Assembly: GCA_017853885.1 (NCBI GenBank)
Contig: JAFMIR010000015.1
Location: forward strand, 1-64,000
Direction: 5' to 3'
Source of the DNA: Prosthecobacter sp.
GTDB taxonomy: Bacteria; Verrucomicrobiota; Verrucomicrobiia; Verrucomicrobiales; Verrucomicrobiaceae
DNA: 64,000 nucleotides
A program made the translations under genes and the position numbers. Positions 1-64,000 of this stretch are shown here, piece after piece; position 1 is the first letter of the stretch; every line of letters starts with the position of its first letter. The notes under the pieces were generated by a model. It was not told the origin of the DNA and made no database searches. It was given only the letters and a program-made list of their open reading frames with translations.

Positions 1-4
1 GGCG

Positions 5-256
5 GTGTCCTACCTTTTTTTGCTCAGCATTGCTATGCCGCTGAAATACATCTGGCAGATGCCAATGGCGGTGAAGATCGCCGGTTCGATTCACGGCGGG
101 TTGTTTGTGCTCTTTTGCCTCACGCTCTGGCTTGCCATGCAAAAGGCTGCCTGGCCGATTGGGCGCGCGGCGATGCTTTTTGCGGCTTCGTTTTTGCCGC
201 TTGTGCCGTTTTGGCTAGATCGTCGCGTAAAGTCTTGGGCGGAGGGCATGGCATGA
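5..256 (+). CDS. DUF3817 family membrane protein (5' truncated by window edge)
   Basis: The visible 83 residues contain the family signature [11 protein letters not shown] followed by a hydrophobic segment (about residues 25-45), a second one (about 55-70) and a terminal LDRR. DUF3817 proteins are small integral membrane proteins of unknown function, usually near 100 residues, so roughly the first 15 residues probably lie left of the window. The frame is open to the edge; the GTG at position 5 is only the first possible start inside it. The stop overlaps the rnhA start in an ATGA, so the two genes are probably translationally coupled. Confidence 0.75.
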
Positions 257-747
257 AAAAAGTAACGATCCACAGCGATGGCGGTTGCCACGGAAATCCT
301 GGACCCGGAGCTTGGGCGGCTGTGTTGCAGTATGGGAAGCATGTGCGCGAGATCACCGGCGGCGCCGCAGCCACGACGAACAACCGCATGGAGCTCATGG
401 CGGCCATCGAATCACTCAACATGCTCAAAGAGGCCTGTGACATCGATTTCCACACAGACTCCGAATATGTTCGCAACGGCATTACAGCGTGGCTGGCTGG
501 ATGGAAGCGCAACGGCTGGCGCACGGCGGCCAAAAAACCCGTCAAAAACGCCGATCTCTGGCAGCAGCTCGATGCTGCAAACGCGCGTCACAACGTTCGC
601 TGGCACTGGGTGAAAGGGCATGCGGGCAATGATCTCAACGAACGCTGCGACGAACTCGTCCAGCAAGCGATTGCCCGAGTGAAGGAAAACCATGGTCCTG
701 AGGGGCTTGCGGAAGCCTTGGAGTCGTTCAAGGCGGAGGAAAACTAA
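253..747 (+). CDS. rnhA: Ribonuclease HI
   Basis: 164 residues, the usual length for bacterial RNase HI. The enzyme cuts the RNA strand of RNA-DNA hybrids (R-loops, Okazaki primers) in the cytoplasm. The acidic catalytic set is visible: D9 in HSDGG, E47 in RMELMA, D69 in HTDSEYV and D133 in ERCDEL, with the flexible catalytic histidine H123 in KGHAG. The ATG at 253 was chosen because [11 protein letters not shown] is the normal N-terminus and because it overlaps the upstream stop by ATGA; in-frame codons further upstream do not resemble the family. Confidence 0.95.
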
Positions 748-753
748 GGTAGA

Positions 754-1134
754 TTACTCTCGCCATTTAACCAGAGCGAGACAGATCCAGCTTAGCATGA
801 AACTCAACCCACCAAAGGGTGTAACAGCCCCGAGCCATTTCATTTGCGTGTAGGCCAATATGTAAAGTGATCCGCTAAAAAGAACGATGCCAGCGATGGT
901 GAAGCGCCATGCCCATGTGGCCGCTCTTCCCCCACGGCCAGCCAACAGAGCCAGCAACATGGCGAGTAAGGCATGCGCAAGGTGATAAAATGAGGCAGTC
1001 TTCCAGTGATCGATTTCATTCGTCTCCACCAGCCTATCATGCACCGATCCATGAGCACCCATGGAACCTAGGATGATGGCGAGCAGCCCAAGAATGGCGG
1101 ATAGACGAGCACGGCGGGTACTTGGGGCGGTCAT
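754..1134 (-). CDS. DUF423 family small membrane protein
   Basis: 126 residues with four predicted membrane segments. DUF423 features are visible: an N-terminal hydrophobic segment ending in GSMGAHG, then WKTASFYHLAHALLA, the second helix that carries the family's conserved Y-H-x2-H pattern, and a C-terminal FGGLSFMLSWICLA. The function of the family is unknown. The gene converges on rnhA with 6 bases between the stops and diverges from the sigma factor gene at 1261. Confidence 0.85.
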   Translation of the reverse strand: MTAPSTRRARLSAILGLLAIILGSMGAHGSVHDRLVETNEIDHWKTASFYHLAHALLAMLLALLAGRGGRAATWAWRFTIAGIVLFSGSLYILAYTQMKWLGAVTPFGGLSFMLSWICLALVKWRE

Positions 1135-1260
1135 GGCAGGGCAGGGAACGATGTCTCCAAAGTCTTTTTTGGTCTTTTCGAGGTAAAAATCACCCGCAAA
1201 ATGCCTTTGAGGGCCTAATTTCTCGCAACCCTGATCGTTTTATATTTGCCCTTTACTCGC

Positions 1261-1809
1261 ATGCCAGAACGCCCTGACCAGGATGAAGCCTCGATCTTGG
1301 TCCGGCGTGCCCTTGACCAACATGAAAGCAATCTCATCGCCTACGCAGCTAGCATCCTCGGTGGAGACATCGAGCGTGCACGCGATGTCGTTCAAGATTC
1401 GCTACTCAGGCTCTACCTTACCGATCCGAGCCGCGTGCGGGACAATCTCAAATCTTGGCTTTACACCGTCTGCCGGAACCGTGCCCTGGACATTCTCCGC
1501 AAAGACCATCGGCTTGATCTTGGCGAGGACGAGATCCTTGAATCTTCGCCCTCGCATGACCCTGATCCCGGCGAGGTGGCCATCCATCGGGAGCTATATG
1601 AGCATGTCTGGCGCTGCGTGGATCGCCTGCGGCCGAACCAGCGAGAGGTCATCCGCCTTAAGTTTCTCCACGACTGCTCCTACCAAGAAATCGCCTCTAT
1701 CACTGGGCTCGCCGTCGGAAATGTGGGCTTTATCATGCACCATGCCATCCGCAAACTGCGGGAGTTTCTCGCACAGGAAGCCTCCCCAGAGCCGCAGCCT
1801 CACCATTGA
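1261..1809 (+). CDS. ECF-type RNA polymerase sigma factor
   Basis: 182 residues. Sigma region 2 spans about residues 17-85 (ERARDVVQDSLLRLY, then LKSWLYTVCRNRALDILRK) and region 4 about 112-170 (LRPNQREVIRLKFLHDCSYQEIA, a helix-turn-helix, then the HHAIRKLREFL recognition helix). It would direct RNA polymerase to a specific promoter set. The ATG at 1261 is preferred to the in-frame TTG at 1246. The next gene, 15 bases downstream, is a membrane protein of anti-sigma type, so this looks like a classic sigma/anti-sigma pair. The regulon cannot be read from the sequence. Confidence 0.92.
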   Translation: MPERPDQDEASILVRRALDQHESNLIAYAASILGGDIERARDVVQDSLLRLYLTDPSRVRDNLKSWLYTVCRNRALDILRKDHRLDLGEDEILESSPSHDPDPGEVAIHRELYEHVWRCVDRLRPNQREVIRLKFLHDCSYQEIASITGLAVGNVGFIMHHAIRKLREFLAQEASPEPQPHH

Positions 1810-1824
1810 ACCTTCCATTCTGCT

Positions 1825-3222
1825 ATGAACTCGCAAAACAATCCAAACTTCACCGCCTACGCCCTCGGCGAGCTCGATCTCGCTCAGGCACGCGAAGTCC
1901 ATGCCACCCTGCGTGAGCAAGCTTCTGCGGTGCACGAGCTGGAACAAATCGAGGCTGTTACCGATGCTCTGCGTCACGGTGCCCCCATTCCGAACGCCCG
2001 CCTTACTCCAGTGCAGCGCCACGCTGTGCTGCATCCCTCACATCTGCCACGTTTTCTGCAGCCCATGATGCCGCGCTACGCGGCAGGTAAGAAACCTTCC
2101 GTTGGCTGGAAGATCGTTGGCCGTGTTTTGAAAGCCGCCGCCGTTATCGCGCTCACCGGTGCCGCATTCCTCCTCGGCTGGCAAATGCACCAGCCATCGC
2201 AAACGACACTCGCTACGATCATCACGCCGGCAACACCGGAGCCGCTACAACTTCAAACCACGTCCGTTGAGGTCGTCGAAGCTCCAAAAGCTCCCTCAAC
2301 GAAACCAGAGTTCGTTGCCGCCAAAGCACCTGAAACCAGTCCGAAGATCGAACAGACTCCAGTGGTTGTTCCTGAGGTGCCGAAACCCGCCTCACTGGTT
2401 CTCACCAAAATGGTCGACGTGCCAAAGGCTGACACACTATCGTCAAAGAATGCGCTTTCGCTCGGTTTCACCATGCCGCGCAGCTTGCCCGCCTTTGCAA
2501 GCACCTTGAAAGAATCCGGTAGCCGCTACTCCTTAAATCCCGCTTTGATTCGTCCTGCGCGGGCAAAAAGCACCGGTGAGGCCTTTGCCTCGCCCGCCAA
2601 GAGCCAAGCTGAAAACAATCATGTGAAGGCCTCTGAGCTCTTTATCCACTCATGGCAGGCGGAGATCGCTACCTGCCCTTGGAATGCTTCACATCGACTC
2701 CTGAGGCTCGTTCTGTTGCTTCCGGCGAATCAAGCCGCGGTCACCAGCTCCAGTGAGACATCCTTCCCCATGCAAGTCGCATTCGACCCGCTCGCGGTAA
2801 AACAATTCCGTTTCCTTGGTGAGCGTCACATCGCTGCGCCGCAACTGGATCAGGCTGGCACGCATGTGGTCTGGTATGAGTTTGAGCCCAACGGCAAATC
2901 TGAACTCAAGACACCGGCCACCCGTCAGATTGCCATCGTTACCGTTCCGAATACACGTTTCACGCAAAAAGCCGTAGGTCCCTTTGATGACTCGAAGCTC
3001 CAAGTTCTCGACCGTGGCTTTACGCTCGACAATGCTCGTGATGACTTTCTTTTCGAATCTGCTGTCGTTGCTTTCGGTATGCTGATGCGTGGCACGCCTC
3101 AGATTGGTAGCCTCGATCACGAACTTGTGCTCAGTCTTGCTACGCGTGCCAAGACCGAGTCTCCGGAACGCACCCGCTTCATTAAGCTCGTGCAGGATGT
3201 GCAAAGAGCCGCCGGCCTTTGA
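1825..3222 (+). CDS. Membrane anti-sigma-like protein with YfbK-type ends but no VWA domain
   Basis: 465 residues. The N-terminus (TAYALGELDLAQAREV) resembles the cytoplasmic head of anti-sigma-type proteins, followed by one transmembrane helix at about 110-123 and a long Ala/Pro/Lys-rich linker. From about residue 277 the sequence CPWNASHRLLRL matches the entry to the VWA region of YfbK proteins, and from about 314 FPMQVAFDPLAVKQFRFLGER, VVWYEFEP and (about 409) LFESAVVAFGMLM match the DUF3520 tail of YfbK. The von Willebrand A domain that normally sits between them, about 180-200 residues, is absent. Likely role: membrane partner of the sigma factor at 1261, inferred from position. MoxR follows at 3344. 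Confidence 0.7.
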   Translation: MNSQNNPNFTAYALGELDLAQAREVHATLREQASAVHELEQIEAVTDALRHGAPIPNARLTPVQRHAVLHPSHLPRFLQPMMPRYAAGKKPSVGWKIVGRVLKAAAVIALTGAAFLLGWQMHQPSQTTLATIITPATPEPLQLQTTSVEVVEAPKAPSTKPEFVAAKAPETSPKIEQTPVVVPEVPKPASLVLTKMVDVPKADTLSSKNALSLGFTMPRSLPAFASTLKESGSRYSLNPALIRPARAKSTGEAFASPAKSQAENNHVKASELFIHSWQAEIATCPWNASHRLLRLVLLLPANQAAVTSSSETSFPMQVAFDPLAVKQFRFLGERHIAAPQLDQAGTHVVWYEFEPNGKSELKTPATRQIAIVTVPNTRFTQKAVGPFDDSKLQVLDRGFTLDNARDDFLFESAVVAFGMLMRGTPQIGSLDHELVLSLATRAKTESPERTRFIKLVQDVQRAAGL

Positions 3223-3343
3223 TATATACTCCTTGGATGGCGGCACGTGACACAGGCCCGACGGATCAGGCAAAATGGCCATTGGCTTTTTTCGCGAAAA
3301 ATCCCGAAAGTCCGGCCCTAGTTCTGCACTTCTAGCAGGCAGC

Positions 3344-4339
3344 ATGTCCGAATCAGCTCTTCTCTCCGAACGCCAGGTCGTCGAAATCCTCGCTAGCGCA
3401 CGCCAGCGTCTCTTTGCCGAGGTTGGTAAGGTCATTGTCGGACAGCAGCATGTCATGGATGAGATGCTCATCGCCCTGTTGGCTGGCGGCCACTGCCTCA
3501 TCACTGGTGCCCCAGGCCTAGCGAAGACCCTTCTCATCAAGACCCTGGCTGATGTTTGCCATCTCAGCTTTCAGCGTATCCAGTTCACGCCAGATTTGAT
3601 GCCCTCAGACATCACCGGCACTGAAATCCTCGAAGACAGTGCGGAAGGTCGTAAGCTCGTCTTCAGCCGTGGTCCAGTATTCGCCAACATGATCCTCGCC
3701 GATGAAATCAACCGCACACCGCCGAAGACTCAGGCTGCGCTGCTGGAGGCAATGCAAGAGCATCAGGTCACTGTGAATGGTAAGACCTTGTTTTTGCCAG
3801 AGCCGTTCTTCGTGCTCGCCACGCAGAACCCCATCGAGCAGGAGGGAACCTATCCTCTGCCCGAGGCCCAGCTCGACCGTTTTATGCTCAACATCGTTAT
3901 CGACTACCTCAGTGAAGACGATGAAGTTTCGGTCGTTACCCGAACCACCAGCGGCAAAGCCGAGCTAGTGGGACGCCTTTTCACGGGTGAGCAACTCCTC
4001 GCCTTTCAGCAAGTCATTCGCAAAGTTCCAATCGCTGAAGACGTCGCCCGATACGCCGTGCGCCTCTCCGCTGCCTCACGCCCGGGTCGTGCAGGCGTCC
4101 CCGACTTCGTTAATCAATGGATCAGTTGGGGTGCTGGCACTCGCGCTAGCCAAAACCTTGTTCTTGGGGCCAAGACCCGCGCTCTCCTACACAACCGCAC
4201 GCATGTTATCTTGGATGATATCCGAGCCATGGCCCTGCCAGTCCTTCGCCACCGTATTCTCGTCAACTACAAGGCTGAAGCAGAAGGTGTGACAGTTGAG
4301 AAGGTGATAGGGAAGCTGTTGGAAGCAGTGGGGAGGTGA
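3344..4339 (+). CDS. MoxR-family AAA+ ATPase
   Basis: 331 residues. Walker A is GAPGLAKT near residue 55; Walker B is ILADEINR; the MoxR block continues with PPKTQAALLEAMQE and the sensor-1 region ATQNPIEQEGTYPLPEAQLDRF. MoxR ATPases act as chaperones, typically for partners with von Willebrand A domains. Start ATG 3344 was chosen because residues upstream in the frame are atypical. The usual partners (DUF58, BatA/B) are not adjacent. The gene follows the sigma/anti-sigma pair with a 121-base gap, so its linkage to them is plausible but not shown. Confidence 0.93.
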   Translation: MSESALLSERQVVEILASARQRLFAEVGKVIVGQQHVMDEMLIALLAGGHCLITGAPGLAKTLLIKTLADVCHLSFQRIQFTPDLMPSDITGTEILEDSAEGRKLVFSRGPVFANMILADEINRTPPKTQAALLEAMQEHQVTVNGKTLFLPEPFFVLATQNPIEQEGTYPLPEAQLDRFMLNIVIDYLSEDDEVSVVTRTTSGKAELVGRLFTGEQLLAFQQVIRKVPIAEDVARYAVRLSAASRPGRAGVPDFVNQWISWGAGTRASQNLVLGAKTRALLHNRTHVILDDIRAMALPVLRHRILVNYKAEAEGVTVEKVIGKLLEAVGR

Positions 4340-4354
4340 TCCCACCCCTAGTGG

Positions 4355-5623
4355 TCACCCTCTGATCTGTCCATTGCCAGCCACCAAGTACTTGTAGCTG
4401 CACAGTTCAGCCAAGCCCATCGGCCCACGTGCATGAAGCTTGTCTGTGGAGATGCCGATCTCAGCACCGAAGCCAAACTCGCCGCCGTCGTTGAATCGCG
4501 TGCTGGCGTTGTGGAGCACGACGGCGCTGTCCACCTCGTGCTGAAAGCGGGCGGCGGCGACGGCATCGCGGGTGATGATGCTGTCGGTGTGATGGCTGCC
4601 GTAGTGGTTGATGTGTGCGATGGCCTCGTCGAGGCCTGAAACGGTTTTTGCCGAGAGGATGAGATCAAGATACTCGGTGCTCCAATCCTCCTCCGTGGCC
4701 GCTTTCGCAGGCACGCCAAGATGCTTGAGAGCTTCTGGATCACCTCGCAGTTCTACCTTCGCCTCGGCAAGACGTTTGCCGATGATTGGGTAAAACGCTG
4801 CGGCAGCATCGCGATGCACGAGGACGGTCTCCAGCGCATTGCAAACGCCAGGTTTCTGGCACTTGGAGTTTGCGATGATCTTCGCCGCCATCTCGAAATC
4901 GGCATCGGCATGCACATACACGTGGCAGACGCCGTCGTAGTGCTTGATCACCGGCATGCGGGCGGTGGAGACGACCTTCTCGATGAGGCCTTTGCCACCG
5001 CGTGGGATGATGAGGTCGATAAATTGATCCATCTTCGCCATGTGCTCCACACTGCTGCGTTCGGTGAAGGGGATCAGCTGGATGCTGTCGGCAGGTAGTC
5101 CGGCGCGCTCGCCACCGGCTTGAAGGGCGGAGGCAAGGGCGCGGTTGCTGTCGATGGCTTCCGAACCGCCGCGGAGGATCGTTGCATTGCTCGTCTTGAA
5201 GCACAGCGAAGCCGCGTCCGTGGTCACATTCGGGCGCGACTCGAAGATGATGCCGATTACACCAATCGGCACTCGCACCTTGCGGATGTGCAGACCGTTC
5301 GGGCGCGTCCACTCGTTCAAAAGCTCGCCCACAGGATCGGGTAGTATGGCCACCTCACGCACGGCCTCGGCGATGGCTTTGAGGCGTTTGGGATCAAGCG
5401 TGAGACGGTCGATCATGGCCTTCGAGAGGCCGTTTTGCTCCGCACGTTTTAGATCGAGCGCATTTGCCGCCAGGATGCTGTCCTGCTGGGCAATGATCTC
5501 GTCCGCCATCGAATGCAGGATGGCGTTTTTCTGGTCGCTGGTGAGGTTCACAAGCACCCGCGAGGCTGCGCGTGCGCGGCGGCCCATGTCGAGAATGGCA
5601 GACTGGATTTCAGAGTCGGTCAT
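4355..5623 (-). CDS. proA: Gamma-glutamyl phosphate reductase
   Basis: 422 residues, normal full length. It reduces gamma-glutamyl phosphate to glutamate-5-semialdehyde with NADPH in proline biosynthesis. Diagnostic sequence: VPIGVIGIIFESRPNVT (about 118-134), FKTSNATILRGGSEA and KPGVCNALETVLVH with the catalytic Cys261. No proB lies beside it in the window. The stop is 16 bases from the convergent MoxR stop. Confidence 0.96.
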   Translation of the reverse strand: MTDSEIQSAILDMGRRARAASRVLVNLTSDQKNAILHSMADEIIAQQDSILAANALDLKRAEQNGLSKAMIDRLTLDPKRLKAIAEAVREVAILPDPVGELLNEWTRPNGLHIRKVRVPIGVIGIIFESRPNVTTDAASLCFKTSNATILRGGSEAIDSNRALASALQAGGERAGLPADSIQLIPFTERSSVEHMAKMDQFIDLIIPRGGKGLIEKVVSTARMPVIKHYDGVCHVYVHADADFEMAAKIIANSKCQKPGVCNALETVLVHRDAAAAFYPIIGKRLAEAKVELRGDPEALKHLGVPAKAATEEDWSTEYLDLILSAKTVSGLDEAIAHINHYGSHHTDSIITRDAVAAARFQHEVDSAVVLHNASTRFNDGGEFGFGAEIGISTDKLHARGPMGLAELCSYKYLVAGNGQIRG

Positions 5624-5669
5624 GGCGCTGGTTACGGGCGGGAAAGCAGCGCGTCAAGCCTCTGGCCAC

Positions 5670-7082
5670 CTACGGGGCCTTCTTCAATTCCGCCAGCATC
5701 TCGAGGAGCTGTGTGGTGAGGATCACGCTGGCATCCTCTTGAACCACATTGGTGCCGATCCAGGTCTCGTAGCCGCCGAGGCGGTGTTGCTCGGGTGTGG
5801 GGAGGTAGCCGTGGCGACCGTTGGCGAGGCCGATGACCATGGTCTGTGGCATAGGGCTGCGCTTTTTCAGATCGAGTCCGATCTCGACAAAAGTCTCGAA
5901 GGGGATGGCGCATACGGCGAGGTCGCCGATGCGGATGGCCTGAAGCTTCACGGTGATGCTTTCCTCCGATCGTTCGGCGGCGCTGATGACACTGCCGGCA
6001 TAGTTTTGCGCCAGACGCGGCAGCTTCTCGATCTCCACCTTATCCTTCACTGCGCGCACGGCCTTCGCAGCCTGCAATTCTTCCGCTGAAGGTCGGCGAT
6101 ACTTCAGCGTCACTTCCCGCTGCAGCATGCCGAGCGGTGCATCGGCGCGATGCTTCTCGATCTTCTTCATCGCGAACCACGTCGTGTCCGCGGCCTTCTG
6201 CGCGACGATGCGGATCTGCTCAAAGGGTTCGCGTGGAGGACGCGTGACGGTGAAGGGGATGTTGTTGATGTCGCCGGAAGTGCCGTTCGACATCATGGCA
6301 ACCATCTTGCCATTGCCACGCAATCGCGAGGGCATTAGCCGGGCGTATTCGCCGTAGTAATCAGCCGAAACCTCGCCTGCCGGTGCACCGCCGACGTAGT
6401 GCAGCGAGTAATTCGCGAATACCGCCATCTGCATGCGCCTGTCATCTTGTACGGAGATCACGGTGATATCCGGATCGGTGGGGCCGGCAGGATGATCCAG
6501 CACATCGGGATCGGTGCCAGGGTTCATTTTGACCTCATCCAACTTTCCAAAAGGATTCAGCGGCATCTTGCCTGGCTTTAGATGCCAGCGGCGGTTGAAG
6601 ACCTCTTCAGGCAGCGGGTGAGCTGCTGCCCCGATGCTAGCGGGCTTCAATGTGGCGTGAGCTTGCACAATGGATTCGGCCACACCATCGACAAAGAGCT
6701 TTCGGTAGGCTGCGGCGGCCTCGGTGCGTGTATTGAGACTAGAACCGCTGTGAGTATGCGTGGAACAGATGAGCATCTTTTCGGCCGGAATGCCCGTTTT
6801 GCCGGCAGCGATGCCTTTGATCTCGTCGAGCACCTCCGGACCTACGCCCAAGTTATCTACCACAACCATGGCGATCGTTGTTTGACCATCAGAAAGCACC
6901 AAAGATCGCGAGTGCAGGGGATCGTGGGCCTTTTCCGCCATGTTGGCACTGAAGCCGCCGGGCATGTTTATCGGGAAAAGTTGCGGTGTGATATCCACTG
7001 CGGACGCTCCGGCCTTCAACTTGGTGTTTTGAGACCAAGAGGAAGTGATCATCAGCAGGACGAATAGAAGAGGGTATTTCAT
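5670..7082 (-). CDS. Secreted neutral/alkaline ceramidase-like protein
   Basis: 470 residues with an N-terminal signal peptide (MKYPLLFVLLMITSSWS, then QN). The mature part opens with KAGASAVDITP and contains STHTHSGSS and FANYSLHYVGG, the metal-site region of the neutral ceramidase N-terminal domain. Members hydrolyse N-acyl bonds, but most bacterial relatives are uncharacterised and the substrate here is unknown. The ATG at 7082 is preferred over the in-frame TTG at 7094 because the signal peptide starts there. It lies 42 bases downstream of the apbE-like gene on the same strand. Confidence 0.75.
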   Translation of the reverse strand: MKYPLLFVLLMITSSWSQNTKLKAGASAVDITPQLFPINMPGGFSANMAEKAHDPLHSRSLVLSDGQTTIAMVVVDNLGVGPEVLDEIKGIAAGKTGIPAEKMLICSTHTHSGSSLNTRTEAAAAYRKLFVDGVAESIVQAHATLKPASIGAAAHPLPEEVFNRRWHLKPGKMPLNPFGKLDEVKMNPGTDPDVLDHPAGPTDPDITVISVQDDRRMQMAVFANYSLHYVGGAPAGEVSADYYGEYARLMPSRLRGNGKMVAMMSNGTSGDINNIPFTVTRPPREPFEQIRIVAQKAADTTWFAMKKIEKHRADAPLGMLQREVTLKYRRPSAEELQAAKAVRAVKDKVEIEKLPRLAQNYAGSVISAAERSEESITVKLQAIRIGDLAVCAIPFETFVEIGLDLKKRSPMPQTMVIGLANGRHGYLPTPEQHRLGGYETWIGTNVVQEDASVILTTQLLEMLAELKKAP

Positions 7083-7124
7083 GTAAACTTCCAAACGTGA
7101 GCCAGCGCATGATGTTGCGGATGC

Positions 7125-8090
7125 TCATTCACCCCAGCATAGGATGATCCCAGGAACTTTTTTGGCGAATTCACTGCCTTTTTGTTTGCCGAGAACGACC
7201 ATGGCAGTCGCAAGTGCATCGCTGGTCGTGGCATGAGTGGCAATGACGGAGCATGAGACACCCGTCGTCGTGCCGAGGCCGGACTTTGGTGAAATAATGT
7301 GGGCGTAACGTTTCCCTTCAATAGCAACGGTTTGATAAAGATCGCCAGATGTGGAAACCGCAGCATTTTTGAGGATGGCGGGTGTTCGAGCATTGGCGCA
7401 AGATCGCAATTGGATCTCCCACCCTTTTTGATTTGGAGGTGCATCACCGATCGCGATATCGCCACCGGCGATGACCAAGGCTCGGCTGATGTGATGCCGT
7501 TCACGCAGAAGTTTCAGCACAGCGTCTGCCGCGTAACCTTTGGCAATGCCGCCAAGGTCGAGCAGCATGCCAGGCTTGGTGAGTGTGATGGTGCCGGCTG
7601 GCGCATCGACTTGCACAGCTCGCCAGTCCATGGAGGCTTTGGCTGCGGCAAGACGGTCCGGTGGAGGTAATTGCCTGCGGCTTTTCATGCTACGCCACAA
7701 ACGGGTCAGGTGCCCGCAAGTGATGTCGAACGCACCTTCGGTGAGTTTTGAGATTTCGAGGGAGCGGCTAACGATCTCGACGAGTTCCGGACTGGCCTTG
7801 AAGGGTTTGTTGGCTGTCGAGAGGTTGAGGCGGTTTAGTTCCGAGTTGGGCTCGTAGTCAGAAAAAAGACTGGTTAGATGCGACACATAAGCAAAAGCAT
7901 CATCTGCAGCTTTTTCGGCTTTTTCGCGGGTTTCTGCGTGCAGGCTAAGGTGGAACTTCGTTGCCATTTGCACCGATTCGAAGTCGAATCGTGTCTCGAC
8001 AGCCAGAATGGACGAGAAACACGCAAGAGAGAGAAGGAGCAAGACCCCGTTTTGCCTCTTGTATCCCCTAGATCCTTGAGGGGCCATCAT
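7125..8090 (-). CDS. apbE: ApbE family FAD:protein FMN transferase
   Basis: 321 residues. An N-terminal hydrophobic segment (LLLLSLACFSSILA) suggests export to the periplasm. Family motifs: FSDYEPNSELNRLN, EGAFDITCGHLTRLW, LLDLGGIAKGYAADAV, ALVIAGGDIAIG and the C-terminal metal-site region TSDALATAMVVLG. ApbE attaches FMN to a Thr/Ser of target proteins such as Na+-NQR or Rnf subunits; no such target is in the window. The start is the ATG at 8090, whose first base is shared with the TGA of the upstream dehydrogenase, suggesting coupling; ATG 8087 is an alternative. Confidence 0.9.
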   Translation of the reverse strand: MMAPQGSRGYKRQNGVLLLLSLACFSSILAVETRFDFESVQMATKFHLSLHAETREKAEKAADDAFAYVSHLTSLFSDYEPNSELNRLNLSTANKPFKASPELVEIVSRSLEISKLTEGAFDITCGHLTRLWRSMKSRRQLPPPDRLAAAKASMDWRAVQVDAPAGTITLTKPGMLLDLGGIAKGYAADAVLKLLRERHHISRALVIAGGDIAIGDAPPNQKGWEIQLRSCANARTPAILKNAAVSTSGDLYQTVAIEGKRYAHIISPKSGLGTTTGVSCSVIATHATTSDALATAMVVLGKQKGSEFAKKVPGIILCWGE

Positions 8091-9211
8091 CAGCACTCGT
8101 AGGTTTTGAGCGAGGCCACCTCAAACTTGGGTCTTCCACACTCTTCGGCGATTTCATTCAGCGCTTCGACCTCGGCAGCGGTGAAGAGCAGACCTCCTGC
8201 CTTGGCGGTGTGAGCAGCGTTTTGCGCCTCGGGTTGCCCAGGAAGCATGCACCCTTCGTTTCCATGGCCCAGTATATCGTCGATCACGGCCTTCACGTTC
8301 TGCGCAAAGGTGCGGCCTTGCGCAAAACGGCCGCTGCTGATGGCATCGGGATGAATGACCTGAAAGTAGAAGCTGCTCGTGCGCTTCTCGCCGTTTGGAA
8401 AAGGCTTTGATTTCACATCGGGATGAGCGCCACCGCCGCGAAGAGTTGGCAGCGATCCGCCGATCATGCCTCCCATGATTTCAATGAGCAGCGAGAGGCC
8501 GTAGCCTTTGTGCGCGCCGAAGGGCAGTAACCACGCCGCCTCGTTTGCATCGGTGGTCGGCTTGCCGTTCTTGTCCACGGCGGCGCCTGCTGGCAGCGGC
8601 TTTCCTTCACGCTTGAGTTGCTGCACGCGACCCATGGCCACAGTAGATGTGGCCCAGTCGATCACGACGGGGAAGCCGCAGGCGTCCTGTGTGGGGATTC
8701 CCCATGAATGCGGATTGGTCCCGAGAACGGGGAATTTGCCACCAAAGGGAACGACCTCGCCGAGTGTGGAGGTGCAGTTTGTGTAGGCGATGTAACCTTT
8801 CTTCGCAGCATCCATGACATAGCCGCCACCCCAAAGATAGTGGAAGGCATTGTCCACGCTGACTTGGCCTACACCATATTGGTTTGCGAGTTCCATGCAG
8901 CGTTCCATGGCTCGGAAGGCCACGCTTTGCCCAAGCTTCAGTTTGCCGTCCCACACTTCACTGGCAGCGAATTTCTTTTCGATGACCTCGATCTCAGCGC
9001 CAGGTTTGCATCCACCGGTGGTGCTGCCGAAAAGGTGGTCGAGGTGGAGGGCCTTGATGGCATTGTGCGTGCGAATGCCATGCGCCGAGGCCATTTCGCA
9101 GAATCGCGCAGCGTCCTCAGCTTCATCGGTGGTGTAACCACGATGAATGTAGGCGGTGCGGACAAGGTCGTTATGAGTGGCGGTCGGGACGATGTGGTAA
9201 GGGGTGGGCAT
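8090..9211 (-). CDS. Malate/L-lactate/ureidoglycolate dehydrogenase (Ldh2 family)
   Basis: 373 residues. This NAD(P)-dependent family lacks a Rossmann fold. Visible signatures are SAHGIRTHN near residue 48, VSVDNAFHYLWGGGYVMDAAKKG, NPHSWGIPT, VVIDWATSTVAMGRV and FGAHKGYGLSLLIEIMGG. Substrate choice within the family (malate, lactate, ureidoglycolate, 2,3-diketogulonate) cannot be read from this. It is the first gene of a minus-strand run with apbE and the ceramidase-like gene. A heptamer repeat tract lies just upstream. Confidence 0.88.
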   Translation of the reverse strand: MPTPYHIVPTATHNDLVRTAYIHRGYTTDEAEDAARFCEMASAHGIRTHNAIKALHLDHLFGSTTGGCKPGAEIEVIEKKFAASEVWDGKLKLGQSVAFRAMERCMELANQYGVGQVSVDNAFHYLWGGGYVMDAAKKGYIAYTNCTSTLGEVVPFGGKFPVLGTNPHSWGIPTQDACGFPVVIDWATSTVAMGRVQQLKREGKPLPAGAAVDKNGKPTTDANEAAWLLPFGAHKGYGLSLLIEIMGGMIGGSLPTLRGGGAHPDVKSKPFPNGEKRTSSFYFQVIHPDAISSGRFAQGRTFAQNVKAVIDDILGHGNEGCMLPGQPEAQNAAHTAKAGGLLFTAAEVEALNEIAEECGRPKFEVASLKTYEC

Positions 9212-9226
9212 GGCGGGGTGAACTTG

Positions 9227-9254
9227 GTTTAAAGTTTAAAGTTTCAAGTTCAAG
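9227..9254 (+). repeat. Four tandem 7-bp units related to GTTTAAA
   Basis: Consecutive units read GTTTAAA, GTTTAAA, GTTTCAA, GTTCAAG. The tract sits in the 93-base gap between the divergent dehydrogenase (start 9211, minus) and nucleoside transporter (start 9305, plus). It may belong to a promoter region or be simple-sequence drift. Confidence 0.6.
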
Positions 9255-9304
9255 GAGGAGTTGGGGGTTGCTGGATGGGCGGTCGGTCGCTAGCCTTGCA
9301 TTCC

Positions 9305-10516
9305 ATGGAGGGATTTGTTTCGATTTTGGGTTTGGGAGCGTTCGTCGTGATGGCGTGGCTGCTATCGGAAAATCGTCGTCGCTTTCCTTGGCGCATCGTC
9401 GCGAGTGGGGTGGCTTTGCAGTTCGTATTGGGGTGGCTCATGCTGCGCACACAGGGTGGCGAAACATTTTTCGCATGGCTGGACAAAGCTTTTCGCAGGC
9501 TGCTGAGCTTTGCTGACGAAGGCATTCGGTTTGTCTTTGGCAATACGAACACCCCGGTGGTGGCCTTGATCATCACAGGCAGCATCATCTTGGTGTCTGC
9601 CTTGTCCTCGCTGTTGTATCATTTTGGTGTGCTGCAAGGGTTCGTGAAAGCCGCGGCGTGGATCATGCGTCGGGTGATGCGCACGAGTGGCAGTGAGACG
9701 CTTGCCGCTGCAGCCAACATCTTCATGGGGCAGACGGAGGCGCCGCTGCTGATCAAACCCTATCTTGTCGGCATGACACGCAGCGAGTTAATGTGCTTGA
9801 TGGTTGGCGGTATGGCCACCATCGCCGGCGGCGTGTTAGCAGCCTATGTGTCCTTTGGTGTCTCTGCCGGGCATCTGCTCACAGCCAGTGTGATGAGCGC
9901 ACCAGCGGCGTTGATGATGGCGAAGATTCTTTTGCCTGAGACACAGGTCAGCGAAACGGCCCATGGAGCCAATAAACCGGTTGAACGCGAGACTGTGAAT
10001 GCCATCGACGCTCTATGCCAAGGAGCTGGCGATGGAATGAAGCTGGCGATGAATGTGCTCGCAATGCTCGTGGCCTTTGTCGGTGTGGTGGCGCTGTCGA
10101 ATTACCTGTTATCGCTCGGTCTGCGAGTGTTGGGGCAAAGCGTTCCGCAGCCACTGAACGTGCTCTTAGGCTGGCTCAATGCGCCCTGTGCCTGGCTGAT
10201 GGGAGTTCCGTGGAATGAATGTGGGAAAGCGGGGGCGCTGCTCGGCGAGCGCATCGTTTTAAATGAGTTTATTGCCTATCTGCATCTCGCGGAACAGGCT
10301 AAGGCGGCAGCCCTTACGCCTCGCACGGCGGAGGTCCTGACCTACGCGCTCTGTGGCTTCGCGAATTTCGCGAGTATCGCCATCCAGATCGGTGGTATAG
10401 GCGCGCTCGTGCCGGAACGGCGCCAAGAACTCGCCAAGCTCGGATTCAAAGCCATGCTGGGCGGTTTGTTGGCATGCTACAGCACCGCTTGCGTGGCAGG
10501 AATGCTGATGCGGTGA
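9305..10516 (+). CDS. Concentrative nucleoside transporter (NupC/CNT family)
   Basis: 403 residues, the typical size of bacterial CNTs, with about eight hydrophobic segments. Hallmarks are MGQTEAPLLIKPYL near residue 140 and RIVLNEFIAYLHL, equivalent to the family NEFVAY signature, plus ALCGFANFASIAIQIGG near the C-terminus. It would import nucleosides with Na+ or H+ across the inner membrane. Start ATG 9305 was chosen since MEGFVSILGLGAF is a normal first helix; the in-frame start at 9275 adds an atypical ten residues. It converges on the M48 gene with 9 bases between. Confidence 0.93.
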   Translation: MEGFVSILGLGAFVVMAWLLSENRRRFPWRIVASGVALQFVLGWLMLRTQGGETFFAWLDKAFRRLLSFADEGIRFVFGNTNTPVVALIITGSIILVSALSSLLYHFGVLQGFVKAAAWIMRRVMRTSGSETLAAAANIFMGQTEAPLLIKPYLVGMTRSELMCLMVGGMATIAGGVLAAYVSFGVSAGHLLTASVMSAPAALMMAKILLPETQVSETAHGANKPVERETVNAIDALCQGAGDGMKLAMNVLAMLVAFVGVVALSNYLLSLGLRVLGQSVPQPLNVLLGWLNAPCAWLMGVPWNECGKAGALLGERIVLNEFIAYLHLAEQAKAAALTPRTAEVLTYALCGFANFASIAIQIGGIGALVPERRQELAKLGFKAMLGGLLACYSTACVAGMLMR

Positions 10517-10525
10517 TAGGCATCT

Positions 10526-11320
10526 TTAATGATACTCCGTGAGAGCCCGAGGCATGAAGATTTGAAGGTTCTCGATGCGGGTTGAATCAAGCGGATGGGT
10601 GCGCAGAAAGCCAGGAAGGCTGCTGCCACTCTGCTGTTTGGCAAAATTTTCCCATAGTGCGATGCTCTCACGCGGATCATATCCGCCACGTGCCATGTAG
10701 AGGGCGCCCAGACGATCGGCCTCCAACTCTTGGCTGCGGCTGAATTTCAGCATGCCAAGACCGAGTGCTGCGGAGGCCGCACTTGTGGTGGCCACACGCG
10801 AGCTACTACTCTGGCGGTCACGAACCGCTGTGTCGAGAAGGGCGACTCCGACCGCGCCTAGCACCGCTGTGCTCAAGCGCTCACCGCTGTGGCCGGCAAC
10901 GACATGAGCCAGTTCATGGCCAATCACTGCTGCGAGCTGTGCGTCATTTTTAGCCACTCGGAAGATGCCAGTGTGTACACCCACCTTTCCGCCTGGCAGC
11001 GCGAAAGCGTTGGGAGTGCTGTCCTCAAAAAGAACAAATTCCCAGTTTGCGCCGGGCATGGGCACGATGCGTTTCATTCTTTCCGCCACACGGTTTACCG
11101 CAGCAGTTTGGGAACTGTTGTTGGAGCGCCTCTTTTGCGTTTTGATTTTTTCAAACTCCGTCAGCCCCATTTGGCTGAGGTGGGTATTGGGAATAAAATT
11201 GAAGGAAGGCCTTTCTGAATCTGGCACTGTTGTGCAGGCAAAAAGAATGCTGCAGATGGCGAAAAGCACAGGAACAACAAGAGATGAGGCAGGACGATTG
11301 GGCATGTTGTGAATATGCAT
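10526..11320 (-). CDS. M48 family metalloprotease, lipoprotein
   Basis: 264 residues. A signal peptide ends in a lipobox (ILFAC, Cys29), so the protein is predicted to be anchored in the envelope. The zinc site is HELAH at 135-139 with the third ligand in QELEADRLGALYMARGGYDP, and FALPGGKVGVHTG is the usual upstream strand. This is the LoiP/YggG-type branch of M48, associated with envelope quality control. It lies on the same strand 39 bases after the MlaFED lipoprotein gene and may belong to that operon. ATG 11305 is an alternative start. Confidence 0.9.
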   Translation of the reverse strand: MHIHNMPNRPASSLVVPVLFAICSILFACTTVPDSERPSFNFIPNTHLSQMGLTEFEKIKTQKRRSNNSSQTAAVNRVAERMKRIVPMPGANWEFVLFEDSTPNAFALPGGKVGVHTGIFRVAKNDAQLAAVIGHELAHVVAGHSGERLSTAVLGAVGVALLDTAVRDRQSSSSRVATTSAASAALGLGMLKFSRSQELEADRLGALYMARGGYDPRESIALWENFAKQQSGSSLPGFLRTHPLDSTRIENLQIFMPRALTEYH

Positions 11321-11359
11321 GGCAGTTCAAACCGACAAGAATTTTCCATCTGCGTTAAG

Positions 11360-11947
11360 TTACAGTAAAATCAATCCATGTGTTCTTGCCATGATCTCGC
11401 GAGCCAGACGAAGTAGAGCTTCATTCATGGCGTTAATGTGGTTTTTGGAATCGGATGAGTGCTGAGGCAACGGCACAAGGATGTGAAAAGCGTTTTCAGC
11501 ATACTCTTCGCCGGATACGTGTTGCAATTTCCACACGCCGGACAGCACCATTTCGCCTGCTCCATTGTTTTCGAATTGAGAGATTCGCAGTTCCAGTAGG
11601 TGGGTATAGTCCAGTGTAGTGAATCGCTGCACGGGCTGAATGTTGATGGATCCAGTCAAGCGACTCAGATTCACCGCGATCACACGTGAGATGCCGTCGT
11701 TGATCGATTCGGCCCACAAGTCGATTTCACTCACCATAAGGCCATTCTCAGATCGGCTGACGAGTTGTTCGGTATCAAGATAGGCTGGCAGCGCGGCACG
11801 ATGGACTGCAATTGCAGGTGCGTTGGCTTTCATAGGCCGATCTGGCGCTATGGGGCTCAACAAGTGATGCACGGCTCTGTCCCTCACCGGCATCAGTTGA
11901 GTGCAACCTGAAGCTAGGAGCAGCCACAGTAGGGACCGGTATTTCAT
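11360..11947 (-). CDS. ABC-transport auxiliary lipoprotein (PqiC-like)
   Basis: 195 residues with a short signal peptide and lipobox LASGC (Cys15). The body (PAYLDTEQLVSRSENGLMVSEIDLWAESINDGISRVIAVNL) matches the ABC_trans_aux/DUF330 pattern of lipoproteins that accompany MCE-type ABC systems. It is predicted to bridge to the outer membrane in lipid transport. It overlaps the end of the MlaD gene by ATGA, which supports membership in the Mla operon. Confidence 0.85.
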   Translation of the reverse strand: MKYRSLLWLLLASGCTQLMPVRDRAVHHLLSPIAPDRPMKANAPAIAVHRAALPAYLDTEQLVSRSENGLMVSEIDLWAESINDGISRVIAVNLSRLTGSINIQPVQRFTTLDYTHLLELRISQFENNGAGEMVLSGVWKLQHVSGEEYAENAFHILVPLPQHSSDSKNHINAMNEALLRLAREIMARTHGLILL

Positions 11948-12954
11948 GGTCTACTCTCCTTGCCGAAAAGTAGGGAGTTCGGATGGCGCTTGACGTCGTT
12001 GGCTAGATCTTTGATGGCTCGGGCTGCGTGTTCGGCTTCTTCAAGCAAGAGTTGCAGTCGCATCAAAACGGGGGCGCGTGGGTTTGTTGTTTCCGAAAGA
12101 CCAGCTGAGGCCGTTTCGAGCTGTGTGAAAGCTGCAGAGGCTTTCTCCATGGCTTTTTCGAGATCAGTCAGCACAGGGTCGATGCCTTTGTTTGCCTTCT
12201 CTGTGAAAATCTTGAGATTAGCTAAGGTGTTATTGAGGTTGTCGATGGCTTTGCCGAGCTTTCCGCTGCCAGTGAGCGTTCGTATATCCTCTGTGATAAC
12301 GGTGAGATTTTCGCTGATCTCTTTCGTGTTTAGCGCGTCGATCTGTGTCTTAGCGCCGGTGAGTGTCGATCTCAGGTCGGTCATGAGGCCGGTGAAATCG
12401 ACGGCGCTCAGCTTCTTTAGTCCATCACTGATGCTAAGCATGAGCTCGTCAAGTTCTGTGCCCACTGTTGGAACGACAGGGTAAGGCGGCTTTTCCGGTG
12501 GCTCGAACAGCAGGCCTAGATCATTCGGCACAATATCGAACTCGATGTTCATCTGGCCGGTGACAAAACTCATCTGTTTCATGCGGGCACGGAGACCGCT
12601 GGCCACGGCGGCCTGAACACCGGTCTCCGTGGTAAAGTCAATTCCACCGCCGTTATTGGCGCCAGCTGCGGCGAGCTGGCGTGAGGATAGCTCGACGAGT
12701 ATAGGGATGATTTTTCGGTTTTCTTTCGGATCCACCAGCACGCTGATTGAGCTCACACGACCAATGCGCACCCCACCAAAGCGCACTTCGGAACCCACCA
12801 GCAGCCCGTCGGCACTCTTGTCGAAGTAGAGCATGATATGAGCGGTTTTTTCGAAAAACTTCCCGGCTCCCAGTAGCACGAGGGCGGCTCCGGCGAGCAT
12901 CAGGCCACCGAGCGTAAATAGACCAATGAGAGTGGGGCTGGCTTTTTTACTCAT
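11944..12954 (-). CDS. MlaD-type MCE domain protein
   Basis: 336 residues. One N-terminal transmembrane helix (about 8-30) is followed by a single MCE domain (DGLLVGSEVRFGGVRIGRVSSISV, about 50-75 and onward), then a long helical tail (from about 165) rich in Leu/Lys/Thr. MCE proteins form hexameric rings that carry lipid between membranes. It overlaps both neighbours by 4 bases (ATGA), so the module is tightly coupled. The helical extension is longer than in E. coli MlaD (183 residues) and resembles PqiB/Mce-type needle segments. Confidence 0.9.
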   Translation of the reverse strand: MSKKASPTLIGLFTLGGLMLAGAALVLLGAGKFFEKTAHIMLYFDKSADGLLVGSEVRFGGVRIGRVSSISVLVDPKENRKIIPILVELSSRQLAAAGANNGGGIDFTTETGVQAAVASGLRARMKQMSFVTGQMNIEFDIVPNDLGLLFEPPEKPPYPVVPTVGTELDELMLSISDGLKKLSAVDFTGLMTDLRSTLTGAKTQIDALNTKEISENLTVITEDIRTLTGSGKLGKAIDNLNNTLANLKIFTEKANKGIDPVLTDLEKAMEKASAAFTQLETASAGLSETTNPRAPVLMRLQLLLEEAEHAARAIKDLANDVKRHPNSLLFGKESRP

Positions 12955-13712
12955 GAGGCAGGAATCGGAGTGAGGCCACGATTGAGAAAAAGACGCACAG
13001 CGGGGTTCTCGGAGTGGTCGCGTAAGTGTTTGGGATTGCCGAGTGCACCTTGCGTATGCGTGACAGGATCAAGAAACAGCGCCGTATCCGCAACGCCGAA
13101 GATGCTGGCGAGCTCGTGGGTGACGATGATGATGGTGCAGCCCTGGCTGTCGCGCAGGTGCAGGATAAGATCATCGAGCCGCTTGGCGCTGAGTGGATCT
13201 AGCCCACCGCTGGGTTCGTCGAGAAAAAGGATGTCGGGATCGAGCGCCATCGCGCGGGCAATGCCGGCACGTTTTTTCATGCCTCCGCTCAACTGTGCAG
13301 GATAGTAGTCTTCGTAGCCAGCGAGCCCCACGAGTGAAAGCTTGTAGGCCACCAGATCGCGCACAGTCTTAGGTGACTGCTGGCCCGCTTCCTCGATCAA
13401 CATCGAGATGTTTTCACCCAGTGTAAGCGAAGACCACAAAGCACCCCACTGATACATGACGCCGAAACGCCGGATAAAGCGGGCACGTTCTTCGATAGTC
13501 GTCGCTGTGAAATTGTTGCTATCGTAAAAAATGCACCCCTCACTGGGCTCCATAAGACCCACGAGGTGCCGTAGCAGTGTGCTTTTGCCGCAACCACTTC
13601 CGCCCATGATGACAAAAATCTCCCTCTCGTTCACTTCAAAATCCAAGTCACGCATGATTACCACAGGACCGTAGGCCATGGTGAGCTTGTGGACGCTAAT
13701 CTTGGCTGGCAT
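12951..13712 (-). CDS. MlaF-type ABC transporter ATP-binding protein
   Basis: 253 residues. Walker A is GGSGCGKS at 37-44, the signature is LSGGMKKR, and Walker B is ILFLDEPSGGLDP, the typical MlaF/Mkl form. It would power MCE-linked lipid transport with the MlaE permease, whose stop is 2 bases upstream. The ATG at 13712 was chosen because MPAKISVHKLTMAYG is the normal start of the nucleotide-binding domain; the longer open frame upstream lies inside the mlaE gene in another frame. Confidence 0.93.
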   Translation of the reverse strand: MPAKISVHKLTMAYGPVVIMRDLDFEVNEREIFVIMGGSGCGKSTLLRHLVGLMEPSEGCIFYDSNNFTATTIEERARFIRRFGVMYQWGALWSSLTLGENISMLIEEAGQQSPKTVRDLVAYKLSLVGLAGYEDYYPAQLSGGMKKRAGIARAMALDPDILFLDEPSGGLDPLSAKRLDDLILHLRDSQGCTIIIVTHELASIFGVADTALFLDPVTHTQGALGNPKHLRDHSENPAVRLFLNRGLTPIPAS

Positions 13713-13714
13713 GA

Positions 13715-14854
13715 TCAGATATTGAGAAGGGTGAAAATGGCGGCGAAAGCGGAGTCGAGAACCACCACCCAAGTGATGGCAGCCACGATGGCATGCGTGG
13801 TGGCCTGACCCACTGCAGCGGATGACCGGCCGGCCCGCATGCCCTGCATGCACCCGCTCACCGCGATGGCTGCGCCGAAGAAGACGCTTTTGATGACACC
13901 TAGTGAGGCGTTGGTTAGATTGACGGAGAGAAGCGTTTCGTTCCAAAACAGCACGGTGGGGATGCCAACCATCGAACCCACCATCATGCCACCGAGAATG
14001 CCGACAACGTTTGAGTAAATGGTTAGCATCGGCATCATGATCACCAGTGCCAGCAATCGAGGCAACACGAGGTAGTCAAACGGATTGAAACCAGAGGTCC
14101 GTAAGGCGTCAATTTCCTCATTCGCATTCATGCTGCCGATGTGTGCGGCAAAAGCAGCGCCGGTTCGACCACTCATGATGATAGCTGTCATCACTACGCC
14201 CATCTCGCGAACCATCGCGATGGCAACAAGATCGGCCACAAGTAGGTTTGCGCCGAAATTCGTGAGTTGAGCATTGCCAACAAACGCTAGGATCATGCCA
14301 ATGAGGAAGCTGATGAGTGTCACGATGGGTAGCGCTTCGATGCCGCACTCTTGCACGCTGAGCCATAAGTCCTGCTTGCGAAAGCGCGCGCGGCCGCAAA
14401 TCAAGCGTCCCATAGACATGGAGCATTGCCCCACGAACTCGATAACATCCAGTGTGCTTTTCCAAGCCTTCAGCGAGAGCTTACCCAGCCTCGCCGCCCG
14501 GGAGACTGGCTTGGTGATTTGAGCACCGATTTCTTCCGGCACAGCCAAGGCCAGTTTGAGCAGGCCACAAAGATTCAGAGGTAGCCCCTCAAATGATGGT
14601 GTTGTGCCTGATGGAAGTGGATGTGCACGCAGATGCGCCAGAAGAAAAGCAGGTAGCATCGAGTCAAAAGCCCCAAGTTTTTGCACATCATAACGATCTG
14701 CCGACCGGCCAGATGAATTGCCGATGGTTGTAACATCAGGGCCCCCACGGTGCCAATCACCTGACAACTCGAGAAGGACTGATTGGTCCTCTAGTCGCCA
14801 GCTTGCGCAAGGTGGCGAGTTATTTTTGGCTCCGTCATGAATGGTGTTGGGCAT
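13715..14854 (-). CDS. MlaE-type permease with N-terminal STAS-like domain
   Basis: 379 residues. The first ~100 residues contain SWRLEDQSVLLELSGDW and resemble a STAS/MlaB-like domain; the permease core starts near residue 120. Core motifs are EFVGQCSM, ALPIVTLISFLIGMILAF and the conserved MSGRTGAAFAAHIGSMNANEEIDALRTSG. Fusion of a STAS-like part to MlaE explains the absence of a separate mlaB. It is the first gene of the minus-strand operon MlaE-MlaF-MlaD-lipoprotein, possibly with the M48 protease, likely acting in retrograde phospholipid traffic or a related lipid route. Confidence 0.9.
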   Translation of the reverse strand: MPNTIHDGAKNNSPPCASWRLEDQSVLLELSGDWHRGGPDVTTIGNSSGRSADRYDVQKLGAFDSMLPAFLLAHLRAHPLPSGTTPSFEGLPLNLCGLLKLALAVPEEIGAQITKPVSRAARLGKLSLKAWKSTLDVIEFVGQCSMSMGRLICGRARFRKQDLWLSVQECGIEALPIVTLISFLIGMILAFVGNAQLTNFGANLLVADLVAIAMVREMGVVMTAIIMSGRTGAAFAAHIGSMNANEEIDALRTSGFNPFDYLVLPRLLALVIMMPMLTIYSNVVGILGGMMVGSMVGIPTVLFWNETLLSVNLTNASLGVIKSVFFGAAIAVSGCMQGMRAGRSSAAVGQATTHAIVAAITWVVVLDSAFAAIFTLLNI

Positions 14855-15303
14855 GCGTTCAGTTGTGTCAAAATGCTTGTGTGGTGTTATCAGAGCATGA
14901 CTGAGAAATGACGAGGCTGTTCTGCGACGTCCTCAATTTCAACGATTTGGGCAACTCAATTCAAAGTTAGTGTCATTCGTCTTGTGTTAAGTTAACGATT
15001 TGCTTGTGCCATCGATGATGTAATCGAAGGAATTATTTCCGATTGGTGCAAAGATCAGTGAATACAACATTCTATGTTGTTGAGACGGAATGAGCTAAGC
15101 ATGCTGGTTTGGTTTGATTTGCCCAGCTATTGACTTCGTTGCCACGAATGTTCTAAGGTCTCGATGAAATCGCTGGGTGGGATTTGGCATCTTGAGAAGA
15201 ATCGCAAAGACCTCTGTGGCTCGCTGTTTCTTCTTTGAAGTCGAGCGAAAGCCGAGTTTTGCATTCATCAGGCTTCTTGTAACCGAACTAGCAGCCTATT
15301 TGC
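14855..15303. other. Intergenic region, 449 bp
   Basis: No supportable gene. It lies between the mlaE start (minus strand) and the stop of the DUF998-like gene. A perfect inverted repeat at 15064-15080 is annotated separately. A 104-residue open frame beginning at 15177 has no family features and overlaps the next gene antisense. Confidence 0.6.
15064..15080. promoter_or_regulatory. Perfect 7-bp inverted repeat (possible operator upstream of mlaE)
   Basis: ACAACAT, 3-base spacer, ATGTTGT. It lies about 210 bases upstream of the mlaE start in AT-richer DNA. The size fits a dimeric repressor site, but no T-run follows and no regulator gene is adjacent. Confidence 0.3.
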
Positions 15304-16026
15304 TCATCGCTGATTGTGCTTCAGCATGCTGGATTTGCGTGTGCTTCGACAGACCAACCATGCATCCCAAAGCCAACAATACATCAAAGCGAAGCCAATT
15401 CGTTGCCATAGGCCACGGTGAAAGTTCCATTGATCTCCCATCAAGAAGAAAACAGACATCAGGACTGCAACGGCTAGGCTACGATGACTGAATAGACGTC
15501 GTCTGTCTTTCATCCAATACGCTGCCGCTATTGAGCAGACACTGGCAATGCCAAAGGTTACGACAAGGCGTATCGCGTGATAATGGACATCTGAATATGC
15601 GTCGGCCATACCGTGCTCGTATTCGCTCTGCGATGTTTGTGAGGTGAACCACCATGCTGGTGTCCACCATTCATGGATGGGTGCTGGTTGTTGCACACGG
15701 CGTACTGGTGCATAGGCCACGAAGAAGTGTGCCATGGCTGTGGCAGCCAGCAGCAGGCTTCCAGTGCACGTCAGCAGGTTTGGATTGCTTGCCTGCAGGA
15801 AGGCTGCTGCCAGCCAGAAAAGTGAGATTGCTAGGCTGAAAGTTGCCGCAGTTAGCCATGGCCAACGCGGTGCTTGCTTCATGTATTCGGTGATATAGCT
15901 CTCCGTGAGGCTTAGCCCGCTTTCTTTCGCGCCACTATGGCCGTAAATTGCCGCAGCTAATGTGATGATAAGGCAGATGACCATACCTGTGTCGATCAGC
16001 CGCGATGCAAATGAATGTTGATTCAT
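15304..16026 (-). CDS. DUF998-like multi-pass membrane protein
   Basis: 240 residues with about six hydrophobic segments, for example at about 10-27, 56-76, 83-103 and 155-172. Between the third and fourth lies a soluble loop rich in Trp and Tyr (HEWWTPAWWF, SEYEHGMADAYSDVHYHA). The overall layout resembles the DUF998 family of unknown function. Eight bases separate it from the upstream ACP stop, so it is probably the last gene of the 2-oxoacid dehydrogenase/ACP operon, but nothing in it suggests a role there. Confidence 0.6.
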   Translation of the reverse strand: MNQHSFASRLIDTGMVICLIITLAAAIYGHSGAKESGLSLTESYITEYMKQAPRWPWLTAATFSLAISLFWLAAAFLQASNPNLLTCTGSLLLAATAMAHFFVAYAPVRRVQQPAPIHEWWTPAWWFTSQTSQSEYEHGMADAYSDVHYHAIRLVVTFGIASVCSIAAAYWMKDRRRLFSHRSLAVAVLMSVFFLMGDQWNFHRGLWQRIGFALMYCWLWDAWLVCRSTRKSSMLKHNQR

Positions 16027-16034
16027 GTCGATCG

Positions 16035-16283
16035 TCAGGACGCAGACTTGGCAACAAGATAGCGAAGCATCTCATCAAGGGTTCTTAGTTTGCCGTAATC
16101 GGCCTCCGGAATCTGGACACCGAGCTTTTCGTTTAGTGCGATGAGGAAACTGAGAAAGTCGAACGAATCGATGTCGAGTGTCTCACGGATGTTTTGATTG
16201 CCATGCAAGGCTGCGGGATTGGCCTCCGGCGCGATTTGGTGTAAGCCTTCGAGAAGCATGGCTTTGAGTTCGTTTTCACTCAT
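16035..16283 (-). CDS. Acyl carrier protein of the dehydrogenase operon
   Basis: 82 residues of ACP fold. The phosphopantetheine site is in DIDSFDFLSF, with Ser40 in a DS-F rather than the usual DSL context. The remainder (LNEKLGVQIPEADYGKLRTLDEMLRYLV) is a standard ACP helix II-IV. It is distinct from the housekeeping AcpP at 31016. Start ATG 16283 overlaps the E2 stop by 4 bases (ATGA), so it is made together with the E2 subunit. It may accept an acyl group from the complex or serve an unseen ligase; this is inference from position. Confidence 0.88.
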   Translation of the reverse strand: MSENELKAMLLEGLHQIAPEANPAALHGNQNIRETLDIDSFDFLSFLIALNEKLGVQIPEADYGKLRTLDEMLRYLVAKSAS

Positions 16284-17524
16284 GGCGCGTCTTGAGTTTG
16301 CAGGTGGTGTTTGAGTGCTTCGAGAAATTGTGCGCCGACATGTCCGTCGGTCGCACGGTGGTCGGCGGCAAGAGTGGCATTCATCACTGGATGTGCGCCA
16401 AGCATGCCGTCTTGGGCCCACGGTTGCTCCATGATTTTACCCAAACCGATAATCGCAACCTGCGGTGGGTAAATGACGCCCCAAACACTCTCAACGCCGA
16501 GATCGCCAAGGCTGGTGATGGTGATCGTGGCATCGGTCATCTCTGAGCTCCGCAAGCGACCTTTTCGAGCTCGCGGTATAAGATCGCGCAGGTCAGCCAT
16601 GAGTTCATCGCAGGATTTTTTATCGACGTTGTGAATGGCAGGGGCTATCAGACCTCCTCCCTTCATGGAGATCGCAAATCCGAGATGAATCTCCTCCGAG
16701 ACGCGATGTTGACCATCGATCCAAAAGCCGTTGAGCTCCGGCACGTCGCGTAGAGCGCTCGTAATAGCCTTTAAAATGGGCACAATCGGCAAAAGGCGTT
16801 CCTTGATGCTCCGCTTAGCATTCTCGGCCTGCAACCATTTCATTTTGGCACTCATGTCGATGCGCGTTTGCAGGTAGTAATGAGGGATTTCGCGTTTGGA
16901 CTTCGCCATTGCGGAGGCGATCGCCCGTCGCATTGAATCACCGGGTTTGGCCTGTGTAGTGGATCTTTCGATGTCGACCGATTCAATCGCGCCACCTGGG
17001 CCGGAGCCTTGAACGTGTCTGAGATCCACACGAAGCTCTGCGGCACGTCGGCGTGCGAGAGGTGAGATGCGTCCACGCGATGGTTGAGCTGCCATCTTGG
17101 TTTGCGCGGCGTTTTCGACATCTTCGCGATCGATCAAGCCTCCTGGTCCTGTGCCGTGGCCAGCAAGCAGTTTCAAATCTACACTAAGCTCTTCGGCGAT
17201 TTTTTTTGCCAGAGGTGTAACACGAACATGCGGAGCCTCAGTGGCAACCTCTGGCACGGAAACCGGTTTCGCAACCGCTGCTGAGTTTTCACTGCCTTGA
17301 ATCACTGCCAGCAATGCTCCGACGGGGATCTTGGCACCCGGCTCGATGACAAGACGTTCGATCACACCTGATTGGAAGCACTCGACATCAATGATGCCTT
17401 TGTCAGTGTCTACCTCGGCAATGATGTCGCCGCGCTTCACAACATCGCCGGGTTGGACGTGCCATTTCACGAGTGTGGCAGACTCCATGTCCGCGCCAAG
17501 GCTAGGCATCACGAAATCAGCCAT
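16280..17524 (-). CDS. 2-oxoacid dehydrogenase E2 (dihydrolipoyl acyltransferase) with two subunit-binding domains
   Basis: 414 residues. The lipoyl domain (1-77) carries Lys42 in EVDTDKG. Two peripheral subunit-binding domains follow: about 101-138 ([24 protein letters not shown]) and about 152-187 ([24 protein letters not shown]). The catalytic acyltransferase domain runs from about 193 to the end with HRATDG at 389-394. It transfers the acyl group made by E1 to CoA. Most bacterial E2s have a single binding domain. ATG 17524 overlaps the E1beta stop by 8 bases. Confidence 0.93.
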
Positions 17525-18518
17525 GGGAATAAACAAGGTTTTGCACAGCGGCGATGATGGTTTCCACCTGGGGCAACGCCGCCTGCTCTAGGTGTTTCGC
17601 ATATGGAATGGGAACCTCGGCGGCGCAGAGTCGCGCCACTGGACGGTCGAGCTCGTAAAAAGCCTGCTCCTGAATACGCGCGGCAATTTCGGCGGAGATG
17701 CCACCGCTGCGCCAGCCTTCATCTACGATGAGTGTGCGATGCGTTTTTGTCACGCTGCGTAGAATGGTGGCGTCATCAAGTGGACGCAGCACACGCAAAT
17801 CCACCACTTCAACACTTATTCCTTGTTCTGCCAGATTTGCAGCGGCTTCGAGCGATTTGTGCAAACTCGCACCATAGGTCAGAATGGAAGCGTCTTTGCC
17901 CTCGCAGCGTACTTGGGCGCTGCAAATGTCCGCTGGCCCGGCGTTGGCAGGCAACTCGCCCTCCATGATGTAAAGCGTCTGGTTTTCGAAAATGAGCACC
18001 GGGTCCGGATCGGCCAAGGCGGTGGCCAGCATGCCATAACCGTCTTCCAATGTGGCCGGAGTGACCACCTTGATGCCGGGAATGTGCGCATACCAGCCTT
18101 CTAAGCTATGCGAGTGCTGTGCGGCAAGCTGTTTGCCGCCACCGGTGGCAAGGCGGATCACCAACGGCACATTGAACTGGCCGCCAGACATGTGAAGCAG
18201 CGTCGCCGCCGTGTTCATGATTTGGTCCAGTGCCAGCAGACTGAAGTTGCACGTCATGATCTCGACAATCGGGCGCATGCCACCCAATGCCGCGCCGATG
18301 CCTGCGCCAACAAACGTGGATTCTGCCAGAGGTGTGTCGCGTATGCGTTCTTTGCCAAACTCAGCCAACAAGCCACGACTTACGGCAAAACATCCACCGT
18401 AGTGGCCGACGTCCTCGCCCATCAAAAAAACGCGCGAATCGTTTTGCAGTGCACTGCGGATTCCCTCACGCACTGCATCGCGAAAAGTCATCTTCCTAGA
18501 AGCTTCGATCGCGCTCAT
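17517..18518 (-). CDS. 2-oxoacid dehydrogenase E1 beta subunit
   Basis: 333 residues, standard for the beta subunit of the alpha2beta2 E1 of pyruvate/acetoin/branched-chain dehydrogenases. Motifs: [66 protein letters not shown], the C-terminal domain [12 protein letters not shown] and [18 protein letters not shown]. The ATG at 18518 was chosen since the upstream frame extends into the E1alpha gene; it overlaps the E1alpha stop by ATGA. Substrate (pyruvate, acetoin or another 2-oxoacid) is not fixed by sequence. Confidence 0.94.
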
Positions 18519-19495
18519 GATTCTTTTCCCTCCGAGTAAACAAAGCGTGTGAGATCGTCCACCGGCTCCCACGTGCCGACCTCGGCGAAGGCGACCGATT
18601 CATCGACCTCCTTCGTTATCTCAGCCTCTACGGCAATCAAATCTGCCTCGGTGAGGATGCTGATGGTCTTCATCGAATCGAAGAACAGCGTGATCGGATC
18701 GCGCTTCTTCCATTGCACGACTTCCTCCTTGGTTCGGTACAGCTCCGCGTCGAACATCGAGTGTGCACGAAATCGGTAGGTGCGACATTCGAGCAGGAAG
18801 GGCTGGCCCCTACGTGCCGTTTCCAATGCGTTCTGTGCCGCTTCGCGCACGGCAAGCACATCCATCCCATCCACAACAGCATTGGTGACACCATATGCAT
18901 CTCCCTTGCTGGCGATGTCCATTTTCGATTCCGTGAAACGTAACGCAGTTCCCATGGCATAAAGATTGTTTTCGCAGACAAACAGAACCGGAAGTTGCCA
19001 CAGCGCGGAGAGGTTTAGCGATTCGTGGAACTCTCCTTCAGCCACCGCGCCTTCACCAAAGAAGCAGACGGTGACGGCTTGGCGATTCTGCATCTTGTCG
19101 GCTAGCGCGAGGCCGACGGCCAGCGGAAGGCCGCCGCCAACAATCGCATTGCCGCCGTAGAAACGCGTCTTCGCATCGAACAGATGCATCGAGCCGCCGC
19201 GACCGCGCGCGCAACCTTCCTGCTTACCAAACATCTCAGCCATGATCAAACCAGCACTTACGCCGCGCGCCAGTGCCTGCCCGTGCTCACGATAGGTTGC
19301 CACTATCGCGTCCTCTAACCGCATCTGTTCGATGATGCCTGTGGCCACCGCCTCCTCGCCGATGTAGAGATGCATGAAGCCGCGGATTTTTTGCGTGCTG
19401 TACATTTCGATGCATTTTTCTTCAAAACGCCGAATGCGCACCATCTGCCACAACAAGCGGCGCGCTAAGTCGTGATCTGGCATTAGGAGGCTCAT
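18515..19495 (-). CDS. 2-oxoacid dehydrogenase E1 alpha subunit (thiamine diphosphate dependent)
   Basis: 326 residues. The thiamine diphosphate motif begins at 147-149 as GEG (usually GDG) and ends with NN at 176-177. Other landmarks are [16 protein letters not shown] (about 38-53), [10 protein letters not shown] and the phosphorylation-loop region [14 protein letters not shown]. It decarboxylates a 2-oxoacid with E1beta. Start ATG 19495 lies 1 base after the stop of the acetyl-CoA synthetase gene, so the two are co-translated. The Asp to Glu change in the metal-binding motif should still bind Mg2+, and occurs in an E1alpha subgroup. Confidence 0.93.
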
Positions 19496-19496
19496 G

Positions 19497-21248
19497 TCAG
19501 TCGTTCTCCAGTGTAGACAAATCACCCTCTGGCAGGCCTAATTCGCGTGTTTTGAGCAGGCGACGCATGATTTTGCCGCTACGTGTTTTCGGTAGGCTTT
19601 CGATAAAAGCGATCTCCTTCGGCGCAACAGCCGGGCCAAGGCGTTTTCGAGCGAAACCGATCAATTCGAGCCTCAGTTCATCGGTCGCAGGATGTCCGAG
19701 TTTGAGCACGACAAAAGCCTTCACCATCTCACCAATCAGTGGGTCCGGTTTGCCGATCACACCCACCTCGGCGACAGCTGCGTGCTCCATCAGCGCGCTT
19801 TCGACTTCGAAAGGCCCGACCATGTGTCCGGAGGTCTTGATAATGTCATCCGCGCGGCCGACGAACCAGAAGTAGCCATCTGCATCACGCTTTGCCAGAT
19901 CGCCGCTCAAATACCAGCCATCTACGAAAGACTTCGCATATCGAGCCTCGTCGTGCAGGTAGGCACGGAACATGGAGGGCCAGCCCGGTTTTAGCGCCAG
20001 TTCGCCTTCCACATCCGGCTGCGTGATTTCTTCTATGCCATGTTCACCACGCTTCACGATGGCTGCCTCAATGCCAGGCAGCGGTTTGCCCATGGAGCCG
20101 GGGCGGATATCGATTGCCGCGTAATTGGCGATCATGATGCCGCCGGTTTCGGTTTGCCACCAGTTGTCATGAATCGGCAAGCCGAGCACACGCTGGCCCC
20201 ATACAACTGCTTCGGGGTTCAAAGGCTCACCGACGCTGTGAATGAGGCGCAACGCACTCAAATCATGCTGAACACGTGGATTACCTGGGATGCGCATGAG
20301 TCGGCGAATGGCGGTGGGTGCGGTGTACCAGACTGTAACTTTTTGTTCATCTAGAATGCGATACCAGCGCTCCGCGTCGAAGTCGGCTTCATCGACAACA
20401 TTCGTGACACCGTTGAGGAGTGGAGCAAAAATGCCATAGGATGTGCCAGTGACCCAGCCTGGGTCGGCGGTGCACCAAAAGATATCTTCCGGATGGAGGT
20501 CGAGCACATAACGCCCCGTGGCGAAATGCGTCAGAGCCGCCTGATGCACATGCACCGCGCCTTTGGGCATGCCGGTGGTGCCACTGGTGAAATGCAGCAG
20601 CGCCATATCCTCTGGACATGTTTGCGGAATGGTATGCTTATCGCTTGAGGCTGTCATCAGCCTTGGCAGCGAAAGCGCACACGCATCGAGATCGTCCGTC
20701 ACATCCGCAATCAGGATGTATTGCAGTGAAGGTAGCTGCTCGCGCAGCGCCGCGACTTTCTTTTCATATAAAGCCTGCGAGGTCACGAGCACCTTCGCAT
20801 CGCCGCGGCTCAGCCGCTGCCAAACCGGCTCGGGTCCGAACTGTGAAAAAAGCGGGCAGAAAACGCTCACATTTTTTAGTGTGCCAAGCGCTGTGAAATA
20901 CAGCTCCGGCACGCGGTTCATTAGTGCGAAAACGCGTTCACCCTTCTTCACGCCTAGGCTCCGCAGCACATTCGCAAAGCGGGCTGATCCGCGCGCCATG
21001 TCTGTGTAGGTCAGATCGCGCACACTGTCATCTTTGCCCAAACAGCGTAACGCCAGATGATTCGCCAGCGCACCAGATGCGTGCCGGTCAACTGCTTCAT
21101 ATGCCAGATTCAGCCCATCTTCAGGAAGTCCCTGCAAAGATGCCTGCACTGCTTTCCATGAGTGCTTGGCGCATGTTTGCTCATAATCCACGAGATGCGG
21201 CACAATGCGCTGCGCCTGTAAGTCTTTGCGGATGGTATCAAAAGACAT
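19497..21248 (-). CDS. acsA: Acetate-CoA ligase (AMP-forming)
   Basis: 583 residues, the shorter AcsA length (Acs is about 650). ANL-superfamily motifs: [19 protein letters not shown] (P-loop), [39 protein letters not shown] and the C-terminal [12 protein letters not shown] carrying the acetylatable catalytic lysine. It makes acetyl-CoA from acetate, CoA and ATP. It is the first gene of a minus-strand operon acs-E1alpha-E1beta-E2-ACP-membrane protein. Its pairing with a dehydrogenase that also makes an acyl-CoA suggests a dedicated acyl-CoA supply. Confidence 0.92.
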
Positions 21249-21544
21249 GGCATGAACAGAGGTGGTCGGTGAACGGCCTCATTGTTTGCGAATAAAAGTT
21301 TGGGGCGTATCAAAAAGTCTAGGCGCTTCTTGCGCGGCCCCGTTCCAATGTTGCGATCTCGTGGCTTTTCTTTGTGGGCCATTTGATGGGGGTGCTTTTG
21401 TCAATCCAGAGATGATTCTGAGCGCATGCCTCGGATGATATCTGAATGTGCGGCGGAAGGGTGAGGATCAATCGCACAAGCTTCCAACGCTTAGTTTTTT
21501 TAACATGGCGTGACAAGTGTCAGGTGATCAGGTTATGTTTCCTT

Positions 21545-24202
21545 ATGTCTGCTTCACTCTGTTCCTGGCACATGCAGTGCGCAGCCGATGTGCTTCTTGC
21601 ATGGAAAAGCGACTCTCAAAGCGGCCTTACCCATATCGAGATAGTAGAACGCCTCTCAAGGCACGGGCGAAACGTATTGCCAGTAGAAGTGCGCAAGCCC
21701 CTTTGGCGCTTGTTTGTGGCGCAGTTAGTCAGTCCGCTGATCTATCTCTTGTTTATCGCGGCTGTCATCGCTTTTGCGATGGGACACGCAAGTGATGCTG
21801 CAGTGATTGGGGTTGTGGTTTGTGTGAATGCGGTGATTGGGGCCATTCAGCAAGGTAGGGCTCAGCATTCGATGGAAGCGCTACGGAGGTTGTCTTCGCT
21901 TAAAGCGCGTGTCGTTCGTGACAACCAAGAAAACCTGATTGAAGCAAGCGAACTGGTTCCGGGTGATATTCTTTTGCTTGCTGCGGGTGATCAGGTCGGC
22001 GCGGATGCGCGCTTGATCACGGCTGTTGCTTTGGAGACCACGGAAGCAGCGCTAACGGGGGAATCCTGGCCCATCCTGAAACACGCGGATGTTTTATCCG
22101 AGGATGTGGTGCTTGGAGAACGCAAGAACATGATCTATTCCGGCACGCATATCACCGCTGGACGTGGACGAGCGGTTGTGGTCGCAACAGGTCTTCAAAC
22201 AGAGGTGGGCAAGATTGCTCGTCTGACGGTCGCGACGCAAGAACCGAAGACACCGCTCGAGACACGTCTTTCGCAATTTGGGCAAAGCTTGGTAGCTATA
22301 AGCATCGCTATGTTTGCTGTTGTGCTCGTCTTTGGACTCATGCGAGGCATTGCATTCGTTCAAATTTTCATGGTTGCCATTAGCCAGATGGTTTCAATGG
22401 TTCCAGAGGGATTGCCCGTGGCAATGACGATTGCGCTCGCTGTCGGCATGCAGCGTATGGCACACCAAGGAGCCATCGTGCGTCGTCTGGCTGCGGTCGA
22501 AACGCTGGGATCGACGAGCATCATTTGCAGTGACAAAACAGGCACACTCACCAAAAACGAGATGACCGTCACCACGATCATTTTGCCAGACGGAAGGTGG
22601 ATCGAGGTCAGTGGAGCGGGTTACTCACCTGAAGGATGTTTAACCCATCAAGGGCAGCTAATCGACGATCCTGCGCTTCGACGACTTTTAGAAGCCTGTG
22701 TGCTTTGCAATGATGCTCAGCTAGTCCCTCCTGATGTGGCTGACCCACGCTGGCGTGCGCTCGGTGATCCCACTGAGGCTGCGTTGCTCACCGTCGCCCT
22801 CAAGGCATGTGTCGAGTTTGAAGCGCTTCGCAAAATCCACCCTCGCAGCGCAGAATGGCCTTTTGATGCCATGACGAAAATGATGGCCACGCAGCATGGC
22901 TCAAAGGTCTTCGTCAAAGGTGCGCCGGAGTGCGTGATGTCTATGTGTGATGCTCAGCCCTTCGAATGGGTCAACAAGATGGCCTCTCGGGCACTTCGTG
23001 TCCTTGCCGTTGCTGAATTGGATAACGTCCACATTGACAGAGCGGCGGGTTTTGAGACTTGGCGTGGTCATATGCGATTTCTGGGCCTTTTGGGGCAAAT
23101 AGACCCCCCGCGCGATGAAGCAAAATCTGCTGTGAAAGAGTGCCTCAAGGCTGGCATTCGCCCGGTGATGGTTACGGGGGACCACAAGGCTACTGGACTC
23201 GCCATTGCCTCGGCGTTAGGGATCGCCAAGCCCGGGGACATGGCGGTGGATGGTGGGGAACTCGAGTGGATGCCAGAACAGGACCTACGTGCCAACCTTG
23301 ATCGCATCTCTGTCTTCGCGCGCGTGCATCCCGCCCAGAAGCTGCGTATTGTTCAGGCATTTCAGAGTCAAAAACACGTTGTTGCGATGACTGGTGATGG
23401 TGTAAATGACGCCCCGGCTCTTGCTGCTGCTGATGTCGGTGTGGCCATGGGCATGACCGGAACTGAGGTTGCAAAAAGTGCGGCAAAGATGGTCATTTCA
23501 GATGACAATTTTGCCACCATCATCAAAGCCGTCGAAGAAGGACGTCTTGTGTATCAGAATTTGAAAAAGGTCGTCCTTTTTCTTTTCGCCACGAGCCTTG
23601 ATGAAGTGGCGGTGCTGCTTTCGGCCTTGTTGGGCGGCTATCCGCTGCCGCTCGCCGCAGTGCAGATTCTCTGGATCAACATGGTCACCGAGGGTGCCGT
23701 GACCGTAAATCTCATCATGGAGGGCCTAGAAGGGGACGAAATGCGTCGCAAACCCACTCCCATCGATGAGCCGCTCATCACAAAGGCTATGTGGAAGAGA
23801 ATGCTCCTCATGGTCACCACCAGCGTGGTCGTCATTTTCGGGTTCTTCGTCTGGCGGTTGGGCAGTGGTGTCGATTTCAAGCTAGTGCAGACGGAGACTT
23901 TTACGCTGATGGCCATCAGCCAGTGGTTCAATGTGTTGAACTGCCGCAGTGCCATTCAATCGAGCCTCAGCTTTGATGTTTTGAGGAATCCTTGGCTCAT
24001 CGGCGGCCTTGTGCTTGGCAATGTGATGCATGGGCTCGTCATCTACACCGATACATTGAATCACATTTTTCATACGGTGCCGATTCCGCTCGCAGACTTT
24101 TTTCTTCTCGGATTCATCGGCAGCAGCGTGCTTTGGGTGGAGGAGATACGAAAAGGGATGGTACGTTGGCGGATGAATAGGTCTCTGATAGGGACCGGAT
24201 GA
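21545..24202 (+). CDS. Cation-translocating P-type ATPase (P2 class, Ca2+-ATPase-like)
   Basis: 885 residues. Order: N-terminal cation-ATPase domain (LAWKSDSQSGLT, HGRNVLPV), actuator with TGES at 171-174, M4 with PEGLP beginning at 287, phosphorylation site DKTGTLT starting at D330, nucleotide domain with FVKGAPE, hinge TGDGVND at 616-622 and six C-terminal membrane segments. PEGLP is the form found in type II pumps for Ca2+, Na+/K+ or H+/K+; the ion cannot be fixed from this. ATG 21545 was chosen because residues upstream do not resemble the family. It is divergent from acs (296-base gap). Confidence 0.93.
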   Translation: MSASLCSWHMQCAADVLLAWKSDSQSGLTHIEIVERLSRHGRNVLPVEVRKPLWRLFVAQLVSPLIYLLFIAAVIAFAMGHASDAAVIGVVVCVNAVIGAIQQGRAQHSMEALRRLSSLKARVVRDNQENLIEASELVPGDILLLAAGDQVGADARLITAVALETTEAALTGESWPILKHADVLSEDVVLGERKNMIYSGTHITAGRGRAVVVATGLQTEVGKIARLTVATQEPKTPLETRLSQFGQSLVAISIAMFAVVLVFGLMRGIAFVQIFMVAISQMVSMVPEGLPVAMTIALAVGMQRMAHQGAIVRRLAAVETLGSTSIICSDKTGTLTKNEMTVTTIILPDGRWIEVSGAGYSPEGCLTHQGQLIDDPALRRLLEACVLCNDAQLVPPDVADPRWRALGDPTEAALLTVALKACVEFEALRKIHPRSAEWPFDAMTKMMATQHGSKVFVKGAPECVMSMCDAQPFEWVNKMASRALRVLAVAELDNVHIDRAAGFETWRGHMRFLGLLGQIDPPRDEAKSAVKECLKAGIRPVMVTGDHKATGLAIASALGIAKPGDMAVDGGELEWMPEQDLRANLDRISVFARVHPAQKLRIVQAFQSQKHVVAMTGDGVNDAPALAAADVGVAMGMTGTEVAKSAAKMVISDDNFATIIKAVEEGRLVYQNLKKVVLFLFATSLDEVAVLLSALLGGYPLPLAAVQILWINMVTEGAVTVNLIMEGLEGDEMRRKPTPIDEPLITKAMWKRMLLMVTTSVVVIFGFFVWRLGSGVDFKLVQTETFTLMAISQWFNVLNCRSAIQSSLSFDVLRNPWLIGGLVLGNVMHGLVIYTDTLNHIFHTVPIPLADFFLLGFIGSSVLWVEEIRKGMVRWRMNRSLIGTG

Positions 24203-24255
24203 CACTTTCGCGCATGCCACTTGAAAACAGTCGAATTCCCTGCCAAGCACACTTC

Positions 24256-24624
24256 ATGTCCGCCACGCCTGTCAGCTACAAGATCGGCAATGAAAAGCTC
24301 ATCAAGATCCTCCCGAATGCCTCTAACCGACTGCTCGGCCTGCTGAAAAAGCAGGGGCGGGCGGAGCATGGTGCCCTGCGCATTGCCGTGGTCGGGGGTG
24401 GGTGTTCCGGTCTGCAATATAAAATGGACCTCGTCGATGGCCCGGCGAACCGCGATATCATGGTGACCAGTGCTGAGGTGCGCGTGGTGATTGATCCGAA
24501 GAGTGCCCTCTTTGTCTCCGGCTCCGAGCTCGACTACAGCGACGATCTTCAGCAGGGCGGCTTCAAAGTGAAGAACCCTAACGCCGTTGTTACCTGCTCC
24601 TGCGGCGAGAGCTTTTCCGCATAA
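24256..24624 (+). CDS. A-type iron-sulfur carrier (IscA/ErpA/HesB family)
   Basis: 122 residues. The three ligand cysteines of A-type carriers are present: one in GGGCSGLQYKMDL and two in the C-terminal TCSCGESFSA. It delivers or assembles Fe-S clusters in the cytoplasm. ATG 24256 matches the usual N-terminus; the longer open frame starts inside the ATPase gene. The next gene, 6 bases downstream, is the HscB-like co-chaperone, which fits an Isc-related function, although iscS/iscU are not in the window. Confidence 0.92.
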   Translation: MSATPVSYKIGNEKLIKILPNASNRLLGLLKKQGRAEHGALRIAVVGGGCSGLQYKMDLVDGPANRDIMVTSAEVRVVIDPKSALFVSGSELDYSDDLQQGGFKVKNPNAVVTCSCGESFSA

Positions 24625-24630
24625 ATTGCC

Positions 24631-25161
24631 ATGACGGACTGTTTTGAGCTACTGGGACTTCCTCGACGGGCCTTACTTGATGAGAGCGAACTCCAAGCGG
24701 CATGGCATCAAAAGAGTCGTGAAGTTCATCCGGACCAGCCGGGCGGCAGTGCCACGCTGGCGGCTGAGATCAACACGGCTTATGAAACGCTCCTCGCCCC
24801 TGAAAAGCGTCTGAGGCATCTCTTGGAACTGCATGCAGTTCCCTGGCGTACGATTCCAATTTCTGCGGAGATCATGACGCTGTTTTCGCAAATCGGTCCC
24901 CAGCTTCAAAACGCGGTTGTTCTCACGAAAAAAAAGCAAGCGGCCTCCTCGGCTATCGCGAAGGCTTTGCTCGCTCCGGAGGAACTGAAGCTTCGTGAGG
25001 TTTTGGAAGACCTCACGGCTCAAATCGAGGCACGTCGAGCTAAGGTGCTCGCATCGCTGGCCGATGCCAGTCTCGATCAGATTCAGGTCGTGCAGGCCAC
25101 GCTGGCCTACTTGGCGAAGTGGCAGGGCCAGATCCGCGAGTCCTTGCTGGCCTTGATGTAA
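24631..25161 (+). CDS. hscB: Fe-S assembly co-chaperone HscB
   Basis: 176 residues, the typical HscB length. The N-terminal J domain has HPD at 33-35 (EVHPDQPGG), preceded by CFELLGLPRRALLDESEL and followed by INTAYETLLAPEKRLRHLLEL. The C-terminal helical domain (about 90-176) is the part that binds the IscU scaffold. HscB recruits the Hsp70 HscA to release Fe-S clusters from IscU. It is co-oriented with the iscA-like gene. Confidence 0.9.
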   Translation: MTDCFELLGLPRRALLDESELQAAWHQKSREVHPDQPGGSATLAAEINTAYETLLAPEKRLRHLLELHAVPWRTIPISAEIMTLFSQIGPQLQNAVVLTKKKQAASSAIAKALLAPEELKLREVLEDLTAQIEARRAKVLASLADASLDQIQVVQATLAYLAKWQGQIRESLLALM

Positions 25162-25180
25162 TCACGAGTATTCTTTTGTC

Positions 25181-25636
25181 ATGTCACGTTCCCTCACCCA
25201 TCTGAACCGCCGTGGCGAAGCCTCCATGGTGGATGTTTCCTCCAAACCCGCTGTGCGACGAGAGGCTGTAGCCGTGGGCCGGATCGTGATGCAGGCGGAC
25301 ACCGTGAAACGGATTCGCGAAAACAGCTTCAAAAAGGGCGATGTGCTTTGCGTAGCCCGCATCGCTGCCATTCAAGCTGCCAAGCAGACCCAGCACCTGA
25401 TCCCGCTCTGCCACCAGATCCCGTTGGCGAAGGTGAAGATCGATTTTGAACTCCAAGCCAAAGCCGTCGCCATCACCGCCACCGCTATCACCACCGCGCC
25501 GACGGGCGTCGAGATGGAAGCTCTCACCGCCGTCAGCCTCGCTACTTTGACGATTTATGACATGTGCAAGGCCGTGGACAAAAAGATGCGCATCGAAGGC
25601 ATCAAGCTGCTCAAGAAGACCAAAGCGGAGGCGTGA
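25181..25636 (+). CDS. moaC: Cyclic pyranopterin monophosphate synthase
   Basis: 151 residues. MoaC converts the MoaA product into cyclic pyranopterin monophosphate in molybdenum cofactor synthesis. Motifs: SMVDVSSKPAVRREAVAVG, GDVLCVARIAAIQAAKQT, LIPLCHQIPLAKVKIDF, GVEMEALTAVSLATLTIYDMCKAVDK and the C-terminal IEGIKLLKKT. No other moa gene is close. The gene lies 19 bases after hscB, same strand. Confidence 0.96.
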   Translation: MSRSLTHLNRRGEASMVDVSSKPAVRREAVAVGRIVMQADTVKRIRENSFKKGDVLCVARIAAIQAAKQTQHLIPLCHQIPLAKVKIDFELQAKAVAITATAITTAPTGVEMEALTAVSLATLTIYDMCKAVDKKMRIEGIKLLKKTKAEA

Positions 25637-25776
25637 ATCTGAACGGCTTCTCGAATAATCTCTCGGATTCCCTCCGATATGCCGGCCCCATAAGCGGCGT
25701 GATTGATTCGTCAGCCATTTTTTCAGGAGTTGGAGCCATCTCCATTGTTCTAGGCGGCTTGTTAAAAACAGTCTAA
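25633..25776 (+). CDS. Possible small hydrophobic ORF coupled to moaC
   Basis: 47 codons from a GTG that overlaps the moaC TGA as GTGA, a common arrangement for coupled translation. The C-terminal half (GVIDSSAIFSGVGAISIVLGGLLKTV) is hydrophobic with Gly/Ser spacing, like a small membrane peptide. It ends 4 bases into the convergent potD stop. No family is recognised, so it may be chance. Confidence 0.3.
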   Translation: MNLNGFSNNLSDSLRYAGPISGVIDSSAIFSGVGAISIVLGGLLKTV

Positions 25777-26789
25777 TTCGCCGCTTTCACCGCGTCCCAG
25801 ACCTTGGAGTATTTCGCGAGGTCGGGGCCGAGGTCTTGAATGACTTCGCATTTGCTGGCGATGGACTCGGGTAGGCTGATGGCCGGGTTTTCGAGGAAAT
25901 CGGCACTGAGCTTGGCTTTGGCGGGCTTGTTCGGGCAGTAGTAGCCCATCCATTCCATGTTCTCGGCAGCGATGTCGGGATCGAGCAGGAAATTGATCAT
26001 GGCATGGGCCAGCTCGGTTTGTTTGGCGGTCTTGGGGATGACCATTTCATCGCAGCCGATGGTGACGCCTTCGCGTGGGATGAGGATCTCGACCTTGGAG
26101 TTCTCCATTTGGACTTGGAAGAGGTCGCCACTGTAGCCGTGGACGAGGTGGAATTCGGCGGAGTCTATGCCGGCCTTGTAGCCTTCGTTGTCAAAACGGG
26201 CGATGTGCTTCTTCCATCGGATGAGCACCTGCTGCGCAGCGGCGAGTTGGCTGTCGTCCCGCGTGTTGAGGCTGTAACCGAGCGATTTGAGGGCGGCGCC
26301 GATGCTTTCACGCATGTCATCGAGCAGGGTGATGCGGCCGGCGAGGGCGGCGCGGTCGAGTATGGCATAGCTGGGCTCAGCGTCCTTGATCTTGTCTTTG
26401 CGGATGGCGAGGGCGGCGTAGGCCAAGGTGTAGGGCACACTGTGCTCCATCTTCGTATCGATGACCTTCGTGAGGACGGCGGGATCGATGTTGGTGAGGT
26501 TGGGTAGTTGGGCGTGATCGAGATTCAGCAGGAGGCCCTCGGTGTGCATCACCTGGATCATGTAGGCGGTGGGAAACACAAGGTCGTAGCCAGTGGCCCC
26601 TGCCTTGAGCTTCGCGTACATGCTTTCGTTCGAATCGAAGGTATCAATCACCACCTGGCAGCCATGCTGCTTTTCGAACTTTTTGACGACGTCCGGGCTG
26701 ATGTAGTCCGCCCAAGTATAGACATGCAGCGTTTCCGCGGAGATCGCTGTTGCAATGAGGAGGCTGAGCAGGCCGACGAGCCGTTTCAT
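25773..26789 (-). CDS. Spermidine/putrescine-type ABC transporter substrate-binding protein (PotD-like)
   Basis: 338 residues with a cleavable signal peptide (MKRLVGLLSLLIATAISA). The mature N-terminus ETLHVYTWADYISPDVVKKFEK and the block GYDLVFPTAYMIQVM are characteristic of PotD/PotF polyamine-binding proteins. Further along are VPYTLAYAALAIRKD and YSGDLFQVQMEN. It would bind a polyamine or similar solute in the periplasm. The ATPase and permease genes (potABC) are not in the window; the only neighbour on the strand is a DUF6580 protein, whose stop overlaps this ATG. Confidence 0.87.
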   Translation of the reverse strand: MKRLVGLLSLLIATAISAETLHVYTWADYISPDVVKKFEKQHGCQVVIDTFDSNESMYAKLKAGATGYDLVFPTAYMIQVMHTEGLLLNLDHAQLPNLTNIDPAVLTKVIDTKMEHSVPYTLAYAALAIRKDKIKDAEPSYAILDRAALAGRITLLDDMRESIGAALKSLGYSLNTRDDSQLAAAQQVLIRWKKHIARFDNEGYKAGIDSAEFHLVHGYSGDLFQVQMENSKVEILIPREGVTIGCDEMVIPKTAKQTELAHAMINFLLDPDIAAENMEWMGYYCPNKPAKAKLSADFLENPAISLPESIASKCEVIQDLGPDLAKYSKVWDAVKAAN

Positions 26790-27391
26790 GCGGCGGAGGT
26801 GCGAAGCATGGGGATCGTTTCCTGACGGCGGAAGGAGGCCTCGGTATTGTAAGCGGCCAGCAGCAGGCAGGAGAAGGCGAGGTCACTGAGGAGGGAATTC
26901 CGCAGGAACCAGATGGTGGGCGGCAGGCCGGGCAGCCCAGTGGTCATGGCCTGCACCCAGCCAGCGAGGGTCTTGGTGTAACCGGGATCAACGAACCAAG
27001 ACAGCGTGTTGGTGATGAGGTAAAAAGCGATGGAGCAGGCGAGCGTGCCCATGAGGCTGCCGAGCAGGCCGAGTTTGCCGCGGGAGCGGCTGGCGAACCC
27101 TGCGGCGATGGCAAAGGCACCGTAAACGCCGATGGCCTCCCATTGCATGACACCGCGTATGCCGGTGGCGGCGAGGTCGATGACCACGAGCAGCAGCGGC
27201 AATATGAGGAAGGAGACGCGCTTGGAGAAGACGAGGGTGCCAGTGAAGGCCAGTGCCATCCATGGCGCGAAGTTTTCCAAAGCGGGCACCTGCACGCCTT
27301 GGCCGAGCTTGAGGTAGCGGAACGTCGCTGCGGCGGTGATCAAGATGAGCGGCAAAAGGAGCGAGAAGCGGTTTTGGGGCATGAGATGCAT
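26786..27391 (-). CDS. DUF6580 family membrane protein
   Basis: About 201 residues (198 if ATG 27382 is used). Five or six hydrophobic segments, with PALENFAPWMALAFTG near residue 30 and a C-terminal LPPTIWFLRNSLLSDLAFSCLLLAAY typical of this family of putative transport proteins; the layout recalls ECF-transporter S-components. The gene overlaps the potD-like start by ATGA, so the pair is probably co-expressed. Confidence 0.75.
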   Translation of the reverse strand: MHLMPQNRFSLLLPLILITAAATFRYLKLGQGVQVPALENFAPWMALAFTGTLVFSKRVSFLILPLLLVVIDLAATGIRGVMQWEAIGVYGAFAIAAGFASRSRGKLGLLGSLMGTLACSIAFYLITNTLSWFVDPGYTKTLAGWVQAMTTGLPGLPPTIWFLRNSLLSDLAFSCLLLAAYNTEASFRRQETIPMLRTSAA

Positions 27392-27686
27392 GTTAGATTC
27401 AAAGTGGGAGCTTCCAAGCGCCAAATTGAGCGGTGTAAAGCAGGCTCAGAAGGTCGCTTCGTCAATTGAAGCCCGTTTGATGAAATCCGCTCAGTGTAGG
27501 AGCATATTTTTACCGAATCGATTTGGAATAGGTCCCAAGAGGAGACTCGTGAAACTGCGTGCAGGGTAGGGGGGATGGCGGTGGGTGCCCATGCTCGGGT
27601 GCAATGGAAAGAAGTTTTGTGAGGACTGTAGGTGCTGCGCCTTGCAATGGCAGGGCAGGTGATCATCTTAAAGGCTACTCTATCCC

Positions 27687-28958
27687 GTGGGCAAAACATC
27701 TCCCAAAATCGTGATCATTGGCGCCGGTCTCTCAGGCTTGGCCTGCGCCCGCGTTTTGGTGAAGTCTGGCATTCCCTTCACATTGATTGAGGCTTCGAAC
27801 GGCGTTGGAGGTCGCATTCGCACGGACGTGGTGGATGGGTTCCGGCTGGATCGAGGCTTTCAGGTTTTTCTTCCCGCCTATCCGGAGGCACGCCGAGTGC
27901 TCGACTATGAGGCTCTCAACCTTCGACCTATTTACCGCGGGGCGCAGGTGTTTGTGAAGGACCGTTTTCACCGTGTGGCTGATCCGCTTGGGCATCCGCT
28001 CGACGCTTTGGTGGCCTTGCGAGATGAGACAGTGGTGGCCATGCGTGACAAGTGGTTTACGTTGCTCCTGCGCAAGGAGGCGTTTGGCTTGAAGCAGCCG
28101 CCGCGTGACCTTCCAGAGATGGAAGCAGAGGATTATCTGCGTGCTTTCGGCTTCTCAGAGAAGATGATCGACCGCTTCTTTCGCCCGTTTTTCGGAGGCA
28201 TTTTTCTAGAGAAGGACCTGCGCACCTCTGCTCGGATGCTGCTCTTTCTCTTCTCGATGTTTGATCGCGGCGGCAGTGCTCTGCCTGCCCAAGGCATGCA
28301 AGCCATCCCAGATCAGCTCGCAGAGGCTCTGCCGCCGGGAGCTCTGCATCTAAACACGCCCGTGGCGCATGTGCGGCGTGGCGAAGTGGCCCTAGAAAGT
28401 GGTGAGCTTTTGCAGGCAGATCACATCGTGCTGGCGGTGAGCGAGGAGTCTGCTTTTCGATTGCTGCCTCCAGGCGCAATCAACATGCCCAAGCCAGCAC
28501 GTTCCACGACCTGCCTATACTTTGCTGCAGATGAGGCTGACATGCCTGTAAAACAACCGATCCTTCATCTCGATGGCGATGGACGTGGCCCGGTGAATTC
28601 TGCGGTCGTGCTCAGCCGTATAGCGCCGCAATATGCCCCCCCCGGTCGGCACCTTGTATCAGCTTCCATTGTGGGCATGCCCTCGAGTCATGAATTGGAG
28701 AAGGTGGTGCGTGAGCAGATGACCCGCTGGTATGGGCCATGCGTGCAGCGCTGGGCGCATCTCCGCACGGTGCAGGTGCGGCATGCACAACCAGAAGGTC
28801 GTCAACTGCGGCTGGAAGCGGGCCCGCTTGATCCCATCATGGAGGAGGGCCTGTACCGTTGCGGCGACTGGTGTGAGGACGTTTCAATCAATGGTGCCCT
28901 TTTAAGTGGGCGCCGAGCGGGTGAGACGCTCTTGAGGGCAATGGGTGAGGCTATTTGA
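27687..28958 (+). CDS. FAD/NAD(P)-dependent amine-oxidase-like flavoprotein
   Basis: 423 residues. The dinucleotide fold is [15 protein letters not shown] at 8-22, then [16 protein letters not shown], the flavin-containing amine oxidoreductase/phytoene desaturase signature, and near the C-terminus [25 protein letters not shown], the terminal FAD-binding motif. Substrate is unknown; relatives include amine oxidases, protoporphyrinogen oxidase and carotenoid desaturases. The start codon is GTG at 27687. It converges on the M42 gene with 8 bases of overlap. The 295 bases upstream hold no recognisable gene. Confidence 0.85.
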
Positions 28959-29934
28959 AAAGCTTCGTCCCTGCCTTGTAGTGAGCTGAGTGCTCGGCCA
29001 TTCGCATCTCGACGCGTTCGCGGATGCTGCGTTCGCCTATGCCGTCGTGCTTGGTAGCCACGAGGGCCTTCAGCAAGTCGATAAGAGACTTCACATCGTC
29101 CATCATGACGAATTCAGGGGCGATTTGGCGCTGTAGGCCTATGTTGTGATAATTGCCCAGCGGCACGGAGATGCCGACGCTGCGGATACCAGCGGCCTGC
29201 ACGGCAGTGGCCTCGCAGGCACCGGCATCGAGCAGACAGCGCTGTACGCGGATAGCCTGTTCCTTTGCGGTGGTGGTCAGGACAGCCACAGCCTCGCTGT
29301 CGAATACGGAAACTCGGTCACCGACGCGCACCATGGGGCCGCCCCCCATAACGGCTCCGTTCACGGGCCGGCTGGTTTCAATCGAGACAAAGACGCTGTC
29401 TTTGCCGAAAGGCCAGTTTTGTGCCAGATGCCATGCCCCCAGCCAACCCACTTCTTCGGCGCGGGTGAAGGCAGCATGAACCGTGGTCTTGATGTCGAGT
29501 CTAGCAAGCTCAAGAAGTGTCATCACGATGATAGCACAGCCGATGAGATCATCACAGGCAGGAGCTTCGACACGGCTGTTGGTGATTTTGACCGGGAAAT
29601 TCCAGGTGGCGATATCACCGTTCGACTTGCGGAGGCCTCGCTTGATAGCGGCGTCCATTTCAGGCGTGAAACTTCCGCCAAGGAACTGCCATCCATCATC
29701 GCCCTGGACGAAAGCCGGATGGTCCATATGGGCACCAAAGACCCAAGTGGGCTTGCTCCGCGTGCTGCCATTTTTGTAGCTGGCCAGCAAGTTGCCAAAT
29801 TTGTCCCGTTTGAGTTTTACATGAGGAACATCGCTCAAAATGCTCTCGATCTCCGCCCGGACATGATACTCATGAAAGGATGCCGTGGGCTGCTTGAGAA
29901 GTCGCTTGAGGATGCTAGGTAGACTGAGGGCCAT
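28951..29934 (-). CDS. M42-family metallopeptidase (glutamyl aminopeptidase-like)
   Basis: 327 residues. Two-metal aminopeptidase landmarks: GAHMDHPAF (first His), [12 protein letters not shown] (bridging Asp), [11 protein letters not shown] (catalytic Glu pair) and a late NYHNIGLQ where a metal-binding His is expected. M42 enzymes form large cytosolic tetrahedral aminopeptidases. ATG 29934 was chosen because [19 protein letters not shown] resembles family N-termini; the longer frame overlaps the divergent acyltransferase gene. Only 41 bases separate the two divergent starts. Confidence 0.83.
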
Positions 29935-29975
29935 GAGGCTTACCGTACCGTACTTTTCCCAAACGCCAACATCTC

Positions 29976-30959
29976 GTGAAGAAGCTCCGCTATTTCCTCG
30001 AAACCGCTTTGCTGGAGACGGTCGCTTGGATTTTGCCCAAGGTGCCACGCTCGCTACTCATGGCTCTTTCACGCGGTGCTGGCACATTGGCGTTTTACTT
30101 GGACCGGAGAGGGCGCCAGACGGCGCTCGAGAATTTGCGCTGCGCTTTGGGGGATCGTTATGATGATGCCGGGCGCCGCCGTATCGCCAAAGGATCGTAC
30201 CAGACCTTTGCACGCACCTTTCTGGACCTTTTTTGGTCTGCGAAGCTCACCAAGGAAACCTGGCAGCCTTTTTTTGATATCCATATCCCCCAACCACAGA
30301 TCGAAGAGCGAGTTCGAGAAACGGGTGGTGTATGGGTGACGCCACATTTCGGCAACTTTGAGCTGATCAGCATGGTGTGGGGTTACCGGGGTTTTCCGTT
30401 CACAGTGGTGGCTCAGGACTTCAAAAACGAGGCTTTGACGCGGTTGTTCCGGCGTCTTCGGGAGCATTCCGGCCACACCATCATCCCGCAGGAAAACGCG
30501 ATGCTGAAGCTCGTCAAAACGCTCAAGCGGAAGGGACACGCAGGCCTGCTTACCGATCTGAACATCGTGCCGGGCAAAGCGGCTGCGGCCATTCGATGCT
30601 TTGGCTTGTGGACTTGCGTGCCGACACTGCACGTCGAACTGGCCAAGCGCCTTGGTCTTTCGATCATCACGGGCGTGTGCCGCCCCCTGCCGAACGGTAG
30701 GTATGAGGCGCGCCTTTTCGAGGTCATTGAACCACGGCCGGAGGATGACACGCGTGAAATTGCCCAGCGAGTGTGGGATGACTTCGAATCCGTGATTCGC
30801 GAGCATCCGGAGGGCTGGTTGTGGATGTACAAGCACTGGCGTTATACACCACACCCGAAAGGTGCTGGGCGTGATCCAGATTACCCGTTTTACTCGAATC
30901 CTAGCCCCTCTTTTCGTGAAATGTTACCGGAAAGGCTCCGTGCTCCGATTCCTAGGTGA
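29976..30959 (+). CDS. Lysophospholipid/lipid A acyltransferase (LpxL/HtrB-like)
   Basis: 327 residues. The HX4E active site is in TPHFGNFELI near residue 113, preceded by a short hydrophobic N-terminus and GRRRIAKGSYQTFARTF. KRKGHAGLLTDLNIVPGKA aligns with the lipid A acyltransferase region that precedes the acceptor site, and HPEGWLWMYKHWRY with the common C-terminal block. It would add a secondary acyl chain to lipid A, or acylate another lipid, at the inner membrane. The start is GTG at 29976. The AcpP gene is the next gene, convergent. Confidence 0.88.
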   Translation: MKKLRYFLETALLETVAWILPKVPRSLLMALSRGAGTLAFYLDRRGRQTALENLRCALGDRYDDAGRRRIAKGSYQTFARTFLDLFWSAKLTKETWQPFFDIHIPQPQIEERVRETGGVWVTPHFGNFELISMVWGYRGFPFTVVAQDFKNEALTRLFRRLREHSGHTIIPQENAMLKLVKTLKRKGHAGLLTDLNIVPGKAAAAIRCFGLWTCVPTLHVELAKRLGLSIITGVCRPLPNGRYEARLFEVIEPRPEDDTREIAQRVWDDFESVIREHPEGWLWMYKHWRYTPHPKGAGRDPDYPFYSNPSPSFREMLPERLRAPIPR

Positions 30960-30961
30960 AC

Positions 30962-30991
30962 AAAAAAAGGCCAGCCGAAGTGCGGCTGGCC
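30962..30991 (-). terminator. Rho-independent terminator of acpP
   Basis: On the minus strand a perfect 9-bp stem (arms 30983-30991 and 30969-30977, 5-base loop) is followed by seven T (30962-30968). It lies 25 bases past the acpP stop. On the plus strand there is no T-run after the stem, so it serves acpP rather than the acyltransferase. Confidence 0.88.
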
Positions 30992-31015
30992 TCAATGAAA
31001 AACTCGAGATGAGAC

Positions 31016-31255
31016 TCACTCGGCGTGATCTTCAACATATCGAACGACGTCACCAACGGACTGAAGCTTCTCAGCCTCCTCGTCAGGAACGTCGATGCCG
31101 AATTCTTCCTCAAACGCCATGACGAGCTCGACGGTGTCGAGAGAGTCGGCACCGAGGTCTTCGATGAACTTGGCTTCTGGAGTGACCTGTTCAGGGTTCA
31201 CGCCGAGCTGCTCAACGATGATGTCTTTGACCTTGTCTTGGATGTTTTCTGCCAT
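31016..31255 (-). CDS. acpP: Acyl carrier protein (housekeeping)
   Basis: 79 residues with the canonical [30 protein letters not shown] core; Ser38 takes the 4'-phosphopantetheine. It carries acyl chains in type II fatty acid synthesis. The protein is strongly acidic, as usual, and is far closer to the consensus than the ACP at 16035. No fab gene is adjacent; an LpxL-like acyltransferase lies on the other side of its terminator. Confidence 0.97.
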
Positions 31256-31330
31256 GTGTGTGGGGGGTGGTAAGTGCGGCGGAGCTTTAGAGGTTGGTTA
31301 TGCTTTGGCAAGAGAAAAAATTACGGGTTT

Positions 31331-32086
31331 TCACGGGCTCGTTCCCGCTTTGTCGCGAGGAGTTTCGGTGGGAGCCTCATGTGTAGTTTGTGCTTCTAGA
31401 TCAGAGATCTTTTCAATCAATTCACCATCGAAGCAGCTGAGGATGCGTTCCAGCACCTTGCCGGCTCCGTCATACATTAAGTCGTCGATCACAGCCTTCT
31501 TGCTGCGACCTGAGTTGTCGTTTTTAAACCATACGTAAGCCAAACCCTGTCTGTCCCACTTGCGTTTGTCCACGCGGAAAATGTCTGCAAACAACACCTT
31601 TAAACCCTTAGGCGTTACGAAATGATCCAACTCGCCCCGTAGAACGGTGTCTTTGCGTCGCAGCACAATGAATCCCACCGTTAGCGCCGCGGCCAAGCAG
31701 CTGTATCCAAAATAGAACTGTTCGGCAATCTCTTGCTCGGTATAGGGTTTGGGGTCTTCAGGCCAGCCATTTGCGGCAGCATAGGTCACCCATTTGGGTG
31801 GTTCGCTGTCCGCGCCTGTAGGCAGCTCTTTGGCCTTTTGCTCAGCAATCCACTGGTTAAGTGTGCCTTTTTTCCTTGCTTCATCAAATGTGGCCAAAAA
31901 TTCTCCATGGAACCACTCTTTCTTCTTCGCCATCTCAACTTGCTTTGGATAACCGATGCTGCCGTCGTAAAGGAAATATGCGCCAAAAAAAGCAAAAATG
32001 GAGGCCATCATTGCCCGTCGTTTGAAGTACCACGGAGTGATGCGGCAGACGATGGGGGCGTGTAGTTTGGCGGGGGCTGGTGCCAT
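31331..32086 (-). CDS. Hypothetical membrane protein
   Basis: 251 residues. Two hydrophobic segments are visible, about 27-42 (MASIFAFFGAYFLYDGSIGY) and about 131-147 (YSCLAAALTVGFIVL), with a charged region between and a soluble C-terminal domain (RGELDHFVTPKGLKVLFADIFRVD, KKAVIDDLMYDGAGKVLERI) that looks like a PH-type or bPH-like strand pattern. I do not recognise a family. The gene is divergent from the YugP gene by 146 bases. Confidence 0.65.
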   Translation of the reverse strand: MAPAPAKLHAPIVCRITPWYFKRRAMMASIFAFFGAYFLYDGSIGYPKQVEMAKKKEWFHGEFLATFDEARKKGTLNQWIAEQKAKELPTGADSEPPKWVTYAAANGWPEDPKPYTEQEIAEQFYFGYSCLAAALTVGFIVLRRKDTVLRGELDHFVTPKGLKVLFADIFRVDKRKWDRQGLAYVWFKNDNSGRSKKAVIDDLMYDGAGKVLERILSCFDGELIEKISDLEAQTTHEAPTETPRDKAGTSP

Positions 32087-32232
32087 GCACATACACCATT
32101 GCGCCTTGCTACAACGTCACGCAACCGACGTTTTGTGTGGAGAAATTTGGCGTGGAATTGCAACCGGTGCGGACTTTTCAGCGCCTTTTTCCACGCTATG
32201 GACAATGCACCCGTAACCCAACTCAAAAAACC

Positions 32233-32928
32233 ATGATCCACTTCGATCCTCTTTATCTCATCATTATGCTCGGCACCACGGCGCTGGCCATGTGGGCTTC
32301 GTGGCGCGTCAAGGCTGCCTACAACACTTACTCGCAGGTGCCTGCTATGTCCGGCGTAAGTGGAGCGCAGATCGCCCAGCGGATTTTGGATCTTAACAAC
32401 ATCTCAGATGTTGAGGTCGTTTCCACCCAAGGTTTGTTGAGTGATCATTACGACCCGCAAAACAAGCGCTTGGTCCTTTGCGAAGAAAACTTTTACGGTA
32501 CCAATGTGGCTGCCCTCGGAGTGGCCGCACATGAGGCCGGGCATGCCATTCAGCATCAGCAGCTCTATGCTCCGCTGCAGTGGCGGATGGCTGCCGTTGG
32601 CATCACGACTATCGCGGGGAATCTCATACCCTTCATCGGAATGTTCCTTTTTTACTTCATGCCCAAAGTGGCCATTCCGGCGCTGGCACTATGCTTTGGC
32701 ATCGTGATGATCTTCCAGCTCATCACGCTGCCGGTGGAGTTTGATGCCACGGCTCGTGCGAAGCGCATCTTGGCCCACACCGGCGCCGTGGCTCCTGGCC
32801 AGGAAACCGCCGCGATGAGCAAAGTGCTTGATGCGGCCGCTCTGACCTATGTCGCTGCTTTTATCAGCGCCCTCGCCACCTTCCTTTACTACATTTTGCA
32901 GATGATGGGTTCGCGTCGCGAGGAGTGA
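32233..32928 (+). CDS. YugP-family membrane zinc metallopeptidase
   Basis: 231 residues. The zinc motif HEAGH is at 100-104 (VAAHEAGHAIQHQ), with ASWRVKAAYNTYSQVP near the start and LPVEFDATARAKRIL carrying the third ligand region. Several membrane segments surround the active site (about 5-22, 117-137, 140-165 and at the C-terminus). The family is widespread and of unknown substrate. ATG 32233 gives the normal N-terminus MIHFDPLYLIIM. Confidence 0.92.
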   Translation: MIHFDPLYLIIMLGTTALAMWASWRVKAAYNTYSQVPAMSGVSGAQIAQRILDLNNISDVEVVSTQGLLSDHYDPQNKRLVLCEENFYGTNVAALGVAAHEAGHAIQHQQLYAPLQWRMAAVGITTIAGNLIPFIGMFLFYFMPKVAIPALALCFGIVMIFQLITLPVEFDATARAKRILAHTGAVAPGQETAAMSKVLDAAALTYVAAFISALATFLYYILQMMGSRREE

Positions 32929-32974
32929 GTTTCTGGCCGTTGCATGTGCGGGGTATTTCCGCCATGCTCAGCTT

Positions 32975-34285
32975 ATGAAACGCCTTCCAGCTTGTTGGAT
33001 TCTCTACACTAGCCTCGCAGTCGCCACGTTTGCTCACGCCGAAAATTGGCCGCAATGGCGTGGGCCAAGGCTGGATGGCAGCTCGCTCGACGCCGGATTT
33101 CCGTCGACAGCCGAAGGCACGAAATTGTGGCAGGTCGAGCTGCCGGGCAGTGGTCACGCTTCTCCCATCGTTTGGGAAGACAAGATTTTCACCGTCACGG
33201 CATTGCCAGACACCGAGGAGCGTGTGCTTTTGTGCCTCGACCGAGCCACTGGAAAACTCTTGTGGAAGTCGAGCGTGCTGAAAGCGCCTGTCGAGGGCAT
33301 TCACAAGCTCAACTCACTCGCCTCCAGCACGCCAGCTACAGATGGCGAACGGATTTTCACCGCCTTTCTCGACAACACGCCCACCGATGCCACCCGGAAG
33401 GCAAATGCAGGCCGCGTTATTCCGAAGGGGGAGGTGCCAAAAGGCACTGTGGTGGTTTCGGCGCATGATTTCAGCGGTAAACAGGTGTGGCAGGTGCGTC
33501 CTGGGCTGTTTTCCAGCAAGCACGGCTTCTGCTCCAGCCCCGTCGTTTTCGAGGACAAGGTTATTGTGAACTGCGATCATGACGGCGATGGCTACATCGT
33601 GGCCTTGGATCGCAAGGATGGTCGTGAGCTTTGGCGTATCGACCGACCGAACAAGACTCGCAGCTATTGCGTGCCGCTTATTCGAGAAATTGGTGGTCGC
33701 ACGCAGATGGTACTCAGCGGCACAATGTGCGTAGCCAGTTATGATCCGCGTACGGGAAAGCTGCTTTGGATCATCGACGGGCCGACGGAGCAGTTCGTCG
33801 CCTCGCTCGTTTTCAGTGAGCAAACGGGCTTGCTTTATATGACTGGTGGCTTTCCCGAGCATCATTTGCTCGCGATCAAGCCGGATGGCAGTGGCAACGT
33901 CACTGACACGCATATCGCCTGGCGCACGAACAAGGGTGTGGCCTATGTCCCATCCCCCATCGTTGAGGGCGGGCATTTTCTCATCGTGTCCGATTCGGGT
34001 GTGGCACACTGCTTTGACGCGAAAAGCGGCGAAATCGAGTGGGAGGAGCGCCTACGCGAGCATCATGCGAGCCTCGTAAGCGCCGAGGGCCGGGTGTATT
34101 TCGTGAATGACTTCGGCGTGCTGCGCACGGTGAAGCCGGGTAAGACCTTCGAACTCGTCGCGGAGAGCGAATTGAAGGAAAAAGTTTTTGCCTCACCGGC
34201 GATGAGCGAGGGGCAGATCTTTATTCGCACTGACAAATCACTCTTCTGCCTCGGTAAACGCAGCGGCAAGACGGCGTTGCGATAA
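32975..34285 (+). CDS. Secreted PQQ-type beta-propeller protein
   Basis: 436 residues with a signal peptide (about 1-22) followed by ENWPQWRGPRLDGSS, the usual N-terminus of such proteins in Planctomycetes and Verrucomicrobia. Propeller repeats are seen as KLLWKSS, KQVWQV, RELWRI, KLLWII and GEIEWEERL, each preceded by a D-x-x-TGK or similar turn. No PQQ-dehydrogenase active-site set is evident, so this is a BamB-like propeller of unknown partner rather than an enzyme. Confidence 0.85.
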   Translation: MKRLPACWILYTSLAVATFAHAENWPQWRGPRLDGSSLDAGFPSTAEGTKLWQVELPGSGHASPIVWEDKIFTVTALPDTEERVLLCLDRATGKLLWKSSVLKAPVEGIHKLNSLASSTPATDGERIFTAFLDNTPTDATRKANAGRVIPKGEVPKGTVVVSAHDFSGKQVWQVRPGLFSSKHGFCSSPVVFEDKVIVNCDHDGDGYIVALDRKDGRELWRIDRPNKTRSYCVPLIREIGGRTQMVLSGTMCVASYDPRTGKLLWIIDGPTEQFVASLVFSEQTGLLYMTGGFPEHHLLAIKPDGSGNVTDTHIAWRTNKGVAYVPSPIVEGGHFLIVSDSGVAHCFDAKSGEIEWEERLREHHASLVSAEGRVYFVNDFGVLRTVKPGKTFELVAESELKEKVFASPAMSEGQIFIRTDKSLFCLGKRSGKTALR

Positions 34286-34288
34286 CCT

Positions 34289-35542
34289 TTATTGAAGTCT
34301 CACCTCGCTCAGATACTCCTGCACAGCCCGCAGCGTCTCGCTGGCGAGATCCGCTCGTGCTTTGGCAAAGGGCGGGCGGAACCACGGGAAGGATCCAATG
34401 AGGTCCGGAGTGACGAGCACCTGGCCGTTGGTGGCGCTTCCAGCACCAATGCCAATAGTGATGGCGTTTACTGAGGCGGTGATTTGTGCGGCTACCTCTG
34501 CCACGATGCTTTCGAGCACCATCGCGCAGGCTCCGGCTTGATCGAGCGCCTTTGCATCGGCGAGCAGGGTGGTAATTTGATCGGCTGTCTTGCCTTTTTT
34601 CTTGTAGCCCCCCTCTTCTTTGACGCTTTGTGGCAGCATGCCGATGTGGCCAACGAAGGGAATGCCTGCGGCGATGATGGCTTTGATCTCAGGCAGATGT
34701 GCCGCACCACCTTCAAGTTTTACCGCGGCGACACCACAGTCCATCAGACGATGAGCATTGGTGAGTGCCTCCTCCGGTGTGCGATAGCTGGCAAAGGGCA
34801 GGTCGGCAATCACAGGAGCGCGCTTGACGCCACGACATACGGCAGCGGTGTGCATGACCATCATGTCCATGGTAACCCCCGTCGTATCAGGCAAGCCATG
34901 CACCACCATGCCAAGTGAATCGCCTACAAGGATCAGATCGACGCCCGCCTCATCAAGCAGGCGGGCTGTAGGATAGTCGTAGGCGGTAAGGACGGCAACT
35001 TTTGGACCGATGCGTTTTCGTTCACGCAGCGCGGCTAAATGAGGGAGGGGTGTTGGAAAAGCTTTCACGGTGTTGGGATCATCCTCCAATGCGGCGAGTA
35101 GTTCCGCGATCGTCTTGGCTTGATTGGGAAGTTGCAGACTAGAATTCAAATCGGCCATCGGCTGGAGTACAAAGCGGCGCTGGTGCAGCCTTGGGTGAGG
35201 CACCGTGAGTGTTTCGTCTTCGATGGTGAGAGGTCCAGCATGGAGAATATCCAGATCAATGGTTCGCGGCGAGTTTCTTTCGTGCAGCGTTGGTCGGCCG
35301 AGTTGCGACTCGATGGATTTGAGCTTCGCATGGAGATCGTGTGGCTGGATATCCGCCTCCAATTCGATGGCGGTATTTAAAAAAGCCTGAGTGCCAGGAG
35401 CGCAATCGACAGGCAGGGTTTCATAAATGCATGCGGCACGAATGACTGCCCCCGGCACGCTTTCGTGGATCAGTTTAAGAGCGCGGCGAAGATTGTCCGT
35501 GCGGTCACCTAGATTCGAGCCAAGGGCAATGCCATAAATCAT
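34289..35542 (-). CDS. FolK-PanB fusion: HPPK plus ketopantoate hydroxymethyltransferase
   Basis: 417 residues in one uninterrupted frame. Residues 1 to about 155 are 6-hydroxymethyl-7,8-dihydropterin pyrophosphokinase of the folate route: ALGSNLGDR (7-15), SPRTIDLDIL (91-100) and PHPRLHQRRFVLQPMAD. Residues about 165-417 are PanB of the pantothenate route: LTAYDYPTARLLDEAGVDLILVGDSLGMVVHG (about 185-216), AAVKLEGG, GHIGMLPQSV and FPWFRPPFAKARADL. Each half keeps its diagnostic motifs and is near normal length, with a linker of about ten residues. Other fol or pan genes are not adjacent. Confidence 0.93.
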   Translation of the reverse strand: MIYGIALGSNLGDRTDNLRRALKLIHESVPGAVIRAACIYETLPVDCAPGTQAFLNTAIELEADIQPHDLHAKLKSIESQLGRPTLHERNSPRTIDLDILHAGPLTIEDETLTVPHPRLHQRRFVLQPMADLNSSLQLPNQAKTIAELLAALEDDPNTVKAFPTPLPHLAALRERKRIGPKVAVLTAYDYPTARLLDEAGVDLILVGDSLGMVVHGLPDTTGVTMDMMVMHTAAVCRGVKRAPVIADLPFASYRTPEEALTNAHRLMDCGVAAVKLEGGAAHLPEIKAIIAAGIPFVGHIGMLPQSVKEEGGYKKKGKTADQITTLLADAKALDQAGACAMVLESIVAEVAAQITASVNAITIGIGAGSATNGQVLVTPDLIGSFPWFRPPFAKARADLASETLRAVQEYLSEVRLQ

Positions 35543-35566
35543 GTGAGGGAAGGCAAGTGGAAGGCT

Positions 35567-36364
35567 TCACAGGAAGGGAAGTGCCCAGCCCAGCATGTCG
35601 CAGGCGACTCCCCACCAGCAGTGCACCACCTCGCCAAGACCGAGAGCGGGTGAGGGCGATGCGGCAAGAAGCATGAACATGAGGACTCCTGTATTGAAAA
35701 GAAAAATCAGCATCATCGAAAAGAACTCGCCGTTTTTTGTCAGATCGCCCTGCTCGAGCCGGATGGTCTTTGCTGTGTAGGTGGCATGAAACCACCAAGT
35801 CAGGCCCACGAGGTAGTAAAACACCAAGGATGGTACGATTTGCAGTCGCCAGAGGCTTATCGGCTCATGCATCTCGGTGAATAATCCCAGAACACCAAAA
35901 CCCAAAAGAACGATGGTGGTGTAAAATGGCAGCAGATAAGGAGCGAGCGTGATCCAAGTGTTCGACTTATTGGTCTCCACATAACCGCCTGTTGCGCTGG
36001 CCTTCCAATCAAAAATCTCCCCGCCGAAAAGCCGTGCGGTAACAAGATGACTCATCTCGTGACCGAACACATATACTGTGACAGGACGAACTCCGAGTTG
36101 CCACATGGCTAGCCAGCTTGCCCCGCCGATGCCGAACCAGATGAACTCTCGGCTGCGCCAGAATTCCATGCCCTTGCAGGCTCGCCAAAGCATGACGAGA
36201 AGCGTGGCTGCAGTCACGAGAGCCAGCGGAAACAACAAAAAGGCTGCGATGAATTGTTTGGAGATAAAACGCCAGCGTTCTGCTTGGGCGTCCGCACGGT
36301 TGGTGATGCCGAGCGGCCGGTTGGTGGATTCTAGCTGGCGGCGGCGAATATTCTTTTTCGACAT
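35567..36364 (-). CDS. Putative membrane metalloprotease with HEMSH motif (M50-like)
   Basis: 265 residues. A basic N-terminus is followed by hydrophobic segments at about 38-60, 75-96, 100-112, 140-160 and 170-190, plus one near the C-terminus. HEMSH at 102-106 lies at a membrane segment (VYVFGHEMSHLVTARLFGG), the arrangement seen in site-2-type proteases. The second M50 motif (NxxPxxxxDG) is not evident, so the catalytic assignment is uncertain. The gene is 24 bases downstream of the direction of folK-panB and may be transcribed separately from a repeat-rich region at 36371-36422. Confidence 0.6.
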   Translation of the reverse strand: MSKKNIRRRQLESTNRPLGITNRADAQAERWRFISKQFIAAFLLFPLALVTAATLLVMLWRACKGMEFWRSREFIWFGIGGASWLAMWQLGVRPVTVYVFGHEMSHLVTARLFGGEIFDWKASATGGYVETNKSNTWITLAPYLLPFYTTIVLLGFGVLGLFTEMHEPISLWRLQIVPSLVFYYLVGLTWWFHATYTAKTIRLEQGDLTKNGEFFSMMLIFLFNTGVLMFMLLAASPSPALGLGEVVHCWWGVACDMLGWALPFL

Positions 36365-37137
36365 CTACTGATATTTAACAAATATTAAACATGTTCACAA
36401 TTTTTTTGTGAATATGTGAATAATGTTGTCTAGGCTTGCCTACACGCCGCTGGTTTCAAAGAATGATTTTGACCCGGCTTGTTTGGCGGACCTTGGAGGT
36501 ATTCGATTGTCGCAGCGAATGATCCATCGACTCCGGCTGGTGTGGTCGTCTGATTTGCGACAGGCTCTGTGGGTTGTGCATGCGAAAAAAGCTCATTGGG
36601 CCCGACCACGAACTGCATGGCCATGTTTAGGTCGCTTTAATCGAAAAGTATGATGAAAAGCGCCGCGTTGTCCTGATACGATTTTCCATCGATGAACGCA
36701 CCCCACTGCATGCGACCTTTGCGCGTCCCAGTGGATGCCTAAATAAGCCTTGATCTGATCGACATGAATGACAAAGCCAAAGCGGCTACCGCTTCTCTGA
36801 AGGCTGCCATTGCCTTTTTTCCTGAGGAATCCGACGTGTGCAACATGCACGGCAATACGAAAAAAATCGCTAAGCTGTGGTGGGGCAGAAGTTGTTTTTC
36901 AATTGCATGGGTACATGCATTTCGATGCCAAATAGCCAGAGGATTGGCACGTGTGGCTCACCTCCGGTTTCGCTGAAGAAAAGAACCCATAGCTGTTTTA
37001 ATAGTAGGCATCCGGGTTCCTCGCAGCCAGTCTGCAAGAGCCTTCATGATGGGTCGCCGCCTTGACAGCCATGCCATTCTCATGCCCTAATCCGGCCCGT
37101 TTTCTCCTGCCAGCCTATATACTACGCACGTCTGAAC
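36365..37137. other. Intergenic region, 773 bp, no gene recognised
   Basis: The longest stretch without a gene in the window. Short open frames exist on both strands but none shows family features or sensible composition. The left end holds direct and inverted repeats (36371-36422). The rest is mixed sequence and could be a decayed gene, a long 5' region of topB or an unrecognised RNA. Confidence 0.55.
36371..36422. promoter_or_regulatory. AT-rich direct and inverted repeats upstream of the M50-like gene
   Basis: ATATTTAACA (36371-36380) and ATATTAAACA (36382-36391) are near-identical direct repeats 11 bases apart. TTCACAA (36394-36400) and TTGTGAA (36406-36412) form a perfect inverted repeat with a 5-T spacer, and ATGTGAAT (36414-36421) is a third related half. 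The block ends 7 bases before the gene start at 36364, a fitting place for an operator. Confidence 0.4.
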
Positions 37138-39741
37138 ATGCCCAAAACCCTGATTATTGCCGAGAAGCCCAGCGTCGCTGCCGATCTCTCCCGTGCGTTG
37201 GCCAAAGCCCCCGGCATGAAGCCCTTCACCAAGGAAAAGGACTGGTATGAGAACGAGACGCACGTCATTTCCTCGGCTGTGGGCCACTTGCTGGAGCTGG
37301 GGATGCCAATGGTGAACGGCAAAAAGATCGGTTGGGGCTTCTCCAGCCTGCCCATTCTGCCAGAAAAATTCGAGCTGAACCCCATTGAGCAGAGCGAGGA
37401 TCGTTACAGGGTTTTGTCGCGCCTGATGAAGCGCAAGGATGTGGAGTCCCTTATCAATGCCTGCGACGCCGGACGTGAGGGAGAACTCATTTTTCGCTAC
37501 ATCGTCGAGGCCACGGGCTGCAAGAAACCGGTCCAGCGTCTGTGGATGCAGTCGATGACCCAGGGGGCCATTTTAGATGCATTCAAAAAGCTGCGCAGTG
37601 ACGAGGAGATGCAGCCGCTGTCCGATGCCGCCAAATGCCGTAGTGAGAGCGACTGGCTCATCGGCATCAACAGCACCCGCGCCCTCACGGCGCTCAATTC
37701 ACGTCACGGTGGTTTCCGTCTCACCCCGGTAGGTCGTGTGCAGACGCCGACACTTTCCATTTTGGCCAAACGTGAGCGTGAGATCGGCGCCTTCGTGCCG
37801 CGCACGTATTGGGAGGCCATTGCGCTCTTTGAGGTGCCTGGAGGTCGCTACCAAGGACGCTGGATCGACGAATCATTCAAGAAAGACGAAAACGACGAGC
37901 ACAAAAAACAGGAGCGCATCTGGGACGAAAAGACAGCGCAAGCCATCGCCGACCGCTGCAACGGCAAACCGGGCAAAATCGAGCAAACGACCAAACCGGC
38001 ACGTCAAGCTGCCCCGTTGCTTTACGATCTCACAAGCCTCCAGCGCGAGGCGAGCAACCGTTTCGGATTTTCCGCCCGTCGTACATTGCAAATCGCACAA
38101 GCGCTGTATGAAAAATACAAGGTGCTGACTTATCCGCGAACGGATTCGCGTCATCTGCCAGAGGATTACATTGGCACGGTAAAAGACACGCTGCAGACCT
38201 TTGCCAGCCATGATAGCCGCAAGCAGGATGCGCTGCCGCACGAGCTTGGCACACACGCCGCAATGGCGCTCAATAACTCATGGGTGCGGCCGAACAAGCG
38301 CATCTTCGACAACTCGAAAGTCAGTGACCACTTTGCCATCATTCCAACCGGTCAGATTCCGCCGAAGGAGCTACCGGAGGCCGAGCAGAAGCTCTTTGAC
38401 ATGGTGGCGCGTCGCTTTGTGGCTGTGTTTTTCCCGGCTGCGGAATTCGAAGTCACGACTCGCATCACGCGCGTGGGAGGCGATGCCTTCAAGAGTGATG
38501 GCAAGGTGCTCAAATCCCCCGGGTGGCTTGCTGTTTATGGTAAAAAGGCCGCCGAAGAAGCGGCCGAGGGAGACGAAAACGCCGCTAAGCTGCTCGTGGC
38601 TGCGAATGATGGTGATGTGGCCAGCACGCTCAATGTTGAGGTGAGCGAACTGCAAACCAAGCCGCCGCCCCGCTACACGGAGGCTACGTTGCTTTCCACG
38701 ATGGAAGGCGCAGGCAAACTGGTGGAGGACGAAGAATTGGCCGATGCGATGAGCGAGCGCGGTTTGGGTACGCCGGCCACCCGTGCGGCGATCATTGAAG
38801 GACTCATCATGGACCGCTACATTGAGCGGGTGCAGCGTGACATGCATGTGACGCAGAAAGGCCTTGCACTGACCGAGCAGATTTCGGACATCGGCATTGA
38901 AGTGCTTTCCTCTCCCGAAATGACCGGACAGTGGGAGTATAAGCTGCGCCAGATGGAGCATCGAGAACTCGACCGCGAACGCTTCATGAAGGAGATTCGC
39001 TTTTTGACGAATCAAATCGTCGAAAAGACCCAGGCGGCGTCCAAGGCTGCCAAAGAGAAGGTTTATCCAGATTTTCAAGTCACCTGCGGCGTTTGTGGCA
39101 ACCCGGAAGGTTACAAGCAAACAGAAGAGTTTTACGGATGCAAAAATCCGAAGTGTAAAGTGCGCGTTTACAAGACCGTTGCTTCACGTCAGCTCAGCGA
39201 TGAAGAAATTCGGATGCTGATCGAGAAACGTTTCGTTGGTCCGCTGGAAGGCTTCCGCAGCAAGAAGGGCAAGGAATTCAACGCAGCGCTTTCCATCAAG
39301 GACGACATGAAGGTTGCCTTTGTCTTCGAGGGCAACGATCCCGACGCTTTCAACTGGGACGAATGTGCCGTCATTGCGAAATGCCCCGTCTGCGCTCTCA
39401 AAAAGCGCGAGAGCTTCGTTTACGACACGCCAGACGGTTACCAGTGCAAAGTCGCCGCGCTCGAAAGTGGCAAGTGCAACGCCCGCCTCCCCAAGGTGCT
39501 GTGTAAAAAGGATATTACGCCCGAAAACGCGCGTGAATTCTTCGAAGCTGGCAAGACTTCGCTGATTGTGAACATGATCAGCAAGCGTGGTCGTCCCTTC
39601 AGCGCCTTCCTTGCCTGCAAGCCGGGCGACAAACGTCTGCTCAGCTGGGAATTTCCGCCGCGCGAGCCAAAGCCCAAAGCCGCGAAAAAACCAGCTGGAG
39701 TTCGCGGTCGTCAATCAGCCAAGTTAGCCGAAGAAGGATGA
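37138..39741 (+). CDS. topB: DNA topoisomerase III (type IA)
   Basis: 867 residues, longer than E. coli TopB (653). The TOPRIM domain opens with IIAEKPSVAADLSRAL and has CDAGREGE with D110. The active-site tyrosine is Y332 in TYPRTDSRHLPEDY. LTPVGRVQTPTLSILAKRERE and RGLGTPATRAAIIEGL are the other core landmarks. The extra C-terminal part holds a four-Cys zinc ribbon (CGVCGNPEGY, then GCKNPKC, about 650-680), a further Cys-containing segment and a topoisomerase C-terminal repeat (ITPENAREFFEAGKT). It relaxes and decatenates DNA. ATG 37138 starts exactly at the family N-terminus. Confidence 0.94.
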   Translation: MPKTLIIAEKPSVAADLSRALAKAPGMKPFTKEKDWYENETHVISSAVGHLLELGMPMVNGKKIGWGFSSLPILPEKFELNPIEQSEDRYRVLSRLMKRKDVESLINACDAGREGELIFRYIVEATGCKKPVQRLWMQSMTQGAILDAFKKLRSDEEMQPLSDAAKCRSESDWLIGINSTRALTALNSRHGGFRLTPVGRVQTPTLSILAKREREIGAFVPRTYWEAIALFEVPGGRYQGRWIDESFKKDENDEHKKQERIWDEKTAQAIADRCNGKPGKIEQTTKPARQAAPLLYDLTSLQREASNRFGFSARRTLQIAQALYEKYKVLTYPRTDSRHLPEDYIGTVKDTLQTFASHDSRKQDALPHELGTHAAMALNNSWVRPNKRIFDNSKVSDHFAIIPTGQIPPKELPEAEQKLFDMVARRFVAVFFPAAEFEVTTRITRVGGDAFKSDGKVLKSPGWLAVYGKKAAEEAAEGDENAAKLLVAANDGDVASTLNVEVSELQTKPPPRYTEATLLSTMEGAGKLVEDEELADAMSERGLGTPATRAAIIEGLIMDRYIERVQRDMHVTQKGLALTEQISDIGIEVLSSPEMTGQWEYKLRQMEHRELDRERFMKEIRFLTNQIVEKTQAASKAAKEKVYPDFQVTCGVCGNPEGYKQTEEFYGCKNPKCKVRVYKTVASRQLSDEEIRMLIEKRFVGPLEGFRSKKGKEFNAALSIKDDMKVAFVFEGNDPDAFNWDECAVIAKCPVCALKKRESFVYDTPDGYQCKVAALESGKCNARLPKVLCKKDITPENAREFFEAGKTSLIVNMISKRGRPFSAFLACKPGDKRLLSWEFPPREPKPKAAKKPAGVRGRQSAKLAEEG

Positions 39742-39812
39742 GCGGATAGGTGTCACCGCCTGCAACCTTCGGTGTCGACGAACGTTCACCTTGATGATCA
39801 AATCGGCTACGC

Positions 39813-41735
39813 ATGCATTGGATCACCACTTTTCGCGCCAAGCTCATCCTCACCCTCTTTCCGGTGGTGGTTGCGGTCACAGTGATGGCGTTGCTGATGG
39901 CTGAGCGAAAGTTCAGCGCCAACTACCGTCGGCTGTTTGACGAGCAGTTTGAGGAGCATGTCGCTGAGCTTACCTCGGCGCGAAACAAGCGCTTCGAGGC
40001 GCTCTCCACCATCCTGCAAAACATGGCTGCCCAGCCCAAGGTGGTGGAGGCGATCCAGAAGAAGGACTTCAAAGAACTCTCGCAGTTGCTGCGGCCTCAG
40101 CTGGAGACGCTGGCTGAAGAACGCTTGCTGGCTGAGTTTCCCGGATTGAGGGAAAACGAGTCCAATCGAGGCCCTTTGGGCAGGTTTCCCGCCTCGAATG
40201 ATCGCTCGAGAGGCTTCAAAGGCCGCGATGGGCGCTTTCCCCCAGGCCAGAAGCCGTATGTGGACTTCATCGATGCCAAAGGGAACTTCGTGGGAGCGCC
40301 GCAGCAGCGCACCGCGGCTGGTCTTGGTCTGGCGCGGGAAGCCGAGGACCATGGCGATGTGAGGCGAAAGGGGGGCAAAATGCCTTGGCTAGGCGACCGC
40401 AAATTCGAGCAGGTTCTTACCGAGCAGGAGGTCGGTTACTTCCGGGTCGAGCAGGAGAATCGCAACGATGGCCGGCCGACCGAGCAGGTGCGCGAGGTAT
40501 TCATCACGCCGCTGCGCGATTCCAAGGATCAAAAGTTTGTCGGAGCCTTTGTATTTGGCCTCCCGCTGACATCCTTGACCGAACGGGTGCTTTACGAGCA
40601 GACGAAGCGTAGCGATCATGGTGAGATCATGAGTGGCATCTGGGTGGAGGACCAACTCGTCTCCAGCACGATCCCGCATGAAAAACGCGAGGAGGTCACC
40701 ACGCTCATGCAACAAGCCTTCAAACATGGCGAGAGGACCCATCGTGAACTCACGGTAACGATGGATGGTGTTCGCCACCAGCTTCTATATCGCGTACTAA
40801 ACCCCGGTTCGCCATTCCCGCTTGCTGCGCAACTCAATCTCTACTCGCTTGCGGCTCTCGATGCGGAGATCAACGAGCTCCGTTGGAGTGTGGGTGGGTT
40901 GGCCCTTGTGGCGCTTGGCATGGGTTTGGTGGTTCTGCTGCTTGTCTCACGCACGCTGTCCGGCCCTGTGAGCGAGTTAGCAGAAGCTACAAGGCAAATC
41001 GAACAGGGGAATTTTGCTGTGCGTGTGCCTGTGTGCCGTCGGGATGAGCTCGGGATGCTGGCCGCCTCCTTCAATCAGATGGCAGCGGGCCTAGCGCTTC
41101 AGGAAAAATATCGCAGTGTGCTCAATGCTGTGGCAGATCGTGCCGTGGCTCAGCAACTCATTGAGCAGTCCGGAACGCTCGGAGGGGAATTGCGGCAGGT
41201 GAGTATGCTTTTCTGTGACATTCGCGGCTTCACGGCGATCACAGAGGGTATGCGGCCAGCAGATGTGATTGAAATGCTGAACGAGCATATGACTGCGCTT
41301 ACAGATATAGCTTATGAACATGGTGGCATTGTGGATAAATTCGTGGGAGATCTCATTATGGTGCTGTTTGGAGCTCCACGCAGCACAGGGTCGGATGGGC
41401 TTCGCGCCGTTCAATGTGCTCAGGCCATGCTCCAGCGTCGCGGTGAACTGAATCAAACGTCGAAACACTCACTCGAAATGGGCATTGGTATTGCCACAGG
41501 TGCCGTCGTTGCAGGGTGCATGGGCAGTGATCAGCGTCTAAGCTACACTGTCATCGGTCATCGTGTGAACCTTGCTTCACGTCTATGCAGCATTGCCCAG
41601 CCAAGTGAGATTGTAATGGATGAGGAAACCTATTCAGAGGCCCGTGCCATCGTGAAGGCAGATCCGATGCCGCCAATGCAGCTCAAGGGTATCTCTGAGC
41701 CTGTTCATCCTTGGCGGGTGTCCCTGTGCTCTTGA
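39813..41735 (+). CDS. Membrane class III adenylate/guanylate cyclase with sensor and HAMP domains
   Basis: 640 residues. Transmembrane helix 1 is about 8-29; an extracytoplasmic sensor region of about 320 residues follows; helix 2 is about 358-380; a HAMP domain (SGPVSELAEATRQIEQGNF) follows; the class III cyclase domain fills about 460-640. Metal-binding aspartates are in LFCDIRGFT and KFVGDLIMVLFG, and the lysine of the latter block fits adenine selection. VNLASRL supplies the Asn/Arg transition-state pair. It would make cAMP in response to an external or membrane signal. The ligand is unknown. Confidence 0.92.
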   Translation: MHWITTFRAKLILTLFPVVVAVTVMALLMAERKFSANYRRLFDEQFEEHVAELTSARNKRFEALSTILQNMAAQPKVVEAIQKKDFKELSQLLRPQLETLAEERLLAEFPGLRENESNRGPLGRFPASNDRSRGFKGRDGRFPPGQKPYVDFIDAKGNFVGAPQQRTAAGLGLAREAEDHGDVRRKGGKMPWLGDRKFEQVLTEQEVGYFRVEQENRNDGRPTEQVREVFITPLRDSKDQKFVGAFVFGLPLTSLTERVLYEQTKRSDHGEIMSGIWVEDQLVSSTIPHEKREEVTTLMQQAFKHGERTHRELTVTMDGVRHQLLYRVLNPGSPFPLAAQLNLYSLAALDAEINELRWSVGGLALVALGMGLVVLLLVSRTLSGPVSELAEATRQIEQGNFAVRVPVCRRDELGMLAASFNQMAAGLALQEKYRSVLNAVADRAVAQQLIEQSGTLGGELRQVSMLFCDIRGFTAITEGMRPADVIEMLNEHMTALTDIAYEHGGIVDKFVGDLIMVLFGAPRSTGSDGLRAVQCAQAMLQRRGELNQTSKHSLEMGIGIATGAVVAGCMGSDQRLSYTVIGHRVNLASRLCSIAQPSEIVMDEETYSEARAIVKADPMPPMQLKGISEPVHPWRVSLCS

Positions 41736-41762
41736 TCTAGGCCCGAGAAATGCTTGGCCTTG

Positions 41763-43661
41763 ATGACATTCTGCGCTGAAATGCAGTCGATGAGCGAGCC
41801 AGCCAGTTCTGTGTGTGTTTTCGCGCCGGTGGCGCGGAAAGTGCAGCGGCGTGTGGTGTTGCGGAGATGGTTGTCTTGGCTTCAAAACACCGTTTGGCCG
41901 GTGAGCATTCTGTTCATGCTGATGGTTCTCTGGGCGCTCCGTGGCAGCATGAGTGTTGTGGCCGCATTATGGGGGGCTTGGGGGCTTTGGAAAATCAGTG
42001 GACTGGTCTTCTCATGGCTGAGTAGGCCAGGTGCATTCAATGCACTGGCTCTATGGGATTGCGCTGCCGGTCGACGGGAGGCTTTTGCAAGTGCGTGGTG
42101 GTTTGAGGATTGCCAAGAGTCTTCTGAAGCGGCGCAGAGGCATCTGGAGGCTCAGAAGGCCATCTTGAAACCTGCCATGAGCAGGTTGCCCAATGATCTG
42201 CCGGTCCGCCCTCCTCGTTGCTTGATGGTGCCGCTCTTGCTGGTGATTCTAGGTACCTGCATTGGCGCCATGCGGATGCCTAACCAAGACATGTTGAGGC
42301 TCGATGATGCGATGGCAGTGAAAGCCACCGAGGCCGCAAAAGAACTGGCCAAGCTCGATCTGGAGAAAAAAAAGTTCAGGGGTCTCAAGGTAGAGGAGCA
42401 GAAGCAGATCGAAGATTTGAAGGCGAAGCTCGACCAGACTGCTACTGAGCTAGCGAATGCTGTTGGCAAGGATGCAAAGCAGATGCTTGCCGAGCTTGAG
42501 CGCCGCGCCCGCGAAGCGGAAAAGCTCGCCGATGATTTGGCGAAGGGCAAAGATGATTGGGCAAGTGTCAAGCTCATTGAGGAACTCCGCAAGCATGCAG
42601 ACACGGCCGACCTTGGTGATGCCGTGGCTGCAAAGAATGCACCAGCCGCAGCCAAAGCCGCTGAGAAGCTCAGTGAGGATCTTAAAAGTCCGCAGATGCC
42701 GAAGGACGCCCAGCAGCGCTTGAACAACACGCTCAAGGAAGTGCAGAATAAGGCGGAAGCCGACGATCGAAAACGTGTGGTCGGCCAGCATGTGATCGGC
42801 GCGGGTGATCAGCTGCAGAAAGGTGATCTCAGGGGTGCTGCATCCGAATTCGAAAAACTGGCCGATAAGATGCGGGATGCCGCTTTGCGCGAAGAAGCTC
42901 AAAAAAAGCTTCAGCAGCTCGCCGAACAGCTTCGTGAGGCAGGCAGTCGCATCACCGGAGAGAATCAAACCGGTGCGATGCAGCAACTCGGGCAAAACAA
43001 TCCGCAAAGCGGCCAAAGCGGATCGAGTCAGTCAACCGTCCCACAGGCGGGGCAACAGCAGGGCGGACAGAAGCTCCAGCAGCAGCAAAGGATCGTCCCA
43101 CCGGGCATCGGCCAGCAGCCACAAAACCAGATGCAGCAGCCACAAGGCGGGCAAGGCCAAGGGCAGCAGCAAATGATGATGGCGCAACCTGGACAGCAGG
43201 GGCAGCCCGGTCCTCAGGGGCAGTCTGGGCCTCCGATGTTGATCGCACCCGTGCCGGGCAAGAATCCTGCAGATCGCTCAAAAGATCCAATGATCGTCAT
43301 GCCCGGCAAGGCGCCCGATGATCCCAACCAGCCAAGTTTCACGACATCAGCGCCATCTAACGCTAACAAGCCAGGCGTGGGCAAGGCAGACCTGAACAAC
43401 ACTCCCACCGCAAAGCAGGACTCGGTGAAGAGTGACATGGTGCAAGCCCAGCAGAACGCTGAAGGCCAATCCACGCTGCGCAGTGTGGAAGGCGGTGCCC
43501 GCCGGGAGCAATCCACTCGCTCCGCCGCAGAGATCGCACTGGAAGCTCTTCAGGTTGAGGAGGCTGCGCTGGATGAGGCCGCGCTTCCGCCCGCGCGCCG
43601 TGAACAGGTTCGCCGTTATTTTAACGAGCTTCGCAAACGCTTCGAGCCGTCGCAGAAGTGA
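41763..43661 (+). CDS. Membrane-anchored coiled-coil and Gln-rich protein (DUF4175-like)
   Basis: About 632 residues; the start is uncertain (ATG 41763, 41781 or 41790). Two hydrophobic segments near residues 40-75 and one near 160 are followed by a long Lys/Glu/Ala coiled coil (about 180-390) and then a Gln/Gly/Pro-rich low-complexity stretch (about 400-500) before a short charged C-terminus ending in ARREQVRRYFNELRKRFEP. This plan is seen in large proteins of MoxR/VWA (Bat-type) gene clusters. Here none of those genes is adjacent. Function unknown. Confidence 0.7.
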   Translation: MTFCAEMQSMSEPASSVCVFAPVARKVQRRVVLRRWLSWLQNTVWPVSILFMLMVLWALRGSMSVVAALWGAWGLWKISGLVFSWLSRPGAFNALALWDCAAGRREAFASAWWFEDCQESSEAAQRHLEAQKAILKPAMSRLPNDLPVRPPRCLMVPLLLVILGTCIGAMRMPNQDMLRLDDAMAVKATEAAKELAKLDLEKKKFRGLKVEEQKQIEDLKAKLDQTATELANAVGKDAKQMLAELERRAREAEKLADDLAKGKDDWASVKLIEELRKHADTADLGDAVAAKNAPAAAKAAEKLSEDLKSPQMPKDAQQRLNNTLKEVQNKAEADDRKRVVGQHVIGAGDQLQKGDLRGAASEFEKLADKMRDAALREEAQKKLQQLAEQLREAGSRITGENQTGAMQQLGQNNPQSGQSGSSQSTVPQAGQQQGGQKLQQQQRIVPPGIGQQPQNQMQQPQGGQGQGQQQMMMAQPGQQGQPGPQGQSGPPMLIAPVPGKNPADRSKDPMIVMPGKAPDDPNQPSFTTSAPSNANKPGVGKADLNNTPTAKQDSVKSDMVQAQQNAEGQSTLRSVEGGARREQSTRSAAEIALEALQVEEAALDEAALPPARREQVRRYFNELRKRFEPSQK

Positions 43662-43667
43662 CGGGCC

Positions 43668-45185
43668 TCACGGCTGAAGCTTGTAGCAGACTGCTTCGCG
43701 ATCATTGCGCAGCAGAAGCCAGCGTCCGGCCAGTGTCGGAGGATTCCACGTTTTCGAATGCAATGCGTTGATGCGGCTCAGCTCGATGAGTTTTTCCGGC
43801 GAGAGCTTCACCAGCAACACGTGACCTTTTTCAGCCTGCACGAGCAGCAAGTCCTCACCCACGCGGATTTGCTGCCCGTAGCCATAACGACCTTCACGCC
43901 ATGCCCGTTCGCCATTGTCGAGCTTCACACAGCAAAGCGTGCCTTCATCGAGCGCATAGGCGTATCCTGAGCTGATGCTCGCGCTGCTGAATTTCGTCCG
44001 CGGATTGCTTTCTGCCCAGATGACCTTCGGCTGCGGCGTATCGCGGACTTCGAGCAAATGGCTTTTGACGCCATAGCTGGAGGTGATGAGCAGTCGATTC
44101 GTGCCTGCGGCCACGGGTTGGCCCACTTTAGGGAAACTGCCTGGCCATTCAAAAGTCCATCGAATGCTCCCATCCGCTGGATCATGCCCGCTGACACTGC
44201 CGCGGTTCACGGTGACGATCTGCTCTTGTCCGGCGAGGTTCATGCAAATCGGCGAGGCATAGCTGCCGCCATCGCTTCCGGCCTTCCATGCAAGCTTTCC
44301 GGTGCTGCGATCATAAGCCATCAGCGAGGCACCATTCTCTCCCCCGGAGCACACGACATGCTGCTCAGTGAGCAGTGGTGAGGCACTCTTACCCCATTCG
44401 AGATTCCTTGAGGCTCCGCCGTCCTTCAGCACTTCCGCACGCCACTTCAACTGGCCGGTAGCGAGGTCGAGGCAGTTCAGGATGCCAGTGCCGCCTAGCG
44501 TGAAGACCGTGCCGGACGCGATGTCAATCGTTGGCGTTGCCCGTGGGCCATCGCCACCGAGCATCTCGGAAAAGATCGCCTTGTCCGTGTGTGACCAGAG
44601 CAGATTGCCATCCCGAATGTCGTAGCAGGTCACGCATTCGAGATCTTCACGCTGCTCTTGGGTGATCGCCCGATGCCCTGCGATCGCAAAGCCCGACCAA
44701 CCGGCGCCCACCGCGATTCTCCATAACTCACGCGGTGGTTTCGCGATCCAGTCGGTGGCAAATTCAGCGGCAGGGAGGATGCCATCACCTTCCTCGCCCA
44801 GAAAGCGCGGCATGTCTTTCAGGCCTGCGGGTAGTGTTACAACCTCTCTACTGACGGATGCCTGCTTTTCCAAGAGTTTGGGCACGCTTGGCATGTCTTT
44901 GGGTTGCCAGCGAAACGAGAGCTGCGGCCACGCGGAGCCATCGGCAGAGCCTTCGTAGCGAATCGCGAAGCGGAAGAGGAACGCGATGAGGATCATCACG
45001 AGGACGACAGCTCCGAGGCGACGCACACGATGTCCCCGGGCCTTCCAAGCCCACCAGAGCCCATTCATCACGAACCACAAAAGCCCCAGCAGCACCACCG
45101 CGAGGGAGCGCATGACATTGTCTGTGATCCATAGCCAACCCAGCAAACTGCTGACGAGGAGTGTGGAGATGAGATGAAAACGCAT
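43668..45185 (-). CDS. Membrane-anchored PQQ-type beta-propeller protein
   Basis: 505 residues. Two or three N-terminal hydrophobic segments (about 5-20, 25-45, 55-75) replace a cleavable signal, so the propeller is tethered. Repeats include ITQEQREDLECVTCYDIRDGNLLW, ATGQLKWRAEV, STGKLAWKAG and DGSIRWTFEW. It ends 6 bases from the convergent DUF4175-like gene. Function unknown; it differs from the soluble propeller at 32975 in its membrane anchor. Confidence 0.83.
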   Translation of the reverse strand: MRFHLISTLLVSSLLGWLWITDNVMRSLAVVLLGLLWFVMNGLWWAWKARGHRVRRLGAVVLVMILIAFLFRFAIRYEGSADGSAWPQLSFRWQPKDMPSVPKLLEKQASVSREVVTLPAGLKDMPRFLGEEGDGILPAAEFATDWIAKPPRELWRIAVGAGWSGFAIAGHRAITQEQREDLECVTCYDIRDGNLLWSHTDKAIFSEMLGGDGPRATPTIDIASGTVFTLGGTGILNCLDLATGQLKWRAEVLKDGGASRNLEWGKSASPLLTEQHVVCSGGENGASLMAYDRSTGKLAWKAGSDGGSYASPICMNLAGQEQIVTVNRGSVSGHDPADGSIRWTFEWPGSFPKVGQPVAAGTNRLLITSSYGVKSHLLEVRDTPQPKVIWAESNPRTKFSSASISSGYAYALDEGTLCCVKLDNGERAWREGRYGYGQQIRVGEDLLLVQAEKGHVLLVKLSPEKLIELSRINALHSKTWNPPTLAGRWLLLRNDREAVCYKLQP

Positions 45186-45234
45186 GAGAGATCATGCGCT
45201 AGAGCGTGCGGTCGTCACTTCAATTCTTCGCCAC

Positions 45235-45825
45235 TCAACCACGAGAACGCTCAAGCAGGATCATCATCAAAAACGACATCACCAACGCCGCCTGCTCGTT
45301 TTCATCCGCTGGCGTGAGCAAGTCGATGGTGAAGCGACGCTCGACCAGCGATGCCTGTTTTGTCAAACGCATGACAGGAGTGCCGTCTGGGCGTGTAGCG
45401 AGATATTTCGGGTGGATCATGTATCCGGTGAAAAAGCTCACGATAGGAATTCCCCCCAGAAGCGCATCGGCGATCTTCGCCATCGGATTCTCCTCGTGGA
45501 TGGTGAAAGATGGTGCGCCGCCCGCAGGCGGAAAGACCTCATAATGTGCTCGCCAGATGGATTTCATGCCTCGGCGACCCACCGAGCCAAACGTGCTGCC
45601 GGACGGGCTTTTGAAGGTGTATTTGGCTGACCAGTCGATGATGCGGTCTGCCTCGATGGTGGCCAGCAATTCACTGCGTGAAGAATCTTTGAAGAGCTCG
45701 ATCTTCTCGCGCAGTCGAAAAAGTTTTTGTTTCACATAGCACACTGCGCCGCCGGCGGCATCGTTGACGAAAATCTGTGGGCTGAGGGCGAAAAACTTGA
45801 AGGTGAGGGTGAGCGGGAAGTTCAT
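45235..45825 (-). CDS. LURP-one-related (tubby-like) protein
   Basis: 196 residues with the beta-rich pattern of the LURP-one/tubby C-like fold: QIFVNDAAGGAVCYVKQKLFRLREKIELFKD, LATIEADRIIDWSAKYTF, VGRRGMKSIWRAHYEVF. The hydrophobic C-terminal segment LVMSFLMMILL corresponds to the central helix of the fold, as in phospholipid scramblases. Bacterial members have no assigned role. It lies 49 bases upstream of the propeller gene on the same strand. Confidence 0.75.
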   Translation of the reverse strand: MNFPLTLTFKFFALSPQIFVNDAAGGAVCYVKQKLFRLREKIELFKDSSRSELLATIEADRIIDWSAKYTFKSPSGSTFGSVGRRGMKSIWRAHYEVFPPAGGAPSFTIHEENPMAKIADALLGGIPIVSFFTGYMIHPKYLATRPDGTPVMRLTKQASLVERRFTIDLLTPADENEQAALVMSFLMMILLERSRG

Positions 45826-45926
45826 GCGAGAGGCAGTATAGCCAATAATATGCTCTTTTGAGGCAGTTTGTGAAGGGCAGGCTTGCGTCTCGCAGCAGTT
45901 TCCGGTTTGATCCCTGCTCAGCTATC

Positions 45927-47324
45927 ATGAAAATCTCCTTTTGCGGTGCCGCGGGCACTACCACGGGTTCAAAGCACCTCCTCGAAGTGAATGGTCAGCG
46001 CATTCTGCTCGATTGCGGCCTCTATCAAGGGCGTCGGAAGGACACCATCGAGCGGAACAAGAACTTTCCGTTTGATCCGAAGACCATCGACCTCGTCGTG
46101 CTCTCGCATGCGCACATCGATCACTGCGGGGCGCTGCCGCATTTGTGCAAGCTGGGCTTTACTGGCAATATTTATGCCACACCGGCCACGCGTGACCTGT
46201 GCAGCATCATGTTGCCGGATGCGGCCCACATTCATGTGAATGACATCATGTGGTTGAACAAGCACCGGCAGGACAATGAGCCCGAGCTTGAGCCCAGCTA
46301 CACCGTGGTTGACGCGGAAAAGTGCATGCGGCAGTTCGTCACAGCCTCCTACCATCGCCCGCTGACCATCGCTGAAGGTGTGACGCTGACCTTCATAGAT
46401 GCCGGCCATGTGCTCGGTTCCGCCCAAGTCGTTCTCGATATCGACGACCGGGCCACGAAGCGGAAATCACGGCTGCTTTTCTCTGGTGACATCGGACGTC
46501 CCGGCAATGAGCTCCTCAATTCTGCCGAGCCCTGCGAAAACGTGGACCATGTGATCATGGAGAGCACCTATGGCGGCCGCCGCCATGAGATGGCCACCGT
46601 GGCGGATGAGCACCTTGCCGCGATCATCCGCCGCACGGCGCAGCAGAAGGGCAAGCTGATCATCCCTGCGTTTGCTGTCGAGCGCACTCAGCAGTTGCTA
46701 TGTGCCATCGACCGCATGCGCCATCACAACACCGTGGCGGAGATCCCCACCTATGTGGACAGCCCGCTTGCGGTGCGCGCTACGGAGATCTTCCGCCTGC
46801 ATATCGATGACCTGCGTCCGGAGATCCGCGATGCCGTTTTCATGCGCAATGACCCATTTGGCTTCGAGGGCCTGCAGCTCATCCGCACCGTTGATGATTC
46901 GAAAAAGCTCAACCGCCTCAAAGGTGCGGCCATCATCATCTCCGCCTCCGGCATGGCGGAGAGCGGGCGTATCCTGCACCATCTGCGCAACAACGTCAGC
47001 AACCCCAAGAACATCATCCTCTTCGTTGGTTACTGCGCTGAAAATACCCTCGGCTGGAGGCTTCGTGAAGGGCACGAGAGCGTGCACATCCTCGGAGAGG
47101 AGTTTGAGGTGAAGGCGGAAATTGAGACACTGGACTCCTTCTCCGGTCACGCGGACCATGACGAGCTCATCGAGTGGTTTGGCAAAGTCACCGGACCGAA
47201 GAAACGCGTCTTCCTCGTTCACGGCGAGCCTGAGCGTTCATCGCTCTTGCAAGCGGACCTTGAGACAAAGCATCCTGAATCCAATTTTGCCGTCGCAACG
47301 TTCAAACAGGCTGTCGAACTTTAA
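45927..47324 (+). CDS. Beta-CASP metallo-beta-lactamase-fold RNA hydrolase
   Basis: 465 residues. Zinc motif HAHIDH at 61-66, with further ligands in FIDAGHVLGSAQ and LLFSGDIGRPG. The beta-CASP insert and late motifs ESTYGGRRHE, IPAFAVERTQQLL, SASGMAESGRILHHL and FSGHADHDEL match the CPSF73/YSH1-like branch rather than RNase J. It likely cleaves RNA. ATG 45927 matches family N-termini (MKISFCGAAG). The peroxidase gene follows 13 bases downstream. Confidence 0.92.
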   Translation: MKISFCGAAGTTTGSKHLLEVNGQRILLDCGLYQGRRKDTIERNKNFPFDPKTIDLVVLSHAHIDHCGALPHLCKLGFTGNIYATPATRDLCSIMLPDAAHIHVNDIMWLNKHRQDNEPELEPSYTVVDAEKCMRQFVTASYHRPLTIAEGVTLTFIDAGHVLGSAQVVLDIDDRATKRKSRLLFSGDIGRPGNELLNSAEPCENVDHVIMESTYGGRRHEMATVADEHLAAIIRRTAQQKGKLIIPAFAVERTQQLLCAIDRMRHHNTVAEIPTYVDSPLAVRATEIFRLHIDDLRPEIRDAVFMRNDPFGFEGLQLIRTVDDSKKLNRLKGAAIIISASGMAESGRILHHLRNNVSNPKNIILFVGYCAENTLGWRLREGHESVHILGEEFEVKAEIETLDSFSGHADHDELIEWFGKVTGPKKRVFLVHGEPERSSLLQADLETKHPESNFAVATFKQAVEL

Positions 47325-47337
47325 CTTTATCTCTCCC

Positions 47338-47856
47338 ATGAAAACCCTCCTCGCTCTATTTGCCATGACTCTCGTCTCTCTCGCCGCTGATTCCGCACAC
47401 GACATCACGCTCAAAGACATTGACGGCAAGGATCTGGCCTTGAAGACCTTTGCTGGCAAAGCCGTGCTGGTGGTAAATGTAGCCTCGCAGTGCGGTTACA
47501 CTCCGCAGTATACCGGATTGCAGGAGCTGCATGAGAAGATGGCGGCGAAGGGGCTCGTAGTGCTCGGCGTGCCCTGCAATGATTTCGGCGGCCAGGAGCC
47601 GGATGATGAGAAGGCCATCAAGGTCTTCTGCACCGAGAACTACAAGGTCAGCTTTCCGATGACTTCGAAGGTGAGCATCAAAGGAGATGGCAAACATCCG
47701 CTGTTTACCCTACTCACGCAAAACGGCGGTGATGTTGGCTGGAACTTCGAAAAATTTCTCATCGGTAAAAACGGCAAAGTTCTCAAACGCTTCGGGTCTG
47801 ATGTGGAGCCTGCATCACCCCAGCTGCTTCAGGCAATCGAAGAGGCGCTGAAGTAG
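47338..47856 (+). CDS. Exported glutathione peroxidase family protein
   Basis: 172 residues with a signal peptide (MKTLLALFAMTLVSLA). Peroxidatic Cys52 lies in NVASQCGYT; the second conserved block is VPCNDFGGQEP, where the usual catalytic-tetrad Gln is Asp82; WNFEKFLI supplies the Trp/Asn. A cysteine (Cys80) in the second block suits a thioredoxin-dependent mechanism. The enzyme would reduce peroxides in the periplasm. Confidence 0.9.
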   Translation: MKTLLALFAMTLVSLAADSAHDITLKDIDGKDLALKTFAGKAVLVVNVASQCGYTPQYTGLQELHEKMAAKGLVVLGVPCNDFGGQEPDDEKAIKVFCTENYKVSFPMTSKVSIKGDGKHPLFTLLTQNGGDVGWNFEKFLIGKNGKVLKRFGSDVEPASPQLLQAIEEALK

Positions 47857-47868
47857 TCGTATCCTTGC

Positions 47869-48642
47869 TCAAGGAAGCTCAAATAAAAACGGGAGCCCTT
47901 GCTGCTTCAGCATCTGACGCTCCTTGGCCATATATTGTTCTGCAAGCTTCGTGAATTGGCCGTTTTGGCGCATGCGAGCGAGCGTTTCGTTGACGATTGT
48001 TTTTTGGGTATCATCACCTTGCCGCAATCCGATTGCCCAAGATTCCTCTCGCAGAGGAGTTAGCAAGGCGCGGGTCTTGTCCGGATGCTTGGCCTGGAAA
48101 TTCATGATCGAAAGCTGGTCATATATCCATGCGTCCACATTGCCATTGACGACCTCCATCACGCACGCGGTATCGAGATCAAGGGCCTTGATTTCGGCTT
48201 TGGGTAAGTTTTGGCGTGCCCAGCTCTCACCTGTGGTGCCAAGGCGCACAACGAGCTTCCGGCCAGGCGTTTGTAAATCGGCTGCTGATTGCACTGGAGC
48301 TTCTTTTGCTGCCAAAATGGCGAGCCCGGTCTTCACGTATGGATCGGAAAAGTCGATCGACTTGCGCCTCTCCTCACTAGCTGTCATGGAGGAGATGACG
48401 AGGTCGATTGAGCCCGTGCGCAGCGCGGTGATGAGGCCATCAAAGTTGATATTTCGAAATTCAACCGGCTTTCCTGTTGTCTGACCAATCTCTTTTCCGA
48501 TCGCGACACTGACGCCGCTCAACTGCCCTTTTTCATCGACGAACTCAAATGGTGGATAAGTGGCATCCATGCCAATGACGATCGCATCCTGCTTCGAACA
48601 ACAAGCGATCAGGAGCACGGTGAGGAGGAGAAAGAAGCGCAT
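47869..48642 (-). CDS. Amino-acid-type ABC solute-binding lipoprotein (SBP_bac_3)
   Basis: 257 residues. A short signal peptide ends at LLIACC, a lipobox. The mature domain starts VIGMDATYPPFEFVDEKGQLSGVSVAI and continues with NFDGLITALRTGSIDLVISSMTASEERRKSIDFSDPY, the standard family 3 pattern for binding amino acids. No permease or ATPase gene is near, so it is an unaccompanied binding protein. It converges on the peroxidase gene. Confidence 0.88.
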   Translation of the reverse strand: MRFFLLLTVLLIACCSKQDAIVIGMDATYPPFEFVDEKGQLSGVSVAIGKEIGQTTGKPVEFRNINFDGLITALRTGSIDLVISSMTASEERRKSIDFSDPYVKTGLAILAAKEAPVQSAADLQTPGRKLVVRLGTTGESWARQNLPKAEIKALDLDTACVMEVVNGNVDAWIYDQLSIMNFQAKHPDKTRALLTPLREESWAIGLRQGDDTQKTIVNETLARMRQNGQFTKLAEQYMAKERQMLKQQGLPFLFELP

Positions 48643-48687
48643 GGTGAAAGAGCAGAGTGGTGAAACCCAACCTCGCTAGGGTGCTGA

Positions 48688-49644
48688 TCAGGGATTGACG
48701 ACGTTCACAGGCTTGCCCGCGAGGAAGGCTTTTACATTGGCGGCACACGCTTCGATGAGGCGCTTGCGTGCTTCGCGGCTAGCCCAAGCCACGTGCGGTG
48801 TGACGAGGCAGTTTTTGGCGCCGAGCAAAGGATTGCCCTCCTTGGGCGGCTCCATGCTCAAAACATCTACGCCCGCTCCAGCGATTTTTTCAGCCTCCAA
48901 AGCTGCCGCGAGAGCGTGATCGTCAATCAAAGGACCGCGCCCTGTGTTGATGAGCAGAGCAGATTTTTTCATGAGCCCAAGCGTGCGTTCGTTGACCAAG
49001 TGCTTGGTAGCATCCGTGAGCGGGCAATGCAAAGAGATGACATCGGCCTCGCGGAAGATGGTGTCCGCTTCCGCAGCCTCAATGCCAGCTGGGGGGGCAC
49101 CGGACCAGTTTCGCTTGGAGGCGAGCACCTTCATGCCGAAGGCCTGACCGATGCGTGCCACCGCGGCACCGATCTCACCATAGCCGATGATGCCCAGCGT
49201 GCGTCCGGCCAGTTCGATGATCGGTTTGTCCCAATAGCAAAAGTCTGGGCAGTGCTGCCAGCCGCCCGCTGCGACGCTTTGGGCTGAAGCACCCACATGG
49301 TTCGTGAGCTCCAAAATGAGTGCAAAGACATGCTGAGCCACGGCAGGCGTTCCGTAGCCCGGCACGTTGGTGACAATCACACCACGTTCCTTAGCGGCGG
49401 CAATGTCCACCACATTGAAGCCGGTGGCAATGACACCGATGTATTTCAGATCGGGCAGACGCTCTATGATTTGCCTCGTCATGGGCGCTTTATTGGTAAT
49501 GACCACGGACGCTCCTGCGCATCGGGTCACTGTTTCCGTTGGCGAGCTTCGCGGGTGGATTTCACAAGGGGCGATTTCTTCAAAGGGGGCCCAACTGACA
49601 TCGCCTGGATTGGCGGTGTGGGCATCAAGCATGACAATTTTCAT
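48688..49644 (-). CDS. D-2-hydroxyacid dehydrogenase (NAD-dependent)
   Basis: 318 residues. The NAD-binding motif is GIIGYGEIGAAVARIGQAFG; the substrate-binding arginine and neighbours are in INTGRGPLIDDHAL; the catalytic histidine is in LVTPHVAWASREAR. The N-terminal catalytic domain has PDLKYIGVIATGFNVVD. Family members reduce 2-oxoacids such as hydroxypyruvate or glyoxylate; the substrate cannot be told here. It is followed downstream by the binding-protein gene. Confidence 0.93.
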   Translation of the reverse strand: MKIVMLDAHTANPGDVSWAPFEEIAPCEIHPRSSPTETVTRCAGASVVITNKAPMTRQIIERLPDLKYIGVIATGFNVVDIAAAKERGVIVTNVPGYGTPAVAQHVFALILELTNHVGASAQSVAAGGWQHCPDFCYWDKPIIELAGRTLGIIGYGEIGAAVARIGQAFGMKVLASKRNWSGAPPAGIEAAEADTIFREADVISLHCPLTDATKHLVNERTLGLMKKSALLINTGRGPLIDDHALAAALEAEKIAGAGVDVLSMEPPKEGNPLLGAKNCLVTPHVAWASREARKRLIEACAANVKAFLAGKPVNVVNP

Positions 49645-49781
49645 CGGGAAAGGCTGTCAGACTCGCTGCAGTCTGGCATGTCGCAAAGGATTCTTCATGC
49701 CAGAGAGCAGTGTCAGCTGAAAAAAGAGCTTCCGTGGTTTCGCAAGCTGACGCTTAATGGAGCGTTAGCTTCCCACGAGCC

Positions 49782-51446
49782 ATGTCCAAAAACCTCAGCG
49801 CCCTCTCTTTTCGTAAAGGCATCGAAAAAAACGTCTTCGAACGCATGGTCGAAGCCGCCGAAAAGCGCGGCACAGCCGAAACGCACGAACTCGTTCACCA
49901 GATGGGCCAAGATCATCTGTTCGGCGATGCCATCACGCTCGGTGCTGTCAGCTTCTACGACTTCCTGAAAAAAGAGAACGAAGGCAAACAAGTCTTCGTC
50001 TGCAACGGCAGTGCCTGCCTGTGTGCCGGAACGCAGGACAAACTGCATCACACGCTCGAAACGCACTTCAAGAAGGACGAGATTGGTCACATCTGCTGCC
50101 TCGGCCGCTGCCATGAGGGCGGTGCGTTACAGTTTGGAGGTCAAAACTACTCAGGACAGTCAGAGGCCGCTTTGGCCGAACTTTTTAAAACTGGCCGAGG
50201 TGATAGCGAAGATCGTTATGCTGTTGTTTCGCATTTGCAGCCGGCGATTCTGACTGCTGAGTTCAAAGGCATCGAGGATTATTATGCGCCCTTCAAAAAA
50301 CTCATCACAGAAGGCAATCGCGATGCCCTAGCGACCGAATTGAAGGACAGTGGTCTGCGCGGGCGCGGTGGTGCCGGTTTCCCACTTGCCATCAAGTGGA
50401 CAGGCTGCCGAGCGGCTGAAGGGAAAGTGAAATATGTCGTCTGTAACGCCGACGAGGGAGATCCGGGCGCCTACATCGACAAATACCTTATGGAGAAGCA
50501 GCCGCACAGTGTGCTGCTCGGCATGATGGTAGCCGGTTGGTATGCGGGAGCTGAAACAGGGGTGCTCTACATCCGAGCCGAGTATCCCGATAGTGTCACC
50601 ACCGTGAACCAAGCGATTGCCGACCTGCATGCGGCCGGTTTGCTCGGCCAGAACATCCTCGGCACCGGCTTCAATTTCGCGCTGAAGACCATCAAAGGCG
50701 CCGGAGCTTATATTTGTGGTGAGGAGACCGCGCTGCTGGCCAGCATTGAGGGCTTGCGGCCCGAGGTGCGCACGCGTCCGCCATTCCCAGTGAACGAGGG
50801 GCTTTATCGCAAGCCCACTATCGTGAACAATGTCGAAACTTTCGCCAACCTTCGTGCCATTCTAGTGCTCGGCGGCAAGGGCTACGCGCAGATTGGCACG
50901 CCACAGTCCACGGGCCCCAAGCTTCTTTCGCTCGACAGTCATTTCGTGAAGCCTGGCATCTACGAAGTCGCCATGGGCACCCCCCTGCAAGCCGTCATCG
51001 AGCTCGCTGGTGGCTTCAAAACCCAAGTCAAGGCGATTCAAATAGGCGGACCGCTCGGTGGCATTGTGCCGATAAGCTGTGTGGGGCAGCTCACCGTCGA
51101 TTTCGAGAGTTTCAAGAAAGCGGGCTTTCTCCTCGGCCACGCGGGTGTCGTCAGCATCCCAGAGTCGATGCCGATGATCGAATACATCCAGCACCTCTTC
51201 CAATTCACCGCCGATGAAAGCTGCGGCAAGTGTTTTCCCTGCCGTCTCGGCAGCACCCGCGGCAAGGAGCTCATCGCTAAAGCTCGCGGTGACACCACCT
51301 TCAAGATCGACCGCGAACTCCTCACGGATCTCTTGGACACCATGGAACAGACTTCGCTTTGCGCATTAGGCGGCGGCGTTCCGTTGCCGATCAAGAATGC
51401 CATCCAGTATTTCGAGGCGGAACTGAAGCCCTATTTTCAGAGCTGA
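49782..51446 (+). CDS. NuoE/NuoF-like NADH diaphorase subunit, no partner subunits nearby
   Basis: 554 residues. The N-terminal thioredoxin-like [2Fe-2S] domain has Cys74, Cys79, Cys106 and Cys110 (C-x4-C and C-x3-C spacing). The FMN/NADH domain has GRGGAGFP at 194-201 and NADEGDPGAYIDK. The C-terminal [4Fe-4S] site is ESCGKCFPCRLGS plus a later Cys in SLCALGGG. This is the layout of formate dehydrogenase beta and hydrogenase HoxF subunits. No dehydrogenase or hydrogenase catalytic subunit and no nuo genes lie in the window, so its electron donor is unknown. Confidence 0.85.
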   Translation: MSKNLSALSFRKGIEKNVFERMVEAAEKRGTAETHELVHQMGQDHLFGDAITLGAVSFYDFLKKENEGKQVFVCNGSACLCAGTQDKLHHTLETHFKKDEIGHICCLGRCHEGGALQFGGQNYSGQSEAALAELFKTGRGDSEDRYAVVSHLQPAILTAEFKGIEDYYAPFKKLITEGNRDALATELKDSGLRGRGGAGFPLAIKWTGCRAAEGKVKYVVCNADEGDPGAYIDKYLMEKQPHSVLLGMMVAGWYAGAETGVLYIRAEYPDSVTTVNQAIADLHAAGLLGQNILGTGFNFALKTIKGAGAYICGEETALLASIEGLRPEVRTRPPFPVNEGLYRKPTIVNNVETFANLRAILVLGGKGYAQIGTPQSTGPKLLSLDSHFVKPGIYEVAMGTPLQAVIELAGGFKTQVKAIQIGGPLGGIVPISCVGQLTVDFESFKKAGFLLGHAGVVSIPESMPMIEYIQHLFQFTADESCGKCFPCRLGSTRGKELIAKARGDTTFKIDRELLTDLLDTMEQTSLCALGGGVPLPIKNAIQYFEAELKPYFQS

Positions 51447-51453
51447 TGTGCAT

Positions 51454-51921
51454 CTATTGCCTATAAATCAGCACCACATGAGTGGCGGGGCTGGTTTGAT
51501 AGAAGTCGTTGCCCAGCCCAAGCGTTTGAATTTGGGAGCGTTCGACTCCGAGTTCGATCAGGCGCTGGCGTAGCCCCAAGGTGCGGCGTTCACTGAGCGT
51601 CCGAGCATGATCCTCTGGCAGATCGGGTGGTGTGTAGCCAGCGATGAGGTAGCGATTGCTCTCATTCTTTTTCCACTCTGTGGCTAACTTCACCAATTCA
51701 CGATCATGCTCATCGCTGAGATGGATTTGACTGCCTGTAAACTCAAAGGCAGGCGAGGCGAGATGTAACGAGCTGTTCAGCGGGGAACGAAACCCTTCAC
51801 GCGAACCCAGCGCATACACGATGGAGGCATCCTCACTGCAGCTTGAGGACATGTAGGGAAATGGCGAGCATCCGCAGACCAGTAAAATAATGGGGTGGAG
51901 ATGGGTGAGGGATATTCTCAT
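51454..51921 (-). CDS. Pal-like lipoprotein with OmpA-type C-terminal domain
   Basis: 155 residues. A signal peptide ends in the lipobox LLVCGC. The C-terminal part (NRYLIAGYTPPDLPEDHARTLSERRTLGLRQRLIELGV) has the OmpA/Pal pattern for binding peptidoglycan, though the usual GHTD is AGYT, so binding may be altered. It is 16 bases after the TolB stop on the same strand, as in Tol-Pal operons, which supports the assignment. ATG 51921 was chosen at the signal-peptide start. Confidence 0.75.
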   Translation of the reverse strand: MRISLTHLHPIILLVCGCSPFPYMSSSCSEDASIVYALGSREGFRSPLNSSLHLASPAFEFTGSQIHLSDEHDRELVKLATEWKKNESNRYLIAGYTPPDLPEDHARTLSERRTLGLRQRLIELGVERSQIQTLGLGNDFYQTSPATHVVLIYRQ

Positions 51922-51937
51922 CGGGTTCGGCGGCGAT

Positions 51938-53176
51938 TCAGCGCATCCACCGGGGTTCGGTGATGCGGCCAAAGTTTTTCAAAACCGAGCGGCGGGATCC
52001 GGTGGTGATTTCATGGACAAACAGCTCACCATGTTGGGTGTAGCAGAGGTAGCGCCCATTTGGGCTCCAACTGGGGTGCATCGCGCCTCCGCGCTGAATG
52101 ATGCGAGAGGTGCCATTGGGATAAGTTTTGATCGCGACGATCCACTGATTGCCAATGCGCGCAGTGAAGGCCACTTGACGGCCGTCGGGTGACCACTCGG
52201 GATCCGTGGAGTGGCTGTAGCCAGTGCGCCATCGGGAAAAGTGTGCAGGTTGACCTTCCTTGTCAGGCATCTTGACGATATACAGCGAGCTGCCTTGGCC
52301 ATCGTCATTCGAAAAAGCGATATGCCTTCCATCGGGGTGCCATGAGGGGCTGCCCGGAGCTCCGAAGGAATCGCTGATGCATGCGGCGGTGTTGGCATTC
52401 AGATCGCTAACAAAAATCTCTGGGTTGCCAATGAAGCTCATGACGAGAGCCAGGCGTGAGCCATCTGGAGAAAAAGCTGGACCGGCGCTGCTGCCGGGCG
52501 TGTCACTGATCTCGCGTTCCCAGCCGGAGTGAATGTCCATCAGATGCACAGTCGGGAAACCGCTTCGGTAACTGGTAAAAGCAACCATGGAAGCATCGGG
52601 TGAGATCGTGGGAGCTACAGCTGCTAAGCGATCATGGGTGAGCTGTTGTACCTCTTTTCCATCCGAATTGCACACATACACTTGCTTGCGCCCCGATTTG
52701 TCGCTGACGAAAACCATTCGGCTGGTAGCGAGGCCAGGTTTGCCAGTGATGGTGTAAATGATGTCGTCTGTGAGAGCTTTGATGTTTTCATCGAGACCAG
52801 GTGCCGCATAGCTGCGCTCGAAAAGTTGCCTGCCTTTTTGATCAAGCAGACGGCCGCTGACACGTCCACCGATTGAGGAACCCTCCAATGTGAAGTCCAC
52901 TGCCTCATCGTGCGTGGCGACAAAAAACTCACGTGAGTTCAATAGTTCCTCCTGCAGCACGGCGCGGGCGCTTGCTCCAGTGCCTCCGGAAAACACTGCA
53001 AGGCGGAGCCGAGGCATAGAAGTCTTGCTCGCTGCGCTTTCGCCTGAAGAGAGGTGTCGGATGAGGGGGATCTTTCGCCACCAAGCGATTTCCTTGACTG
53101 GTTCCGCGCCCCTTGAAACCGTCGCATAAGCGGCGGTAAAGCCAAGGAGGACGAAAAACATCGCGCGGCAGGTCAT
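51938..53176 (-). CDS. tolB: TolB-like beta-propeller protein
   Basis: 412 residues with an N-terminal signal peptide (about 1-23). An alpha/beta N-terminal domain (LRLAVFSGGTGASARAVLQEELLNSREF) is followed by propeller repeats: RMVFVSDKSGRKQVYVCNSDG, PTISPDASMVAFTSYRSG, PAFSPDGSRLALVMS, PSWHPDGRHIAFSND and PEWSPDGRQVAFTA. These are classic TolB/WD40-like PD40 repeats. TolB links the outer-membrane Pal to the Tol machinery. tolQRA are not in the window. Confidence 0.9.
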   Translation of the reverse strand: MTCRAMFFVLLGFTAAYATVSRGAEPVKEIAWWRKIPLIRHLSSGESAASKTSMPRLRLAVFSGGTGASARAVLQEELLNSREFFVATHDEAVDFTLEGSSIGGRVSGRLLDQKGRQLFERSYAAPGLDENIKALTDDIIYTITGKPGLATSRMVFVSDKSGRKQVYVCNSDGKEVQQLTHDRLAAVAPTISPDASMVAFTSYRSGFPTVHLMDIHSGWEREISDTPGSSAGPAFSPDGSRLALVMSFIGNPEIFVSDLNANTAACISDSFGAPGSPSWHPDGRHIAFSNDDGQGSSLYIVKMPDKEGQPAHFSRWRTGYSHSTDPEWSPDGRQVAFTARIGNQWIVAIKTYPNGTSRIIQRGGAMHPSWSPNGRYLCYTQHGELFVHEITTGSRRSVLKNFGRITEPRWMR

Positions 53177-53626
53177 GATGGAATGAGAAAGGTCAGTCCG
53201 ATATCCTAGCTGGCTTTCGAGAATTGCGAGGGCAGACTCGTCAGGATGATCAGACCTTTGCTAGGGTGTCTAAGATTGGGGTGGCGCTTGATGGTCATCA
53301 GACTTGACGGATCGTTTTGTTTGAGCAGCGACGCATGTTGGTTCAAGGCTTGATGAAAGCCAATCGACGTTTACCCCAGACATTTTTGCAGTTGTTGAGC
53401 CTTGTGTTGAGAGGAGGTGTACGTTCGGCTGGGTCTAGCAAAACAAGCCGCTGCATGAGGTGTTCAAGCGTCAGAGTTATCTCTGAATGCCACTGACTTT
53501 TTGTTGCCAATGTGCTGTGTAACGCATTTAGACCGCATGAACATTGGCCTGCTGGATGCCTCCATGTGAGGGGAATCCTTCTCTCTTCATCTTTCCGATC
53601 CGGAGCGAATGCAGTCGAATCACACC
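53177..53626. other. Intergenic region, 450 bp, no gene recognised
   Basis: Between the tolB start and the pLGIC stop. A minus-strand open frame of 147 codons (53343-53786) spans most of it and runs into the channel gene in another frame; its composition is not family-like. Nothing else is recognisable. Confidence 0.5.
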
Positions 53627-54724
53627 TCAATACTTGAGGGCAAAGACGAGTCCGTTTGTGATGAGCATGGCTCCGTAGGCGATGGGAAATACAATCTTGC
53701 AACGGTGATCCAGAGCGTCCGCGGCAGCGATCCGGTTTTCGCGATTCAATTCGCCCACGATGAGGTTCACGACAATACTGGCGCACATGACGATGAAGCT
53801 GATGCTCACAAAAACGTTGACGGGTGTGAGGTAAGAAATGTGAGGCATGATATCGCCTAGCACCATCTGGTAAGCTACTGCCGTGAGCAGTCCGACGAAT
53901 GAAACACTCATTCGGTCACCCACCGAGGAGCGATCCATCCAGAAAACCGACCAGGATAGAACAACAACCAGAAAAAGGGGCAAGACGACCAAGCGCACGA
54001 TAAAAGCGGATTGACGCTTGACGTCCAACTCGAAAACAAATGCTGAAGTGGATTCGTTTTTGCGCGGTGAGGTTGGCAGAATTTTGTCTGACATGACCCG
54101 CATCCCGAGAACAGTCCACTGGGGAATGCGAACTTCTTCATCGCTGAGTGACGGCACATCGAGAGGGACCATCTTGAGCTCCGATTCGGAGTAGCCGGGA
54201 ATGCCAAAATAAATCCGCAGTTTTTGTGTATCGAAGGGATACTGGCGAAGTTTGAGTTCGGATTTGGCGGTAGCGTTAACCGGTGTGACCAAGATAGCAG
54301 TTCCATCGGGAAGGACGCGAAGGAGAGGTTCACCTTTTTCAAAGGCACCGACGGAATTGAGCAGCGAAACCTCAGGATACCACGATGTCGCGAGTTCGTT
54401 GAATTGGAAGTTTCCTTGGTAAAACTTTTCTGACACACCCTCGGTGGCGGGGTCAAAGGCTTGCCTTTCGTCTTTCCACTGGACGGTGAGAATACCGCTA
54501 AACTCAAATGTTTCGGTGGTTTCCTCGATCTGCACGACGTCGAACAATTGAAAGCCGATGCGGATCTCAATAGGTCTTTGACTCGTCGGCGGTGAGAGCA
54601 GAACAGTTTGGTTCGGAGTCTGTTTCGCGTCGGAGCGGACGATAGCCAAGACGAGTGCGGTGATGATGATCAGAAAAGGGCGCACGGTTCGTGTTTTTTC
54701 GACTGTGTGACTGATGGATGGCAT
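53627..54724 (-). CDS. Pentameric ligand-gated ion channel homologue (Cys-loop family)
   Basis: 365 residues. An N-terminal signal or hydrophobic region covers about 1-33. The extracellular beta-sandwich (about 50-238) contains the signature YPFDTQKLRIYF at 162-173, in which the two Cys-loop cysteines are absent, as in GLIC and ELIC. Four membrane helices follow: M1 about 241-262, M2 about 272-291 with LLTAVAYQ, M3 about 300-322 and M4 about 342-362, with a short M3-M4 loop. The M2-M3 sequence resembles ELIC. It would form a pentameric channel in the inner membrane with a periplasmic sensor. Ligand and ion choice are unknown. It is divergent from the sigma gene at 55106. Confidence 0.9.
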   Translation of the reverse strand: MPSISHTVEKTRTVRPFLIIITALVLAIVRSDAKQTPNQTVLLSPPTSQRPIEIRIGFQLFDVVQIEETTETFEFSGILTVQWKDERQAFDPATEGVSEKFYQGNFQFNELATSWYPEVSLLNSVGAFEKGEPLLRVLPDGTAILVTPVNATAKSELKLRQYPFDTQKLRIYFGIPGYSESELKMVPLDVPSLSDEEVRIPQWTVLGMRVMSDKILPTSPRKNESTSAFVFELDVKRQSAFIVRLVVLPLFLVVVLSWSVFWMDRSSVGDRMSVSFVGLLTAVAYQMVLGDIMPHISYLTPVNVFVSISFIVMCASIVVNLIVGELNRENRIAAADALDHRCKIVFPIAYGAMLITNGLVFALKY

Positions 54725-55105
54725 GGATTGGTCAGAGGGCAGTGGCCCGCTTTATGGACAGCCATGAACGTGTCATTTTAATCCCATCCGACGGAAATTT
54801 GTCAATCAATCAAGCCGGGCTCCAGTGCCGCATCCCAAGACGCTTGCCATTTGCCTCCATGCGCCGGGAGTTCTTCGCCCTTCATCTTCCCAATCCGGAG
54901 CGATGGGAGGTCAGCCAAACGATGATCGAGGCGGAGATCAAGAAGGCTCGGAAGGCGAAGGCGGAGCACTCGAGGGAGAGGCGGAAGGAGAAGAGGGTGA
55001 TTGGGTTTCAGCCGAGTTGATCGGAGGAGACAGGCTTCGATTGGACTCAGCGTTCCTGGGTTGGCAGCCTGCATGTTCCGTGTATTGCTGGCTCGCCACT
55101 TCTTG
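54725..55105. other. Intergenic region, 381 bp, between divergent pLGIC and sigma genes
   Basis: No firm gene. A plus-strand open frame from ATG 54754 to 55020 would give an 88-residue peptide ending in a Lys/Arg/Glu-rich tail (IKKARKAKAEHSRERRKEKR). It might be a small basic protein or chance. The region must also hold the promoters of both flanking genes. Confidence 0.35.
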
Positions 55106-55672
55106 ATGAGCATTCCTATCCAAGCCCTGCGTGACGGGGACGGCCCTGCTTGGTCGTCGGCCTATCCGTGGCTGTGGGAGTCTGGCATGGCCATAGCTCG
55201 GTTGCGGCTGGCCGGGGAGCGTTTTGAGCTGGACCGGGAGGACCTAGTGAGCACCGCGCTGCAACAGTTGATCCGTGGTCTGGTGGAAAAAAAGGAAGGC
55301 AGCTTCAATCAAATCGTCACCTGGGACGATTGTCTCGGCATGATGCGCCACATTGTTCGTTCCCGTGTTTTTGATTTCCTGCGTTCCCGCCAGCGTTCGC
55401 GGGAGGATGCTATGGAAGAGCTGCCGGAGCCTGCGCCAGATTTTAAGGTGGAGGAACGCTTCCGCTTGGATGAACTGCTGCCCGAGGTGGACCGTCTCCA
55501 GCCTGATCCGCCCGTGCCGCAGGTGTTTCGGGATCGCTTCATTGAAGGCTGGAGCACGGATGAGATCGCCGCTCGCCGGGGCATCAACCGCAACACCTTG
55601 CTTACCTATTTTGCGAAGGGCCTGCGCACCCTGCGCGAGCGTCTCACGCGTCTGGAAGGAGGCTTAGCATGA
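55106..55672 (+). CDS. ECF-type sigma factor of the caspase operon
   Basis: 188 residues. Region 2 is recognisable but divergent (EDLVSTALQQLIRGL, MMRHIVRSRVFDFLRSRQRSRE at about 79-100). Region 4 is clearer: WSTDEIAARRGINRNTLLTYFAKGLRTLRERL at 149-180, a helix-turn-helix. It would direct transcription of its target genes. ATG 55106 was chosen because the longer frame lacks sigma features. Its stop overlaps the anti-sigma-like gene by ATGA, which in turn overlaps the first caspase gene, so the three are translationally coupled. Confidence 0.82.
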   Translation: MSIPIQALRDGDGPAWSSAYPWLWESGMAIARLRLAGERFELDREDLVSTALQQLIRGLVEKKEGSFNQIVTWDDCLGMMRHIVRSRVFDFLRSRQRSREDAMEELPEPAPDFKVEERFRLDELLPEVDRLQPDPPVPQVFRDRFIEGWSTDEIAARRGINRNTLLTYFAKGLRTLRERLTRLEGGLA

Positions 55673-56253
55673 AGGACGAACACGACATTTTGCGCGAACA
55701 TGCCGATCTGCTCCGCGCCTTGGAGGAGCGCCCGCTTTCAGGCACGCTTCAGGTGCCGGAGCGCGTGCTCTTTGATTTGGAGGAGACACGGCAAAAGGCA
55801 CTTCAGGCCTGCAAAAGACCGCCAAAGGCCTCATTTATCCATCGCCATTCGGGCTTCCTGCGTCTCGCCGCCGTGCTTGCGCTACTTGCCGCCTTCACCT
55901 GGTTGGTCCTGCCTCATGCGCCCGCCACAGCGCGAGTGGTTATCACCTCGCCGGGAGATGAAACTACAGAGACAACACCTCACATTGCCTGGAACAGCAA
56001 GGACAAGCCAGGACAGAAATACGACGTGTGGATTTTGCCGGGAGGTGCAGACCATCTGACCGCTCCGGCTTTGTTTGTTGCGAAAAGCGTCACCTCGCCG
56101 CTGCGTTTTGAAGACATGCAGCACGTTCCTGGAGTCGGTTCAGTTGCCTTGCAGCCTGGGACGGATTATCAAGTGCTGGTCTGCTTGGCCGATGCCGGCC
56201 GCATGGCCGGCGTTCCGGTTCCATTCCGTGTCAAAGCTTTATTGCCACCATGA
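55669..56253 (+). CDS. Membrane anti-sigma-like protein
   Basis: 194 residues. A charged N-terminal cytoplasmic part of about 60 residues (EHDILREHADLLRALEERPL) is followed by one transmembrane helix at about 63-82 and a periplasmic domain with two beta-rich parts (VVITSPGDETTETTPHIAWNS, YDVWILPG). No zinc-finger HC2 motif is seen. The position directly after the sigma gene with a 4-base overlap suggests it sequesters the sigma factor until an envelope signal arrives. The role is inferred from architecture and location. Confidence 0.65.
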   Translation: MKDEHDILREHADLLRALEERPLSGTLQVPERVLFDLEETRQKALQACKRPPKASFIHRHSGFLRLAAVLALLAAFTWLVLPHAPATARVVITSPGDETTETTPHIAWNSKDKPGQKYDVWILPGGADHLTAPALFVAKSVTSPLRFEDMQHVPGVGSVALQPGTDYQVLVCLADAGRMAGVPVPFRVKALLPP

Positions 56254-57821
56254 TCCCGCGACTACTTTATCTTTGTTGCCTTGTCGGATTCCCTCTGCTG
56301 CTTTCTGCCGCGGAGCGTGCCGCTTTGGTCATCGGGGTGAATCGCTATAGCGCGTTCCCGGCGGACAAACAGCTAAGCAGCCCGGTCAATGATGCGCAGG
56401 ATGTGGCGCAAAGACTCGCTGCCATGGGTTTTGTCGTGCGGGCTCCTGTGCTGGATGGTACACGTCAAGCCATCATGGATGCGAAGCGTCATTTTATAGA
56501 TGAGGCTCGTGGAGCACAGGTCGCTGTTTTCTATTTTTCGGGACATGGTTTTCAGGTGGGTGATGAAAACTATCTTATTCCTTCGGACATGCCCGCGATC
56601 AGTAGCTTCACCGTGCTCAGAGAGAATGCTGTCCAGCTTCGTGACAGTGTGATGGCCGGGCTGGAAGAGGCTGGTGCAGGCACCAAGGTTGTCATTCTCG
56701 ACTGTTGCCGAGACAATCCCTTTGCCGGCCAGATTGCTGCTGCGCTGGGCACTAAGTCCCTGCGCACCAAAGGTGGGGGTGGGGAGATCAGCGGTTATGG
56801 CCCAGGGTTTTTCCTTGCTTTTGCCTCTAGCCCCGGTGCCACTGCACTGGATGGAAACGGGGCACGCAACAGCCCCTTTACTGCTGCGTTGATCCGCCAC
56901 TTGGACGAGGAGCCCGGTGCCAACCTGCGGGATCTTTTCGACGGGGTGAAGTCCACTATCAGCGAAGTTCATGGGCAGGAGCAGGTTCCCTGGGTCAATG
57001 ACAGCCTCAACAGGCAACATGTGAAAGTGCTCGCCAAGCTCATCCCCTCCAACAACACACCAGCACCGCCTGCCATGAGCGAGACGGAAATCGAAAAACG
57101 GGCGCGAGAACTGGCTGCCAAGATGGCGGCTGAGGCATCACAGCCTGCGGCAGACACAGGCGGGCTCTTTACCAACAGCTTGGGCATGAAGTTCGTCTCT
57201 GTACCCGGCACGCAGGTGAGGATGTGCATTCATGAAACACGAAATGCGGACTATGCGGCGTATGCGGCAGCGCAGAGTGGAGTGGATGACGCGTGGCGAG
57301 ATCACGCGGCAGGCAGCAAGGACCAGCATCCCGTGGTGAATGTGAGCCACGAAGATGCTGAGGCGTTCTGCCGCTGGTTGAGCGCGAAGGAAGGAAAGAA
57401 CTACCGGCTGCCCACAGATGCGGAATGGAGTGCGGCGGTGGGGCTCGCGTCTGAAACAGGCCGTACACCGCGGGAGAAGGATGAGAGCGGTCAAGACGCT
57501 TTCCCATGGGGCCGACATTGGCCACCTCGGCCATCGGACGGGAACTACCAAATCAGCGGGGTGAACGATGGCCATGCCGGCACAGCGCCGGTGATGAGTT
57601 TTCCGCCAAACGGGCTAGGCCTCCACGATCTCGGAGGCAATGGCATGGAGTGGTGTCAAGATTGGACGGATGATAGCCGGGTGTTTCGTGTGCAGCGCGG
57701 TGGTTCGTGGCGTGATGATTCCCGTGTCTCTGTGCGTGCCTCTACCCGTAGTTATGGCCGCCCTGTGGAAAGAATGGATTTCCAAAGCTTCCGCATTGTC
57801 TTTGTTAGCGCAGGAAATTAG
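56250..57821 (+). CDS. Secreted caspase-family peptidase with FGE-sulfatase-type domain (1 of 3)
   Basis: 523 residues with a signal peptide (about 1-21). The caspase (C14) domain (about 23-265) has the dyad His99 in YFSGHG and Cys153 in LDCCRD. A short Ala/Glu-rich linker leads to an FGE-sulfatase-type domain (about 308-523) with NSLGMKFVSVPG, YRLPTDAEWSAAV, FPWG, DGNY, GNGMEWCQDW and RGGSWRDD. The two active-site cysteines that follow RGGSW in true formylglycine-generating enzymes are absent, so this part is probably a C-type-lectin-fold binding domain. Likely a periplasmic or surface peptidase. The gene is coupled to the anti-sigma-like gene by a 4-base overlap. Confidence 0.9.
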   Translation: MIPRLLYLCCLVGFPLLLSAAERAALVIGVNRYSAFPADKQLSSPVNDAQDVAQRLAAMGFVVRAPVLDGTRQAIMDAKRHFIDEARGAQVAVFYFSGHGFQVGDENYLIPSDMPAISSFTVLRENAVQLRDSVMAGLEEAGAGTKVVILDCCRDNPFAGQIAAALGTKSLRTKGGGGEISGYGPGFFLAFASSPGATALDGNGARNSPFTAALIRHLDEEPGANLRDLFDGVKSTISEVHGQEQVPWVNDSLNRQHVKVLAKLIPSNNTPAPPAMSETEIEKRARELAAKMAAEASQPAADTGGLFTNSLGMKFVSVPGTQVRMCIHETRNADYAAYAAAQSGVDDAWRDHAAGSKDQHPVVNVSHEDAEAFCRWLSAKEGKNYRLPTDAEWSAAVGLASETGRTPREKDESGQDAFPWGRHWPPRPSDGNYQISGVNDGHAGTAPVMSFPPNGLGLHDLGGNGMEWCQDWTDDSRVFRVQRGGSWRDDSRVSVRASTRSYGRPVERMDFQSFRIVFVSAGN

Positions 57822-57859
57822 TCGGAGTCTGTTTTCTCAAATCCGATTTAGCTTCTCAA

Positions 57860-59548
57860 ATGAAACCCATCCCCCTTCTTCTCACCCTCTTGCTGCTGGC
57901 CTTGACGGCCTTGAATGCCGCGCCGCGGGTGGCGCTGGTGATTGGCAACAACGCCTACCGGGACCTTTCGCCCAGCATGCAGCTCACCAGCCCGGTCAAT
58001 GACGCGCAGGACGTGGCGGCGGCGCTGCAGCGGCTGGGCTACACGGTGGTGGGCGGAGCGGCGATCACGGATGCCACGCGGGAGCAGCTCACGGCGGCCA
58101 CGGAGCAGTTTGCCACGGCGGCACGTGGGGCGGAGGCGGCGGTGTTTTACTTCTCGGGGCATGGCATCCAGGTGGGAGAGGATAACTACCTGCTGCCCAG
58201 CGACACGCCAAAGCTGACCGGGCTATCGATGCTGAAGAACCGTGCCGTGCTGCTGCGTGACAGCGTGATGGTGGCGCTGGAGGAGGCTGGAGCGGCCAGC
58301 AAGGTGATCATCCTGGACTGTTGCCGTGACAATCCGTTCTCCGCGCAGCTTGAAACGGCGCTCTCGCAGGTGGGCAAGAGCGTGAAGACGAAGTCGGTGG
58401 GAGAGATCAGCGGGTATGGTCCCGGCTTCTACCTGGCCTTTGCCACCAGTCCTGGCAGCACGGCGGCGGATGGGAATGGTGCGCGCAACAGCCCCTTCAC
58501 GGCGGCGATGCTCAAGGCGCTGCCGGGCGGCGCGGGCAAGGACATTGATTTCTTCTTCCGGGATGTGAAGGCGCTGTTGCCGGATGACCAGGTGAGCTGG
58601 ACGAACCACAGCATCAAAGGCAGCTTCGCGCTGGTGCCTGGAGCCGCCGCTCCCTCGGTGCCGATGACGCCTGTGCCTGTCGCGCCGCCTGCGGCAGTGG
58701 TCGATCCGCTGGCGGGAGTGAGCAAGGAGAAGCCGCATCAGAACAGCTTGGGCATGGCCTTTGTGCCAGCGGGCACACCGGGAGTGCTGTTCAGCGTGTG
58801 GGAGACGCGGGTGAAGGACTTTGAGGCCTTTGTGGAGGACAGCGGTCACGATGCGATCAGCGAGAATGCGTATGGTCTACCCGCCTTCACGCTGGAGTCA
58901 GGCGCAGAGTGGAAGCAGGCGGGTGGTTCGTGGCGTGATCCGCGTTTTCCGGCGAAGCAGAGCGGAGAGCACCCGGTGGTGTGCGTGAGTTATTTGGACG
59001 CGGAGGCGTTTTGCGCATGGTTGACGAAGAAGGAGCGTGCGAGCGGGAAGATCCCTGCCACGGCCAGTTACCGGTTGCCTACGGATGCGGAGTGGAGTCG
59101 TGCCTGCGGCGGGAGCGAGTATCCGTGGGGGGAGACGTATCCGCCAAAGAGCGCGGATGGGAATTACGCGGGCGCGGAGGCAATGGTGGGAGCCCTGTCC
59201 GGAAGGAGCGGCGAACTGTCGAAGGCGGGTTTCCGCGATGGAGCAGCGCGGACATCGGCGGTTGGGATGTTCAAGGAGAACCGCTTCGGTCTTTATGACA
59301 TGGGCGGGAACGTGTTTGAGTGGTGCAGTACCTGGTATGAAGCCAGCATGAACGAGGCGGACGTGCTCAAGGAATTTCCAGGGCTCAAAAACGACGAGGG
59401 CGGTCAAACCTACCGGGTGCTGCGCGGTGCTTCGTGGGACGGCGTTACGGAGTCGGATCTGCGTTCATCGTTTCGGGGCTTCGGGGACCCGCGCTATCGC
59501 GATGTCGGCAGCGGGTTTCGTTGTGTGCTGGTGGTGGCTGGCGGCTAG
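57860..59548 (+). CDS. Secreted caspase-family peptidase with FGE-sulfatase-type domain (2 of 3)
   Basis: 562 residues, signal peptide about 1-20. The caspase domain has His101 in YFSGHG and Cys156 in LDCCRDNPF, and shares SPVNDAQDVA, RDSVM and EISGYGPGF with copy 1, so the two are tandem paralogues. A Pro/Val-rich linker (about 262-285) leads to the FGE-type domain (about 295-562) with NSLGMAFVPAG, YRLPTDAEWSRACG, YPWGETYPP, DGNYAG, GGNVFEWC and RGASW, again without the catalytic cysteines. Third-codon positions are richer in G and C than in copy 1. It lies 38 bases after copy 1 on the same strand. Confidence 0.9.
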   Translation: MKPIPLLLTLLLLALTALNAAPRVALVIGNNAYRDLSPSMQLTSPVNDAQDVAAALQRLGYTVVGGAAITDATREQLTAATEQFATAARGAEAAVFYFSGHGIQVGEDNYLLPSDTPKLTGLSMLKNRAVLLRDSVMVALEEAGAASKVIILDCCRDNPFSAQLETALSQVGKSVKTKSVGEISGYGPGFYLAFATSPGSTAADGNGARNSPFTAAMLKALPGGAGKDIDFFFRDVKALLPDDQVSWTNHSIKGSFALVPGAAAPSVPMTPVPVAPPAAVVDPLAGVSKEKPHQNSLGMAFVPAGTPGVLFSVWETRVKDFEAFVEDSGHDAISENAYGLPAFTLESGAEWKQAGGSWRDPRFPAKQSGEHPVVCVSYLDAEAFCAWLTKKERASGKIPATASYRLPTDAEWSRACGGSEYPWGETYPPKSADGNYAGAEAMVGALSGRSGELSKAGFRDGAARTSAVGMFKENRFGLYDMGGNVFEWCSTWYEASMNEADVLKEFPGLKNDEGGQTYRVLRGASWDGVTESDLRSSFRGFGDPRYRDVGSGFRCVLVVAGG

Positions 59549-59853
59549 GCTCTTACCTTCTGCTCTTTTTACCTTCTGGATTCTGGATCAGGCCGCGTAG
59601 CGGCAGGAAAAAATTTTAATGAACTCGATTTTTGAATTTTGCAGGGAACGCCATCTGGAAAGCCAGCGGGCCACCTGTGGAAGGAGCTGTCCGGCAGGCC
59701 AGTGCCGCGCATGACGTGGCTCCAAGGAGGCTGTGGTCCTTCACGTGAAAAAAATTCACGATCCCACAATCAAACTCCCGTCTCTGGCGATGGCACCTGT
59801 GAATGCGGCAATCACGCCGCATGCAAACCAAACCATCCACACCTACCGAAGCC
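59549..59853. other. Intergenic region, 305 bp, with a palindrome
   Basis: Separates the first two caspase genes from the small lipoprotein gene. No gene is recognised. It contains a duplicated ACCTTCTG and a 10-bp palindrome (annotated at 59740), so it could hold a second promoter for the genes to the right. Confidence 0.5.
59740..59759. promoter_or_regulatory. Palindrome TTCACGTGAA with adjoining TTCAC half-site
   Basis: TTCACGTGAA at 59740-59749 is a perfect 10-bp palindrome; GTGAA (59745-59749) and TTCAC (59755-59759) form a second inverted repeat with a 5-A spacer. It lies about 95 bases upstream of the small lipoprotein gene. A regulatory site is possible; no T-run supports a terminator. 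Confidence 0.3.
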
Positions 59854-60093
59854 ATGAAAACCATCGCCATCCTTGCCATCGCCCTGATCACCGCCTGTGC
59901 CGCTCCGTCCGCCAAGGCCGATTACTACCGCCCCTACATCACCCACACCTGCGTGGTGCACAGCCGCACGGAATGCCGCTGGGCCACCGACTACTGCGGC
60001 CGCCGCTTCAGCTACGAGGTGAGGGTGGTCACCTACCGCAGCTATTACAGCAACGGCCAGAGCACCACGTTCACCAAAACCTACCGTGCCTGA
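59854..60093 (+). CDS. Small Tyr/Cys-rich secreted lipoprotein
   Basis: 79 residues. A signal peptide ends in LITAC, a possible lipobox. The mature part is short and rich in Tyr, Arg and Thr with three further cysteines (HTCVVHSRTECRWATDYCG). No family is recognised. It lies between the caspase genes and the OmpA-type gene, same strand. ATG 59854 was chosen because it begins the signal peptide; the upstream frame is not family-like. Confidence 0.55.
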   Translation: MKTIAILAIALITACAAPSAKADYYRPYITHTCVVHSRTECRWATDYCGRRFSYEVRVVTYRSYYSNGQSTTFTKTYRA

Positions 60094-60202
60094 AAACGAC
60101 GCGCGTCTGCGGGCAGGCCCGGAAGCTGCTGCACCGAAGGTCGGGGATGGCAGACCGGGCTTGCCAGTCGCGTGCTTTTTGTTCATTCTCCCTGCTGTGC
60201 CC

Positions 60203-60748
60203 ATGAAGTCATCTATCCTCCTGCTCTTTCTCATCGCTGGCAGCCTGCTAGCGGCTGATCCTGCCGTGGTGCCTGCCGCTGATCTGGCCAAGAAATGGAA
60301 GCGCACCAAATCGCTGACCGCGCCGGTGGAAAAGCTGCGCAAGGGGCTGAGCGTGGAGGTGGACGGACGTGCCACCGCTGCGCTGGAGGTGAAGGTGGAC
60401 GCGGACACGGCGTGCAGCTTTCAAAACATCCAGTTCAAGCTGGACAGTGCCGTGCTGGATGGGGCTGCCACCTTTGCGCAGCTGACAGAGATTGCCACGG
60501 CGATGAAGGCGGCCGGGACGGAGCATTTTGTCATCGAGGGCCACACCTGTGATCGCGGGGAGGACGGGCATAACCTGAGCCTCTCCCAGCAGCGGGCGCT
60601 GGCGGTGCGGGAGGCACTGGCCGGTCTCGGCGTGCCCGCGCAGAGGCTGGTGGTGCTGGGCTTCGGCGAGAGCGAACCCGCCGTGGCCAACATCGACGAG
60701 GCAGCCCGGCAGGTGAACCGCCGGGTGCAGATCTTCAGGAAGCTGTGA
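60203..60748 (+). CDS. OmpA-family cell-wall-binding protein
   Basis: 181 residues with a signal peptide (MKSSILLLFLIAGSLLA). After about 80 residues of unknown fold, the OmpA C-terminal domain (about 85-181) has IQFKLDSAVLDGAATFAQL, FVIEGHTCDRGEDGHNLSLSQQRALAVREAL, VVLGFGESEPAVAN and the final NRRVQI. The EGHT motif binds peptidoglycan meso-diaminopimelate in this family. Probably a periplasmic anchor for the neighbouring secreted proteins. It overlaps the next gene by GTGA. Confidence 0.88.
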   Translation: MKSSILLLFLIAGSLLAADPAVVPAADLAKKWKRTKSLTAPVEKLRKGLSVEVDGRATAALEVKVDADTACSFQNIQFKLDSAVLDGAATFAQLTEIATAMKAAGTEHFVIEGHTCDRGEDGHNLSLSQQRALAVREALAGLGVPAQRLVVLGFGESEPAVANIDEAARQVNRRVQIFRKL

Positions 60749-61212
60749 AACGCCATTCGGCCCTTAAACGACAGATGCGAACATTCCTGTGCGCCACTTG
60801 GCTTGCTTTCACTGTCTGCCTAATAGCGTCTTGTGTCGGTGGGCATCGGTATCTATTGCCGGGTCATGCACCCAGTAAGATGGATGGGACACTGCCTCCT
60901 TTGGTGATGCAGCAAGGGGAAACCCGGCCGATCATCTGCGAGTGGGGCAAACCGATGAAGTGGGGCTTCAGCCCAGGACTGGCCTGTGCGGACGAAACCG
61001 TGGCACGCGTGGAATACGAAGACGGCCGGTCAACGTCCGGCACGGTCTCTCTCCGCGCCTTGAAGCCAGGCATCACGAGTGCTTGGTATGTGAATGGCTT
61101 TGCGCCCTCATCGAGTAATCATAAGCTAGAAGCGCATGACATTCGCACCACTTTTGAGGTTCGAGTCCTGCCACCACGACGTTGCGCGGAAATGCTTCTT
61201 CCGCATCCCTGA
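60745..61212 (+). CDS. Hypothetical lipoprotein
   Basis: 155 residues. The start is the GTG at 60745, overlapping the ompA-like stop (GTGA); ATG 60775 is an alternative. A signal peptide with basic n-region ends in the lipobox LIASC. The mature part (about 130 residues) is predicted beta-rich with VSLRALKPGITSAWYVNGFAP, recalling a bacterial Ig-like pattern. Function unknown. One base separates its stop from the start of the third caspase gene, so it is co-translated. Confidence 0.6.
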   Translation: MKRHSALKRQMRTFLCATWLAFTVCLIASCVGGHRYLLPGHAPSKMDGTLPPLVMQQGETRPIICEWGKPMKWGFSPGLACADETVARVEYEDGRSTSGTVSLRALKPGITSAWYVNGFAPSSSNHKLEAHDIRTTFEVRVLPPRRCAEMLLPHP

Positions 61213-61213
61213 T

Positions 61214-62800
61214 ATGAAACATCTTTTCCTAGCTCTGTTCATGGCGGCTGGTGGCATGGCTGCCTTTGGGCAGGATACTCCGCCGCGCACGGCGCTGGTG
61301 ATGGGGGTAGGGGATTATGGTGGGGCGAAGTTCAAAGGCGGCACCATTCCAAACCTGCCCGGCATCACCACGGCCGACCTTCCCGGCATGGAGACCAAGC
61401 TGAAGTCCCTCGGATTCAGCGTGACGGTGGTGACCAATCCCACGCTAAGCGAGGCCAAGACGGCCGTGGATGCCTTCTCCGCCAGGATTAAGGCAAACCC
61501 GGGCGTGTCACTCTTCTACTTCAGCGGCCACGGTGGAGAGTATGAGGGCAAGAACTATCTGATCCCACGCGGAGCAAACATCGGCAGCAAGGCGGATCTC
61601 AGCGACGAGGCGCTGAGCGCGCAGCGGGTGCTCAATGGCATGGAGGAGAGTGGAGCGCAGGTGAACCTGGTGTTTCTGGACTGCTGCCGGGAGGATTTGG
61701 GGAAAGGCGTGGGCGGAGCTGAAATGGCACCGCTCAAGGCGAAGGGCAGTTTCATCGGTTTTGCCACGCGCAGCGGCGACTTTGCCGATCCGGGTGAGGA
61801 AGGCAGTCCCTACACGCGCTTTCTGCTCAAGCATCTGGACAAGCCGGGAGTGAGCGTGGCGGACATGTATTCGATGGTGATCGGCGAGGTAAAGGACTTC
61901 AGCAAGCGGGTGCTGGGAGAGGAGCGGCGTCCCGGGTTCTACTCGGAACTGGACGCGCCGTTTTACTTGGTGCCAACTGTGGGCGCTAAGTCTGTGCCTA
62001 TGGCCCAACCTTCGCCGACCTCGAGATCGCCGGCATCAGGAACGATCGTGAACAGCATCGGCATGAAGTTTGTTCCACTGCCAAGCACTGCTGTCCTGAT
62101 TTGCAGCACCGAAACGCGGGTGCGTGATTATAAACAGTTTATGAACGACACCCAGCACGACATGAGCGCCTCCGCGCAAACTCTGGCGCAAGATGGCTGG
62201 CAACGGCGCGCAGGACAGGACTGGCTGCGGCCAGGTTTCAACCAAACGGATGACCATCCGGTCACTTGTGTGAGCTGGGAGGACGCACAGGCATTCTGTA
62301 AGTGGCTCAGTCGCAAAGAGGGACGCACCTACCGCCTGCCCACTGACCATGAATGGAGCTTGGCGGTGGGTATTGGCGACCGTGAAGCCTCTTCGGAAGC
62401 ACCCTCGGCTAAAGACGAGAAAATCATCGCCTACCCTTGGAATGCTGATTTCCCTCCGAGCATCAAGGATGGCAACTATCGCGGCACCGAGAGCCGTCTC
62501 GGCCACGAGCCGAGCAATTGGACGACACTTGTTGACTTCAATGATGGTTTCCCCCGCACTTCGCCCGTTGGGAGCTTCAAGCCGGGTGTCCACGGTCTCT
62601 ACGACCTCGGTGGCAACGTCTGGGAGTGGTGCGCGGATTGGCATGATCCCGCAGAACCCATCTGCCGCGTCTTGCGAGGCGGCTCCTGGGTCAGTAGTCA
62701 AGCTACCAGCTTACTCTCTTCCATGCGCTTGATTGGAGGTGCGCCAGACACACGCCGTAGTGATATTGGCTTCCGTTGCGCGCTGGAGCCAGCCCCGTGA
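61214..62800 (+). CDS. Secreted caspase-family peptidase with FGE-sulfatase-type domain (3 of 3)
   Basis: 528 residues, signal peptide about 1-19. The caspase domain (about 23-260) has His106 in YFSGHG and Cys158 in LDCCRED, but its sequence differs more from copies 1 and 2 than they do from each other (TALVMGVGDYGG start). A linker rich in Ser and Pro leads to the FGE-type domain (about 280-528) with NSIGMKFVPLP, YRLPTDHEWSLAV, YPWN, DGNYRG, GGNVWEWCADW and RGGSWVSS. Catalytic cysteines after RGGSW are lacking here too. It is coupled to the preceding lipoprotein gene. Confidence 0.9.
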   Translation: MKHLFLALFMAAGGMAAFGQDTPPRTALVMGVGDYGGAKFKGGTIPNLPGITTADLPGMETKLKSLGFSVTVVTNPTLSEAKTAVDAFSARIKANPGVSLFYFSGHGGEYEGKNYLIPRGANIGSKADLSDEALSAQRVLNGMEESGAQVNLVFLDCCREDLGKGVGGAEMAPLKAKGSFIGFATRSGDFADPGEEGSPYTRFLLKHLDKPGVSVADMYSMVIGEVKDFSKRVLGEERRPGFYSELDAPFYLVPTVGAKSVPMAQPSPTSRSPASGTIVNSIGMKFVPLPSTAVLICSTETRVRDYKQFMNDTQHDMSASAQTLAQDGWQRRAGQDWLRPGFNQTDDHPVTCVSWEDAQAFCKWLSRKEGRTYRLPTDHEWSLAVGIGDREASSEAPSAKDEKIIAYPWNADFPPSIKDGNYRGTESRLGHEPSNWTTLVDFNDGFPRTSPVGSFKPGVHGLYDLGGNVWEWCADWHDPAEPICRVLRGGSWVSSQATSLLSSMRLIGGAPDTRRSDIGFRCALEPAP

Positions 62801-62819
62801 GCTAACCCTCGCCGTTTTT

Positions 62820-64000
62820 ATGAACCTACAATCCGCTCCGTCCATCGCCAAGCTGGCTGCCTGCCTTGGGTTTTTCTTTTGGAATGCAAGCGCCCTCTCA
62901 CAGGATCGCACTTACGCCGGTAAAGTTGGCCGACTGGAAGCGATTTTCACCCTTCGCTGGCAGGATGGAGATCTTGTAACGGGTTCCTACTTCTGCCCGT
63001 CGGGGAAAAGCATCAGCTACGAACTGCGGGGCGAAAACAAAATCAATGGCCGCTTAAACTTAGATGAGTTCACCCATGGCCAACTCACTGCCAAAATCGT
63101 CCTGCAAAAAATCGACAAGATGGGGAAGATCAGTTGGCAGGGCACCATGCACAATGTCGACGGCCGCAAGCTGCCGGTCTCGTTTACCCGCACAAGCTCG
63201 GTTCCGGCTCCAAAAACGTCTGCGGTCTCCACCAGCAGTCGTGAATACCTCGCCATCTGGGATCGCACACGGGTCACATGCATGCTGGATTGGAGTCGAG
63301 ATGGCACGGTGCGCGGAACGATGCGTGATCCTTCCACTGGCGAAGCCATGGAAATCCAAGGTAGCAATCCACAGGAAGGCCTCCTCCGTCTGAATTGGCA
63401 ACGCGGAGGTCAGTTCGAAAGTGCGGAACTCAATAAATCTCTGACTTCCAAAGGCATCGTTTGGCAAGGCTGGCTCTCCAGTGGCAAGCCATTCATCCTC
63501 ACGCGACTTCGCAGTGGTGGTGCTCCAGCAAATGCATCTGAAACCTATGAGCAAGTTCGCATCACCGTGGCGCCACAAACCATGTGGCCTACCCCACTAT
63601 TCCAAGGCAAAGAGATTAGCAGTAGCGCTTTCAGGGCAGAACTAGGCAAGAGAGATGCGGAACAAACTGAAAGGCATCCGCTCAAAGCCGTCATTGAGTC
63701 CGTGTCAAAATCCGACGGCACGCTGCAGCTCTCGCTGCGCACCTTGGAGTTTGATAATGATTACGAAAAAAAGCACTACATTCCCTCTTTGGAGCAGTTC
63801 ACATTCAGTGTGCCAACCTTGGCTGAACCTCAATCTTTCCAGCCCGGCGACGAGTGTTTCGCAAGCGTGGACAAGACGGGCCAAATTTTGGGGCTTCGCC
63901 TTGGTTCTGCCAGCATCACTCACTGGCGCAAGCGAGCCAATGGCTTTATTGAGGTGCTAACAGGTCATGATCGCGGTTTGGACCGTGGCCCGGCGGTGCC
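62820..64000 (+). CDS. Secreted hypothetical protein, 3' truncated by window edge
   Basis: Translation from ATG 62820 stays open for 393 codons to the right edge. The first about 27 residues form a signal peptide (LAACLGFFFWNASALS). The mature part has two similar beta-rich blocks: one with RLEAIFTLRWQDGDLVTGSYF and LNLDEFTHGQLTAKIVLQK, another with TRVTCMLDWSRDGTVRGTMRD and GLLRLNWQRGGQFESAEL, suggesting an internal duplication. No family is recognised. It follows the third caspase gene by 19 bases and probably belongs to that operon. Confidence 0.75.
   Translation, partial: MNLQSAPSIAKLAACLGFFFWNASALSQDRTYAGKVGRLEAIFTLRWQDGDLVTGSYFCPSGKSISYELRGENKINGRLNLDEFTHGQLTAKIVLQKIDKMGKISWQGTMHNVDGRKLPVSFTRTSSVPAPKTSAVSTSSREYLAIWDRTRVTCMLDWSRDGTVRGTMRDPSTGEAMEIQGSNPQEGLLRLNWQRGGQFESAELNKSLTSKGIVWQGWLSSGKPFILTRLRSGGAPANASETYEQVRITVAPQTMWPTPLFQGKEISSSAFRAELGKRDAEQTERHPLKAVIESVSKSDGTLQLSLRTLEFDNDYEKKHYIPSLEQFTFSVPTLAEPQSFQPGDECFASVDKTGQILGLRLGSASITHWRKRANGFIEVLTGHDRGLDRGPAV

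Follow-up and report, generated by a model that had tools for sequence, protein, structure and literature searches.

The pentameric ligand-gated ion channel (pLGIC) described here is a distant cousin of the animal neurotransmitter receptors. We know of no bacterial pLGIC whose role in the host cell has been established, as was already stated in 2016 (PMC4795631). In GLIC, E35 is the key proton sensor, and roles for D32 and D122 have also been given (PMC5760087). Solute-binding proteins beside bacterial channels were noted earlier by Tasneem et al. (PMC549065).

We analysed a stretch of 64,000 nucleotides (the window) from the draft genome of a Prosthecobacter species, an assembly of 108 contigs, and found a single channel copy in the 4.27-Mb genome. 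Our results make it likely that the gene was acquired horizontally and encodes a functional Pro-loop pLGIC, from a subfamily without a solved member, and that it is located at a rearrangement breakpoint and has no functional link to its neighbours.

Identity and predicted fold of the channel

The ORF at 53627–54724 is a genuine Cys-less ('Pro-loop') pLGIC, with the following features.

53627–54724, minus strand: pLGIC subunit, 365 aa, ATG start (Pfam, PDB and NCBIfam matches, predicted fold)
54626–54724, minus strand: N-terminal leader, residues 1–33, with a hydrophobic helix at 16–30, a probable signal peptide (sequence and model helix; putative cleavage site)
54011–54577, minus strand: periplasmic ligand-binding beta-sandwich, residues 50–238 (Pfam PF02931 at 47–238 and model strands)
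54203–54241, minus strand: Cys-less Pro-loop, residues 162–174, YPFDTQKLRIYFG (P163 and D165 unchanged in all 35 sequences of the alignment)
53849–53932, minus strand: pore helix M2, residues 265–292, with D270 (−1'), S273 (2'), V277 (6'), L280 (9'), A284 (13') and M287 (16') (alignment and model)
53633–53824, minus strand: M3 (301–328) and M4 (332–364) with a 3-residue link (model)

The ORF matched both Neur_chan_LBD (1e-17) and Neur_chan_memb (8e-11) of Pfam beyond their curated cut-offs, and so carries the ligand-binding domain and the four-helix membrane domain that characterize a pLGIC. A phmmer search against the PDB matched 289 chains (best 5e-32), the top ones being GLIC/ELIC constructs, while a profile built from 35 sequences raised the GLIC match to an E value of about 1e-48. 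The AlphaFold2 monomer, predicted from the 35-sequence alignment (pLDDT 88, pTM 0.76), consisted of a leader helix, a beta-sandwich ectodomain and four membrane helices at 239–262, 265–292, 301–328 and 332–364, and Foldseek placed GLIC first among PDB structures (E 2e-26; TM score 0.73–0.76 by query and 0.85–0.88 by target). The identification as a bacterial pLGIC with four membrane helices and a short M3–M4 link, made in an earlier note from the letters of the DNA, was thus borne out, with matches far above the level of chance.

The Pro-loop YPFDTQKLRIYF lies at residues 162–173, and M2 carries LLTAVAYQ at residues 279–286. No cysteine is present in the ectodomain encoded by the ORF, which therefore lacks the disulphide cysteines bounding the loop of animal-type Cys-loop receptors, as had also been noted. 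The Pro-loop proline (P163) and the D/R coupling pair (D165 and R237) were invariant. The absolutely conserved loop proline is shared with NCBIfam NF033918 (LGIC_1) and with the Pro-loop receptors of Jaiteh et al. (2016, PMC4795631), but the channel scored 202 bits (E 1e-59) against NF033918, under its 500-bit cut-off, and falls outside that family as defined. It belongs to a multi-phylum subfamily without a solved member, whose identity to GLIC and to ELIC is only about 23%. The channel is ordinary in kind, a divergent addition to the bacterial pLGIC superfamily, to which it contributes a simple member without an accessory domain whose subfamily has its nearest solved relative at about 23% identity.

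Comparison with GLIC and ELIC

We aligned the channel to ELIC, whose sequence was checked against the PDB, and to GLIC, and obtained 23% identity to each. With GLIC it shares the fold (best PDB matches), the Pro-loop motif YPFD, the E35/D32/D122/R192 gating cluster and the short M3–M4 link, whereas a conserved insertion (approximately residues 101–109, YQGNFQFNE) is present in the channel and absent from GLIC. GLIC E35, D122 and R192 correspond to E71, D165 and R237, and D32 to E68, a conservative change; E71 was a glutamate in 33 of the 35 sequences. In contrast, H235, E243 and E222 were replaced by A282, G290 and G269, so that the M2 pair H235 and E243 of GLIC is missing. The match of E71, E68, D165 and R237 to the GLIC cluster would suit a GLIC-like channel gated mainly by protons, but the three replacements argue against this reading and the kept residues serve gating in general too, so their conservation is no proof of proton gating, which we consider unlikely as the main stimulus.

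The M2 helix of the channel reads G-2', D-1', R0', S2', V6', L9', A13', M16'. Its M1–M2 pattern, the acidic residue at −1' and the leucine at 9' are shared with ELIC, and the −1' residue aligns with the glutamate of the ELIC FSERLQ motif (residue 230 in the PDB sequence), which is taken to be E229 in the numbering of PMC3119659. The ELIC-like pore pattern (D-1', S2', V6', L9', A13') suggests a cation channel, although this is weak evidence because the M2 selectivity motif is in general insufficient in prokaryotes (PMC4795631).

The ligand site of ELIC gave a different picture from its pore. In a single sequence alignment, at 23% identity and with loop C uncertain, no main side chain of the aromatic and acidic amine site was kept. 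The residues that we take to form this site were replaced as follows: F19 by Q59, Y38 by I78, E77 by S120, E131 by G174, F133 by P176 and F188 by T226, with Y175 facing a gap. With these seven side chains differing in that alignment, gating by primary amines or GABA, as in an ELIC-like channel, is scarcely credible in spite of the ELIC-like M1–M2 segment (SWSVFW; TAVAYQ vs TVVAYA). The description of the channel as ELIC-like in the earlier note thus holds for the M1–M2 pattern and not for overall identity or the amine site. Taken together, conservation of the E35/D32/D122/R192 equivalents and loss of the ELIC amine site indicate that the coupling region is standard, while the ligand site is not that of ELIC.

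We propose that five identical subunits would assemble around a central pore into an inner-membrane channel whose ligand-binding sandwich would lie on the periplasmic side. A ligand other than an ELIC-type amine may bind at the subunit interface and/or the ectodomain–membrane coupling region (E71 and associated residues) may become protonated, and either event would open a putatively cation-permeable M2 pore with L280 (9') as its gate.

Origin of the channel gene

The closest relatives of the channel were found in Chthoniobacterales/Spartobacteria MAGs (57–66% identical), while the channel of another Prosthecobacter genome (G038) was 46–48% identical. Two maximum-likelihood trees placed the window channel within the Chthoniobacterales clade with a support of 100/100, and forcing it together with the Prosthecobacter copy cost 116 log units in an AU test (p 1e-57). 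Prosthecobacter and Chthoniobacter belong to different orders, and to different classes in NCBI, and a channel copy of any kind occurred in 3 of the 48 genomes of the genus. The simplest reading of these comparisons is that the channel was probably acquired horizontally from another bacterial order, and we infer a transfer from a Chthoniobacterales-like donor to the window genome, in which case the gene provides an example of a pLGIC moving between bacterial orders.

Old vertical inheritance followed by differential loss of paralogues would fit the sporadic occurrence of channels throughout Verrucomicrobiota. However, a Chthoniobacterales-type copy was not found in the other 142 relatives searched, and both the AU test and the clade support speak against this alternative, which we regard as improbable. 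The GC content of the gene (51%, compared with 56% for the window) was considered as evidence of transfer and dropped, given that its GC3 of 0.60 equals that of the host, suggesting that the transfer was not very recent or that the donor is unsampled.

Neighbourhoods of related channels

None of the window's neighbour genes was found near the channel in the approximately 45 loci carrying relatives. The earlier note had named conservation of the neighbourhood beforehand as the test of its contextual claim, and on this result the claim fails. Among the Chthoniobacterales channels (L022–L026), which share one clade with that of the window, three (L022–L024) are adjoined by a gene for a family 5 solute-binding protein (SBP_bac_5) and not by a sigma factor. 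In these loci, which form the closest clade, the gene lies convergent and 3' of the channel at 27–89 bp.

A sulfatase gene adjoined the channel in 7 of the approximately 45 loci of the first set, on the same strand in L027, L116 and L118, divergent in L031 and L120, and convergent in L046 and L122. An alpha/beta hydrolase gene overlapped the channel by 4 bases in L029 and L115, DUF3604 was beside it in L035, and amidohydrolases and a Na/Ca exchanger were beside it in Halieaceae. As no adjacent sulfatase was present in 10 new, more distant Verrucomicrobiota loci, this adjacency stays a lead and is not applicable to the window's copy. It is highly unlikely that the subfamily is a distinct pLGIC class sensing the products of periplasmic hydrolases, with the window copy having lost such a partner. 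Our literature search found no paper on Verrucomicrobia pLGICs, nor on DUF3604 with channels.

Flanking genes and a probable rearrangement breakpoint

The channel is flanked by the following features.

51454–51972, minus strand: pal/OmpA-type lipoprotein gene, not linked to the channel (PF00691, 3.5e-8)
51938–53176, minus strand: homologue of tolB, unlinked to the channel (TIGR02800, 9e-57; 44 of 48 genus genomes)
53177–53251, minus strand: tolA remnant, a decayed 3' end interrupted by an in-frame TAG, the Tol-Pal breakpoint (homology)
53557–53608, plus strand: second decayed AAA+ ATPase fragment, just past the channel stop (43/52 identical to 54852–54903)
54846–55020, plus strand: decayed remnant of an AAA+ ATPase gene, its 3' end with an internal deletion, between the channel and sigma genes (longer copies at L090 3695–4396 and L087 326–598)
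55109–55672, plus strand: ECF-type sigma factor gene, not linked to the channel (PF07638, 3e-5; TIGR02937, 2.6e-10; orthologues 82% in G010 and 78% in G031)

In the window, Tol-Pal homology ends 75 bp upstream of tolB. In other genomes of the genus (L103, L104), tolB and pal close an operon read as TolQ-TolR-TolA/TonB-TolB-Pal, and the intact Tol-Pal order was found in G028/G040. No match to tolA was detected elsewhere in the assembly (94% complete), and the best match to TolQ there was a paralogue at 29%. The decayed genes on both sides indicate that the channel sits at a breakpoint; in a draft assembly a local mis-join at this locus keeps some residual chance, although genus-type AAA fragments flank the channel on both sides.

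Decayed flanks would also suit a decaying, non-functional insertion, but the channel frame is intact and full-length, 46 of the 48 near-invariant subfamily columns are kept, as in its relatives, and the predicted fold is confident, leaving very little probability to this explanation.

The earlier note was right that the channel and sigma genes are divergent, with 384 bp between them. It considered a shared regulatory region possible and a sensor channel beside a stress operon suggestive, a reading that would tie the channel functionally to the ECF sigma/envelope stress island. Against this, the spacer is filled largely by the AAA+ ATPase remnant, no sigma-70-like promoter was found in it, and the neighbourhood is common to no relative. 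The sigma–antisigma–caspase/FGE island recurs within the genus without the channel: in G031, where 5 kb upstream could be read, the genes there were unrelated, and in G010, where the contig begins 700 bp upstream of the island, the 3' end of the same AAA+ ATPase was present and no channel as far as the contig reaches. A tie to the sigma island therefore has next to no credit. We propose instead that the acquired Pro-loop channel now lies, functionally unlinked, between the truncated Tol-Pal operon and the sigma/caspase-FGE island. The locus warns against inferring function from neighbours, since the sigma and envelope genes would be there by genome rearrangement.

Decayed or partial AAA+ ATPase 3' fragments are scattered across the genomes of the genus, in many cases as a pair of conserved blocks approximately 100 bp apart, and two further fragments occur in the same genome (C94:28114–28386 and C4:68495–68551). 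A 52-bp direct repeat around the channel seemed unique by a strict pattern and was considered as an attachment site, but it proved to be part of this dispersed family, and we make no claim of a mobile element. No RNA family was found within 50000–60000, and the channel had no match in the defence library. The island at 55109–62800 encodes the ECF sigma factor, a single-pass membrane protein (4-base overlap), three caspase (Peptidase_C14)-FGE fusions and an OmpA protein, and the caspase parts of the fusions match the PADLOC caspase model.
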